Program-made: the position numbers and the translations under genes | Origin: Gadus chalcogrammus | Taxonomy: Eukaryota > Chordata > Actinopteri > Gadiformes > Gadidae | Reading direction: 5' to 3' | Assembly (NCBI RefSeq): GCF_026213295.1 | Contig: NC_079427.1 | Location: 29,758,102 to 29,822,101 of the forward strand | DNA: 64,000 nucleotides | Notes under the pieces: model-generated | Told to the model about the DNA's origin: nothing | Database searches by the model: none | What the model saw: the letters and a program-made list of their open reading frames with translations, nothing else | Part shown: piece by piece, positions 1 to 64,000 of the stretch | Layout of the letters: the number at the start of each line of letters is the position of its first letter | Numbering within the stretch: the stretch's first letter is position 1

Positions 1-52
<52 letters not shown>
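1..52. repeat. (TC)n microsatellite
   Basis: Uninterrupted TC dinucleotide repeat that begins at or before the window edge; a short GA run follows at 118-133. Confidence 0.95.
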
Positions 53-54
<2 letters not shown>

Positions 55-598
55 GGTTTTCCAGAATTAAAACACAGGGCAATTAAAACCAACCTGCTGC
101 TATTGGCTCTCCCTCCCTAGAGAGAGAGAGAGACCGATGTTTTGATCACAGCCAAACCCCTGGTTTATTGGTCAAGTCATTTTCAATATTAATAGTTTCA
201 TGACGTGATGATTTCTAAGGAATTTCGAGTTTTGCTTCATTAAGCCAATTCTACTCCTATTTATTCCATTTGATAACACATCATCTCTGCATTTGGCACC
301 AGTTCTAATCATGTTCTGCTAGACCTACACAGATTGTTTTCCTTGCCCACTTGAGGGTTCAGAATTAAGGATGTGTCATGTCATCCAACTAAATGCTCGC
401 CTGGGAAGCCTTTTGGCCTAGTCTGCCGTTGTCGTAAAGATCGTTATTAATAAAGCTCACTTGATGAAATACTGTGAGCCAAAAGACCAGAAGTGACCAC
501 TCCCATAATGTAAAATGGACTGGGGAACTAAGGGAGCAGAGGAGAGTGGCGAGGAGAAGGAGATCACAACGGCCTTTTTTGGGAGGTTATGAAGTGTG
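53..598. other. non-coding, nothing recognised
   Basis: Ordinary mixed-composition DNA. Short reading frames are present but show no domain, no repeat and no codon bias that I can defend. Confidence 0.5.
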
Positions 599-682
599 TG
601 TACTAATTTATATGGGTGCGCGTGTGTGTGTACGTGTGTGTGTGTGTGTTTTTTGCGTGCGTGCGCGTGTGTGTGTGTGTGC
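599..682. repeat. impure (TG)n tract
   Basis: TG/CG alternating purine-pyrimidine tract broken by a run of T at about 649-654. Cys-Val-rich reading frames across it are artefacts of the repeat. Confidence 0.85.
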
Positions 683-1251
683 AGGCTGGCTACATGTCAG
701 ATAGGTCAGTGGCGTTTTATGACGGGAGGAAAGGAATGTGCGAATAACAAGATTAGCAGAGGTGAACTAATTGCACCTGTTGTCTCCTCTTATCCAATCA
801 ATTCCCATGGCTTGACAGCGCATCCGAGGGTCACTACAGCAGCGTATTTGGGTGTGTATATGTGTAATAACTAGACAAACACACATAACACAGCCATTAA
901 TAACACTGTGTGGCCCACCAGTTATCCATCAGCTCTCCAGATGAACACAGGTCAATGTAGTGCGTCCCTGTGGTTCGGTGGTCTGTGTAGGTGAGACACA
1001 ATATATAACGTAGTGCACAGTAATGTAATCCCCACCACAGATCATCCCTGGTCCTACTTCCTGTTATTGTGTCGGAGAACGTGCTTTAGACGGGCCGGCC
1101 ATGTGTGCTTAAATTCTCGCACACACACATCACGCATAGACTGCCAAAAAATTATCTGCCAGAAATGTGAAGAAGATTATGTTTTAATACAAACATGACA
1201 GTATAAGATCCTATAATATCCTATAATAATAAAACATCAATATAATATCCT
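683..1251. other. non-coding, nothing recognised
   Basis: No domain, RNA gene or clear transposon end was seen here. Confidence 0.45.
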
Positions 1252-1990
1252 AAAGACCGTAGACCACTACCCATGGACCAATAGCCCGGGACCACCACCC
1301 CGGGACCACTACCCTGGGACCACTACCCAGGGACCACTAGCCCGGGACCACTACCCAGGGACCACTACCCCGGGACCACTAGCCAGGGAACACTACCCCG
1401 GGACCACTAGCCTGGGACCACTACTCCGGGACCACTAGCCAAGGACCCAAGGACAACTACCCCGGGACCACCACCCAGGGATCACTAGCCCGGGACCACT
1501 ACTCCGGGACCACTACCCCGGGAGCACTACCCAGGGACCACTACCCAGGGACCACTACCCAGGGACCACTACCCAGGGACCTCTAGCCCGGGACCACTAA
1601 CCCATCCACTACCCATGGAATGTAGACCACTACCCCGGGACCACTACCCAGGGACCATTCTCCTGGGACCACTACCCAGGGACCACTACCCCGGGAACAC
1701 TACCCCGGGAACACTACCCATAGACTGTAGACCACTACCCAGGGACCATTCCCCAGGGACCACTACCCCGGGAACACTAGCCATAGACTGTAGACCACTA
1801 CCCAGGGACCACTACCCATAGACCGTAGACCACTACCCCAGGGACCACTAGCCCGGGACCACTACCCATACACCGTAAACCACTACCCCGGGACCACTAC
1901 CCATACACTGTAAACCACTACCCCGGGACCACTACCCATACACCGTAAACCACTACCCCGGGACCACTAACCAGCGACCACTACCCCGGG
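1252..1990. repeat. 14-bp minisatellite with a longer-order variant
   Basis: About 50 degenerate tandem copies of a 14-bp unit of the form GGGACCACTACCCA. Variants end in CCCC, AGCC or CCTG, so CCCGGG occurs at many unit junctions. From about 1856 to 1965 a compound unit of about 35 bp (one full unit, a CATACACCGTAA-type linker and a partial unit) is itself repeated about three times. The protein-like frame here (Leu-Pro-Arg-Asp-His repeats) only translates the repeat. Confidence 0.93.
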
Positions 1991-2354
1991 ATCATTTAGG
2001 GATTGGTTGATGTGTCAATTAATCTGCAAATCAATTCAGGAGGGGCGGCCAAATCGTAGTAAGCTGTGCTCTGCGTCGGGTCCTGGTCCACACGCCAGCA
2101 GCTATGTCTGTGAAAGTTGGAGTTGATCTACGGCCTTTCAGGTAGACTGTAAAGGAGAGCTTTGCAAGAGTCCAGCCGACTAACAATCAAAGCATCACAA
2201 GCATGCTGTGAGACTCTTCTGCATTCTCCCCCGACTCCCTCTCCTCCTCGTCCTGCTCCCTCCCTCGCTCCTCCTCAAGACCAGATTTTATGACGATGTC
2301 CCAATAAAGAGCGTGAAATGAAAAAATAATTGGGTTTTAATTTGAGCAGTAAAG
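1991..2354. other. non-coding, nothing recognised
   Basis: Pyrimidine-rich stretch near 2225-2275; no feature that I can support. Confidence 0.4.
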
Positions 2355-2389
2355 CCCCCCCCCCCCCCCCCCCCCCCCCACCACCACCA
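2355..2389. repeat. poly(C) and (CCA)n tract
   Basis: About 25 consecutive C followed by CCA triplets. A smaller C run lies at 2591-2600. Slippage-prone low-complexity DNA. Confidence 0.9.
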
Positions 2390-2762
2390 AACGGCCTGCT
2401 GACAGGGACCCAGACGACCACCGCTTACCGGCTCATTAAGACAGCAAGACAAGGAAACACAAGCCCCCCCAGGATACAACTCCCTCTATTTCTGCTCTAT
2501 TCTCTCACTCTCTCTCTGAGAATCACGTTGTGATTACCGGTATATGTGTTGCAGCATGTCAATCGACAAGGTGTATTGGTTGCACTATGCCCCCCCCCCC
2601 CTCTCTCCTCCTCTTCTCCTCTCTTCTGTGTGTGTCTGTGCGCTCAGAGAACAGGCATTGTACCATGGCAGTGGGACTGAGGGTCCTGCAGCTATAAACA
2701 AGTGTGTTCAAGCAGGAGGAGGAGGGAAAGCAAGTACCCTTCAGGAGATCCTGATCGCTTCA

Positions 2763-2763
<1 letters not shown>

Positions 2764-2842
<79 letters not shown>
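2764..2842. repeat. (TG)n microsatellite
   Basis: About 39 pure TG units, preceded by CACACG. Confidence 0.97.
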
Positions 2843-2846
<4 letters not shown>

Positions 2847-3688
2847 GGCTATTACCACACTCTGTAAGTCTTTAGCACCCTCCTAAAGAGCCCAGTGGGA
2901 GCGTGCAGACTGGAGAGTGGTGCAGTAAGGTCTCTCACCCTCATATACTTTACCCCTTCCCCCCTCCTCGTACAGAAGTTGGAAGAGCCTGTGCATCTCA
3001 AGCAGTGGAGAAACCAGGAGACAAAGAAAATTAAAGCACATCTGGGGATAGGAAAGACACAAGATAACTAAAGTAGCCTCCAAAGAATGACTCTTCCCCA
3101 ACCAGAAACTGGTTTCCTTTCCTTATTCCCTTTTCAGGCAGTGAACATCTTTGTGTGCATGCATGGGATCAACATTAACACAGAGTCCTTGGTAACATAC
3201 CTGGGATTGCGTGTGTGTGATCCTTTGTAGCGCTCTGTCGTGTCTGCGCGATGCCGCGTACCGGGAAACAATCGATAGCTGTGGCAGTTGGCGCTCTTGC
3301 GGCGCGTCCTCGATGTACTGAGCAAACAATGCTGAATGGACGCCAGCGGCAACGCCACTCCACAGATAAGAGCGTGAAAGCAAACGCTGACTGTGTTGAA
3401 CAAACACACAGCTATTTAAAGCACATACTCAAGAAAATAGCCCTTGAGCTCATCTGCTGCGACAGCAAAAGATAAATATAAATTGTACAAATTACCCTGA
3501 CTTATTTATTCAGTTCTGTGTAAACTTTACGTTCAGAGAAGTCAGATGAAGAGAGAATGTGTCACTTATAGTACACTATTGTATAGTGCATGGTTTCCCT
3601 TCAGGAGTTTGAATGTCAAGACATAACTTTTTTGCATATTTACAGGCCCCTGGTCAATTTCGCTGCGTGCACAAGGTGCTACTTTGTT
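2843..3688. other. non-coding, nothing recognised
   Basis: Overlapping short reading frames on both strands around 3120-3475 are not supported by any domain. Confidence 0.4.
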
Positions 3689-3716
3689 ATCATCATCATC
3701 ATCATCATCATCATCA
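3689..3716. repeat. (ATC)n microsatellite
   Basis: About nine ATC units. The poly-Asp frame on the minus strand is a translation of the repeat. Confidence 0.9.
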
Positions 3717-3837
3717 CTACATCTGGTCCAGCAGATAGTCTCATTCAAACAGTGCTTTATTGAGATTAGTGTTGCATTACTTTACACATTACAATCTCAG
3801 CCTGGGGGGAATCTGCTGGTATCAGCCTGATGGTCTC

Positions 3838-4050
3838 ACACACCACTAACAGCTCATGCATGATGATTCAAGCACACACAGACATCCACACACGCACACG
3901 CACAGATAGCCATGCAGGCACAGTCACATCCACATGCAGACACACATGCACAGAGAGAAACACAAATGCATAAAAACTCACTCACACAAAACGAAAAGCA
4001 CATGCATGCTTAAAAAAAACACACACACACAGAAGCACACACAGACATAC
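3838..4050. repeat. CA-rich degenerate tract
   Basis: Degenerate CACA/GCACAC-rich DNA with several interruptions; probably an old decayed microsatellite. Confidence 0.6.
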
Positions 4051-4219
4051 ACTGGTATTGTTCTGTGCATTGATATAGCCTTGCATCAGCTTGCTTCACT
4101 AGACCGATGGAAAGACATTATTTATGTGTTTAGGAAGAGATGGACAGAGAGGAAATGCGGGGGGAGAAAGAGAGGATTAGAGAGAAGTATGATACACCAC
4201 GTCGGCAGCAGAGCAAGAT

Positions 4220-4220
<1 letters not shown>

Positions 4221-4279
<59 letters not shown>
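4221..4279. repeat. (AG)n microsatellite
   Basis: About 29 pure AG units within purine-rich DNA. Confidence 0.97.
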
Positions 4280-4281
<2 letters not shown>

Positions 4282-5921
4282 CAATTGGCAGATGGAAAAT
4301 AATTTAACCTGAACAGATTAGAAAAACAGCTCACGTTTTTTATGTTCTACATTCAGTAGGAGTATGAGTTCGCTTTTTTTGCCATGGGAAAATGCTCAAA
4401 GCAACTATCAGGGTTCTCCTTTTAGCTCACCGTTTCCAGGCCATTTTCCATAACCTTTCTGTGCTCACAGAGGATCATATTGTTATCGTTAGCTATCAAA
4501 TGAGCAGCATGATAGATAAACAAACACTGTCAAAGGAGATGGTGAAGAAAGGGGGGGGGACCATTCTGGAACTATCATTAATAAGAGCAATTCTGAACAA
4601 CTGTAAGAGGTACACTCCCCCCCTCCCCTCACCATCATTGATTGCAGCATTCTCCTCATGACTTGTCATGAAGTTTAATTTCGCTCTTCGTGAAAAAAAT
4701 AAAAAATCTAGCCCAAATATTAAAAAGGATTCCTTATTATCCCTCATTATTTAGGCAGGTGACAGCCAGGCCTATGATAGTTAACACAACGTTAACATTG
4801 GTTGAATTCGGTTGAAATTTGCTACTATCTGCAAAATAAGGATTAAGACGAAAAGTTATGAAAATAGGTGTTTGATTAGTGGATTTAGTGACATGTTTAA
4901 TGAACGCTCACTTGCATCTCATAACAGTATCTCCTGGAAAGCTTTGCAATCGGGTCTGACTTTTGACCGGCAACTGCACTTTACATCGGAGACTGAACTG
5001 CACACCCTTGTCTGGCATGAATGGTAACAGAAAACAATGCAAAACATGTGGTGTAAGTTCCCAATTTTCCATGCAAGTTGTCATTTTCCATATGTGTGTG
5101 TTTTATGCATAGATTTTTAAATTTTATGAGAAAATACAATATCACTTCAAACATTACTTCATACTAAAATAATTGGTATGTTTGTAGTCTAGTTAGCTGA
5201 ATTGTAGTGTAGTTAGCTCTCCTCCTTTGAATTTGTTGAAATGTTTTATTTGGAGTTAACAACAGATATATTTTAATTTATTGAATGTTCCCTGAAGATG
5301 AGCCTGATGCAAGATACAGAACAGTATGCTGTGTCTGACAAAAGTTTGTTTGAAAACAACCTAGCTCTATTCTAGTTTTTGCAAGCCAAAATGGTCAATC
5401 CTGCTAGCATTTTTTAAAGAATCATAGAGAAATTTCAGGAGGTAATTATGCAAAGGTTCCTGAGAAGAGAACTGTGTTGAACGTACAGGACAATGCAATT
5501 AGTCAGACACTTGATGGTGTGTCATAGGAAGATATATTTTAGAGCGCCATTAAGGGCCCATATCATCTGACCAAACGGGGACATAGATCTCTAAATTTTT
5601 TTGTTATGTTGTGACCCCTTGGATCTATTTAGGTGCAGAATGTTTATTTCAGGACATACCCATCCAAGATTCACTGAGGTCTCTGCTCAGTTATGAAGCA
5701 GATGACCATCTCTCAGACAGATGTTTTGTCAGATTTAATGGCTTGTAAAGCCGTCAAAGACAATGCTTTAATAAATGAAATCTCCCTCGTCTTTGTCAAT
5801 AGTTCCATATCAGAAGTCATTTAAGATTACCAATCATCCCCCATCTGGTAAAAAGAAGCATGAAGAACTGGCTGTGTATTCTTGGTGAAATAGTAATCCA
5901 CAATCGCTCATGTATTGATCC
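4280..5921. other. AT-rich non-coding DNA
   Basis: AT-rich sequence with no recognisable transposon end, RNA gene or conserved exon. A short G run lies at 4551-4559. Confidence 0.4.
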
Positions 5922-5975
5922 AAAGTCTTCCTCCCTGCAAAGCAGTTGGCACTGCTTTGCAGGGAGGAAGACTTT
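5922..5975. repeat. perfect 25-bp inverted repeat with 4-nt loop
   Basis: Bases 5922-5946 are the exact reverse complement of 5951-5975, separated only by TGGC. The arms are of mixed composition (the core reads CTTCCTCCCTGCAAAGCAGT), so this is not a simple repeat. Pairing stops at 5921/5976. No transposon end or gene is visible next to it. Confidence 0.95.
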
Positions 5976-8900
5976 TGTTTCTTTGTGCAGGAGAGAATCT
6001 TCTCCCCTCCTATTTGAATTATATAGAAGCATTGGGCTTTGAAACCGAGGATGGTAGCAGTCTGAAAGGAGCATTGATAGCCATATCAGGGGACAATCTT
6101 TGATCACATTGTGTCAGAGATAATTTTTGCAGAACAAGTACTTCTGCAGTTACTACTTGATAGACGGGGACAGATTTCAGAATCAACCTGAACAACTAGG
6201 CCCCAAGATGACATTTGAAAACTAAAGAGAGAACATTGAGCATCTTACTGTATACCATATACCAAGCTTCGGAATACAAAAACACTTTGATTCTGTTTGA
6301 ATTTACAAGAAACTCTTCCATGTTGGTAGTACATGTCTCCCTCCTTGTTTGTGCCAGGACCTGTTCTCGGGGATAGTCTCATAGTTCAAGTTGTATTCTT
6401 CACGCAAAATGTCATCTATGTACAACTAGCAGTTGTACAGGTTAAATGCTTACTTTGCCTGCTCCATTTACTTTTCTTTGACAATAAATTATACACACAA
6501 TAATTATCAGTATAAGAGTGAACAGGTGAAATAAAAATACTTGTTTACATAGAAGAAAATTTATATAATGTAAATTCATGTTTTTTTTTTATCCTGGTAT
6601 ATTCGTTTTTATATAAATACAACTGTACGTACACATGATGCTGTTCTAAAAACATTTCTTTATGAACAGTGCAGCATGTGATATATGCATGAAATGACAG
6701 TGTGCATTAAACCAATGAGAATCTGTTGGGCATGTGAGCATTCATAGACCTCGGGGAGAACATAGATCCTCAGGAGCCGTATTGTCCTGGGGTAGGAGAT
6801 CCGCCTGAGCCTTTCTGCATCTTATCTCTTCCTCGCCCTCAGCCAGGGAAAGAGGTCATGGTTTGGGGGGCTGGACTCCTGACTGATTCTCCTGACCCGG
6901 TACTGCACCGCCTGGCGTGAATGCGGAAAACTGGGGGAACAATCCTTGAGGTAAACCCAGCCGCCCGTAACCCCTTTAGGACCCTGCGCGGACCGCTCGG
7001 CCAGGCGTTGATTGCAGCTCAGAATTTGTGCTTTTTGCGCTGGCTTCTTTTTTGCATTTGGGATTGTATTAAAGATCCAGTTGACAATTGTGCCTGAAAC
7101 TTAGGGAAATATAACAACAACAATCTGGCCAGAAAGCGTACTTCAGAATTCTCATTGAAGAATTGATAGACTTCAGAAGTACTAGCTTTCCTGACTATCA
7201 CTTAAAGCCAACCATCACTATTTATCAAACTATCCAGACATCATTCTGCAATTTAGCCCTCTAAGTCAACTTTGGACCCTATGGATTGAGCTGTGTTCAG
7301 CTCACTGGTGGAAAGAAACCAATTATTAAAGGCTAACTTAAGCACAGGGCAGCTGTTTTCCAAATATTCAAGTGGAAGCACAATCAAGCAACTTTGAAGA
7401 GAAGCTCTACAGCCAAGGGATTCAGCAGGCGCTCAGCATGTTGGTGTTTGATGCCTGACTCTAGAGGGACTGCATGTCAGGGGACATTGTCAGCCTTGTT
7501 GGCTTCTACCCACTTCCATGTTATCACTTATGTGGTGGATCAGTGGTTGCATCCCAACATTAGATTTGTGTCTGAAGGTGTTACAAGGCCTTAAAGTTTG
7601 CCGACACAATCACACAACCAAGGCTGGCTGAGGATCAGCTGAGGACATTGGTTGAGTGACTGCTTTTGTTTTACAGATCTGAGGTATTTAAAGGAGAATG
7701 ACCCTACAGAGTCGCAAACCTATAGATGCCTTTCATAGGAGAGCTTTGTCCAATTTGTAAAAAGTAAAAGATAAAATCAGCTGAAGGTGTATTTCCATGC
7801 ATTCTTTTACGTGCTGGCCACATGCTCAGCATAGTCCAAATGTATAAAAAGTGCTGCTGCGGGCAAGTCATCAGATTAATAACCTAATAACTGTGATTTA
7901 AGGATGTATCCTACATGTGATGATTAGTTAGTCTGTACAATAATAGTTATGACATCATTATAAGATGTATTTCTAAGGCATGCATCTAGGTGGGTTATTT
8001 TTTTGTAACTTTCCACAACACTGGTTATTAATGCCAGGTTATAAATGGTCAAATGTATGTCATAGTTCCAGCATCATTATGGTATGTGGCTGAGGCAGTC
8101 CTGTCTCAGAACAGAGGATCAGCGGAACTATGACTCTCCAAATTGGATGTTCTGTTATACCAATGTGTTCACATAGATCGCAATATGTTTTGTTCTGTAT
8201 CTCAACAGTCAAAATAATTGTGTCATGTATAAATGTATACAGCCAATTCAATGATCAACATCTGGTAACACCGTATAGTGAATAATGATATATTGACATA
8301 TATATTGATATGATAATAACGGGAGGATGATACAATGGCAGAGCACATTTTAAAGACATTTCGCCATCTCCATCTCCAACGTTATCTCTATCCCTCTCTC
8401 CTTCCAGGATGTTGTTGCTCAATATCAAATACTTTACTGATCAGAGAGGTCACAGATGAGGGAGACTCTGTTGTCCCTTGAATCTGATCAAAACAAGATT
8501 GGAAGATGTCCACATGGAAAAAATCTCTTTAGAATTCAAAGGCCTCCCATCGAACAAATACCTGAATTCAATTGGACAGTTATGGATCAACTGGCAGCCT
8601 CATAACTTGGCTGAAGAGCCCATCAGTTCTCTCAAAGACAAGGGCCAGATGTTGGTCACGATATACATGAAGGACCGCCTTGGGGGGCGGCCGTCCACCT
8701 CATGCACACATCGTACCCAAAGCAGAGCCCACTCATCTGCTCCTTCTCTCATAGCCACTGATGGTAGGCGACAGAGGCCCTTTCTATCCTGTAGAAATGT
8801 CTATTTTCTCACTTTGAAAAGATGACTCTGATGGACATTATCTCCAGACTGAGCAAGACACTGCAGAATAAAGGCAGGCAGATCATCAATTTCTTCCAGC

Positions 8901-10302
8901 ATCAAAAGTTGAAATAAAGAGGGTAGATTCCGACCGGATTCCGACCCGATAATCGGAACTGATTTAATCAAAACTTGATTACTTTGAGACAATTTTTCTG
9001 GGGACATGTTAGCAAAAAAATGGTTCCTTTCTAAGGGCTGTGATAATTTATCATTGTATGCATTGTTAGTTTGTTGCATAGTTATTAAAAAAAACAATGC
9101 AACTTTTAAATATATCCCTGCTTTGTGCATTTCTGCATGGATAGTGTCAAGCTAAAGTAGGTATAGTGGCAGTGACAGGATCATTTAAATTGAAATGATA
9201 AGAACATAATGAATAAGTAATGTCATGTTTTTTATCCAGACCATTACATCAGCCTGCAAGAATCTATCAGCCATCAAGCAATTAGAACAGGACCCAGCAG
9301 ATACGGGTAGCCCCATGCCCAAGGACCTGTCATCCCAGTATAAGGGCCCTTCAAAGGAAGTTAAGTCGAAGGCCGGTCCGAAGCGAACATACTGCCCAGC
9401 CAGATCAGAAAATTCCTTGCTTGTCCGGAGTACCAAACAAGAAGGGATGTACACATGGGGGACCGCCTTCCATTGACGCCTAACGCCACTCCTACATTGA
9501 CGTCTAATTGTCATTGTGGCGGCACTTCCATTGTTTTCAAACGTCCCACCACTCCAACCATTTCTGTTGCCATGGTCGGAGTGGCAGTACTTTAATATGA
9601 TTATTTCATAGTTGCATGCGCTATATTGTCCTAAACTGACATTCGTCATTGGTGATTGGGACAGTCCCGATTTTGAGTTGCGTCTCCCGAGTCTCAGCAA
9701 AAGCCTGTCAGGAGGCTAAAATGTCCTGGTTTCCTCCATCCACTATGAAATGTCCCCTTTTGTCCGCAATTACATAGCCAATGTGGTCTTATTATAGCCC
9801 GATCATTAACTAAAAAGCACATAGAAAGATTAAAGCATCCAGCATGTGATTTCAACAATGTGAGAGGGCATACGCAACAGGGATAATCGCACAGTGGAAT
9901 GCTGCGCGATTTAATCTGCACAGTGGAAAGCGCTCGTCCACCCAGTGGACGAGTGCTGTCCGGAGATGTTAGCTCATTTCAGAAGCAGGGAGATTACAAG
10001 ACAAAAATAAATGTATAATTTGCCGTGTGCTGCCTGGCACTAATGCTCCCATTGAACTGATCTTTATTCCATCATGAACAATACTTGAATTTGAGATGAA
10101 CCACACCGTTCCCACCTTAAAGGTGTTGCTTATCACAAGGGCCAATTTTGATGACACCTGTGCTCAATTCCACAGCAGCAAATTATGTCACCAAACAAAT
10201 CGATGTTGGAGCAAATTCACTCCTACAAATATGTGTAGGCTAATTTGAAGAGCGTTTGTTTCTGTGTTGAGGTCATGTTTTCAGAGCTCGACGAGGTTGA
10301 TG

Positions 10303-10306
<4 letters not shown>
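5976..10306. other. non-coding, nothing firmly recognised
   Basis: About 4.3 kb of mixed DNA. Frames at 8478-8825 (+) and 9185-9700 (-) are the longest but show no family motif, and the second overlaps an open frame on the other strand. The block at 6770-7020 is more GC-rich. No splice-consistent exon chain or transposon end was recognised. Confidence 0.4.

Positions 10307-10334
<28 letters not shown>
10307..10334. repeat. (CA)n microsatellite
   Basis: Fourteen pure CA units. Confidence 0.95.
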
Positions 10335-10337
<3 letters not shown>

Positions 10338-10954
10338 TCCGGCCCGCGAGGGAATATTTACTGGCCCTTTTAGTGGGAACCTATAGGTAAAAAAAAAAAG
10401 GTCTGAGGATATTGTATAACAGTCTATGTTTAACGGATTTCCCTTCTATGGTCAAAAACTGTTGGTTTATTTTTATTGATCCCCTTCGAGAATTTGTGTG
10501 GAAAGGGGTGGGTCTGGGGCGGGCTATATTCTCGCCTTTCTCCTTTGTAAAGCGCATTGTATTGCCTATGGGCCAATATGAAGTTAAGTTTGCCTATTTG
10601 TTGATTCGTTCTGCCGCAGCACTCCAAACAATTAATTTCGTTCCAATGTTTGTCCAATCCACTCCAATAGTGGTCCTGCATTGAGTTTAAATCCATCTCT
10701 AACGAATAAATGGTCCAGTTTTAAGTTTCATAGAATATTTATACATTCCCAAGGCATGTTAAATAAGTGCACGCCCTGCGCTCGTAACACACTTGTAAAA
10801 TGCAGTCGTCAATTGATGGAATGGGTTATTTCATACATCATCCCAACCAAAATACAGATAAATAATACTGAAATGGCTACTTTTTGGTTGAACACATTTG
10901 AACAAAATATTTAGATCCCCCAATGTTGACCTGAAGTCGGCGCCAATGATTGAT
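10335..10954. other. non-coding, nothing recognised
   Basis: Open frames exist on both strands at 10412-10696 without recognisable motifs. Confidence 0.35.
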
Positions 10955-11070
10955 AGACTGTCGGAATGGTGGTACTAAAAGGTGTCGGAATGGGGGCATG
11001 TCAAGATGGTGGCATGTCGGAATGGCGGCATGTCGGACTGGCGGCAGGTCGGACTGGCAGCATGTCTGAA
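10955..11070. repeat. 16-17-bp minisatellite
   Basis: About seven degenerate units of the type GCATGTCGGACTGGCG, varying at several positions (GGAATG, CAAGATG, GGACTG). Confidence 0.85.
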
Positions 11071-13245
11071 TAGCAGCTGTTTTATTACAAGTAATACAAA
11101 ATGATTCTTCTTCTGTTCTAGTAGTCAGCTCTATATATTTTGTTGGTGTTCAGCGGGGGTGTAGGCATTCAGCGAGGCTCTAGGCCTGGATTTGGACGCT
11201 GAGCCATGCAAGTAGCGGGGACTTGAACCTGGTTCATTCATCTTTTAACCTAATAAGGAAATAAGAATGATTTGCAACAACACCTTTTCAAATATAGCAA
11301 ATAACCCAGGAGGCAAACAGATGCTGTAGTGAAGTAGTATTTGATTATACTTAGTGTTAGTAAACTTTTGTATTTCGTTGCAGCTGATTTTTTTCCACTC
11401 AGCATTCTGACACAATTACCACAAGTTCACAGTTATAGGAAATTATAAATGATATAAAAGATTATCCACAAAAAGAGCATAATAGAACACCTTTAAAGAA
11501 TAGTTTGCAGGTATGTTTTTTTAAACAATGCAATTCCAAATTGCATTTATTCTGTATTCTGAATGTGCCTTTATTCCTCACTATACTGTCATTTTCTGAG
11601 ACACTGTAGTTGCTTCAAATCAAATTCTTGGCTTCATATAATTTTATTATGACACTGATCATTGCAACCCACGCAGACATTCATGCACATCCGACAATAC
11701 AACACAGTGTTGTTTGGCAGTGTAGTTTGACAGTTCCATTAGTTCCACTTCACAAAACCTTTGTAATAAATGTGTAGCGCCCCCATGCCATGGCTATGGA
11801 CATGATCTTCTAATTAACCAAACAGTTAACTGGGAGGCTCCCAAGTTCATATTAAACTGGCTACACCCTATATGTGGTAATCTACACGATTTTATGTTAG
11901 TTGTATTGTAGTGTCTCGTAGAGTATTTTATAACTAAACCCCTAATGAACAGGAATCACTGGCATGGTAATTACAATAAAAACACACATCATTTAGTATG
12001 AAAGATAGGTATTAACACGTTAAACATCAAAATAAATCATTCTTTGCATCGACCAACAGGTAAACCAATTCACACATGGAATCAAATGCACTGTGGAAAG
12101 ATAATGTACAAAGCAAAATAAAGTCCTATGCCGGCACAAACTATTTATCCCCACGTTGCAGGCCTGTGTCGTCGCTTGGGTACGTGGAGGCCAAAAACAG
12201 AACGGCTGCTTCACTCAAAGGAGCAAACAAACAAACGTACCTTTCACCTCACTTGGAGGAGTGTGTGTGTGCGTGTGGAAGCGAGCGGAAAGTCGCGGGC
12301 CTCGTGTCGACTGATCCACGCTGGTGTCTTATCCAAACGACCGGCAAGATCCTTATTTGGGCACGTATCTCACTTAGCCGCACTCAGCCTTCTGCCGCGT
12401 CCACGTCTGGAGGCAGGTTCAGCATCTCCAGCAAACCTCAGAAGAACATGAAAACTATACACGATCACTGATCTGGTGGTTATCTAACCGACAACCGGAA
12501 ACAGTATACCTCTAGTCTATATCCTAGACAGAGTATCATTCGCCTGTATAAATCTAAGGTATAGATGGATCACGAGCTCAGACCAGGCCCCCAGGACTGT
12601 TGCATATTTCCGGAATCCACCAGTGCTCAGAGGCCAAGCCTGGTATTGCAGTCGGTTTAGTGGGCTGTGGACGGGTCCCTCAAATCACGGGGCCCGGAAG
12701 TAGATATCCTCGTTCACTCCAATACAAGTGGGGAGCAGGAATGTGTCTCCGCAAAAAATGTGTGGATATCAATCAAAGGTTCATAATTATCTTTATACCG
12801 TGTACTAAAAAAAAATAAGTTTTTTCTTTTCAAAACGCCACCTCAAGTGTTTTATTAGCCGTTATCTCACTGGGGAAGAGGGATGTGCAGCTGAAAGGAG
12901 TCGTAGTGAAACAAATGGCACCCGAGAGGGCCTAGTTCAGTGCTCCGTTAACATGTCCGATTTTTGGACTGGTTCATCTGCTGCTCAATAACTCTCACGG
13001 TCCTTCAAAAGATCCAAAGACAAAGAACAGGTGCATTACGGTATCATTTTATATTGTTGTTGGACCGGAGTGGGGGGATGGGCACGCATGCGTTCTATAT
13101 TTCGTCATGAACTAGGGCGTGGCTAGGCTCCCATGATGCGGAAGCAAATCGCTCCTTGATGTTCCCCTGCGCCATTGAGCACTTTCAATAGGAATGAATG
13201 GGGCGCCATTTTGTAGTCCGCTGTCCTTTCTATAATATGTCCATT
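11071..13245. other. non-coding; repeat-like near 13.1 kb
   Basis: Frames at 12076-12471 overlap on both strands and carry no family motif. The last 150 bases look like dispersed-repeat DNA but I cannot define their ends. Confidence 0.35.
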
Positions 13246-13734
13246 GCCGTGTTCCAATACCCGTACTATCCATACTTACTAGCCAAGTTTTGAGTACGTA
13301 GTACGTTCCAATTCAGATCCGGCGAAAATAAGTATACTTCAAGGACCAGGATGTCGTACTCAAAACGGGCTAATCGTGAAGTGTGGATCGAAGGACACTT
13401 TCCGTACTCAACGGCAGCCATCTTAGCTACGTAGCGGAAGAGGCGGAGCCAGGCTGAGCCAAAGTCGGCGCATTTTCCACATAGCCTGCATTAATAGAGT
13501 AATTTTGTTGTTTTTATAGCTTTTTATAGCTGCTAGGCGTAAAGAGTTCACCGTTCAAAGCGGGATTTATTGCGGGGGAGGAGCCGCGGCGGCAGTCGTG
13601 ATCGTAATTTCCGATTAGTGACGGAGTACTCGATTTGGAAAAGCACTCACATCTGAAAAATTAACGTACTCAAGTGAGTACGGATAGTACTCACTTTAAG
13701 TGTACTCATGGAAGTACGGGTATTGGAACACGGC
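13246..13734. mobile_element. MITE with 21-bp terminal inverted repeats
   Basis: The left end GCCGTGTTCCAATACCCGTA and the right end TACGGGTATTGGAACACGGC are exact reverse complements (one more base pairs on the inner side). A looser inverted similarity, rich in GTACT/AGTAC motifs, continues inward for about 80 bp on each side. The interior has no coding capacity. Superfamily is uncertain because no clean target-site duplication is visible. Confidence 0.85.
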
Positions 13735-14032
13735 ACATGGCTCAGACTAGCCGGCCGTACTCTTCCAAAACATTCAGCCTAATGCATTCAAAACCATTAA
13801 ACATTTATTAACACCTTTTAACTTAAAGAAAATTAAAGGAAAATATAGCACAGGGCTACAAATGTATCATTCATTATCCCACCACATTAGAGACCAAAGT
13901 AGAGTGTAGAGTTATCGTACCACACCTAAACGGCCCACACCCCGTTGGCGCAAAGCTAGTCTGAACCAGAACTGGGGCCGTATTCACAAAGGATAACTAA
14001 CATAACTATAGGCTTCAATGCCAGTTACAACA
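13735..14032. other. repeat remnants, including a Harbinger end
   Basis: At 13974 the string GGGGCCGTATTCACAAAGG matches the ends of the Harbinger copies at 15795 and 17409, so a truncated relative is present. TCAGACTAGC (13742-13751) and GCTAGTCTGA (13957-13966) form a 10-bp inverted pair that may mark another short element. Confidence 0.5.
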
Positions 14033-14481
14033 CAGAGGTGTAGGGATGGGAATCGAGAACCAGTTCTTGTTCAGAACCGGTGCCGACTCAACCGATTCCT
14101 TGGAATCATTAGCAAGCCTGCTTAACGATTCCGCTGATCGGTTCCGGTCGCGGCAAATGCGTCATGACGTCACACGCATGCTGCTTTGTTTTGGTTCAGA
14201 ACGCAGCAAACATGGCGCCGCCGAGGAAGAAGCACATTGTGCGTTCACACCAAATGCGACGGGGCGACAAGATCCCATACAAAGTGAACGTAGAGACGTT
14301 CTATTTCATGTAGGCTACGCCGTCTAGGCTTCGCCTTATGGGCTTGTCCCGTGAAAATTCAAGCTATGCACCAATCAGCGTGTATCGGTATCGTGTCTAT
14401 ATAACGCGGTGTATACCGTGTTCATCCTCCCTTTTCTTTCAGCACTTGTGCTTATCAGCGGAAAATCGAGAATACATTAAG

Positions 14482-15072
14482 ATGACTTCGACAAAACGGA
14501 TCTCCCAAGCCGGTGGCAGCGGCTCGGGCGAGGCCTTGGACAGACGGCCCTCTTCAGAGCCACCTGAGAGCGCTCCTGGAGCTAGGTCCCCTTCAGGACC
14601 CCTATGCGCCTCCTGTCTCGCCTCGCTGGCACCGGGTGACGGGCACTTGGCGTGCTTTCGGTGCCTCTGCGCCGACCACGCCGCCGCTGCTATGGCGGCC
14701 CTTGTCTCCTGTATCGCCTGCCGGGGGCTGCCTGAAGAGGGGATCCTCTCCAGGCATCTCTTCTTTTCCCCTTCGGTGGACCTCGCTGAGGCCATCGACC
14801 TGTTCCTGGTTTCCATGAAGTCAAGGGAAAAGAGACCTATTCTGGATCTTCGCGTGTTCCAACAGATTCGTTGCTGCGAGGAAATTCAGAATGCTCACTG
14901 GTGGGAGGAGCCTGTGAGAATCGCCGGCTGCCGCGGCGGCGTACATCAACAGACAGGGGGGAGTCCGCTCCCCTGCTCTCCACCGAAAGGCTGTCGAGCT
15001 CTGGCTTTGGGCTCATCAGTATCTCCTCAGTCTGAGAGCCCTGGACGGCTACGCCTACAATCATACAACTAG
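14482..15072 (+). pseudogene. DIRS-type retrotransposon fragment: ORF1, RT scrap, RNase H scrap
   Basis: From Met at 14482 the frame resembles the first ORF of vertebrate DIRS elements: a Ser/Pro/Gly-rich N-terminus followed by a Cys-rich patch (LCASCLASLAPGDGHLACFR). At about 14830 it jumps to KRPILDLRVFQ, a motif from the start of the DIRS reverse transcriptase. In another frame, 14935-15060 reads AYINRQGGVRS and LWAHQYLLSLRAL, typical of the DIRS RNase H end. The rest of RT and the tyrosine recombinase are absent, so two large internal deletions have fused three pieces. DIRS elements replicate by reverse transcription and integrate by a tyrosine recombinase. The upstream stretch 14330-14480 may be its 5' non-coding end. 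Family recognition is from memory of motif style. Confidence 0.7.
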
Positions 15073-15794
15073 AGTTATAATAACATAACTATCGTTCTGA
15101 TTTGTTTTGATTTGTCGCGCCACACTTTCGCCGTGCACAGGCGAGTGCGTTCGCGAGGATTTGTGCCTCGACAAATTCGCTCGAGTTGAAATATTTCAAC
15201 TTTGACCCGAATTTTGCGTGATGACAGCCAATCAGCGTTCAACAGCGTGACATGTGTCACGTAGCAGCCAATCAGCGTTCAACCGTCAAACTAAGTAAGT
15301 GCAGTGCAGTCCGGGGTTAACCGCAGCATGGAGGAGAAAGTGATTGTTGCTGTTTGCGACTCTCGGAGCTCTATACATAATAGTATATAATATAATATAA
15401 TTGTATATATAATATCACGGCCAACAGCTCTGTGCGCCTCCGGATGGCCGTAGCATGGGGAGCTCTCGTAGGGATTGGGCTTCTCGGGGTTTGTTTACCG
15501 GCGTTGCTATGGTTTCCGGTCTTGTGTGTTCCAACAGTTTATTATGTAGGCCCATCTAATAAATCTGTCTAATATCAATACATTTTGTTTATGTCAGTTG
15601 AATTTTGGTACAAGTTGAATGCAAATGAGCACAGCATTCCAAAAGGCACAAGCCCTTACTTGACTGTTTTCAGTCTGTGTTTTCAGTTTTATGGCACATA
15701 ATGATGGCATTTGGGCTTAAAAAGCCAAACATATTTTTTTGTCTAGACCAATTGATTTGAAAATGTACAATTTCCTAATGCTAGATGCACTTCT
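15073..15794. other. repeat-like spacer inside the hAT block
   Basis: Contains a duplicated CAGCCAATCAGCGTTCAAC motif (two copies near 15228 and 15267). A stretch at 15328-15375 closely matches 61183-61230 (both begin CAGCATGGAGGAGAA), so at least part is a dispersed repeat of unknown class. Confidence 0.55.
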
Positions 15795-17402
15795 GGGGCC
15801 GTATTCACAAAGCATTATATCTTACCGCTAGGAGTGCTCCTTACTCGCGCTAAAACATTTTACGTAGGAGTTTTTTCTTAAAAGTTATTCACAAAGCCGC
15901 TGAGACCTACTCTTGCTAAGGATAAATCACAAAGAGTGAACTAAGAGTGACGCCCCGTTGCTATGGATTACGTCAATTCTCATGCACGAGTTTAGAAGCG
16001 GTCAGTTCGGTGATTGGTTTTTCAGACGAGCCCACTGAATCACCGAAAAACAAGGAAATAGCCTAGGCTAGAAATGAATTAAGTAGTTATGGTGCACTTA
16101 GCAGAATACAAGCATGATGACAATTTTGTGCAGACCACGATAATGACGTTGTAACCTGCACGTTCAAGAGAGAGAGAAAGCAAACAATAAAAATACGTAA
16201 AATTTAAAAGAAAATAAATGTTATGAACTACCTAAGTGTTGACTGATTTGTGCCAAGGTGTTTACATAAAATGTGTTTTCAAAGTGATCCCTAAATGCCT
16301 GTCCACTCGGTACCACACGGCCAAATTCCTTGTCATGTTGATCGCCATCATCATCATCATCATCATCATCATCATTGTCTGGCTGTGGAATGTTCCTCCG
16401 CTTGCAGAGGTTGTGTAGAATGGCACATACAGTGATTACTGTGCTTGCCCTCTCTGGGGTGAGGCGTATTTCGCCGTGGAGGACATGAAACCGACGTTTC
16501 ATCTGCCCAATTCCTCTCTCCACAACATTAAAGTATAACATGTAAGTGATTACGCAGATTACGCTTAGTCCTATGCGTAAAACACATCGTATTGGCTCTT
16601 TGATGCCTTTTATTTGTTGAATTCATATTTATTATTGTTTACTGATTTCTTCCATATATGCTAGAGCACACAAACATACACGACCGGTTGTGGATTGAGG
16701 TAGGGTGTCTAGAGCCACGGTGTCTAGAGACACGGTGTCTAGAGCCACGGTGTCTAGAGCCACGGTGTCTAGAGCCACGGTGTCTAGAGCCACGTCTTGC
16801 ATGGATAGTCACTGTCACCCAGCAAGTGACACCCAACTGGTCCATCTCAAAAAGCTGCCTCAGACCGCACACCATTAAAATGCACGAATCATGGGTAGCT
16901 GAAGCTCCAGGCCACTTTGCATCAACATCCAGTAGGCTATGTTAAAATTTGCATCAAAAACAACCTGCGTGTTGATGGAATGCACTTTCTTCCTATTGAC
17001 GAACACGTCCTCGTCTTTTGATGGCGCAATTATTTTTATGTGCGTCCCGTCAATAGCACCGACCACACCGGGCATACCTGCAAGTGCCATGAAGTTGGCT
17101 TTGATCCTGTGTAATTGTTGAATGTCCAAAGGAAAGTTTATGGCACGGCTGACTGATGGTTGCGATATTTTTTAAATCGTCGGCATTGCAAAGTTGCATT
17201 TCCCCTGTTGCTAAATAACGTAGTGTGGCCAAACATTTTATTTCGGGACTAATCTGATTATTCCTGTTAGTCGGGGATGTTAATGCATCGCACACTACTC
17301 AACAACAAGTTTAATACCCTAACATTTCGTCTCGCAGGCATTTTACGAGTCCTCTTGAGGACTTTTAAGCTCTCCTAGACTTAAGTGCTACTTTTAGGCC
17401 CC
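15795..17402 (-). mobile_element. PIF/Harbinger element, left copy of an inverted pair
   Basis: The outer end GGGGCCGTATTCACAAAGC is the inverted match of the outer end of the right copy (18890-18908). The inner end finishes in GGCCCC at 17397-17402, where it meets the second copy. The element carries a broken transposase gene on the minus strand whose 5' end points to the centre. This copy retains the segment that encodes the first catalytic Asp, which the right copy has lost. Confidence 0.85.
16221..17295 (-). pseudogene. Harbinger (HARBI1-like) DDE transposase, broken
   Basis: N-terminal part (17295-17160): SPEIKCLATLRYLATGEMQL, typical of the helical region ahead of the catalytic core. 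Middle (17129-16875): GVVGAIDGTHIKI holds the first catalytic Asp, followed by FVNRKKVHSINTQ. C-terminal part (16541-16221): NVVERGIGQMKRRFHVLHGE and VCAILHNLCK, then a poly-Asp run from an ATC/GAT repeat. The parts lie in different frames. A 15-bp minisatellite (unit GTGTCTAGAGCCACG, about six copies, 16706-16796) has expanded within the coding region. Harbinger transposases cut and paste with 3-bp target duplications, working with a Myb-like partner. Not functional as it stands. Confidence 0.85.
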
Positions 17403-17414
17403 TGATCAGGGGCC
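17397..17414. repeat. 18-bp palindromic junction of two Harbinger copies
   Basis: GGCCCCTGATCAGGGGCC is its own reverse complement. It joins the inner end of the left copy (GGCCCC), a TGATCA spacer and the inner end of the right copy (GGGGCC). Confidence 0.9.
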
Positions 17415-18908
17415 GTATTCACAAAGGATCTTAGGGCTAAAAGTAGGTCCTAACTGGCGAATTTAGGAGTAACTCCTAAAAATAATGGGCGTGTCACTCT
17501 TAAATTTAGGACTCCTAACTTTTTTCACTAAGAGCAATTCACAAAGTATTTTAGGACTAAAAGTAGCACCTAAGTCTAGGAGAGCTTAAAAGTCCTCAAG
17601 AGGACTCCTAACTCAGTAAGACCTATTCACAAAGAATCTTAAAATGCCTGCGAGACGAAATGTTAGGGTATTCAACTTATTGTGGAGTTAATGCGCGATG
17701 CAATAACATCCCCGACTAACAGGAATAATCCGATTAGTCCCGAAATAAAATGTTATAAAAATTATAAATTATAAAAAAAAATATATAACTTATAAGAAAT
17801 AAAAAATAATTGCGCCATCAAAAGACGAGGACGTGTTCGTCAATAGGAAGAAAGTGCATTCCATCAACACGCAGGTTGTTTTTGATGCAAATTTTAACAT
17901 AGCCTACTGGATGTTGTTGCAAAGTGGCCTGGATCTTCAGCTACCCATGATTCGCGCATTTTAATTGTGAGCGGTCTGAGGCAGCTTTTTGAGATGTACC
18001 AGTTGGGTGTCACTTGCTGGGTGACAGTGACTATCCATGCAAGACGTGGCTCTAGACACCCTACCTCAATCCACAACCGGGAGCACAGTTAAATGTAAGT
18101 GATTACGCAGATTACGCTTAGTCCTATGCGTAAAACACATCGTATTGGCTCTTTGCGAGCACACAAACATACACGAAATGTTGTGGAGAGAGGAATTGGG
18201 CAGATGAAACGTCGGTTTCATGTCCTCCACGGCGAAATACGCCTCACCCCAGAGAGGGCAAGCACAGTAATCACTGTATGTGCCATTCTACACAACCTCT
18301 GCAAGCGGAGGAACATTCCACAGCCAGACGATGATGATGATGATGATGATGGCGATCAACATTACAAGGAATTTGGCCGTGTGGAACCGAGTGGACAGGC
18401 ATTTAGGGATCACTTTGAAAACACATTTTAGGTAAACACCTTGGCACAAATCAGTCAACACTTGGGTAGTTCGTAACATTTATTTTCTTTTAGATTTTAC
18501 GTATTTTTATTGTTTGCTTTCTCCCTCTCTTGAACGTGCAGGCTACAACGTCATTATCGTGGTCTGCACAAAATTGTCATCATGCGTGTATTCTGCTAAC
18601 TGCACAATAACTACTTAATAGGAATTCATTTCTAGCCTAGGCTATTTCCTTGTTTTTCGGTGATTCAGTGGGCTCGTCTGAACAACCAATCACCGAACTG
18701 ACAGCTTCTAAACTCGTGCACGAGAATTGACGTAATCCATAGCAACGGCGCGTCACTCTTAGTTCACTCTTTGTGATTTATCCTTAGTAAGAGTAGGTCT
18801 CAGCGGCTTTGTGAATGACTTTTAAGAAAAAACTCCTACGTAAAATGTTTTAGCGCGAGTTAGGAGCACTCCTAGCGGTAAGATAAAATGCTTTGTGAAT
18901 ACGGCCCC
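17409..18908 (+). mobile_element. PIF/Harbinger element, right copy of an inverted pair
   Basis: Starts GGGGCCGTATTCACAAAGG and ends CTTTGTGAATACGGCCCC. It matches the left copy as its reverse complement over most of its length, with two differences. The segment encoding the first catalytic Asp is missing and AT-rich DNA takes its place (about 17755-17808), and the 15-bp minisatellite is down to about one copy. Confidence 0.85.
17809..18431 (+). pseudogene. Harbinger transposase remnant, second copy
   Basis: On the plus strand, 17809-17965 corresponds to the region after the first catalytic Asp. 18178-18431 carries NVVERGIGQMKRRFHVLHGE, VCAILHNLCK and a poly-Asp run, as in the left copy. Between them about 80 bases (18095-18175) lie in the same orientation as their counterpart in the left copy although everything around is inverted. 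No intact protein is possible. Confidence 0.8.
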
Positions 18909-19251
18909 AGATATTAAAGAGATTTAATACAAACAAACACATTTGTACTTATTTTCTCACCCAATGAGAATCGATAAGAGAATCGATAAGGAATCGGGTC
19001 GATAAGCAGAATCGGAATCGTGAAATTCTTATCAATTCCCATCCCTTCAGAGTTGTTTTCAATGCATTCAATAAGCAAACAAAAAAAGATAAACATTTAA
19101 AATACATTTATCTCTGAATTATTCAAATTAATTTAACTGAGACCTCTTCCTTATAAAAATAATACCGGAATTTGTTTCAGACCGGATATTATTTTTGTAT
19201 GTCATGGAAAAGCATTCCCATTGGTCCAGGTCTGTGGTGGTTACCACGCCA

Positions 19252-19629
19252 CTAGGTCCACTCAATAACATCTAAGTGATCTTTCAGCATATTTTTTGTA
19301 CGGTTGCCCCTTAGTCTCCATATAGTGGATTTGCACACTCCCCAAAGTCGCTCCAGGTTTTGAGTATGTGCACCTGTAAGTGGATCAACAAAACATTCTC
19401 TATGGTTAACAGTTAGATGATTGTAACCTTCATCATGAAGACGGCGGTATGATCTCCATCCATCTGAAATGATGGAGCTTCCTTGACGAATGTGCTTATT
19501 TATGATGCGGAGGAGATGACTGGCTGAGCGGTGAGACACTATCTTGAAAGCGGGTCTCTTCCTGTCCTCCTTGATGCCCAACATTCCAAACACCCAGGAA
19601 CTCCGGTTGCTTGCCCGTCCTCTGTTGTA
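19252..19629 (-). pseudogene. Merlin-superfamily transposase, last exon with catalytic core
   Basis: The frame begins right after a splice-acceptor-like TTTCAG (minus strand, 19635-19630) with YNRGRASNRSSWVFGMLGI, which is how the Merlin/IS1595 catalytic domain continues just after its first Asp. Counting from the Met at 19593, the second Asp is residue 44 (SDGWRSY) and the Glu is residue 81 (LERLW), so 36 residues lie between them, the DD36E spacing of the family. NHLTVNHRECFVDPLTGAHT is the family's signature stretch. The frame is open to its stop with no frameshift. The first Asp should lie in an upstream exon or has been lost. Merlin elements normally make 8-9-bp target duplications; I cannot place the element's ends. 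Confidence 0.85.
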
Positions 19630-19996
19630 CTGAAATTCACAAAACCAGTCATCATTATTGTTATGACATTAATGTTTAATGAAGTACTGAAACAATAACA
19701 CCAAGTCAATGACAACCTTAAAAAAAAGAATGCTTCTGTAATCATAGTATAAAAGATTAGGGAATAAATCAAGGATCAACATTTCAAGTGTTTTCTCCAG
19801 AATGTATCATAAGGAAGAGCAGCACAGGAATAATATGTAATTTCTTAAAATGGGCCTTACTCTCCCCATCATAATGATAACTAGATTTAATGAAATAATA
19901 ATATAATAGGCTACACGAAAGATCTTTGCAACATATTTAAGGCATCTAGTGGCATGTTTACATCTGGAAACAGTATTCCAAAATATGACCTGCTCA

Positions 19997-19998
<2 letters not shown>

Positions 19999-20086
<88 letters not shown>
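19999..20086. repeat. (GT)n microsatellite
   Basis: Forty-four pure GT units. Confidence 0.97.
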
Positions 20087-20088
<2 letters not shown>

Positions 20089-20095
20089 TACTCAC

Positions 20096-20214
20096 CATGC
20101 AGAGCCTTTTCTGCTGTATCAATTCTTCAAAATGATGGCATGAGAGCAGGAAGGGAATTTCATTGATTTTCGGGGCAGGTCTTGTTTCATTAACCACCTG
20201 TTAAACTTCATGGC
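20096..20214 (-). pseudogene. possible upstream exon of the Merlin gene
   Basis: An open minus-strand stretch ends at a good donor (ATG followed by GTGAGT) immediately before the GT repeat. One frame reads KFNRWLMKQDL, the other CHHFEELIQQKRLC; neither is diagnostic. Its position about 0.5 kb upstream of the Merlin exon, on the same strand, is the only link. It may be chance. Confidence 0.25.
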
Positions 20215-20939
20215 TTCTTTGGCGCACTGTCTAAAATGTATTCGTCTTAAGCACTCATGCTGAGACACCTTAATGTATTACGGGTTAAACAATGCGCGCC
20301 GCCATGAAGACCAGTCTGGTTTCCTATTTCTGGTTAGAAGCGAGAATACGTAGCTGGTTGTAGTTTAGTGAGAGTGTGAGTTCGGGCTCCACTTGCCATT
20401 TTGACCTCATGTAATATATAACTTTTACAACTACGTATTGCCGTAGCCTTCAAGATTCGTGCTAGCGGTGCAAATGTGCAAGCCGCTATGTAAATAGCAC
20501 TCGGACAGAAATGGAAAACCGGCGGGCCACTATGAATCATGGGAAATAGAACTGTCAAAATCTTTTTTCTTCTTCTTTTAAGTTGCCTTGCCTTAATTTC
20601 ACCTGCTATCTATCCTTGTTCAATGAGTTGATAGGGAGGGGGGAAAAACACAGAAAAAAAATGGGGAATTCCAACTATGACACTCCAATGATCAACAGGA
20701 CTATCCACCAGTCTGTGTTTACTAGCCGCCTACTATCTCTAGCGCATCCAATCCTCATGAAGTAGTAGGTCCATGGCGCAGACACAGGCAGTTGAAGAAA
20801 CAAATGAAGAGTTTGGATATTTCGTGTGCAGTGCACCAAAAATGGCGTGGTTACCACATCAGCCATGGACCCATAGGTGTCGATTACGCCGGGGACGCGT
20901 CCCCACCAGATTTCGTCAAGATCAATTTTGTACCCACCA
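20215..20939. other. non-coding, nothing recognised
   Basis: GGGGACGCGTCCCC at 20892-20905 is a 14-bp perfect palindrome inside sequence that looks like a dispersed fish repeat; otherwise nothing supportable. Confidence 0.35.
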
Positions 20940-21126
20940 AAAATAACGAGTTGACATTTTATGGATTATTTTTTATTCTCAATGCCGTGGAACGCTCCGT
21001 TCACCTGCATGGGCTCTTCACAATTTCCGGCGGTGAATTATATTAGATAATTAACCGTTGTTAAGTATAATTGACTGCTGCCAAGGAAAACAAAGGACTT
21101 TTTGCCTATAATGATGTCTTTGGTAT
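20940..21126. repeat. older repeat into which the BEL element inserted, left part
   Basis: Similar to 35239-35400 (shared blocks CTCAATGCCGT, CTGC.GTCAAGGAAA and TTTTTGCCT). Together with 34895-35063 it makes one interrupted repeat copy. It ends in GGTAT (21122-21126), the left target duplication of the BEL element. Confidence 0.65.
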
Positions 21127-21600
21127 TGTAGAAGCCATTTCATTGAAAGAACTGCAAGCGTCGCACTTTCGCATTTTCTTTTATCAATGACGCAATCACT
21201 GCGTGTCCCGCGCCGATATAAGTAATTGAACACAGGTGCGAGGCGCACACAGGAGACGCCGACATAAATAGTTTTTCAACCGCTCGGTACCACGCCGCAT
21301 CTATACACGCAAGTATGAAAAGATAAGAACGTTTTTGAAGTGAATAAGGTACGCCGTTTTTGATTTGTTTAGAATCGGTTTTGAAGCAAATAAGCCACGC
21401 CGTTCGATTTGTTTATTTTGAATCGAACGAATAGTTGAGATGCATGCATCGTCTTTAACGGTACGGCCACACCAAACGCGTTACTCGCGTTGGATAACGC
21501 GAGTAACGCGCCTAACCTGACGCTTGATCATTGTGGGGTGGTTACTCGGTTCAACGCTTCCAACGCGTCAACGCGCCAACGCAGCTAGATGAGTCCATGT

Positions 21601-22810
21601 CCATGCAAGTGAACGGAGCGTTCCCTCTTCGTCATAACTATCAAACCAAACAGCCTTCACATTCACCGAGCGAACATTATGCACATTTCTCGCTAAAAAT
21701 GTTTCCATAAACGCATTTAATGGCGTAACTATGTTACTATTTCCACCCAGAATAAAGATAGTTGTCGGCCGTGGCTGCGCTGGAGTCCGAGGTAGGAACC
21801 CCAAACGCTGCCGTGTTTGGGTGATAGAGCTTAGATCGGGTTAGATTAAATAATCTCTGATATAAATAACAATAATCGGGTTAAATAACTTCACATGGTG
21901 TGTCTGGTGTGTTTCCAGCATTCGTAGTGTTGATCAGCAGAGAAATAGTCCGCCAAGACGTTGAGGTTGCTTAGCATCCAGACACTCAGTCCATGCAATG
22001 GAACGTTCCCTCTTCGTCATAACTATCAAACCAAACATCCTTCACATTCACCGAGCGAACATTATGAAAGTAAAATGCACATTTCTCGCTAAAAATGTTT
22101 CCATAAACGCATTTAATGGCGTAACTATGTCACTATTTCCACCCAGAATAAAGATAGTTGTCGGCCGTGGCTGCGCTGGAGTCCGAGGTAGGAAACCCAA
22201 ACGCCGCCGTGTTTGGGTGAAGAGTTTAGAATATAATAGAATAGAATAGAATAGAATAGAATAGAATTGACTTTATTTGTCATTGTGCATTGGATACACA
22301 ACACAATTTGTTTGTGCAACCACTAACAAAAGTGCAGTTGTGCTGGGTGGAGGGTAGGAGTGTAGTGTGATTATTAAGTTCTGTGATGGCCCTGGGGATG
22401 AAACTGTTCTGCAGTCTGGAGGTGCGGGCTGTGGTGGCCCGGTAGCGCCTGCCAAAGGGTAGCAGGGTGAAGATCGGGTTAGATTAAATAATCTCTGATA
22501 TAAATAACAATAATCGGGTTAAATAACTTCACATGGTGTGTCTGGTGTGTTTCCAGCATTCGTAGTGTTGATCAGCAGAGAAATAGTCCGCCAAGACATT
22601 GAGGTTGCTTAGCATCCAGAGACTCTGTCCATGCAAGTGAACGGAGCGTTCCCTCTTCGTCATAACTATCAAACCAAACATCCTTCACATTCACCGAGCG
22701 AACATTATGAAAGTAAAATGCACATTTCTCGCTAAAAATGTTTCCATAAACGCATTTAATAGCGTAACTATGTTACTATTTCCACCCAGAATAAAGAAAG
22801 ATGTCGGCCG
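21601..22810. repeat. tandem units of about 390 bp
   Basis: The anchor CCATGCAA.TGAACG recurs at 21601, 21991 and 22629. The first period is 390 bp; the second is 638 bp because of a 243-bp LINE insertion. The third copy is partial. Related sequence, inverted, lies at 32264-32690 and flanks the BEL element at 34913-35600. Confidence 0.85.
22231..22473 (-). mobile_element. LINE 3' fragment with ATTCT-type tail
   Basis: On the minus strand it reads LPFGRRYRATTARTSRLQNS followed by FIPRAITEL, the extreme C-terminus of a Rex1/CR1-group reverse transcriptase protein (compare 43935-44040). A short 3' UTR and repeated TATTC units at 22231-22266 follow. Severely 5'-truncated. Confidence 0.8.
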
Positions 22811-22990
22811 TATGCTTCTGTCCAAGCTCACTACTCTCTGCCAGTGACGCCAATCAGCTCAACGCTGATTGGCTATCGCGGCCAAGAGCGATGTCACGCG
22901 TTGGAGCGTTGAAAGTTCAGATTTCTGAACTCCGGGCGTTGGCGCGTTACTGCGTTTACGTGCGTAATTACGTGCGTCTGACGCGCCTAA

Positions 22991-23631
22991 AGGCCGATTT
23001 ATGCTCAGTTACGTAAGCGTAAGCGCAAGAGGCCCTTGCGCACCCCTTGCGCGACTTCTCACGTCTTGCGTGCGTCGGGCGATTTTTCTAGACTTGCGTC
23101 ATTTTTTACGTAAGCTTTTACGCGAGCCGCGCAGCCTGCAAGGCTGTGATTGGTCTGCTGGTCTGGTTACTACTTCCTGTCTGGAGTATCACATTTCCTG
23201 TTTTCATACCGCCATTTTTAAAAGCCAGAAGACAAGGACGACCCGGCAGGCTCATATACAAAAGCATTAACGTGAAGTGAAGTTAACTTTGCTGCCAACA
23301 CATTATGTCGTTTTAAAATGTAGAGAGATATGCACATTTATACAACCCCAATGATCAACAACTTCATCACCCCTGTTCCTCTGTCTGTTGCCATCATTCA
23401 CTGTGTATGGGGAGAACACGATCTGGCACATAAACAAACCAACGACTCCCACAGACAAAGACGTCATTCTCGAGGTCGTCTTCAACGAAAAACTTTACTC
23501 CACATATTACTCCACCTACTGTTCTGGCGGTAAATTGCTTGGCAACACGCGCAACCTAAAAGGGAGCATGAATTGCTTTGAGTAAATTTTGCGCAACAAC
23601 GTAACACCAACGCTGAAGCATGCAGCTGCCT
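22991..23631. mobile_element. second MITE family, copy 1
   Basis: Begins AGGCCGATTTATGCTCAGTT and ends in CAGCTGCCT. It lies after TAA (22988-22990) and before TAG (23632-23634), so the 3-bp duplication has one change. It is the same family as the two copies at 23878 and 25153, in the opposite orientation, and is nested in element 1. Confidence 0.8.
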
Positions 23632-23877
23632 TAGCTTCATCGCATGTAACGCGTCTACGCGCCTATACCAATGGTTCCCTATGCAAAAATGCCGAATTTT
23701 GACGCCCCTAACGCGAGTAACGCGTTTGGTGTGGCCGTACCGTAAGTTAGTTTGTTTGTTACTTTGAATGGCACACACCCGCAGCACACACACGCACACA
23801 CGTCCATTCATTTACACATTTCCGCAGGCACGCACCCACCACAACCAGCCGATCTTCAAGCAAACAGTAACAAGTAA

Positions 23878-25106
23878 AGGCGGCTGCATGCTTCAGCGTT
23901 GGTGTTACGTTGTTGCGCAAAATTTACTCAAAGCAATTCATGCTCCCTTTTAGGTTGCGCGTTTTGCGCGTGTTGCCAAGCAATTTACCGCCAGAACAGT
24001 AGGTGGAGTAATATGTGGAGTAAAGTTTTTAGTTGAAGACGACCTCGAGAATGATGTCTTTGTCTGTGGGAGTCGTTGGTTTGTTTATCTGCCAAAGTTT
24101 GATGATCTCCTTTCGCGAGTCATCCGATATCTTCCCGACTCTCACCAAAACCGGCCCTTGTCAGGGAGCAGCTGGCAGATTATTTTTTGTCAGATTCTGG
24201 CGTGTTTCCCCACCAGTACAATGTGCTACGATTGGGTATGCGCAGTGACCAATAAATATATATACATTGGTCACTTGGAAGCATGACTTTTGATTCATTA
24301 GTTATCATGTTACACAAGTTACCTAATTTGGTTTACGTCAAACTCATTAATTCATATCCATATAAAATGTTTATACAACAGCTACTGCCTTGACAGATGA
24401 ATGAATTATTTAAGTGTAGGCCTATAGCCAAAGGCTTTAAGCTATAGCGCATAATGTCCACATAAATTATATGGTAGGCAGCATTATTAGAGAAAAGGGG
24501 TTTATTTATCAAATACAGAAAATAGTCCCACCATACACCCACACATTTTTCATTCACTACACACTCACGCTTTCAACTTTCATTCACTCAAAGAGGCTAC
24601 TGAACTTATGTTTCACACAGAACATGAACACTTATGTTTCACATAGAACGTGAACACAAAACATCACGTAATTAATTCAAATAGGCTAACACTAAAACAA
24701 ATAAGGCCAGTAGGCCTAATAGAACGAATATCGGGTGACAAGATCATTAAAATGGCTCACAATCCCGCATCAGCTGTTTGATGTCGCGCATCAAAATAGC
24801 ACTTTGCCCCTGTGGAAGGGTTCGCATAAAGGGTTCGCATTATTATGTGCCAGATCGGGTGGTAGGTGCCGGTATGAAAACAGGAAATGTGATACTCCAG
24901 ACAGGAAGTAGTAACCAGACGAGCAGACCAATCATAGCCTTGCAGGCTGCGCGGCTCGCGTAAAAGCTTACGTAAAAAATGACGCAAGTCTAGAAAAATC
25001 GCCCGACGCACGCAAGACGTGAGAAGTCGCGCAAGGGGTGCGCAAGGGCGCGCAAGGGCCTCTTGCGCTTGTGCTTACGCTTACGTAACTGAGCATAAAT
25101 CGGCCT
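23878..25106. mobile_element. second MITE family, copy 2 (long form)
   Basis: Starts AGGCGGCTGCATGCTTCAGC and ends AAATCGGCCT, flanked by TAA on both sides. It matches copy 3 over its ends but carries about 750 extra bases (about 24095-24850). These hold a 10-bp inverted repeat (AGTGACCAAT, 24244-24253 and 24266-24275). On the minus strand a short open stretch just outside the extra segment is shared with copy 3. This may be closer to the parent element than the short copies. Confidence 0.85.
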
Positions 25107-25152
25107 TAAGTGATGCCGCAGCGCTTTGAAATCCGTCCCAAGGCGTCCCTAA

Positions 25153-25759
25153 AGGCGGCTGCATGCTTCAGCGTTGGTGTTACGTTGTTGCGCAAAATTT
25201 ACTCAAAGCAATTCATGCTCCCTTTTAGGTTGCGCGTGTTGCCAAGCAATTTACCGCCAGAACAGTAGGTGGAGTAATATGTGGAGTAAAGTTTTTCGTT
25301 GAAGACGACCTCGAGAATGACGTCTTTGTCTGTGGGAGTCGTTGGTTTGTTTATGTGCCAGATCGTGTTCTCCCCATACACAGTGAATGATGGCAACAGA
25401 CAGAGGAACAGGGGTGATGAAGTTGTTGATCATTGGGGTTGTATAAATGTGCATATCTCTCTACATTTTAAAACGACATAATGTGTTGGCAGCAAAGTTA
25501 ACTTCACTTCACGTTAATGCTTTTGTATATGAGCCTGCCGGGTGATACTCCAGACAGGAAGTAGTAACCAGACCAGCAGACCAATCACAGCCTTGCAGGC
25601 TGGGCGGCTCGCGTAAAAGCTTACGTAAAAAATTACGCAAGTCTAGAAAAATCGCCCGACGCACGCAAGACGTGAGAAGTCGCGCAAGGGGTGCGCAAGG
25701 GCGCGCAAGGGCCTCTTGCGCTTGCGCTTACGCTTACGTAACTGAGCATAAATCGGCCT
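25153..25759. mobile_element. second MITE family, copy 3 (short form)
   Basis: 607 bp, the same ends as copy 2 and the same orientation, flanked by TAA at 25150-25152 and 25760-25762. Closely similar to the reverse complement of copy 1. Confidence 0.87.
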
Positions 25760-26103
25760 TAAGGCTTTATAATTTGCATGTTTGAAAGCCATGACAAAAG
25801 TTGAAAAACATCTGAAGAGTTATTCCCTGGAAGGATGTAATGAATATGATGTCGGACATTAATTAGTTGTGGAATTAATTGTATATTTAACCGGAATGGA
25901 GCAACGGAAGTAAAACGCGGTGATTAAAGTCTTTAATCTGAAAAAGCCGTATAATGAGCCAGTTGATGACATGAATGGAATGTCTTTAATCACCACCGTA
26001 CAGAACGTTGAGGAGCCGCGCCCCGTTTAACGTGCTTTAACTCTGCAACTTATGTGCAAGCATAAATTTGTGTTATTGAATTGTCGACAAAATGTAAATT
26101 GAA

Positions 26104-27860
26104 AATAAAGACGCCAGAAATGTGGTGGAATATGAGGAGCATTATTCAAATGTGGTGGGAGACTATCGCCCTGTTGCAAAACCTATAGATGGAAGCAAGT
26201 CAGCAGAAGTTAAACCAAAGAGAGTGCCCAAGTTAACTGAAAAGGGACTCGCAGCTAAATTGGAGCAGTTAACTAAATCAAGAAGTGCTAAATTAAAGCA
26301 GCTGATCTCAAGCAGAAATCAAATTGAATCACTTATGGATGAATATGATAACCTGGAGGTTATTTCACAAATCCACATCAACTTCACTGTGCTTATTGAG
26401 GATTTTAGTAAAATACAATGCTCAATTTATGAACTGCTTCCAAAGGAGAAAAAAGAAGATGATCACACAACATGGTACCACATCTTGCCAGATTTAATGA
26501 ATTCAAAAGTACAGTAAAAAAAATGGAAGCAATATGCAGCAACACTTGCACATGAGCATCAAGCCACAGAGGTTCCAGAAGAGCATACTTCAGGTGCCTC
26601 TCTCATAAGCACGGTTCATCAAAGCAGCACAAGGAGCAGCCATATATCTTCTACAGCTTCCTCTTCCAGGTGTAAAGCTGAAGCTGAAAGAGCAGCGCTC
26701 ATGGTACAAGCTAAAGGTCTTAAAAAGAAACTTGCAGGAAGAAAGGGAAGAAGCTGAGCTCACTCAACGGTGGGAACAAATAAAAGCTCAAAAGGAAATG
26801 CTAAGCATTGAAACCCAACTTGCTGCTGCAGATGCTAAAATCAAGGTTTATGATGAGCTGGATGGTATGTATGGTATCCAGTGTGCTTTCAAGGCAAACG
26901 GAAACTGTTAAAAAACTTTACTTTACTTTAGCTCAGTACGATGGGGCAGAAGATGCTGTTGATGGAGAGGAGCAGGATGACGACGATGAAGTTGGTGATG
27001 ACGAAGGAGATGAAATAGCAGATGACAAGAAGTACACTCATGCTGCTGCACAGTTACCTGGACAGAGCTCATATGCCCCTAGAGGTGAAAAGCTGCATGT
27101 GCAAGTTAAAGGTCCCACTTTCAAGACAGAATTATTGCAATTACCAGTATCCAACAGTGACAAGCATGCCCATGACAAACACAGTGCAGACACCAACCTG
27201 ATGAAAATAATGCAAAAGCAGAATGAATTAACAGAAATGCTGATTAAAGAACAAAGACTCTAAACTTTGCCCTCAAAGGAAATTCCTGTTTTTAAAGGCG
27301 ACCCCATGCAATACTTGACTTTCATTCACACCTTTGAACTTTGCATTGTAGGAGAAACAAGTAATGAGCGGGACAGACTGTTCTTCCTAGATCAGTACAC
27401 TGAAGGCCAGCCAAAATTACTTGTGAGAAGCTGTCTACATATGGAACCTGAAAAAGGGTACAACAAAGCAAAGCAATTGTTGCAAAAACACTTTGGGAAA
27501 GACATCCTTATTGCTTCGGCTTATCAAGAGAAGGCATTGAACTGGCCGGTACTCAAGGCCGAAAATCGAGCAGCACTGCAAGAGTACGCTTATTTTATGC
27601 ATAGTTGTGGCAATGCCATGATTGACATTGAAGCTCTTAATGACATGAACAATACATCTCAGTGTTATGAGCGAACCCAAGCAAGAGCCAAGTTCATGCA
27701 ATTAGTCAGCTTTGTTGAAAGACAGGCAAATATGGCATGCGACCCATCATTTGGAAACATCCAAGATGTCACACCAAAGGATGACAGGAAAAAAATCCCC
27801 AGAGTAAAATCAGGCTCTGCATACAAGAGTATGCACTTCAAAATCCAATGCCTGTTTTGA
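26104..27860 (+). pseudogene. gag: BEL gag, frameshifted
   Basis: Three frames follow each other. 26104-26517 is a basic N-terminal part with heptad-like KLTEKGLAAKLEQLTKSR, ended by a stop. 26520-27263 continues as a coiled-coil-like stretch (KAEAERAALM, then IKAQKEMLSIETQ) and an acidic run. 27267-27860 is the conserved gag domain of BEL/Pao elements (IPVFKGDPMQYLTFIHTFE, later LDQYTEGQPKLLVRSCLHM). Gag forms the particle and packages RNA. No ATG clearly fixes the start. Stops near 26515 and 27261 and shifts between the parts show it is inactive. Confidence 0.85.
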
Positions 27861-27938
27861 TATCACGACCCAGAATATGTATGTTCTGCAAAAAAGACTA
27901 CGCAACTGAAACTTGTAAAGAATTGAACAGCAAAAAGC

Positions 27939-28346
27939 GTGAAGAGAAAGTTGAATTCTTCAAAGTCAACGGAATCTGTTTTCGGCTGCATGAACAAAGG
28001 TCATCTAAGTAAGGATTGCAGAAAGAGACTGAGTTGTAAGATCTGCTCATTAAAGCACCCCACCATGCTGCACATCGAAAGAAATAAACCAGAGGAAATC
28101 AGGAGGCAGAATGAAGACAGAGCGACAGCAGTAAACAGCTCTCTGGTATCACTGGAGAAACCCGCTCATTCTGGGGCCGGTGATAACCAAACATTAGCCA
28201 TTGTACCAGTAAAGGTCAAACTGTTGAGCTGCAATAAAAACATCCATACATACGCCTTTTTAGACCCAGGCGGTACTGCCACTTTTTGCACAACTACTTT
28301 ACAAAGACAACTGAATGCTAAAGAAGGAAAACAAGAATTTTACTAA
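27939..28346 (+). pseudogene. BEL zinc knuckle and aspartic protease
   Basis: FGCMNKGHLSKDCRKRLSCK is a CCHC knuckle (with the first Cys changed or shifted), followed by a second short Cys/His cluster (CKICSLKHPTMLH). FLDPGGTATFC is the active-site loop of BEL-type pepsin-like proteases, which carry DPG where retroviruses have DTG or DSG. The frame ends at 28346, well before a complete protease. Confidence 0.85.
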
Positions 28347-28369
28347 AAACCCTTGGACACGAGAAGGTT

Positions 28370-29927
28370 GTGAATGTAGACAGAATTTCCGGTTTGGAAG
28401 TATCGAATCTTGAAGGAGATGATTTTATTGCGCTGCCAGCGGTCTACACCCAAGAGGAGATACCTGCTACAAAGGAGCAAATTCCACCATCAGAAGCCTT
28501 GAAGGAATGGGATTACCTAAAGGAGGTTGTATTGACCCATATTGATGCTGAAATCGGGCTTCTGATAGGAACTAATGCACCTAAGACCATGGAACCATGG
28601 AAGGTAATAAACAGTAAAGAAGGTGGTCCTTATGCTGTCAAGACCAGGCTAGGATGGGTGATTAACAGACTTTTGAACGACTGCGGTGACACTGAAGGTC
28701 AGCTTCGCCAGGTTCACAGTAATCGAATAGGAGTTGTAAACTTGGATGATCTTGTAAGGCAGACCTTCAACCACGACTTCCCTGAGAAGGTATACGAGGA
28801 GAATGTTGAAATGTCCATAGAAGATAAACAATTCATGCATATTATGTCTACTTCCGCCACAATGAAAGACGGACACTACCAGCTAAAGCTCCCATTCAAA
28901 AAGGATGACATCTCCATGCCAAACAATTGAGCGGTAGTAGAGCAGCGAGCTCTAGGCCTTAAAAGGAAATTACGCAAAAACACCAGCGTTCACCAGGAGT
29001 ACCGTGACTTCTTGGCAGATGTCATAAAAAAGGGATATGCTGAAATTGTGCCACAAAACCAATTGACGCAAAAAGATGGCAAAGCATGGTATTTGCCCCA
29101 TCACAGTGTATGGCACCCAAAGAAGCGCAAAATACGGGTTGTGTTTGATTGCGCTGCACACTTTAATGGTACATCTTTGAACAAAGAATTAATTCAAGGA
29201 CCAAACCTCACGAATACTCTACTGGGAGTCCTCATTCGCTTTCGTCAGGAACCAGTTGCGGTCATGGCAGACATTGAGGGAATGTACCATCAAGTCAAAG
29301 TACGTTCCGAAGACTCGAACTTCCTTCGGTTCTTGTGGTGGCCCAATGGCGTCGTTGAGCAGAAATTGACAGAATACAGAATGACAGTTCATCTGTTTGG
29401 TGCAACGTCTTCGGCTAGTTGTGCCAGCTATGCCCGAGAAAGAACAAGCTAAAGAGGTAAAGGATCTTGATTTGGACAAAGAATGCTTACCTGTGGATAG
29501 AGCCCTTGGAGTCGAATGGAGCACAGAAGATGACTCTTTCAGGTTTCACGTAACCTTAAAAATGCAAACCTTCACTAGAAGAGCAATCCTTTCCATTGTA
29601 GCATCTGTGTATGATCCCATAGGATTTCTTGCTCCATTCATCTTTACAGCAAAATACATTTTGCAAGAGCTGTGTAAACTGAGCTGTGGGTGGGATGATG
29701 AAATTTCAAGTACGTATCATCTAAAATGGCAGCAGTGGCTCGTTGGGCTGCGGCAAATGGAAAGCTACAAGGTCAACCGATGCATCAAACCAAAGAGCTT
29801 TGGAGCAATTGCATCTGCTCAGCTTCCCAACTTCTGTGATGCAAGCGAAGTTGGGTATGGTGTCGTGACCTACTTGCGACTCACCAATACAGAAGATGCA
29901 GTCCACACAGCTTTCCTTTTTGGGTAA
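28370..29927 (+). pseudogene. BEL reverse transcriptase with internal deletion
   Basis: 28370-28930 covers the region ahead of RT (LIGTNAPKTMEPW, GGPYAVKTRLGWVINRLL). 29012-29452 has the RT fingers and palm: KIRVVFDCAAHFNGTSLN, then MADIEGMYHQVKV with the first catalytic Asp, then LFGATSSASCASYA. The sequence then jumps to MPEKEQAKEVKDLDLDKECL and ALGVEW, so the segment that should hold the YxDD catalytic pair is missing. 29397-29927 continues through the conserved post-RT region (VASVYDPIGFLAPF, FCDASEVGYGVV). At least three frame changes. Cannot polymerise. Confidence 0.88.
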
Positions 29928-29942
29928 GCGAGGGTAGCCCCC

Positions 29943-30674
29943 TTGAAAAAGGTGACTATTCCTAGATTGGAATTGACTGCTGCCATGTTAGCAGACAAAA
30001 TTGATAAGGTTCTAAAGACCGAACTGCAAACCCCACTTGCAAATTCAGTGTTCTGGACGGACAGCACTTCTGTCTTAAAGTACATCCGAAATGACACAAA
30101 GAGGTTCCAAACATTCGTTGCTAACCGTGATGGAGTTATTAGAGAGTCGACCGACATTGATCAGTGGAGGCATATTGCCACCAAAAAAAATCAAGCGGAC
30201 CTTGCCTCCCGTGGTATGACAGCTGAGGCATTCCTGAAACCCAATGTTTGGATAAGCGGCCCTCGGTTCCTCCCCAGCACAGAGGAAAACTGGCCATACA
30301 GCCCGGTGGATCTTGGTATAATTTCTCATGACGACCCCGAAGTCAAGAAGGATAAAGCCATCACAGTCAATGTAATCCAAGCCTCAGAACCAAGTCCAAC
30401 TAATCAACTCATACACTACTTTTCAACGTGGACCAAGCTCCAACAAGCGCAAGCATGGTTCCTGCACCTGAAAAACCTCCTGCAACGTCTGAGAAACGGA
30501 AGAAAGAAAAGTACTGCCAGCAGTCCAGAAGTCGGAAGTCAAATGAAAACTTTCAAAAGCTCTATGGGGGCACCAAAGCTTACCTTGGACGACCTAAGGT
30601 CGGCAGATGACGCAATTGTGAAGTTTTGTCAAGTGCAGAACTTTCCGGATGAAATTGCAACGTTTGAAGAGTGA
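29943..30674 (+). pseudogene. BEL RNase H and connection region
   Basis: KKVTIPRLELTAAMLADKI, FWTDSTSVLKYIRND and WRHIATKKNQADLASRGM are the conserved RNase H-side motifs of Pao elements. The frame then shifts to the integrase part at about 30649. Confidence 0.85.
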
Positions 30675-31650
30675 AACTAGGAACATCAAAAGACAAAGCC
30701 CAATCTTTAAGCTTGATCCTAAGCTGAATAATGGAATACTGAGAGTCGGGGGAAGACTGAGTAAGCTGGCCATGATGGAAGAGACGAAGCACCCTGTGAT
30801 CCTAGCAAAGAATCACCATGTGTCAAGGTTAATTCTTGAAAATATCCATAGACAAATAGGACATTGTGGAAGGAATTACATGTTATCTGTTTTAAGGCAG
30901 AAATATTGGATCCCTTGTGCCAACGCATTGTCCAGTAAAATTATAAACGACTGTGAAAAATGTAGACGTCTACGAGGTAACGTTGGCGAGCAGAAAATGG
31001 CGGATTTGCCTAGTGACAGGATCACTCCCGATCTGCCACCCTTCACTAATGTCGGAGTGGATTATTTCGGCCCCATCGAGGTCAAAAGAGGAAGGGGCAC
31101 AATAAAAAGATATGGGGTCATTTTCACATGTTTAGCCAGTCGTGCGGTACACCTGGATGTGGCTCATTCCCTTGACACGGATTCGTGCATTAATGCCTCC
31201 GACGATTTGTAGGCGAGGACAGGTAAACGAATTAAGATCCGATAACGGGACCAACTTCATTGCTGCTGAGCGAGAGTTGAAGGAAGCACTTACAGCATGG
31301 AATCAGGACAAGATCAACAAGGCTTTGCAACAGAAAGGTGTGAAATGGACCTTTAATCCCCCTGCAGCTGCCCATCATGGAGGCGTGTGGGAGAGATTGA
31401 TTCGGTCGCTGAAAAAGATTTTGCTCTCAGCAAACATGTTTGCTGTAAAACAGCAAACATTCGATGACGAAAGCCTCACCACTGTCATGTGTGAGGTTGA
31501 AGCTATCCTTAATAACCGTCCCCTGACCACTGTATCAGATGATCCAAATGACTTGGAACCGCTGACCCCAAACCACCTACTACTATCTAAAGTACAGCCC
31601 TTGCTCCCCTTTAAGCAAGAGGACATGTTCGAAGAAGACATTGGCGCCAA
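30649..31650 (+). pseudogene. BEL integrase, N-terminal and catalytic parts
   Basis: The zinc-binding module is present (HRQIGHCGRNYMLSVLRQKYW, then CEKCRRLR), then the first catalytic Asp in VGVDYFGPI. A small deletion near 31195-31205 shifts the frame. The catalytic domain continues with LRSDNGTNF (second Asp) and HHGGVWERLIRSLK (Glu region), then LEPLTPNHLLL. After 31650 the gene is cut by a hAT insertion and resumes at 33953. Confidence 0.88.
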
Positions 31651-32263
31651 GTACAATATAGAGATGTTCCGACACCATTTTTTCCCTCCCGATACCGATT
31701 CCGATACTTATGCTGTGGGTATCGGCCGATACCGAGTACCGATACCAGTATGTTACAAAAATGACTGTGATATGATTATCATTGTGGTAAGGCCTGGGTC
31801 AGGTTAAACCCTTTGTAAATGAATGAATGAATAAGGCAAATTAAAGCCATTTATTTTTTAAATAGAACAGTATAAAAAACAGTAGTGCAACAGCAACTTA
31901 AATAATAGTTATTTAAAAAAAATAATAAAGTGTAGCCACAATATCTTTAAAGGAGCATTTCACCGGTGCAGACATGAATATGTATTGAAATTGGGTCCTA
32001 TATGTAGTCGAATAATAAAATAAAATTCTAATTTGGTGCCGTCTTGACCGAGAAAAGGCAGAAAGTGACTTTTGGCGCTTGTGGATTGAAGACAACAACT
32101 CCCACCATGCACAGCTTCGCTGGCGGCCACTCCCGCTGATCATCTCCGCCTATCGGACACCTCCTTGTTCCATCTACTAATGGAACAAATCAGCGTGGAG
32201 CTTGAACCGACGTCACTAGAGTAGTGACGCTTGCACAGAAGCATACGGCCGTCATCTTTCCTT

Positions 32264-32690
32264 ATTCTGGGTGGAAATAGTAAGATAGTTACGCCATTAA
32301 ATGCGTTCATGTAAACATTTTTAGCGAGAAATGTGCATTTTAATTTCATAATGTTCGCTCGTTGAATTTGAAGGATGTTTTTTTTGATAGTTATGACGAA
32401 GAGGGAACGCTCCATTCACTTGCATGGACAGCGTCTCTGGTTGCTAAGCAACCTCAACGTCTTGGCGGACTATATTATTGTTATTTATATCCGAGATTAT
32501 TTAATCTAACCCGATCTAAACTCTATCATGCACCCAAACATGGCGGCGTTTGGGTTTCCTACCTCGGATTCCTAAATCCAGCGCAGCCACAGGCGCCTTG
32601 GCGCGTTGAACCAATTTTTGTGACACACAATGATCAAGCGACAAGTTAGGCACGTTACACGCGTTTGGTGTGGCCGTAGGCCGTGTCCAC
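32264..32690 (-). repeat. copy of the 390-bp unit family
   Basis: Inverted relative to the units at 21601-22810; shares GAGGGAACGCTCCATTCA, the TTCCACCCAGAATAA-type block and the GTTTGGTGTGGCCGTA end of element 1. Confidence 0.8.
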
Positions 32691-33302
32691 CAAAAGCGTT
32701 TTTTTTATGCGGTTTCACCCAAAAAATCGGCTTCGTGTGGACGGGGCCAAGAAGGCGAATACACGTCACCAAGACGGGGAGATTTACGCCACTATCTGCC
32801 AATGGATCGTGGATGCCTGGGCTGATAAAACAGTCTCCACTGTGGTCCAAGCTTTCACGAAGGCAGGAATAATCACTGAACTGCCAGGCAACAACAGCGA
32901 CAATGACTCGGATAATGACGAGAGGAATCCGGGCATGTTGGATGCCGTAGCCTACTCGCCCAACTGTTCAATTCGCACACACAAGAATTCGAGGAATTCG
33001 TAGACGGGGAATGAACTGAAAAGGTGGGCTTATTGTTAAGAGATATTGATCAGATATTGTTAATATGCACATTAACGTTTGAACATCGTTACCATGGGAG
33101 TGACCGGAGTTGTCAGAACGCTTAATAAAGTTTGACTTTATCTGACTGTTTTGTTGACATTCTCTATAGCACAGCTCGGTCTTGTCTAGTCTATGCGCCT
33201 AATAATCCGGTGCGCCCTATATATGAAAACAGTTCTAAAATAGGCCATTCATTAAAGGTGCGCCTTATAATCCGGTGTGCCTTATAGTACGGAAAATACG
33301 GT
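32691..33302 (+). mobile_element. pogo/Tigger-like transposon remnant
   Basis: The plus strand at about 32800-32935 reads WIVDAWADKTVSTVVQAFTK then AGI, with a later acidic run: the C-terminal end of pogo-type transposases. The segment 33195-33302 contains repeated ATAATCCGGTGYGCC motifs and GTACGGAAAATACGGTA, as found at the ends of fish pogo-like elements. The left end is missing. Confidence 0.6.
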
Positions 33303-33355
33303 AGTCCTCGTTTGTATTTCTTTCGAAATGGTGAACTTTTGCATGGAGCCATCTT

Positions 33356-33679
33356 CTATGTCAGATCCAGTACCCTCCGCCAATGTACTTCAGTTTTATC
33401 AACAGCCTCTGTTATCTTAGCTTCAGACGCTGTGGATGTTAGTTTCTGCTGGTGAAGTCCCACCCACTGGCACTGCTCTAATAGGTCTGTAGCGTCAGTG
33501 GGTCCCACCCCCTCGTCGTGCTCTTTAGCGTGACGCGTCTTCAAGTGTTTTATTAAGTTGCTAGTGTTGAAATTAGCAACACTCGTGCCACCCCTGGAAA
33601 TCTTTTCACGGCATACGTTGCATGTCGCAGTCTTGCTGGTGGGAGCATCCAGCGTGAAATATTGCCACACCGCCGACAT
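33356..33679 (-). pseudogene. BED zinc-finger exon of a hAT (ZBED-like) transposase
   Basis: Starts at a Met at 33679. SAVWQYFTLDAPTSKTATCN leads into CNVC, then about 20 residues, then HLKTRH: the Cys2-His2 BED finger used by hAT transposases to bind their ends. The downstream catalytic domain is absent from the element. The frame continues for about 50 non-conserved residues. Confidence 0.85.
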
Positions 33680-33952
33680 GATAACGCTAGCTCCTTGATT
33701 GACAGGTGATCAATTCTTCTTCGCCCCTCTAAAACAGTAGGCTGCAGATGGCAGCACAGCGCAACTGTTTTAAGAGCCGCGAAGAAGAACTGTGTCAGCG
33801 CTAACGGAGCTAACCAGTAAATAGCTTTCTATTTTAATAAATTACGTGGTATCGGAGGTGCCTGGACTCCAGTACTCGCCGATACCGATACCAGCATTTT
33901 CGGCAGTATCGGAGACATTTCCGATACTGGTATCGGAATCGGAACAACTCTA

Positions 33953-34237
33953 GTACAATACATATCAGACCTGTTCTGGTCCAGGTGGCTTAAAGATTAT
34001 CTACCGCTCCTGCAGGAACGCCAGAAATGGAACAGAGTTAGGTGAAACTTCATGCAAGGAGACATTGTGCTAATAGCAGATGTAAATGCCGTTAGAGGGT
34101 TATGGGTTATTGCTAGAATTGTGAACATCAACCCTGACCAAAGAGGTGTCGTAAGGAGTGTAAAGCTTCAAACCCGGACCAACTTAATCGAAAGACCGGT
34201 CACCAAGATCGTTCTCCTGGTTCCGGCTACTGAATGA
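33953..34237 (+). pseudogene. BEL integrase C-terminal end
   Basis: Resumes right after the hAT insertion with [20 protein letters not shown], then after a frameshift near 34044 the C-terminal MQGDIVLIADVNAVRGLW and RGVVRSVKLQT, the conserved tail of Pao polyproteins. Confidence 0.88.
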
Positions 34238-34351
34238 AGACGCACACTTACACACCCTCACATTTTGATTTTGCCTTTGTTTTAGTTGTCTCCTTTTTTT
34301 GTTTTTGATATTGTTACTGCGCACCCCGCCCGTAACAATAGGGGCCGGTGT

Positions 34352-34894
34352 TGTAGGAGCCATTTCATTGAAAGAACTGCAAGCGTCGCACTTTCGTTTT
34401 TTTTGATCAATGACACAATCACTGCGTGTCCCGCGCCGATATAAGTAATTGAACGCAGGTGCGAGGCGCACACAGGAGACGCCGACAGAAATTGTTTTTC
34501 AACCGCTCGGTACCACTCTGCATCAATACACGCAAGTTTGAAACGATAAGAACGTTTTTGAAGTGAATAAGCTACGCCGTTTTTGATTTGTTTAGAATCG
34601 GTTTTGAAGCAAATAAGCGACGCCGTTTGATTTGTTTATTTTGAATCGAATGAATAGTTTAGATGCATGCATCGTCTTTAAGTTAGTTTGTTTGTTACTT
34701 TGAATGGCACACGCCTGCAGCACACACACGCACACACGTCCATTCATTGACACATTCCCGCACGCACGCACCCACCCACCACAAACAGCCGATCTTCAGG
34801 CAAACAGTAACAAGTAAGTGATGCCGCAGCGCGTTGAAATCCGTCCCAAGGTGTCACTAAGGCTATATAATTTGCATGTTTGAAAGCCGTGATA
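34352..34894 (+). repeat. BEL 3' LTR, uninterrupted
   Basis: 543 bp, beginning TGTAGGAGCC and ending GTGATA, followed by the GGTAT duplication. It carries single TAA sites where the 5' LTR has insertions. A TATA-like TATATAA lies at 34863-34870, and another AT motif (CGATATAAGTAA) at 34437-34448. Confidence 0.9.
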
Positions 34895-35063
34895 GGTATC
34901 ACACACCAAGTAGTCCGGTAACTTTTCAACCCCAGCGTATTCGGTTGCTAAGCGACGTCAACGTCTTTGGCAGACTATTTCTCTGCTGATCAACACTACG
35001 AATGCTGGTAACAAATAAATTGTAAAAACACCATGTGAAGTCATATTTTCGTTTTGGCACATA
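34895..35063. repeat. interrupted older repeat, right part
   Basis: Continues the copy that starts at 20940. AGTCCGGTAACTTTTCAACC and the GGTTGCTAAGCGACGTCAAC block recur at 35421-35465. The block CTGCTGATCAACACTACGAA is the reverse complement of part of the 390-bp units. Confidence 0.7.
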
Positions 35064-35238
35064 GCCGTGTAATAAGCCGGATAATGTGTAGAACGTCGCC
35101 GGTCATTATCGAAATTAAGCCCCTTCAGTGGCAAGCAAGACACCTTTGCTGCACGTCGGTGTCCTGTTCGCCCTGTCGGGGCTTATTTTCCCGATAATGA
35201 CCGGCATTCTATACATTATCCCTTACTTATTACACGGC
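35064..35238. mobile_element. fold-back MITE of 175 bp
   Basis: 35064-35123 and 35178-35238 are imperfect inverted copies of about 60 bp (outer end GCCGTGTAATAAG; inner AAGCCCC / GGGGCTT), separated by a 54-bp spacer. No coding capacity. Confidence 0.8.
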
Positions 35239-35600
35239 TCTTCTCAATGCCGTAGACTGCTCCTTTCACTTGCATGGGCCTTCCTAACGTTCAGCTGTCA
35301 ATTATTTTTGTTTATTACACTGCTTTTCTCAATGCAGTGGAATGCTCACGTGCACCATACTGACCGCTGTCAAGGAAAGTGTTTTTGCCTCTGACTCACG
35401 TCATCTGTATCACTCTGCAGTCCGGTAACTTATCAACCCCAGCGTATTTGGTTGCTAAGCGACGTCAACGACTTTGGCAAACAATTTCTCCACTGATCAA
35501 CGCTACGAATGATAACAAATACATTGGAAAAAGACACACTGTGTGAAGTTATTCTTTCGATTTGGCAAGTAGCCATTACTAATACTACCAATACTCTTTG
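35239..35600. repeat. second copy of the same older repeat
   Basis: 35239-35420 matches the left flank of the BEL element and 35410-35570 matches its right flank, so this copy shows the flanks joined without the retrotransposon. Confidence 0.7.
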
Positions 35601-37354
35601 GCTGGGATGATGAGGCATCAGAAAATCAAGTCATTTTAGCCTGAATACATAGGTAAAAAGCACCAGAGAAGGTTGCTAGTACCATAGACAGTATCAGAAC
35701 GATAACCTGTTGAACTAAATGGATGTGGTAGGCTACACCACGGGATGCATCTGCAGACCACTGCCACATAAATAAAGGTAAGACGTGATATTTATTGGTT
35801 AAGATTTGTTGGTGCTGTGGCGAGGTCTTTTGTGTTTTTTGCACTCGAGTGGTCGGCTGTTTTAACTTGCAATTGATAGTCGGTGGAGTCAGTCTCTTGT
35901 TGACACAAAGGGACTTTTGGTCATTCTTGCTTTTCTTGAAATCTGGAATAATTGTGGGGGAGAGATCATTGGGTTTTGGTCAGAATGCCTGATGTAGGCT
36001 AGTTTTGATGGAATGCGTGTTGTGAATTGAGAACAGCCAGCTCATGGTGTGATACAGTGTTCAGCTGTGCAACAAATATTTTTTCTTTATGTTGTTAGCT
36101 TAGCCATATCATGTCACGTTGTCAACATTGGATACATGGAGCCGAACATAGTGGGTTTTATGTCCGATGCTTTTTGGAAACGTTTTCTTCATAAAACGTG
36201 CAGACAGATTTTGTATACATTTTATTCCTTAGTTATTAGCTACATGGGTATGCCGTCTTTCAGAACATTTCATTACCGGCATTAAAGAGAGAAAAAAAGA
36301 GTGCATTCTCATTGTACCCAGCACAAATGTATCTGTTAAATGTTTATCTATTTTTGTTTGACGATTTACTGCATTGTAAGTACCTCTGTGTTGTAACTGC
36401 CTTTGATACACAAGCCTATAGTTATGTAATGCTTAAAATGAAATAATTGACCTGGTTTTGTCTTTGTACTTTGTTTTGGTTCAGTGCAGTAATCTGAATG
36501 CCATTTTGATTCCTTTCTGTATAGCTTGACTGTTTACTTTTCAAAATAAAAAACCTGCATTTGTGATTAGTTGGCTGTCTTCTACTAGTTGTATGCTGTA
36601 ATGACTTAACTAAAAGTGAAGCGGTTGCAACTTTAGAATAGGGAACATGTTTGGGTTAATAAGGGTCAAAGTTCTTGTGAGCTAAATATGAACAAGATCC
36701 CACTTTAGAATAGGGAAAATATTTCAATTTTATAAGGCTTAATTAATAGTTAATACAGGTAATGTTACCACTTGTAGTTTTGCATTGTATTCCATAAGAA
36801 TAGACTATACTAATCCAGAGTAATAAATAGGGAATGACTATTCTTGTGTTATTGCCCCTTTACAAGGCCCCAATGATGCCTTGGTTAGTAGCATCATTAC
36901 TCATATCCAATAACGGCTCTATTTACAGTAATTAAACAATAATTAGGAGGTTATATTGGGGGAAATCTTAATTAATGGAATAGCAAGGGTAAAATAATAT
37001 TATACAGAATTAGGTATTAATATGTATCTAATTACTAATAAAGGGCCAGTATGTTACTAAGAGGCAAGCACCTAGTTAATGGCGAACATGTGTATCTTAA
37101 AATAAATTGTTACAGTTTTTATTTGTGGATCACATTTCATGTCACGATTAAATCACTTGTTTGTGTTTTCACTATGACGCCAGAGTTGCATTTGGTATTT
37201 ATGTGTTTCTTCTCTGAGGGCACTTTTTGTGGGTTGCAATAGCCTAGTCATCTGACATTTTATCTTTGACATTTTATCATTTTATCATTTCTTAGTTAGG
37301 GTTAACAAGATCAAGCTAAGTAAAGCTTTTTAATGCAGATATGTGCCTTAATGC
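35601..37354. other. AT-rich non-coding DNA; possible transcript end
   Basis: No domain recognised. A polyadenylation-like AATAAA at 36544-36549 follows unique-looking sequence, so a 3' UTR or long non-coding RNA is possible, but there is no other support. Confidence 0.3.
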
Positions 37355-37452
37355 CATATTGTGTGTGTGTGGGGGGGATTGGTTATGTGTTTGTGTGTGT
37401 ATGGGGGGGGGGGTTGGTTATGTGTGTGTGTGTCTGTGTGTGAAGGGGTTTG
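37355..37452. repeat. TG/G-rich low-complexity tract
   Basis: Three degenerate units of TG repeats followed by a G run and GGTTATGTG. Confidence 0.85.
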
Positions 37453-37725
37453 GTTAAAGGGTGGTTGACGCCCACTGCTGATATTTAAGAGAGTGACACT
37501 TTGATGGGAGTTTTATGATTCTTGGTAATGAGCAGACAGTTATTGCATTGTTGGGCTTTAATTGTGGCAGATTGAAATTGGTTCTTCCATAATTAGAAGC
37601 CACCTTCAAGACTCCTTTCAATTATCCTGCCCCTCGAATTCTCATCACCTAAAGCGCCACTCAACAACACACTAGAATGCACCGTAAACACACACGCAGG
37701 TGCCACACACACACTAGAATACACT

Positions 37726-37842
<117 letters not shown>

Positions 37843-38184
37843 GTGCGCAGAAGCTCGCATACCGGCACCCATACACATACATTTTACATTTAGGGCATTT
37901 AGCAGACTCTTTTATCCAAAGCGACTTACATAAGTACATTTGTCATAAGAAGTGAAACAATATATAGCTGTGAGTACAGTAAAGATGTTGATAGAGCCAA
38001 GTGCAAGTACTAGCACTCGCTAGGCTAACCCATTCCCTGTGTACAGCAATGCTAGCAGTTACTGCAGATGTTACACAATTAAGTACTATGAATAAGTGCA
38101 CCATAGATTAAGTGCGTACAATAAGTGCGTACATTAAGTGCCAGGACGTACAACATACAATGGTGGCCGGAAGGGGCTGGGTAG

Positions 38185-38921
38185 CTATGTAGAGTCGAAG
38201 TGAACTCTGTAAAGGTGAGTTTTGAGTCTTTTGCAGAAGCTGGTGAGTGACTCTGCGATCCTGACATCGGCAGGGAGCTCGTTCCACCACTGAGGTCCAA
38301 AAACAGAGAAAAGTTGTGACTTTGTTGATCGACCTTTGCTTGCTCTTAGCGATGGCGGTACCAGACGTCCAGCTGAGGTAGTTGAGCGGAGGGATCGAGC
38401 ACGGGTGTGTGACTTTACCAATGGTTTGAGGTAGGCAGGGGCAGTTCCATCGACTGCCTTGTATGCCAGTATAATCATCTTAAATCTGATGCAAGCTACT
38501 ACAGGGAGCCAGTGGAGGTCCCGGAAGCGGGGGGTCACATGAGAGAACTTTGGTAGGTTGTACAAGAGGCGCGCTGCCGCATTCTGGACGCGCTGCAAAG
38601 GTTTAATCGCAGAGGCAGGGAGTCCAGCCAGGAGCGAGTTGCAGTAGTCGACGCGGGAGATGACCAGTGATTGGACTAGAGGCTGAGTTGCTTCCCTTGT
38701 GAGGAAAGTCCGGATCCTGCGGATGTTGTAAATTGCAAATCTGCAGGATCGGGTCACCGCAGTGATGTTTGCAGTGCAGCATAACTGATTGTCTAGTACC
38801 ACACCAAGGCTTCTGGCAGTTGGAGAAGGAGATACAGTGATGTTCTCAACAGTGACCAGTAAGTCCATGTTTGGGCAATCTTTCCCTGGCATTAGGAGGA
38901 GACATTCAGATATGCGTGTTG
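38185..38921 (-). pseudogene. L2 reverse transcriptase, C-terminal third
   Basis: Resumes after the hAT insertion with ISECLLLMPGKD, then ARSLGVVLDNQL and the thumb/C-terminal stretch SRVDYCNSLLAGLPASAIKP, LQRVQNAAARLL and FRDLHWLPV, all standard for L2/CR1 proteins. It ends at a natural stop near 38185 and is open throughout. Confidence 0.92.
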
Positions 38922-39167
38922 TAGTGATGCGCTGGTCGACCCGCGAACACCCGCGGGTTACCCGTGGGTCGGGCGGGTTTGGGTTTTGATATTTATAAAA
39001 TACTGTGGTCGCGGGCGGGTTTGGGTCAAAGTCTGAAATCACTAATTCTCCATCAATGACCACCAGGGGGCAGCGTTCCACCTGCTTAATCAAATTGTTT
39101 TTCCCTATATGGTATCCGTAGTTGTTTACACCGCCAAAACCTCTTGGAGATCTCAGATGAAGAAATG

Positions 39168-40113
39168 GCTAACTTGATTAGAGAAAAGTTAAAAAATGGC
39201 GATGCAAAGGTTGTGACGAAGGTGGGCCAAAAAAGCAAGGTTTGGGAAAAATTTGGAAGTGTCGTCTTGTCCGATGACACCGTTACAGACTACGTTGTCT
39301 GAGTGTGAGATGCTGTACAAATACGACGGGCATAAAACAGGTACATCAAACCTATTTCGGCATTCATGCCGTGGGTCGGCTCCACAGCCTAACAAGCCTT
39401 CCTCCACACAAGCTCATTCAGAACAACCCTTAATGCCTGCATTCATGAAAAACAAGGTTCCACTCACAGCAAAATCTAAACTTGTGGATGACTTTGTAGC
39501 ATTCTGCTGCTCGGACCTACTTCCGTTTGATGTTGTCTCTAGAAAGGGATTTACTCGTGTGGCACAAGGGCTTATAAATGTCGGTGCACGGTTTGGATCA
39601 GTAGACGTAGACTCTGTCCTCCCTCACCGACAAACAATTTGCGACAGGGCCAAAAAGCAGGCCAGGAAAGAAAAGGAGAGCCTAATCGAGCTGATTAAAA
39701 AGGCCATGAAAAATGGAATAGGAATCACAACAGACATGTGGACTGACAGATCGTACACAGTACTAACATGTCACTTTGTTACTGAAGATTGGAAACTTTT
39801 CAGTCGAGTGATTTCCACCTTAGAATTTGACCATGCGCTCAGAAAAACGTCCCCCGACATACAAGAACAGATTACCAAAGAACTTCTTGAAGTTGGCATT
39901 TCCCCTGACAACATGTCAAATGTTGTCTTTGTAAGTGACCAGGGCCCCAACATTAAGGCCGCACTCAAGAATTTGAATTGGACACCCTGCGCAGCGCACG
40001 TACTCAACACTGTTCTAAAGCACACATTCGAAGAAAGGGACGCACCAGATTGTATGGGCGAAGTGACTGACCAGATTATTCAGTGCAAGCATCTGGTTGC
40101 TTACCTTGCATAA
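39168..40113 (+). pseudogene. hAT transposase, N-terminal half
   Basis: From Met at 39168 the BED-type finger begins (KVWEKFGSVVLSDDTVTDYV); a one-base change near 39298 shifts the frame in the middle of the finger, which finishes as KYDGHKTGTSNLFRHSC. The catalytic domain follows: GIGITTDMWTD with the first Asp, then VFVSDQGPNIKAAL with the second, then WTPCAAHVLNTVL. It is cut at about 40113 by the LINE insertion and resumes at 44226. These motifs are of the Ac/Hermes-like hAT type. Confidence 0.9.
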
Positions 40114-40129
40114 AACACAAAACAAGCCA

Positions 40130-41239
40130 GTCCATATCCCAATGTATAAGAGTGATAGCGATTTATCTGAAGCATTGAACACTTTTTTTTCACGTTTTGA
40201 TATTCATGACTTTTCAGATGAACATAAGAAATTAACTGAGGAGCAAGCTCTGGTAAAGTCCACACCATTCTCAATTACACAAGAAGATGTTAGGTCAGTA
40301 TTTAAGAGAAATAAGGTCAATAAAAGTCCGGGTCCAGGTGGCATTACTGGGAGATTGTTAAAGTGCTGTTCAGAACAGCTCTGCGGGGTGTTCACTGATA
40401 TTTTTGAGATGTCCTTGGAACAGAGAAGGGTCCCAAAGGCATGGAAGGAGTCCATTATTGTTCCAGTGGCAAAGAGCAACACTACAGAGAGTTTAAATGA
40501 CTTCAGGCCAGTGGCATTGACCTCACTGGTCATGAAGTAATTTGAAAAGATTGTGAAGTGTCTTTTGTTGTTAAGGGTGGGTGAGGCCCTGGACCCAAGG
40601 CAATTTGCATACAGGGCTAGAAGAGGGGTGGAGGATGCCCAGATTACACTACTAAATCTCCTGTACAGCCATCTAGATGGTCCGGGCACACACGCCAGGC
40701 TGTTTTTAGATTTTTCTTCTGCTTTTAATACTATCCAGCCACATGTTTTAGTTAGTAAACTACTATCACAATTTAATCTTGAGAGTAATCTTGTGAGCTG
40801 GATTATGGATTTCTTAACTAACAGAACACAACGAGTAAAGGTAAATGGTTGTCTCTCGGAAAGGCGTGTCTCTTCCACTGGTTCTCCCCAGGGTTGTGTA
40901 CTTTCCCCTCTACTGTATATCCTCTACACTAATGACTGTAGAAGTCAGCATATAAATAGACACATCCTGAAATTTGCTGATGACACAGTTATTGTTAGTT
41001 TACTGCATAAGCATGAATCTCAGCATGGGCCAGTGGTTGATGAGTTTGTCAGTTGGTGTGACAAGTCTTTTCTTCAGCTTAACATCTCAAAGACAAAAAA
41101 TATGGCCATTGATTTTAGAAGAAACCAATCTTGTTCTCCATCACCTACATACATAAATGTAAACTGCATAGAGATGGTTGACCAGTATAAATATCTGGGA
41201 ACAATGATAGCCAATAAACTCAAATTTGACGTTAATACT
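40130..41239 (+). pseudogene. Rex1-like reverse transcriptase, N-terminal part
   Basis: NKSPGPGGITGRLLK and LNDFRPVALTSLVMK belong to the fingers; a TAA stop at 40538-40540 breaks the frame just before FEKIV. The palm follows: LFLDFSSAFNTIQPH (first Asp), GSPQGCVLSPLLY and KFADDTVIVSLL (catalytic Asp pair intact). The protein is cut after KLKFDVNT by the second LINE and resumes at 43614. Confidence 0.9.
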
Positions 41240-43601
41240 TCTTCTTCTTCTTTCGTGTAATTTCCTTTGGAACCATCACACAGGGATTGCTACATTCAGC
41301 AGCCAGTTCAGTGTCCCTCCGTCCAGCTGTACCAGGCCTCTATGGCCATGTGGGGCGCCAAAGGTCGGGCACTCGTTGATTATGTGTGAGACCGTCTGGG
41401 TAGCCCCACATTGGCAGGTGCCTGAGGGGCTTGATCCGGTCATTTTCTGGAAGGACTGGGTTCTCCCCCAGCCTGTTCGGAGGCGGTTGAGCCGAACCCA
41501 TTCTTTCCGCGGGAGTGTATGTCCAGGTGGTGTTGGTGAAGGGGTGGCGACGAAGGCGTGCAGGTTGGTGTTTGCGTCCTTCCATTCTTCTTGCCACCTC
41601 AAGTCCATCCATGTCTCAGAGACAGGGCCAGACCTTAAGAGATCCGCTGCTCTAGTGGCGAAGTGTTGCCTCGTGATCCTTTGGGGTGTGTTCTGCGGTG
41701 CTGGGATGATGTTATTTCCGCCAGGCTGGAGTGCCTTCTCCGCAAGCTTGAGGATCTGGAAGTCGCGCCTTACTTTTGGTGGATGGACTCCAGATAGTAC
41801 AGGTAGCATCTCTCTTGGAGTTGGTTTCATGGTGCCTGAGATGATGCGCATAGCTTCGTTGAGGACAACATCGACTGATTTGGTGTGGACACTGTGAGAC
41901 CAGGCTGCTGCGGCATACTCAGCAGTGGAATACAGCAGTGGAATAGAAGTGCGAGGACTGATGTGCGCAGTGTTTTAAAACTGGCTCCCCAGTCTAGGCC
42001 GCAGAGTTTCCTTATTAGGTTGACGCGCTTGGATGTTTTGTTTGCAGCGTTCTTCAGGTGAGGCCCAAAGGTTAAGCTGCGATCAAGGGTGACACCCAGA
42101 TAGACAGGTGCAGAGTCGAATCTTAACTTCTTGCCCTCCATTCTCACTTCTAGCTCCTTTTTGGCAAGTCGGTGGTACAGGTGGTAGACCGAACAGACAG
42201 TCTTTGACTCGCTTACTTTCAGGTGCCAGAGGCGGAAGTAGTTGCAGAGAGTAGAGATGTCAGCCTCTAGGATGCTCTGGATCTCCTCATATGTTTTGGC
42301 TTGGGCTGCAATTGCGCTGTCGTCCGCATAGAGGTACTTTAGTGAAGAGGTGGCGGGATAGTCCGCAGTGTAGATGTTAAAGAGAATGGGAGCAAGCACA
42401 GATCCCTGTGGTAAGCCATTTCGGAGCTGGAGATTTCTACTTTTTCTACTTCAAGCTCACCGCTTGAGGTCGTAACATAGAATGATCGGTTCTGGAGCAT
42501 AAGCATAATAAACTTCACAAGCTTCACGTCAGGGATCATTTGTAGTAGCTTAAAATAAAGACCACGGTGCCACACGGTGTCATAGGCAGCTGTGAGGTCG
42601 ATGTAGGCAACTCCAACCTTCGCTTTCTTCTGAAACGCTCCTTCTATGTCATTGACTAATCTGACTATTTGATCTGTCGTTGAACTTCCTTTGCGGAATC
42701 CTGCCTGGGCTTGTGGGAGGTTTGCCTCCACGATGTCATTGATACGCGCCAGGATTATTCTCTCCATCAACTTGTATGGTATACAGAGCAATGAGATTGG
42801 CCTGTAGCTCTTCGGATCTTCAGCAGATTTCTTGGGTTTGAGGATAGCAGCCACATGGGCCTTTCTCCAGATAGCAGGGATGGTTAGGGTTGACAGGCAG
42901 TTTGAGAGGAACAGGCGTAGCCTGTTAAGAGCATGGAACCCCAAGTGCTTGAGGAATTCTGTGTGGACCAAGTCTTTCCCAGGAGCTTTGCCGTTTTTCA
43001 GGCACATGATAGCGTCCATAAGTTGTTCTATGGTAACTGGTCCAGAGAGGTCAGATGAGGCATGTTGTGATGCAGTGGCTTCTCTTATTCCCCTATTAAC
43101 CTCTTAGGTGTGGCGCTTGGCATCGGCACTCTTGTCTCCCCATTTCCCATTTTCCACAAGCACTGTTGCGATAGAGTTTGCAGTTACGAGATATGGCTTG
43201 GGTTTGCTGCTTTGCCCTGAGAGGTGGTTGATTGTACTCCATGCCTTCCGGCTTGAGTGGGTAAAGTCGATTGATGTGACGGTTTCCTCCCAGCGTGCTT
43301 GCCTCTTTTCTCCAAGAATCTGCATGAGGTGGTCGCTTTTTGATTTTGGTTTCTCCTCGACACTAGCGGCGTTATAGGCTTGGAAGGCTGCCTCACACTC
43401 ACTGTCCCAGCAGGGGATATAGCTGTTACGTCTGCCCCGGGGAATGGAGGTCTTAGCGGCTGAGTTGAGCGTTGATGTAAAGGCCTTGTAGGTCTCAGAT
43501 GCTGGCCGCGAGGGGTCTGGGAGTTCGGAGGATAGCGAATCGACTACGGTAGTAAATTTGCTCCAATTGGTTTTGCGGAAGTTCCATCTCTTTTTCCCAA
43601 G
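41240..43601 (-). mobile_element. Jockey-group LINE inside the Rex1-like LINE
   Basis: GACGTTAATACT is duplicated exactly on both sides (41228-41239 and 43602-43613), a 12-bp target-primed duplication. On the minus strand the element runs from a truncated 5' end at 43601 to a 3' end of TTACACGAAAG followed by AGA triplets at 41240-41252. The host Rex1 reading frame is continuous across the insertion. Confidence 0.95.
41276..43600 (-). pseudogene. Jockey-group reverse transcriptase, frameshifted
   Basis: Four frames in order: 43600-43104 (linker, with RKAWSTINHLSGQSSKPKPY), 43019-42430 (fingers and palm: NGKAPGKDLVHTEFLK, YRPISLLCIPYKLMERII, AYIDLTAAYDTVWH with the first catalytic Asp), 42399-41870 (YLYADDSAIAAQ with the Asp pair, then YLGVTLDRSL), and 41851-41276 (C-terminal tail with CQCGATQTVSHIINEC, a Cys/His cluster). 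Breaks near 43020-43104, 42415 and 41860-41930. Clade within the Jockey superfamily is uncertain; the closest relative in this window is the LINE at 62576-64000. Confidence 0.87.
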
Positions 43602-44069
43602 GACGTTAATACTGATACTATTTGCAAGAAGGGGCAACAAAGATTGTACTTCCTTCGGAAGCTTAACTCCTTCAATGTCGATAAGGTTATGTTGTCTTTA
43701 TTTTATAAATCTTTTATAGAATCTGTTCTCACTTTTTCTTTTATTGCCTGGTATGGGGGCATCAGCCTTAGGGACAAAAACAACCTCAGCCATATTGTGA
43801 AGGTGGCTGGGAAGTTGATTGGCTGTCCACAAGTATCCTTGCTGAACATTTATGAGAAGCAGGTTACTAAGAAAGCATTGTCTATATTGGACTGTAAAAA
43901 TCACCCCCTTCATTGTTCATTTGAGGCCCTTCCCTCAGGCCGGAGACTAAGAGTCCCTCTTTCCAAGTCCAATAGGTCAAATAACTCTTTTATTCCTAGC
44001 GCAATTCGTTTGCTAAATTTGCACAATTCTTTGCACATACTTGTAAATGTATTTGAATCAGATGACTAG
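43602..44069 (+). pseudogene. Rex1-like reverse transcriptase, C-terminal part
   Basis: Continues with LYFLRKLNSFNVDKVMLSLF, FIESVLTFSFIAWYGG, ALPSGRRLRVPL and SFIPSAIRLLN to a stop at 44067-44069. No break in this part. Confidence 0.9.
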
Positions 44070-44225
44070 ATAAGTATGACAGTTTTTTAACTTATTAGCC
44101 CGTGTCTATCTCCTTGTTGTGTGTCCTTGTGTATATTGTGTTTTTATGTTTTTATGTGTACCTGACTGCAAGACAAGTTTCCCTTTTTGGGACAATAAAG
44201 TTAAACTGAACTGAACTGAACTGAA

Positions 44226-44697
44226 CAAGGTGGAATAGTAAGGAAGAGATGATGAACTCAATCGCGAGGCAACACAGTGAGTTTCGACGACTGCTTGAAG
44301 AAAAGGGTCAAGAACACCGCTTCGACGGCATACAGGTGGAGGTCCTCAATGCAGTTGGCGAATTCTTGACCCCCTTCAAACATGCCTCAGAGGATATGGA
44401 GGGAGACCAATATCCAACTATCAACACAGTTTTGTTGTGGTACCACAGGCTGCGACACTGTTAGTCTAGGTACAGCGACCCATTGTACATGCAACACATC
44501 CGCAGACGTGCCGGAGAGCTCTTGAGCGAGAACATGATCATCTCCCCTATCCATAAAATTGCCGCTTTCCTCTCCCCGCATTTTAAGACCCTAAAGATGC
44601 ACTCGCCAGATGAGAGCTTGGCAGTCCAAGTGGAAGCAAGGAGACAACAGCCCTCATTCCAAATCTGCAGGTTCAGTCTGCGCAAAGTACAAGTCAA
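44226..44697 (+). pseudogene. hAT transposase, middle part after the LINE
   Basis: WNSKEEMMNSIARQHSEFRR, LNAVGEFLTPFKHASEDMEG and TINTVLLWYHRLRH are typical of the hAT insertion domain. A TAG at 44462-44464 interrupts. Then MQHIRRRAGELLSENM and AAFLSPHFKTLKM lead to a splice-donor-like AAG/GTAAAT at 44700. Confidence 0.87.
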
Positions 44698-44789
44698 GGT
44701 AAATTGAAGCCTCAGTGTAGCTTCCAGTCATATTACCAAAATTAAATTGCCTATAAATTGGAGGATTTCTGTATATAATAATAATAATA

Positions 44790-45640
44790 ACTAGAACTGC
44801 AAGCAGTTATGCAGGGGTCCAAGAAGTGTGCATTTCGCCGGCACAACGCGACAAGAAATGTGCGTTTCGCCGGCACAACGCAAAGCATGTGTTTAAAACG
44901 CTACCCTGAACCTGTGGATACAAAGTATTTGACTGTGGTAGGAGTAGCGAGAAGTCAGTGTAGCGTTTTCGCGGCAAAATTTTGTAGAAGATATACAATT
45001 TCCTCGTTTATTGCGCCCCCTAATGGCGAAATGTTTATCGAACGACAGGAAGGTTAGCACCAACATTTGTGTAAAATTTGGACTCGATCCGATGTCTAAT
45101 TTTGGATTTATTTGGATTTTTGATATTCCACGTCTAATTTAGCAAATAAACCAATATTCAAAACGCTACTGTTTCGTCGTCGAAGGTCGGATCAAAAAAC
45201 TGTTAATGATTTCTTTGCGTGTGCGTCTGAAGATGTCGTGTGCAAAGTTTGGTGTCGATCGGTCAAGAAATGTGCGAGGAGTAGCGAAAAAACAGTTTTG
45301 CGGTTTTCGCGATTTAGCGAAAAATATTCATAGACGCAAATGGGCGTGGCCTAGGCCAAAAGATGCAGCAGACTCCCAGAGTCAGTTTTTGGACTCTGGG
45401 AGGTTCGGTGTGGGAGTTATAGCCCCAAACGCGTATTCCTTGGTATAGCGCCACCTAGGGACCGGCGTGTCTGGATTTTGTTATCTGAGTAGCGGTGCCG
45501 GACCTGGTTCTAGTCATGTAATTGGCGCGTGTGCACCATTTACGGTTTGGGCTGTGGTACCACTTCTAAGGCGTACGAAATAATAATAATAATAATCCTT
45601 ACAAAAACAATAGGGATCCAACCTGTTGGCTTGGACCCCT
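44790..45640. repeat. dispersed repeat with inverted GGGTCC/GGACCC ends, in a hAT intron
   Basis: Begins CTAGAACTGCAAGCAG with GGGGTCCAAG close by, and ends GGCTTGGACCCC. It is flanked by AATAATAATAAC-type DNA on both sides (44780-44791, 45640-45651), either a target duplication or pre-existing simple repeat. An internal block (GTGCGTTTCGCCGGCACAAC) is tandemly doubled at 44828-44880. No coding potential. Class unknown. Confidence 0.65.
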
Positions 45641-45671
45641 AATAATAATAACACCCCTTTCACATTTTAGC

Positions 45672-46198
45672 AGCGGACGGGACAAGTGCAACAGAGAGGG
45701 AAGAAGTAGAAGGTAGGCCCAACCTGCAAGATGACAGCCACAAAAGGCTGTGAATTATGTGAACTGTTTCACACAGTTTTAATTGCAAACCTTGACTGCA
45801 TGTTTATAGCCTACTTGACTTTATTTAAATTCAGACGTGCCTTGTTCTTTTTGACAGAAAATCTACTGAAAAAGCACAGAATGTTCCAGGAATGGGAAGT
45901 CACTCCAGACCTTATTGAGGCGGATGAAATACAGCGCTATATGCTGTCACATTTGAGTCTTGAGGACTGCACAGAAGACGTCCTTGGATTTTGGAGGGAT
46001 CACTGTCACTATTTCCCTCTCCTCTCGATGTTGGCAAGAGCGGTGCTTTGCGTTCCTGCAACCAGCGCATCAAGCAAGCGCGCTTTCAGTTCAGCAGGTC
46101 GCGTGCTGGAAGCGTGTTGCAATAGGCTAAACCCCGGCACCGTGGATGCCATCCTCTTTATCCACACTGCTTCCAAACAGCGGTCATGTGTACAGTAG
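45672..46198 (+). pseudogene. hAT transposase C-terminal exons with dimerisation domain
   Basis: A small exon (45672-45712) follows an acceptor-like TTTTAG. A longer exon starts after TTTTGACAG at 45857 and reads TPDLIEADEIQRYMLSHLSL, FWRDHCHYFPLLSMLARAVL, VPATSASSKRAFSSAGRVL. This is the hAT C-terminal dimerisation domain, including the conserved W and the SSA.SER-like motif (here ASSKRAFSSAG). It is open to a stop at 46196. Confidence 0.9.
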
Positions 46199-47225
46199 CC
46201 CTTAGTTCAATTTTGAGTTTTAAATTTGTAGCATTCACACCGCAATACCTAATTGTTTTAGTTCCCTCTATTGTGTGTCAGTTAAGGTTTTTGCAGACAT
46301 AGGTTCATTGTTATTATTGTTATTATAAAGCTGCGGCTAATCAGCTCTGAATTATCTGTAAATTAAAACTTCCTTTCAGTTTTTGATTGACAACTGATCT
46401 CATCTCATTTTGTTTAAGTGTGTTTCATGATTTTCTCTTTATTTCATATAAATCCGTATACCGTAGGCCTATTGGTCCGAATATAAACACAAACCCCATT
46501 GTAAGATGACCTATATTTGGAAAAAAGATTTGAACACCAGATCTTGTTTTTATAAATAAATAAATTGTATTTATTGAAATAATGTACGAAAATAAAAAGG
46601 CATAGAATATAACACTGCATTGCCACTAAACAGTAGTGCAAATAGGCCGAACTGATGTGTCCACCAAAGGCTTTTCCTCACACTCCTCTGCCCCGCTGTG
46701 TTCGCTCTGGCTGTGGTCGGTCCGCACTGTTTCGGCCCGTGGCAAAGCAAGTCATCCTCGCTGCTGTCCAAGGCATTTTGAGACGCAGCATTTATTTAAT
46801 GCTCATATGACCTAGTGCTGAAATAAAAAATTATCTGAAAAAGTGTGAGGGGGAGCGGTGGTGCGCTAAACTTGTTCTGTGAGCAGCTGGATGTGAACAA
46901 TGGTAGATTTTCGACTGTGCGCGCATGTACAATATTGCATTGGTGTAATCGAGCTGCGCTGCTATATTTTTTTTTTATCAATGTAGCGAGTTGCGAGTCA
47001 AGTGCAGGACAAGCTTTTTTTTTCCAGCACCCCCTGCTGAGAATACGTTCCCGCGGCTATGGTTCCATTGCAATATGGACTCACTGCCTTTTTTTTTTTT
47101 TCTCGGGTTGGGTCGGGTTTGGATCATTATCGGCGCATATTTTTGCGGGCTGGGCGGGGCGGTTCAGATCTCCTAACGGGTTGGGATGGGGCGGGTGTTA
47201 AAAAAACCTGACCCGCGCATCGCTA
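46199..47225. other. 3' non-coding end of the hAT element
   Basis: AT-rich DNA, then G-rich subterminal repeats and the right terminal inverted repeat. AACAGTAGTGCAA at 46630 region also occurs at 31879 in the other hAT element, hinting at kinship. No gene. Confidence 0.6.
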
Positions 47226-47525
47226 GCGTGTTGCTATCAGGGCTTTGTCAGATGAGGGGAAAGAGAGAAATAGCTCAGTGTCGTCAGGATAGCAGTGATA
47301 GGAAAAAACATGTGATGTAATTACAGAGCCCAGGGATCTGGTATAGAGGGTGAACAGAGGAGGCCCCAGTACCGAGCCTTGAGGGACACCAGTTTCGAGC
47401 GCGCAAGGTTTGGACAAGGAGCCATTCCATGTTACCTGATAAATGTGATTCGTCACGTAGGATGTGAACCAGGAAAGAGCAGATTCAGCAATGCCAAGTT
47501 CAGCGAGAGTGGCAAGGAGGATCTG
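47226..47525 (-). pseudogene. L2 reverse transcriptase, central segment
   Basis: Between the two insertions: LLATLAELGIAESALSWFTS, GVPQGSVLGPPLF and the catalytic box CYPDDTELFLSFP (YPDD where YADD is usual). The left boundary joins 38921 across the hAT and the right boundary joins 48860 across the Harbinger element. Confidence 0.93.
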
Positions 47526-48859
47526 GGGTCTCATTTATAAAACTGTCCGTGGGATCGTTACTAAAAATGTGCGTACGCCCAGAAGCCAAGTTTTGCGTGC
47601 GCCAAAAAATATCTGGATTTATAAAACACTGCGTACGCACACCTGTACGCAATCTTTGATTTATAAATCACATACTGACTACAATTGTGCGCAGCTGAAT
47701 CAGCTTCACGTTCCGCCCTCTACACCCCCCTTTTTAACCATAAATGGTCAATGCAAATGACCTCATGAATGCGATCTGCATATAAAACAGACTCAGATGC
47801 CGGTATTATGTCTTGTTGGAAACAATGGCAGAAGTACTGAGAAAATCAAAAAAGCGAAATTTCACGGAGGTTGAAGTGAAGACACTTGTGGGTGAGATGG
47901 AGGCCCGAAAGGTAGTTTTGTTCGGCGGTCACGGGATTGGAATCGCCAACAACAAAAAGCAGAGTGAGTGGCAACATGTTGCTGCAGCAGTGAACTCTGT
48001 CAGTAGCACAGTCCCAGAATTAAAAAAGAAGTGGTCTGACATAGAGTTACATATTTTTATGTAGCCTACCAATAAATCGTTATGGTCCCTAAATACCCTC
48101 TCCCTCCGAATCCTGCATGGTCCGCCAGAAGTGCCATATGGTGCAGCATTACCACGGCGCTCACCTCTGTATTTATAGGGTTACGGTAATAATACTGACG
48201 AGAACGCCTTGGATAATCAGTTTGTAATTACCCACGTAAAATGTTCTTGAACATAACCCCTTTTTAATGCCTGATTTGTCATGAAAAGCATCAAGAGTAA
48301 CGGACAACGATTGTGATGAGTGTGGCTTGGTTTTTCACACTTGGGATTTAATTGACATTTGATCATGTGTTTACAGTGTCACATAAAAATATTATATTAT
48401 TGACATATGTTGGACAGATGCTTTATTCCATGCAGTCGCGCCGTCAGTGGACAGTATGGAGTGACGGGATTAAATATAGAGAATTTCTTTTTATTTCTAT
48501 TCTAAGGAGATATTTCTGGAGTTATAACTGAGAAATAACGCAGTGGACTTAAATGATTCTGATTAGGATTTAACGCATGATACGGGTTGAAATTAAATTG
48601 ATGAAGGGCGATGATAAAACTTAATCGTTCTTCTCACTCTGCAATTCTTCGGTCTGACTTCAGTTCACCACCACACCGTCTGTGTCGCCAATTCTCCTTT
48701 TCCTCCAAACCATGCGTACGCATGGGTCAGAGTTTGCTTAGGGCTGCGCACATTTTCCCGTCAAGTTGGTTTTTTATAGATCACAACCTTGGCGTGAAAA
48801 GTCACGTACGCAACTTTCAGCCCCGTTTTGTGCGTACGCAACGGTTATAAATGAGACCC
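47526..48859. mobile_element. PIF/Harbinger element inside the L2 LINE
   Basis: Ends GGGTCTCATTTATAA and TTATAAATGAGACCC are exact inverted copies. CTG is duplicated (47523-47525 and 48860-48862), a 3-bp duplication. The LINE reading frame has this CAG (minus strand) once, at the join. Subterminal DNA has many GCGTACGC motifs. It carries a Myb-like gene but no recognisable transposase. Confidence 0.93.
47813..48064 (+). pseudogene. Harbinger Myb/SANT-like DNA-binding protein, N-terminal domain
   Basis: Met at 47825 (MAEVLRKS). KKRNFTEVEVKTLVGEMEAR, then WQHVAAAVNSV and ELKKKWSDIE form a trihelical Myb-like domain of the NAIF1-like kind. In two-gene Harbinger elements this protein binds the ends and brings the transposase into the nucleus. 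It stops at about residue 80, directly after the domain, so the protein is truncated or the next exon is lost. Confidence 0.8.
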
Positions 48860-49905
48860 CTGGTGGTTTACCATGTCAAATGCTGCAGCCAGGTCGAGGA
48901 GAATGGGAACCGATTTGAGGGACGAGGCTCTGGCAGCACGGAGGGACTCAGTCACCGCAAGGAGAGCCGTCTCAGTGGAGTGTGCCTTCTTGAAGCCTGA
49001 CTGGTGAGGGTCAAGGAGGTTGTTAGATGAGAGATAGGAGGACAGTTGGTTAGCGATGGCACGTTCCAGTGTTTTAGAGAGGAATGAAAGAAGAGATACC
49101 GGTCTTAAGTTCAGGATGTCGGTGGTATCAAGGGTCGTTTTTTTGAGGAGAGGCTTTATTCTGGCAGTCTTAAAAGAAGCTGGAACAATGCCTGAAGTGA
49201 GGGAGGATTTGAAAAGTGCGGTGAGAAATGGCAGGATGTCGATTGAGACAGCCTGGAGGAGAGAGGAAGGGATAGTGTCAAGGGGGCCAGTGGTGGCATG
49301 GTTAGATGTTATTATTCTGTTGACCTCGTCGGAGGTGAGAGCGATAAATTGGGTAAAGACAGAGGTGGGGATGGGAGGAGGGAGAATGGAGGCAGGGGTA
49401 AAAGAGGAGCTAATGTCCCTTACTTTCTGGGTAAAGTAGGTAACAAAGTCATCAGCAGTGAGGCAGGAAGGAGGTGGACGGGAGGGAGGTCTGATGAGGG
49501 AAGAGAACAAGGAAAACAGTTTCCTGGGGTTTGAGGCGGAGTAGTTGATTTTGGTGTGGTAGAAGGCAGTTTTTGCTGTTGACATAGTGGAGGTGAAATC
49601 AGAGAGAAGGAAAAGATAGTGAGATAGATCATTAGGACAGTCTGATCTCTTCCATTTCCTCTCAGCTGCCCGCAACTCGGCTCTATAAATCCGCAGAGAT
49701 TGGACAGCCAAGGAGGGGGCATGAGGATCGCGCAGGTCTGGAGTGGAAGGGACGGAGGGAGTCCAAAGAGGAGGAGAGGGAGGATAGCAGAGTGTCTGAG
49801 GATTCCTCAGTGGATAGTTGAGAGAATCGTTCGACAGAAGGTAGTGAAGACAGAACAGTTGAGGCAAATGTAGAGAGAGGTAGAGAGAGAGAGAGAGAGA
49901 GAGAG

Positions 49906-49986
<81 letters not shown>

Positions 49987-49990
49987 AAGT
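48860..49990 (-). pseudogene. L2 linker and N-terminal reverse transcriptase
   Basis: Reads AELRAAERKWKRSDCPNDLS, later DTIPSSLLQAVSIDIL, LNLRPVSLLSFLSKTLERAI and LLDLAAAFDMVNHQ (first catalytic Asp), where the Harbinger insertion cuts it. Near its N-terminal end an expanded GA repeat is translated in frame as alternating Leu-Ser. One open frame of more than 300 codons remains. Confidence 0.9.
49874..49981. repeat. (GA)n microsatellite inside the LINE coding region
   Basis: About 50 GA units, broken by two GGTAGA interruptions at the left. On the coding strand of the LINE it becomes (TC)n, encoding Leu-Ser repeats without changing frame. Confidence 0.95.
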
Positions 49991-50016
49991 TACGGTGGGT
50001 GGTGACAATGTGGGGA

Positions 50017-50580
50017 CTAGAGAGAGGACTTCAAGGGGAGAGAAAAAGCAACAAAGTGATGGTCAGCCACGGGGAGCGAGGTAACAGAGAGAGCAGAGGT
50101 GCCGCAGGACCTTGTGAATATCAGGTCAAGTTGGTTCCCGGCCCTGTGTGTGGGGGGAGAAGGGGAGAGTGTTAAGTCAAAGGTGGCAAAAAAGTTGGTC
50201 AATTCAGGTGAGTGCAACTTCTCTGGCAGGATGTTGAAGTCGCCAAGGATAACGAGTGGTGTGCCATTTTCAGGAAAGCAGCTGAGAAGGGCATCCATCT
50301 CGTCGTAGAAGTCACGAAGGGGACCTGGAGGACGATAGATCACCACAATGGAGTGCTTGATAGGAAGGTTGACAGTGACAGCATGGAGTTCAAAAGCAGA
50401 TCTGGCCAAGTGTTCTAGGGGAAGGACCTGGTAGGACCACATCGGCGAGATGAGGAGTCCGGTCCCTCCTCCTCGCCCTTATGATCTTGGGGTGTGTGAG
50501 AATGAGTATCAGAGTTCTCTGGAGTGATCCAAGTCTCTGTCAGGGCCAGGAAGTGGAGGGTCATGAGGGAGGGTTACGCA
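50017..50580 (-). pseudogene. L2 apurinic-type endonuclease domain
   Basis: HSIVVIYRPPGPL, VILGDFNILPEKL and SLPVADHHFVAF are the conserved blocks of LINE endonucleases (substrate-contact, Asp/Asn and His motifs; the usual SDH is ADHH here). The upstream part (50580-50442) is in another frame. 50882-50574 carries the start of the second ORF, with LWNCQSAVKKADSISAYA. Confidence 0.88.
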
Positions 50581-51360
50581 TAGGCCGAAATGGAGTCTGC
50601 CTTCTTGACCGCTGATTGGCAGTTCCAGAGTCTTCCCATCACTTCAAGGTCAGTGTAGGCAAGGGTCGGTGGATGGCACAGATTGGATGGGTTGCTGCGC
50701 CGAGCAGAGGATCTATGGTGGCGTCGTCTATGAGTGGAAGTCCTGACGATGAGTGAAGTACGACACATAGCTACAATCAGGGTGGCTTCCCTGGTCTTCC
50801 TCGAGGGACTCCCACAGAGAGACTCCCGTAGTCTTTGTTTCCCGGGTCTTCGTTTGCAGGGTCCTGATGCTACAGCTGACACTAATAATAGCTAGCCTTT
50901 AAATGCACAAGGTAGCTCAGGCAGCCGTAGCTCCGCCCACAAATTCAATTTTATTTGTATAGCCCTTAATCACCATTACAGTCTCAAAGGGCTTAACAGG
51001 CCAAATATTTATGACACCCCCCTTTACCCAAGCCCCCACAAGGGCAAGAGAAAAACTCCCTTGAAATTAGCAAGGAACAAATCTTGAGAAGAAATGCATA
51101 GTAGGGGATCCCTTCTTCCAGGGATGGTCCGAAGTGCATTGGGTGCCATAATTGACATACAGGTAAATACATGCACATCATATTAAATTGGTGATGTGGT
51201 GCTGGCCGGTTAACCATAAGGAAAGTCCAGGCATCCAGTCCAGTCACCAAAACACGCTGGAACAAACATAATAGTGAATTAGAACGGAAAAAGTACATAG
51301 TGGGAATGTATACTGTATTAACAAAAGCACAAATAAGGAAGGGGGCTCGATAGGCAAACG

Positions 51361-52263
51361 CTCTCAGTCCAGCCGATTTCTTTTGAACCTTCGGCAGTGA
51401 AAGAAGGCCAGCTCCCGAAGACCGGAGGGACCGAGAAGGACTATAAGGAATGATCAGGTCCTTCAGGTAGAATGGAGATAATCCATGCAAGGCTTTATAG
51501 GTTAGCAGTAGCACCTTAAAGTCTGATCTGAAAGTTATTTGTAGCTAGTGCAAAGAGGCGAGAATAGGTGTGATATGATCAAACCTTCTCGTTCTGGTCA
51601 GCAGGCTAGCTGCAGCATTCTGTACAAGCTGTAGACTTTTCGTGGTCCCAAGAACAGTGCATTGCAATAATCCAGTCTTGATGAAACAAATGCATGAATC
51701 AGAGTCTCCGCATCCGCTGCCGATATTGGTCTGATTCTTGCAATGTTTCTCAGATGGAAAAAGGCAATTCTAGTTATACTTCCAACATGTTGGTCAAAGC
51801 CCAGTTGAGGGTCGAACAGGACACCAAGATTTTTGACAAATGCACTCTGTGGGATGGCAAGGCCATCCAACCACAGTGAGACAGCCTCAAACTCTCTCCG
51901 GTCCCGCTTTGAGACGATAATTATCAGCTCTGTCTTCCCAGTGTTTAGCTGTAGGAAGTTTTGTGACATCCAGCTCTTCACCGCAGCCAGACAGGACTCA
52001 ACCCTCTGGATCAGGGCAGAGTCCCATGAATCTACAGGAATGAAGAGCTGGGTGTCATCCTCGTAGCAGTGGAAACTAATTCCGAAGCTGCAGATAACGT
52101 CGCCCAAGGGAAGCATGTAGATTGCAAAAAGTAATGGACCAAGGACCGACCCTTGTGGTACGCCAAAGCGTAGTTTGCAGTGCTTTGATTCTGAACCCTC
52201 ATGGAGCACAAATCTGTGACGCACGATTCAAGCCAACCAAGAGCCGTACCCCCGAAACCAACA
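51361..52263 (-). pseudogene. Maui-like reverse transcriptase, C-terminal half
   Basis: LGWLESCVTD, FGVPQGSVLGPLLFAIYMLP and CYEDDTQLFIPV (YEDD catalytic box), then FLQLNTGKTELIII, VKNLGVLFDPQLGFDQHV and SSRLDYCNALFLG. 51514-51361 gives LLLTYKALHGLSPFYLKDLI, close to the C-terminus. The frame breaks near 51590 and 52224. Confidence 0.9.
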
Positions 52264-52373
52264 TACACCGCGTTCCAAATTATTATGCAAATGACATTTC
52301 TCTGATTTTCCTAAATAGTCAATGAGAATGACTGTCAGTATAATTTTCAAGTCATCAACCGTTTAAGTTTAAT

Positions 52374-53343
52374 ATACATCTATTGATGCACTTGGACACA
52401 TCATCAGTGATGGAACCTGGGGTCATTGGGTGTTTCGGGTCTCGCAACATCATACACCCTCAACCAGGCAACCCAGCCGGGATTGATCAAGTCCCAACTT
52501 GTGTCTAAGTAGCATGTACCCACGGATCGCCCCTCTTGATCCACAGCCATCTAGAGGCCTTCTCAGCTGCCTCTGTGGTGGTCTTGATGGCCTTTCTCTG
52601 ACGTGCACCTGTGACTCCAAGCATGCTGTATGCTTTGCAGAGAGATCGCGCTGCAAAGCCTCTACAGCCCACCTCTATTGGCACACACCGGGCACGCCAC
52701 CCCCGTCTGCGGCACTCCTCCACTAAGTTGGCATACTTGGCACGCTTCCTCTCATTGGCCTCTTCCATGCGCTCCTCCCAGGGAACTGTCAGCTCCAGTA
52801 GGACCACCTGTTTGGTTGAATCTGAGAACAGAACTATGTCTGGTCTCAGGGTGGTTTCCACTATTTGCTCTGGGAATCTGAGCTGCTTCCCCAGGTCGGC
52901 CTTCATCTGCCAGTCCGGTGCGGTTCCAAGGAGTCCCGCTGCCCCCCTTGGCTTGGGTTTAGGCTTCTCCCCTGCTCGAATGAAAGCAATCGCCTGCCTT
53001 GCTGGTCGGAGAGGCTTGTTCTGGGTGATGCTGGTGAAGATGGTTTCTGCTATCGCCTTCAGCACCTGGTCGTGGCGCCAAGTGTAGCGTCCTTCTCCCA
53101 GGGCTTTGGAGCAACAGCTGAGGATGTGCTCTAGCGTTCCCCTTCTGAGGCACAAAGGACATGATGGTGCGTCAACCTTGCCCCAGCAGAAGAGGTTGGA
53201 TGGGCTGGGCAAGACGTCATAGACGGACGCAATCAGGAACTTGATCCGGTAAGGCTCAGCTTGCCAAAGCTCAGACCAGGAGATCTTGCGGTCCACTGCC
53301 TGTTCCCATCTCGTCCATGCGCCTTGCTGTCGCATCCCCACAA
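52374..53343 (-). mobile_element. LINE fragment with restriction-like endonuclease, inside the Tc1 element
   Basis: 5'-truncated copy with its 3' end at about 52374. Imperfect duplications TTTAAGTTTAAT (52362-52373) and TTTGAGTATAAT (53344-53355) flank it (10 of 12 match), and Tc1 sequence resumes beyond. Confidence 0.75.
52505..53343 (-). CDS. C-terminal zinc knuckle and PD-E endonuclease of an R2/Hero-type LINE
   Basis: An open frame of about 280 codons. Counting from 53359, Cys67-Cys70-His78-Cys83 (CPLCLRRGTLEHILSCC) form the CCHC knuckle that precedes the nuclease in LINEs of the R2/R4/NeSL/Hero type. RPD at residues 172-174 and Glu189 (LLELTVPWEER) give the PD...E core of the restriction-like endonuclease, which nicks the target to prime reverse transcription. 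The reverse transcriptase itself is absent, so this is a fragment although the frame is unbroken. Clade assignment is inferred from the knuckle-then-nuclease order and not from a search. Confidence 0.72.
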
Positions 53344-53679
53344 TTTGAGTATAATTCAAATTTTATTGAACAAACCTCCCAATGATAGCAGTATTTTTTT
53401 CAAAAATAAAAAACTCAAAATGCACTGTTCCAAATTATTATGCACAACACAGTTTCAAAACATCATATAGGTTGTAAAGAACTGAAAATGGTCATTTGTT
53501 GAATTTGCAGCATTAAATGGACTGCATGGACTGCATTTATATAGCGCTTTTCTAACCATTGGCCACTCAAAGCGCTTTACAATATTGCCTCACATTCACC
53601 ATTCACGCACACATTCACGCACCGACGGCGGAGTCAACCATGCAAGGCGACAGCCAGCTCGTCGGGAGCTAACAGTCAG

Positions 53680-54047
53680 CAGTGTTTCCCACAGAAATTT
53701 TGGAGACTATGGGGGGGGGGGGGGAAGGGGGCTGGTATGGGGCGATTGTTGATTGTTGACGGGGTACGGGGGGTATGGAGCGATTGTTGACCGGGGGGGG
53801 GGGGGGGGTATGGAGCGATTGTTGACGGGGGGGGGGGGGGGGGGTATGGAGCGATTGTTGACGGGGGGGGGGGGGGGGGGGGGGGGGGTGTATGTCTTCA
53901 AACTTCGCCTGAGCAAAAAAAAAAAAAAAAAAAATTTTTTTTTTTTTTTTTAATAATAATAATAATTCATGTGCACGCAGAGACTATGGCGGCCGAAATT
54001 AGACTATGGCGGGCCGCCATAGTCTCGTCAATGTGTGGGAAACACTG
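53680..54047. mobile_element. hAT-type MITE with G-runs, inside the SINE
   Basis: Ends CAGTGTTTCCCACA and TGTGGGAAACACTG are inverted copies with the CAGTG start of hAT elements. AGTCAG lies on both sides (53674-53679, 54048-54053), a shorter duplication than the 8 bp expected. The interior is a minisatellite of G runs joined by TATGGAGCGATTGTTGAC, then adjacent A and T runs (53913-53951), then a near-perfect palindrome (AGACTATGGCG / CGCCATAGTCT) at 54001-54025. Confidence 0.8.
53710..53889. repeat. G-run minisatellite
   Basis: Four G runs of about 12-28 bases separated by TATGGAGCGATTGTTGAC-type spacers. The minus-strand frame of Pro repeats is an artefact. Confidence 0.9.
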
Positions 54048-54363
54048 AGTCAGGGTTAGGTGCCTTGCTCAAGGACACCTCGACACTCAGCTAGGAGGAG
54101 CTGGGGATCGAACCAACAACCTTCAGGTTGCCAGCCAACCCGCTCTACCTCCTGAGCTACTGCCGCCCCAGCATTAGGTGGTCATAATTACTGAAATCAA
54201 AATCTATTTCAATAAAAAAATCATCTTAACAGGCCAAGTTACATGTTAACATAGGACCCCTTCTGTGATCACCTTCACAATTTTTGCATCCATTGAACTT
54301 GAGGAAATTGAGTTTCTGGACAGTTTCTGCTTGAATGTCTTTGCAGGATGTCAGAATAGCCTC

Positions 54364-55260
54364 TCAGAGCTTCTGCTTTGATGTGAACTGCCTCCCACCC
54401 TCATAGATCTTTTGCTTGAGGATTCTCCAAAGGTTCTCAATAGGGTTGAGGTCTGGGGAGGATGGGGGCCACACCATGAGTTTCTCTCCTTTTATGCCCA
54501 TAGCAGCCAGTGACTGAGGTATTCTTTGCAGCATGAGATGGTGCATTGTAGTGCATGAAGATGATTTTGCTATGGAAGGCACGGTTCTTCTTTTTGTACC
54601 ATGGAAGAAAGTGGTCAGTCAGAAACTCTACATACTTTGCCGAGGTCATTTTCACACCTTCAGGGACCCTAAAGGGGCCTACCAGCACTCTCCCCATGAT
54701 TCCGGCCCAAAACATGACTCCCCCACCTCCTTGTTGACGTCACAGCCTTGTTGGGACATGGTGGCCATTCACCAACCATCCACCTACTCCATCCATCTGG
54801 ACCATCCAGGGTTGCACGGAACTCATCAGTAAACAAGACAGTTCGAAAATTAGTCTTCATGTATTTCTGGGCCCACTGCAACCGTTTCTGCTTGTGAGCA
54901 TTGGTTAAGGGTGGCCGGATAGTAGGTTTTTGCACAACTGCAAGCCTCTGGAGGATCCTACACTTTGAGGTTTGTGGGACTCCAGAGGCACCAGCAGCTT
55001 CAAATACCTGTTTACCGCTTCGTTATGGCATTTTAGCAGCTGCTCTCTTGAACCGATGAATTTGCCTGGCAGAAATCTTCCTCATTATGCCTTTATCTGC
55101 ACTAACCCGTCTTTGCTCTGAATCAGCCACAAATCTCTTCACAGTACGATGATCACGCTTAAGTTGTCGTGAAATGTCTAATGTTTTCATACTTTGCACT
55201 ATTGCACTATTGCACTATTTGACGCTTTTCGGCAGCAGAGAGATCCTTTTTCTTTTCCAT
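54364..55260 (-). pseudogene. Tc1 transposase, broken
   Basis: The start is recognisable at 55260 (MEKKKDLSAAEKRQIVQ) and is followed by several stops and shifts. The catalytic domain is spread over three frames: VLFTDEFRATLDGPDGW (first Asp), FMHYNAPSHAAKNTS, where the second catalytic Asp has become Tyr, and VWPPSSPDLNPIENLW with the Glu. A TTGCACTA triplication lies at 55195-55219. Inactive. Confidence 0.93.
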
Positions 55261-55488
55261 ATTGCTTGAAACCTGTGGTCTGCTTAATAATGTGTAACGT
55301 CCTTCTTAAGTAGTTTTCCTGTAATTGGGCTCACCTGGCAAACTTATTATCACAGGTGTCTGAGATTGATTTCAGTGATCCAAAGAGCCCTGAGACACAA
55401 TACCATCCATGAGTTTAATTGAAAAATGAAAAATGAAATGTTTATGACACTTAAATCCAATTTGCACAATAATTTGGAACGCGGTGTA

Positions 55489-56880
55489 GTGCTCAAGACA
55501 GTGAAGAAGAGTGCTGTGGTCGATCATGTTGAACCGCAGCACTCGGGTCCAGCAGCACAAGCATTGAGCTTGTATTTTTATCCAAAGCAAGAAGGATGTC
55601 ATTTACATCTCTTGTAACAGCAGTTTCAGTTGAGTGGAAATTCCTGAACCCCGACTGGAATGGTTCGAAGAGATCGTTTCTCGTTAGATAATTGACGATT
55701 TGCTTTGCTACAATCCTTTCCTAAACCTTGGACAGGAAGGGCAGGTTCGATATAGGCCGATAGTTCCTGACAAATTCAGGATCAAGGCCAGGCTTTTTGA
55801 GTAGCGTTTTTTATCACCGAAGCCTATAAATTGGAGGGAACAATTCCTGTTGAAAGCGAGAGATTCATAAGCGAGAGGATTGCAGGCCCCACCGTGGGAA
55901 GAAGTTCTTTGAGAACCTTGGAAGGGAGAGGATCCAACATACAAGTTGTTGGTTTCGATGCCTTTATCACCCTTTCAAGTTCAACCAGAGGAATTAACTT
56001 GAACTCCAGGAGAGTTGCGTCAGAGTTCCCCATCCTATTGGGCATCCTACACATCCTGCGGGGCAGGATGTGTAGGACAAGCTGCACGGCAAGCATCAAT
56101 TTCCTCTCTAATCGATTGATCTTATTCTCAAAGAAATCCATGAATTCACCTGCCACGATGGAGGAGCCTACGGTCTCAGTCTGTTTCTGAGTCAGACTCT
56201 TCACCGTGTCAAAAAGAAACTTGGAATTGTTTCTATTCAAGTTGATACTGGAAAAGTAGGCGTTCCTGGCAGTAGTCAGCGCACCCTTATAGGTGAGCAG
56301 ACTGTTGTGCCATGCAAGATGAAAGACCTCAAGTTTAGTCAAGAGCCATTTGCGTTCAAGGATTCTGCTGCTTCGCTTCAGGGTGCGCGTTTCTGCATTA
56401 AACCAGGGAGCTGTTTTTTTCAATGATCGTTTTTTAATTAAGAGCGGAGCAACTGAATCAATGGCAGCAGACAAGGCAATGTTGAGGCAATCAGTAAGGC
56501 ACTCCACAGAACCCCTATAGTTACAAAGAGGAGCAAGTAAACAGGGTAACTTATCTGCCATAGCTGTAATGGTTTCAGGGGTGATGCGGCGACAGCTGAA
56601 AGTAGCCTGCTGATCGTCGCAGGCGCAGGATACCACCACCTGGAAAGTGAGCAAAAAATGGTCTGATAAAGCTGAGGTGTAGGGATAGACCACTAGCTGT
56701 GAAATGTCTACACCGCGGGTCAAAACGAGGTCCAGCGTGCTTCCACCGATGTGGGTTGGGTGCCGTTTGAAGCCAAGCGTATCTGTAATGGACAGAAAAG
56801 CCCTTGCGAGGGCATCAGAGGGGTTATTCACATGCATTTTGAAATCCCCAATAAGCAAAATATTGTCTGAATATGTAGCC
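55489..56880 (-). pseudogene. Maui-like endonuclease end, linker and N-terminal RT
   Basis: 56880 onward: SDNILLIGDFKMHVNNPSDA, LDLVLTRGVDISQLVV and SALSDHFLLTF (endonuclease blocks with the Ser-Asp-His motif). Then the linker WFNAETRTLKRSSRILERKW, and SKPTTCMLDPLPSKVLKELL at the start of RT. 55824-55489 carries the fingers/palm in broken frames, reaching the join with 52263 across the Tc1 element. Confidence 0.88.
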
Positions 56881-57108
56881 AGTGGGGTGTTCCACAAAGC
56901 CGGTTTTATCGCATAACCGGGTAAGTTAACGCAGGGTTTGCTGTAACCCTTGGTTTTCCGTTCCAAAAGGATCACGGTATGTTAGTTGCTATAGAAACAT
57001 GCTCTGAATCAAACCTGGTCGGAGCAGGTTTGGCACAGGTTAAGTTTGAAACATAACCCGGTTTTGGGTATTTAAACCCGCGTTCACCGCAGATTTCATG
57101 TGTTCACA

Positions 57109-57392
57109 ATGGCATGCCCCTTTGATGAGAGAACTGCTGATATCGGAGCGCAAATTATACGTGCAATCCACCGGGAGCAATTGATAAGACCTCTTCTTGG
57201 CATATCAAATGACTTTTTGCTGGAGTGGAGAGATAGGCCTATAGATTCTCGCGCAAATCTTTCAATATTTAAATAGCCTTACATAGCCAACACTACCAAT
57301 CGAGGACCTGGCCTCAGTTCACTCCAGATTATTTGCGTAGCCCTCTATTTTTTGCAAATGGTAGTTTTATCTAGGCTATAATGTTGGAGATG
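57109..57392 (+). pseudogene. Harbinger transposase N-terminal remnant
   Basis: From Met at 57109, MACPFDERTADIGAQIIRAI and FLLEWRDRP resemble the N-terminus of fish Harbinger transposases. After a stop at 57274-57276 another frame continues with PYIANTTNRGPGLSSLQIIC then FFANGSF, and a third with YNVGDAEHIS. These are consecutive family blocks ahead of the catalytic domain, which is missing. Confidence 0.75.
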
Positions 57393-58108
57393 CTGAGCAC
57401 ATCTCAGTCCTTTCAGATGACCCATCCAAGATTTGTATCGGCCTCCTATCATACAAAGAGCAATATTGTCTGAGCACTATGCCGAGAGGCACTTACAACA
57501 CAAAGTATAAAATAGTCCTAACAGACTTGCATCCACTGGAGAATGTTTGATCGTTACACGCACTAATCCATCTTGATCTGTGAAGTTGATGAATTGTCAC
57601 TTTTAGGTTTTCTACCCAGTTACCAAAAAAATAAACATTTGGAATAGTATGCGCTGTGGCAAGCACATGGTTTGCATGTGTTACTTCGAAGGCAAAAAAA
57701 ATCTATAATGCAAGAAAACACAAAAACCTACATTCAACCAGTGGGGTATGGCCCCTGACTCTCTGAGGAGGTAGGTACCTCCAGGTACCCCCTCCATGCC
57801 AGGGCGCCCTGAATTTATGTTTATTAACCATTCCTCCACCGGGGTCAAGACAATTTGAGGGCCAATTTGAGTCTGCCGACTGTCTGCCTTTTCACGATTG
57901 GCTTAAAAAAATTGCTTTTTTAAATTTATATCAATACGATGGTGGGAAAAGCTTACCAGTTTGTATGTTTTTTATACTTCATTTTTATACTTGATCCGCT
58001 GACCGCTTGGAAGCCATCGGAGTGCATATTTTTTTAGAAGAAAGGGGTTATGTGGTAGGATCTTTAAGAATGCTTAACTGGGATATTTATATATTCATGG
58101 CTCAAATA

Positions 58109-58453
58109 TTAAGGATCATGCTTTTGACGTGTAACTAACGCATTTACGTGGTCAGCGATCCGCTGCCAGGCTTTGGTTCTCTGGGTTGCAGAGGCTTTGG
58201 CGTTCCCTTTTCTTGTGATAATGTCCTTCTCCTCGTCATAGCTCTCCAGGAGAGCCTGAAGTCCCATTTCATTGAAATAAGCGGCCCGTTTCGCCATTTC
58301 GATCAGGGTTTCCATGATCCATACATCACGTCTTTTTAGGTTTGGCGTGGACGCGCACAACCCTGTGTTAACCAACCCCGAGTTGATTGAACTAATGCAC
58401 AACCGCTGCTGTGGAACCGAAAACTCTGGGTTAGTCGGCACAAGGTAAATCAA
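58109..58453 (-). pseudogene. Harbinger Myb/SANT-like protein remnant
   Basis: About 50 residues in, YFNEMGLQALLESYDEEKDI, then KASATQRTKAWQRIADHVNA, form a Myb-like domain typical of the accessory gene of fish Harbinger elements. The upstream part is terminal-repeat DNA read through. Stops soon after the domain. Confidence 0.78.
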
Positions 58454-58783
58454 CCTAGAGTTCAGCGTTAACTCAGTGTTTGTTAAACCTCCGTTCGTGG
58501 AACACCCCTCTGATCACTGCAAAATCAGAAAACTCGTCAACAAAAAGTGAATACGGTCCTGGGGGACGGTATACTACAGCTAAAATTAAAGAGTCTGGAA
58601 CTCGTTTCGCTTGTCGGGGAGCTGAGGAGCAGAACGTGAGCACCTCAAAGGATCTGAATATATATCTATTCTTTGGCTTTAAATCAAGCTAAGAATTAGA
58701 TAACAGGGCTACTCCACCACCTTTCTAAACTTCTCTAGATACTTGGGCGCTAACGTAATTGGGGGGAGTAGCTTCGTTTAGGG

Positions 58784-58909
58784 CTAGAAACTCAGAAACT
58801 CACAAAGGCCCAGTATGTCGATCTTATTATCAACAATTAGATCATGGACCAAGAGCGCTTTAGATGGAAGCAACCTTATATTCATGAATCCTATTCTGAG
58901 TGCTTCCAT
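58784..58909 (-). pseudogene. Maui-like ORF2 start (endonuclease N-terminus)
   Basis: From Met at 58909, MEALRIGFMNIRLLPSKALL then DNKIDILGLCE: the first strand of the endonuclease, where family members have NIRSL..K and the catalytic Glu (here LCE). The frame is broken soon after. Confidence 0.8.
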
Positions 58910-58914
58910 TTTAT

Positions 58915-59245
58915 TATTTTCAGAGGGAGTCCGGTTAACACTAGCGGATGGTGTGATTTTGACATACTGGTCATGGCCCTCGCCTGCGGGATTTACACCT
59001 TGAGACAGTGCGAGGCCGCACCACCGTACATATAGGTACAGTGTTAATTTCAGAGGGAGTCTGGTTAACACTCGGTTCTGAAAGAGTTGTTAACTTGCGA
59101 TTTGACATGCGGTTTAACATGCGGTTTGTCATGCGATTTGTCATGCGATTTGACATGCGATTTGACATGCAATTTTGCACCACCGTAGATATAGGTACAG
59201 CGTTAATTTCAGAGGGAGTCCGGTTAACACTCAGCTCTGAAAAGG
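58915..59245. repeat. imperfect tandem repeats between LINE ORFs
   Basis: A block beginning TTTCAGAGGGAGTCCGGTTA recurs at about 58918, 59047 and 59209. Between them, 59097-59171 is six copies of a 12-bp unit of the form CATGCGATTTGA. Confidence 0.85.
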
Positions 59246-59529
59246 TTGATGCAATAGATGCATCATCCTGATGAACTGGTTCAGCTACCCATCTAGTGTT
59301 CTAGACTCTGCAACGTAAACTATCAAGTTGCTAGCAGGTTTGCTAAACTCCTGCAACCCAGCATGCTGTAAGTGGATGAGTCACGCCTGGCTAAGACATC
59401 TATCTATGTTTTTAGACATAATTGAGGTGGAAGGCCGTCTCTCATGAGCACACCAGGGCGACCCCACAAGGAGGGCCAGTTATCTATGAAACCAAAGCCC
59501 TGCTCTGAACTATATCATGCCAGTCAGCG

Positions 59530-60130
59530 ATTTAGAGACAATAATCTACTATAACGCTCATCATTACCCTTATCAGGTAGAGGGCCAGAGAGAATTAATC
59601 GATGCATCTTTCTGGCGAAGTCACAAAGCCTAGCTATGTTGCTTTTTGTGACCTTGGTTTGTCTCTTCCTAGCATCGTTGGTGCTGACATGAACTACAAT
59701 GTTGTCGAAACTAGTGTCGGTGTTTGGTGCATCTAATCTAACTCTGTATGTGGTCTGACCGCATGCCAGCACCCTAAGATTAGCTTCAATGTCGGGAGCC
59801 CTGGCCCCGGGTAGGCAAATAACTTTCGCTGGCGAGTGTAGTCTAACTTTACGTGTAACAGAGTCGCCTATGACTAGCGTTTTTACCCCCCGAAAAAGGC
59901 TGCTGTCAGCCTTCGCAAGTGGTGCTGCCGACAGGATTGCCTTGACGGAGTCACTGCTAACAATAGCGTTAGGTCTATGAGTCCGCCTGGCGAGTCTCGT
60001 CTCTATACTTTCTGGAGTATCTGTTTTTTTTCATGCTCGCTACCCTTTCATCCTCTAACTGACATATACGTCTCTCTAACAGAGCTATCTTATCCATGAG
60101 AAAGGCAGAACAATAGCAACCGGAATCCAT
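59530..60130 (-). pseudogene. Maui/CR1-like ORF1 with esterase (SGNH) domain
   Basis: From Met at 60130: MDSGCYCSAFLMDKIALLER followed by a short coiled-coil-like stretch (RICQLEDERVASMKK). After stops near 59980-59960 comes VIGDSVTRKVRLHSPAKVIC, where GDS is the nucleophile motif of SGNH hydrolases, then IVVHVSTNDARKRQT, where GTND is expected and STND is found, and LILSGPLPDKGND. CR1-group LINEs often carry such an esterase-like ORF1. It ends near 59530 without a His motif that I can see. Confidence 0.8.
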
Positions 60131-60831
60131 GCTTACCGTGGTTGATGCAGACGGAGCTCCAACGAGGTATGCGAGTATGCAGATCAGGTCGCAGATATTA
60201 ATGCCGAAAAAATTGATACAAACCGTCTATAAGGATAAGCGTCCTGCTAACCAAACCAAACAAACCAAGTCGGCTACCCGGAAGTTGCGTCTGCGGTGTC
60301 ACACAGCAGCCTCGGGTCAGCCTGAGGAGAGAGAGCACAGGTTACACATCACACGCAGCGGCCCGGGGCCAACCAATCAAGCCTATTGTTGTCACCTTGT
60401 GACTGAAACTAGTCTTAACAACCTATTACTAAAAACAATGACGGCAGCCAAAACTAACACAGCGGCAATAGGTTTATAGTTAGTACAACTAATCGTAATG
60501 CTAAACACTAGACTTCTGAGTTTCAAGACTCACCTACAGCCAGATATGAGACAACCTTCTTAAAGACAAATATAACTGATTTGTCAGCTTCCTGACTTTG
60601 CTAAATAGGCAGCCGTAGCTTCGCCCACCAATCAAGCCTATTGTTGTCACCTTGTGACTGAACCTCAACAAGCTATTACTAAAAAACAACGACGGCAGCC
60701 AAAACTAACACAGCGGCAATAGGGTTAATGCTAGTACAACCAATTGTAATGTGTTCTTAGTTTCAAGAGTCATCTACAGCCAGATATGAGACAACCTTCT
60801 TAAAAACAAATATAAATGTAACTCAAATGTA
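60131..60831 (-). repeat. LINE 5' UTR region, partly duplicated in tandem
   Basis: CCAATCAAGCCTATTGTTGT starts blocks at 60373 and 60628 (period 255). Both continue with CAGCCAAAACTAACACAGCG and CAGCCAGATATGAGACAACC. The second copy ends near 60830 before a CA repeat. Tandem 5' UTR units are a known way for LINEs to hold several promoters; here that is inference. Confidence 0.7.
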
Positions 60832-60838
60832 ATAAATG

Positions 60839-60842
<4 letters not shown>

Positions 60843-60882
<40 letters not shown>
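60843..60882. repeat. (CA)n microsatellite
   Basis: About 20 CA units. Confidence 0.95.
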
Positions 60883-60883
<1 letters not shown>

Positions 60884-61371
60884 CCATACACATAGAGGTT
60901 CAATTGGTGTGGGGCGGGGGGAAGGGGTCTCCTGAACATATTGTCTCAGGCTCTTAAAGGAGACATATTATGGTGTTTTCCCAACAAGTAAACATAGTAT
61001 ATGAGTTCCGGAAAACATGTTTTTGAAGCCGATTGCTGGAAATAGCTTTGAGGAAAAATAATCTCGCCCACCGCTATTCGCCTCTGTTTCAGTCCCTTCA
61101 GAATGCGCTGTTTCTGGTGTCTGTAGCTTTAATGCAAATGAGCTGCTGCCCATTGACCAATGAGCTGTCAGAGTGAAGAACAGCATGGAGGAGAAGTGAT
61201 TGTTGCCGTTTGAGAACTCCTGGAGCTCTATATCTATATAATATCATATAATATACTACTACCACTACTACTAATAATAATAATAAAAATATTATTATTA
61301 TTGATATAATTGGTATAAATTATTCTTATAACGAGATCTGTATCTGACCATTGACCATCCTCTCTGAAATG
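60883..61371. repeat. dispersed repeat of unknown class
   Basis: 61183-61230 matches 15328-15375 closely. CTTAAAGGAGACATATTATG at 60953-60972 looks like a transposon end after TTAA, but no partner end is seen. TAATAATAA-rich DNA follows at 61255-61310. Confidence 0.5.
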
Positions 61372-61550
61372 ATGAAATTCTTATTGACGGTATGGCACTA
61401 TATCCCTATTATCACCATATTTATTTACTTATTTATTGAGACCACCGGAGACCACCAGACCTCCTCGAAGCAACGAAAATGGTCTATTAAATTCAAGAAT
61501 GGTGCATGGGGAACAGGGATATAGTGCCATACCGTCAATAGGAATTTCAT
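61372..61550. mobile_element. short inverted-repeat element
   Basis: 61372-61407 and 61515-61550 are inverted copies of 36 bp with one or two mismatches (core CGGTATGGCACTATATCCCT). The 107-bp interior is unrelated. Probably a MITE or fold-back element; no duplication recognised. Confidence 0.75.
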
Positions 61551-61567
61551 TCATAGATATATATATA

Positions 61568-61717
61568 TTAGTGGTGGGCCGTTATCGGCGTTAACGGCTG
61601 CGTTAACGCAAAACTTTTATCGCGCGATAAAAAAAATATCGCTGTTAATCTATTTTCAAACACTTCCTTGTTCGGACCCATCACGTGACTGAACTATCCA
61701 ATCAGAAGCTAGAATTT
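61568..61717. mobile_element. hAT terminal region, one end only
   Basis: AGTGGTGGGCCGTTATCGGC followed by GTTAACG motifs and TCGCGCGATAAAA is the usual end of a fish ZBED-type hAT family. No matching right end lies in the window; a MITE inserted 150 bp inside it. Confidence 0.65.
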
Positions 61718-62223
61718 AGGGTGCACTCACACTAGGCCATCTGGCCGTGGCCGTTTTCACACCTAACCGTGCTCAAATCTGCCAGTGTGAGTGTTGCCAG
61801 TCTGGCCAGGCCAATTTGGCCAATTGGGAGAGGTGTGCTGCTACGGTCCGGGCCGCTACGGTACAGATGCTAATGAGCCGACACGCGCACACGCACGGCT
61901 ACGCAACCTGAGCTGGATGACGTATAGTCCATGCGACGACCACGGACATAACAACGGCGACGAGCCTTCTTTCCCATTAAACGGTAAACATATATCCAAA
62001 TAAGCAACAGACTCAGCAAAGTGCGAACTGTGTTCTCTGTGTTGTTGTCCATTGTTGTTAAAACTCTGACTGGCGGCAGACTTTATTATGGCCCATGCAG
62101 CGGACGCTTGGTGATGACGTGTTACTTACGACGTGATGACGTATGTACAAGAGCCTACCGTGGCCAGGCCACAGTTGCGACGGCCAACGGCCACGGCCAG
62201 ATGGCCTAGTGTGAGTGCACCCT
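61718..62223. mobile_element. MITE of 506 bp
   Basis: AGGGTGCACTCACACTAGGC and GCCTAGTGTGAGTGCACCCT are exact inverted ends; pairing continues inward through GGCCGTGGCC-type DNA with some mismatches. Flanking trinucleotides TTA and TCA could be a mutated 3-bp duplication if the element starts at GGG. Confidence 0.85.
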
Positions 62224-62574
62224 CAATGATGAAGTCCATTTTACTCTTTTTTGTAAGTATGAATTCATTTTCTTTCTATGTGGTTTTAATTAAGTCACAC
62301 ATAGATAAAAACAGCAACACTCTTTAACAACTCATTAATTTCTCAAAGTAAATTTACTTTCATTCAACTTGACGACAAATGTATGAAAGTGCTTATGTGA
62401 ACCGTTACGTCATGACGAACTGGGCTGGGGTGGGCATGCCAAGGCAAGTCCACCTCTACAGCCTGCTCTGGCTGCGAACGACTGCTATATGCTACACATG
62501 TTTACGGATTCACTGAGCACCTCCACGCAGGAGAAGTAAGTAAAAATTTTGTATTTGTTAATTTATATCTCTCT
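62224..62574. other. non-coding, probably hAT interior
   Basis: AT-rich sequence, then unique-looking DNA and a short TC run at 62568-62581 that forms the tail of the next LINE. No gene. Confidence 0.4.
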
Positions 62575-62575
62575 C

Positions 62576-64000
62576 TCTCTTTCGTGTATCGTCTTCATAT
62601 GTCCAACTTCGTGTCGTGTAGCCACTCCCTCGTCTCAGGTCCCACTTGGAAGAGGCCCTCCTCTGAGGGTGGTCTATGCCGGGGACAGGTGGTGATGATG
62701 TGGTCGGCAGTCTGCTCAGGCTCCCCGCACTCACACGCTGCACTGTCTGTTAGGCCCCACTTCTTCATGGATGCTTTGAAGCAGCCAACCCCTGTACGAA
62801 GGCAGTTCAGGAGGGTCCATTGCCGGCGAGGTAGATCTTCTCCCTCAACGCCACCTCCAGGATCCTGGATGTAATGGTGTAGGCGTGTCTGTCCTGCTGA
62901 CTCCCACTCCTGCTTCCATGCCGCTGCCAGCCAGGCTTTGGTTGTCAAATCCTCCGGGATGGAAATAAGCATCTCTTGTGCGGCCTGATTGTATGGGTGG
63001 CGGGACTTGAGTCTGCTTGGAGGTGTTGCCATGGTGGTGGTTTCATGGAGGAGGTGCCAGCTGTGTTCCTGGGCTTTCCTTGCCAGGGCGAGGGTAGCGG
63101 CCTCTCGCCGTAGGCCGGCTGGCGCTATTCCTGCTAGGACTGGCAGGTAGAACACGGGGGTGGGTTTCAGGCAGCCACTTATGATCCGGAGGGCATTGTT
63201 GATGGCCGTATCGACCTTCTTGGCATGTGGGCTTCTACTCCAGGTTGGGGCACAGTACTCAGCTGCAGAGAATACGAGGGCTTGTGTGGAGATACGTAGA
63301 ACCTTGGCCGAGGCCCCCCAGGTTGTACCAGCTAGGCGCCGGATGAGTGAGACCCTTGCTGTTACTTTAGCCCTCACTTCATCCAAATGCTGTTTGTAGG
63401 ACAGTGTCCTGTCCAAGCGTACGCCCAGGTACTTTGGGGCCTGCTGGAACTCCAGGGGTTTGTTGTCCACTGAGATCTCCAGCTCCCTTCTTGCTTCCCT
63501 GTTGCAGAGGTGGAATGCTGGTGATACAGTCTTACTGAGCTGCAGTCGCCAGCTTCGAAGGTGGGCAGCCAGGACGTCCATGTCCTGATTGAGACCCTCT
63601 TCAACCGCCTTCCATGTGGGCCGGTGTAGCATGATGGCTAGATCATCCGCGTATCCATACCTTCTAGATGTCGTCACCGGTAGGTCAAAGATGTAGATGT
63701 TGAAGAGCATCGGTGAGAGGACAGACCCTTGTGGGACCCCGTTTCTCAGCCTCCTGAGCCTGCTGCGCTGGCCGTCACTGGTCTGGAGAATGAAGCTGCG
63801 GTTTTGACAGCATCTCCATGATGAAGTTGACCATATGACGGTCCGGGATTGTTCTCAGCAGCTTCAGGTGGAGTCTGCGGTGCCAGACGGTGTCGTAAGC
63901 AGCAGTCAGGTCCAGTAGAACCACCCCAGCTTTGGTTTTGGCCTGGAAGCTGTCCTCGAGATCTTGTGTGAGAAGGGTTACCTGGTCCACTGTAGACCTG
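62576..64000 (-). mobile_element. Jockey-group LINE, 3' part, running off the window
   Basis: Related to the LINE at 41240-43601: the same domain order, the same C-terminal Cys/His cluster and the same 3' end (ATACACGAAAG followed by a short GA tail, minus strand). The 5' part lies beyond the window. Confidence 0.9.
62595..63990 (-). pseudogene. Jockey-group reverse transcriptase, C-terminal two thirds
   Basis: 63990-63775 carries LLDLTAAYDTVWHRRLHLKL (first catalytic Asp). A frameshift near 63720-63775 precedes the 371-codon frame 63710-62595: MLFNIYIFDL, then RYGYADDLAIML (Asp pair intact), APKYLGVRLDRTLSYKQHL, and ACECGEPEQTADHIITTC, a CxC...H...C cluster near the C-terminus. This is the longest unbroken LINE frame of the group in the window. 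Confidence 0.9.

Follow-up and report, generated by a model that had tools for sequence, protein, structure and literature searches.

A four-level nest of transposable elements in Gadus chalcogrammus, ordered by paralogues that lack the inserts

The window, a stretch of 64,000 nt from the genome of Gadus chalcogrammus, contains four transposable elements placed in one another: an L2-type LINE harbours a Hermes-like hAT transposon, which harbours a Rex1-like LINE, which in turn harbours a Jockey-group LINE. The nest is real, and the order given in the initial annotation, L2 > hAT > Rex1 > Jockey-group, is upheld by paralogues without the inserts (12/12 for L2, 10/10 for Rex1, and one hAT copy), so that host copies free of the insert are present in this same genome for every host element. 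The best explanation for the stack is a history of six insertion events, starting with L2, to which we assign a probability of about 0.95. The four levels and a Harbinger-type side insertion had already been listed in that annotation, which missed a sixth element, inside the hAT transposon, and two deletions.

The outermost host (37877..50838, minus strand) was assigned to L2 by alignment to paralogues, by matches to both the RVT_1 and Exo_endo_phos domains, and by a UnaL2 3′ stem-loop (37889..37942, minus strand; Rfam RF00436, 59 bits, above the gathering score). The paralogue alignments start at 37872–37887, the 3′ end, and reach 50838; the extent first proposed, 37870..50940, is therefore backed by homology for 37877–50838 but not up to 50940. 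Two of the three L2 5′ flanks fetched to fix the 5′ end had no match, and a search for an L2 target duplication returned nothing beyond a 5-base match. In all 12 L2 copies compared, the sequence continues without a break over the sites of the two elements that interrupt L2, hAT and Harbinger. Additionally, 62–63 bases that are retained in the 12 paralogues are missing from L2 between 38900 and 38901, ca. 13 bases from the hAT duplication.

The hAT transposon (38922..47225, plus strand) is flanked by two copies of the octamer GCGTGTTG (38914..38921 and 47226..47233, plus strand), each abutting an element end. This octamer is found seven times on the plus strand and twice on the minus strand of the window, and it counts because of its position and of the paralogues, 9 of 12 of which have it once and exact in L2, not because of rarity. 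Besides the 8-base duplication, the element shows two other features of hAT transposons, terminal inverted repeats (agreeing at 14 of their first 16 bases) and a hAT dimerisation domain (PF05699), as well as a Hermes-type DNA-binding domain (PF10683). Its sequence matches the solved structures of the Hermes transposase (8edg, 6dww, 4d1q and 2bw3) both at the N-terminus and in the dimerisation region although, unlike that of Hermes, the gene in the window is broken by the Rex1-like LINE and by a loss of 52 bases. Further copies occur on C21 and C8; comparison of both flanks of the C21 copy yielded only one 30-base non-coding match. The hAT transposon is also interrupted by another inserted repeat (44790..45639, limits within a few bases), situated between coding parts, where the sequence consists of TAA repeats. 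The copy on C8 (L077) supplies the empty site, running from 44789 to 45640 without the repeat, and L023 contains a relative of this repeat that is 86 % identical over 397 columns.

The LINE inside the hAT gene (40106..44225, plus strand), putatively of the Rex1/Babar type, a name that follows the initial annotation, is 5′-truncated, ends in a CTGAA-repeat tail and is itself interrupted by the Jockey-group LINE. It contains a reverse transcriptase domain (RVT_1, 1.9e-24) that gave only weak matches to solved structures; a search of NCBIfam with the LINEs identified only distant reverse transcriptase models, in the two LINEs with any match. Four Rex1 copies (L011, L012, L015 and L016) carry on upstream of 40106. 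Comparison with the hAT copy on C21, the sole paralogue that covers the site and thus the one on which the empty site rests, replaced the earlier limits of about 40114–44222 by a left edge at 40106 or 40108 (two shared bases) and a right edge at 44225 (44223–44226 by shared bases). This copy spans the site with 52 extra bases, and the join is not continuous. The longest string shared in a search for a target duplication was AACAAG, six bases that do not lie at both ends, and we therefore claim no duplication for Rex1.

The 52 bases were probably lost during the insertion of Rex1 and not later. They are missing exactly at the Rex1 ends, and the 5′ join has two shared bases; both features are predicted for cleavage of the second strand at an upstream position (PMC2881922). 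A separate deletion, before or after the arrival of Rex1, is a doubtful alternative that would fit the coverage of the site by one paralogue and the small deletion in L2, which indicates that unrelated deletions do happen in the region; the position of the loss exactly at the Rex1 ends speaks against it. Because of the 52 bases gone at the Rex1 join and the 62–63 beside the hAT join, two joins are not seamless.

The innermost element (41240..43601, minus strand), putatively labelled as Jockey group in the initial annotation, a label we retain as an assumption, is 5′-truncated, has RVT_1 in two frames and ends in a (GAA)n-type tail, identical in type in the six other copies fetched. Among its best 120 homologues listed, the named ones are reverse transcriptase proteins of fish, with no clade given. 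The 12-base duplication GACGTTAATACT abuts both element ends (41228..41239 and 43602..43613, plus strand) and is confined to these two places in the whole window; reading frames run through it, which agrees with their proposed use as support for the join. Each of the 10 fetched Rex1 loci that reach this site crosses it without gaps and has the 12-base target once, in six of them exact.

The side insertion in L2 (47526..48859, plus strand) is delimited by 15-base identical inverted ends and by the triplet CTG (47523..47525 and 48860..48862, plus strand); the exact duplications reported for hAT, the Jockey-group LINE and Harbinger all abut element ends. The CTG duplication by itself would prove nothing; CTG is present once in 12/12 L2 paralogues, and the element is younger than L2. 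A 3-base duplication, inverted ends and a Myb-like protein, encoded by a Myb/SANT frame (47786–48064; PF13873, 1.5e-12), are features of PIF/Harbinger elements. No DDE transposase was matched among frames of at least 80 aa and we therefore describe the element as Harbinger-type and, from its sequence, probably non-autonomous. Two other copies compared are at 4.5 % and 7.3 %.

Divergence was highest for L2 (4.0 %), followed by hAT (about 2.1 %), the Jockey-group LINE (1.34 %) and Rex1 (1.27 %). These values roughly fit the inferred order for L2, hAT and Rex1, L2 being more diverged than Rex1 (Fisher p = 4e-8, with sites treated as independent), but Rex1 and the Jockey-group LINE are not separated (1.27 % vs 1.34 %, p = 0.89, under the same treatment), and the greater age of Rex1 finds no support here. 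The ranking by age is rough, as the measures differ between elements: distance to the majority among 12 paralogues selected for similarity, themselves 3.3–5.3 % from that majority, for L2; distance to the majority among the copies that were fetched, for Rex1 and the Jockey-group LINE; and half of a single pairwise distance, 4.26 %, for hAT.

A second copy of the stack lies at a distance of 161 kb, with 35 substitutions in 17,947 compared sites (0.2 %) and the same 62–63 base deletion in L2. The existence of this second copy, and the capacity in principle of a cut-and-paste element such as hAT to take cargo along, might suggest that hAT arrived already with Rex1, or Rex1 already with the Jockey-group LINE. 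Nevertheless, we deem such ready-made insertion very improbable: the second copy includes the surrounding DNA, indicating that a region and not one element was copied; the Jockey-group LINE is absent from 18/18 other fetched Rex1 loci; Rex1 is found at this site in no other hAT place; and the Jockey-group duplication sits within Rex1. Stepwise insertion remains our reading, whatever the origin of the second copy, which concerns the surroundings of the nest and not the nest. Chances are even that this copy is a false duplication in the assembly, with two haplotypes side by side, and not a segmental duplication; 0.2 % of substitutions and shifts of several kilobases between probes are what two haplotypes would show, but a single contig of 36.8 Mb contains both copies.

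The L2-type LINE arrived first and the hAT transposon entered it next, pasted in, as we infer for the chemistry, at an 8-base staggered cut. The Rex1-like LINE followed into the transposase gene of hAT, probably through target-primed reverse transcription; it was truncated at its 5′ end, and 52 target bases were probably lost in the process instead of duplicated. Afterwards, the Jockey-group LINE was inserted, probably by copying, into the Rex1 reverse transcriptase gene in the opposite direction, with a 12-base duplication. Insertion of the Harbinger-type element into L2 duplicated three bases, and the further repeat entered hAT; neither is assigned a rank relative to Rex1 or the Jockey-group LINE.

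Nests of this type serve as relative clocks in the TinT (transposition in transposition; PMC3014933) and interruption analysis (PMC2517846) methods; there, younger elements likewise interrupt older ones and nesting gives the order, but from a genome-wide frequency matrix and not, as here, from a single locus where LINEs and DNA transposons are mixed. The medaka P element Izanagi (PMC7599744) similarly contains Rex1-derived sequence within a fish DNA transposon, whereas the host here is a Hermes-like hAT. Teleost Harbinger transposons (PMC9179366) share the 3-base duplication, inverted ends and Myb-like protein, but their inverted ends span 25–50 bases, compared with 15 identical end bases and no transposase seen here. 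The Rex1 join resembles the LINE target-site deletions described before (PMC2881922), where target bases are missing, no duplication is formed and a short sequence is shared at the 5′ join, although ours is a single case, in a Rex1-like element, with one paralogue.

The mechanisms are textbook ones, and the history is clear yet ordinary for a genome; it is highly unlikely that the locus traps and tolerates successive transposons, for instance as a putative piRNA-producing cluster, in a region then copied by segmental duplication. The near-identical second stack is a warning that copy counts from this assembly may be inflated. At this locus, four transposon families can be placed in relative order of age, each insertion having its empty site in the same genome, and the Rex1 join illustrates in detail how a LINE probably removed target DNA as it inserted.

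The nest proposed in the initial annotation, in which an L2 LINE (homology shown here over 37877-50838, minus strand) received a hAT element (38922-47225), the hAT a Rex1-like LINE (corrected limits 40106/40108-44225) and the Rex1 a Jockey-group LINE (41240-43601, minus strand, the inner LINE), is right in its order, as seen from empty sites in other copies from the same genome (630 Mb; the window is part of the 36.8 Mb contig C16). The direct duplications of the hAT, the Jockey-group LINE and a Harbinger-type element inserted to the side in L2 (47526-48859) also lie at the positions first reported, abutting the element ends. A domain search backed all five named elements with protein domains, and a UnaL2 stem-loop is present at the 3′ end of L2.

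A search with the 292 bases of L2 that separate the hAT insertion point from that of Harbinger returned 40 scored places among 247 candidates, two of them being the window and a near-identical second copy of the whole stack; of the other 38, 12 were fetched (L059-L070) and compared. All 12 are unbroken over both sites, indicating that hAT and Harbinger are insertions into L2. The hAT target octamer, GCGTGTTG, is exact in nine and altered in three (L061, L062 and L064), and the Harbinger target CTG (47523-47525/48860-48862 in the window) is single in every one; the alignment of L064 shows an 8-base gap shortly beyond the Harbinger site, a few bases away on its right side. The comparison also revealed that the window L2 lacks 62-63 bases kept by all 12 copies; the break, which has two shared bases, is at 38900-38901, some 13 bases before the left copy of the hAT duplication. 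This loss is common to both copies of the stack, and may be older or younger than the hAT insertion. A remnant of another LINE reverse transcriptase (50993-52310, minus strand, with RVT_1 in 51598-52227) adjoins the 5′ end of L2.

The hAT seems very rare at the DNA level: beyond the duplicated stack, two hAT queries matched only two places (G000:C21:18523740-18531167 and C8:23564669 onward, in the same genome). The left half gave four matches: the window itself, the second copy and, on C21, two pieces. The C21 copy is continuous over the Rex1 site and contains 52 bases absent from the window. Hermes has some 19 residues here ahead of the following conserved block, which would fit an ancestral origin of the 52 bases; the Hermes alignment of the window hAT ends just short of it. 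The Rex1 insertion into hAT stands, with limits that differ from those first assigned and are corrected here. At its 5′ join with hAT the bases TT are shared, and on the right it finishes in a series of CTGAA repeats, as do the seven other Rex1 copies compared there. A target duplication was sought at both ends of Rex1 and was not found; loss of target bases through target-primed reverse transcription with an upstream second cut is on record in PMC2881922. In four other Rex1 copies (L011, L012, L015 and L016) the element carries on upstream past 40106, with a sequence common to all four, which shows that the window Rex1 is 5′-truncated.

The right half of hAT also gave four matches: the window, the second copy, C21 and one piece on C8. 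In the C8 copy (L077), position 44789 is joined directly to 45640 and the alignment runs onward to 47077 with 93-95 % identity; the absence of the 850 bases at 44790-45639 identifies an empty site for a further inserted repeat, located in the TAA-repeat stretch, probably an intron, that separates the hAT coding parts. A relative of this repeat was found in L023, a Rex1 locus. The original inventory was therefore incomplete inside hAT; its five named elements stand, with two deletions and one insertion to be added.

The genome search with Rex1 produced 42 matches, 20 of which were fetched, some being neighbouring pieces of one element; 18 (L011-L028) are neither the window nor the second copy. 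The Jockey-group site is reached by ten of these 18, every one gapless at the join; the comparison covered fetched loci, and four more of the 42 matches, outside that set, also extend to the site. The 12-base target is single in all ten, exact in six (L011, L012, L013, L018, L019 and L020) and with one or two changed bases in four (L014, L025, L027 and L028), L019 having 33 extra bases that begin three bases past it. In five loci (L011, L012, L018, L020 and L027) the two matches of a pair share exactly 12 bases, and L013 and L025 are consistent with this overlap if alignment-edge effects of 6 bases and 1 base, respectively, are taken into account. The open frame continues through the duplication, with DVNT in frame on either side. 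In two of the 18 loci (L012:101-1072 and L024:138-1452) a relative of the window's Harbinger element lies less than 500 bases from Rex1.

The inner LINE had 28 matches, including the window and the second copy, several being pieces of one element. The same GAA-type tail occurs in all six other fetched copies (L003-L008); L003 and L007 extend beyond the 5′ end of the window copy with common sequence, and the other four end at differing points, from which we deduce that the window copy is 5′-truncated. L005 was apparently interrupted and not truncated, given that its following piece is 8 kb off. The Jockey-group label is putative, the feature shown here being a reverse transcriptase. Named relatives of the inner LINE include fish proteins, which together with the element families points to a fish genome.

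Divergence of the window from the majority of other copies was 106/2642 sites for L2, 22/1735 for Rex1 and 30/2247 for the Jockey-group LINE, and the hAT differs from its C21 copy at 55/1329 sites (4.26 % corrected, ca. 2.1 % per lineage). L2 is more divergent than Rex1 (p = 4e-8), whereas Rex1 and the Jockey-group LINE show no difference (p = 0.89). Divergence, suggested earlier as a check, hence agrees with the order L2, hAT, Rex1 but says nothing about the last step, so that the precedence of Rex1 over the Jockey-group LINE rests on anatomy; the Harbinger element falls outside this ranking.

The second copy of the stack lies 161 kb upstream, also on C16, with 35 substitutions in 17,947 compared sites (0.2 %) and six internal indels of at least 3 bases (8 to 56 bases). 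Of eight junction strings tested, seven are the same in both copies, and the eighth, at the right hAT end, differs at one of its 30 bases. Seven of ten fixed-offset probes match the window in order and on the same strand (that from L033 over 496/600 bases, that from L034 at 95 %), two match only in reverse (85-87 %) and one has no match. Outside probes gave one match in ten, to the window start; the other nine had none in the window, and no outside pair matched each other. Duplication thus extends over window positions 1399-59278 at the least, with shifts of several kilobases, the counterpart being G000:C16:29588929-29661030, 156-168 kb upstream. It is either a recent segmental duplication or a false duplication by haplotype mis-assembly.

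Keyword searches of the literature did not list this particular stack, a weak indication that it has not been published. Ray-finned fishes are on record as having Jockey, Rex1, hAT, L2 and Harbinger elements in PMC7599744, which also describes, in medaka, a Rex1 within a DNA transposon, resembling the Rex1 in hAT seen here. Nesting as a relative clock is an established approach, as PMC3014933 indicates, and the stack is a commonplace case with good documentation at this locus.
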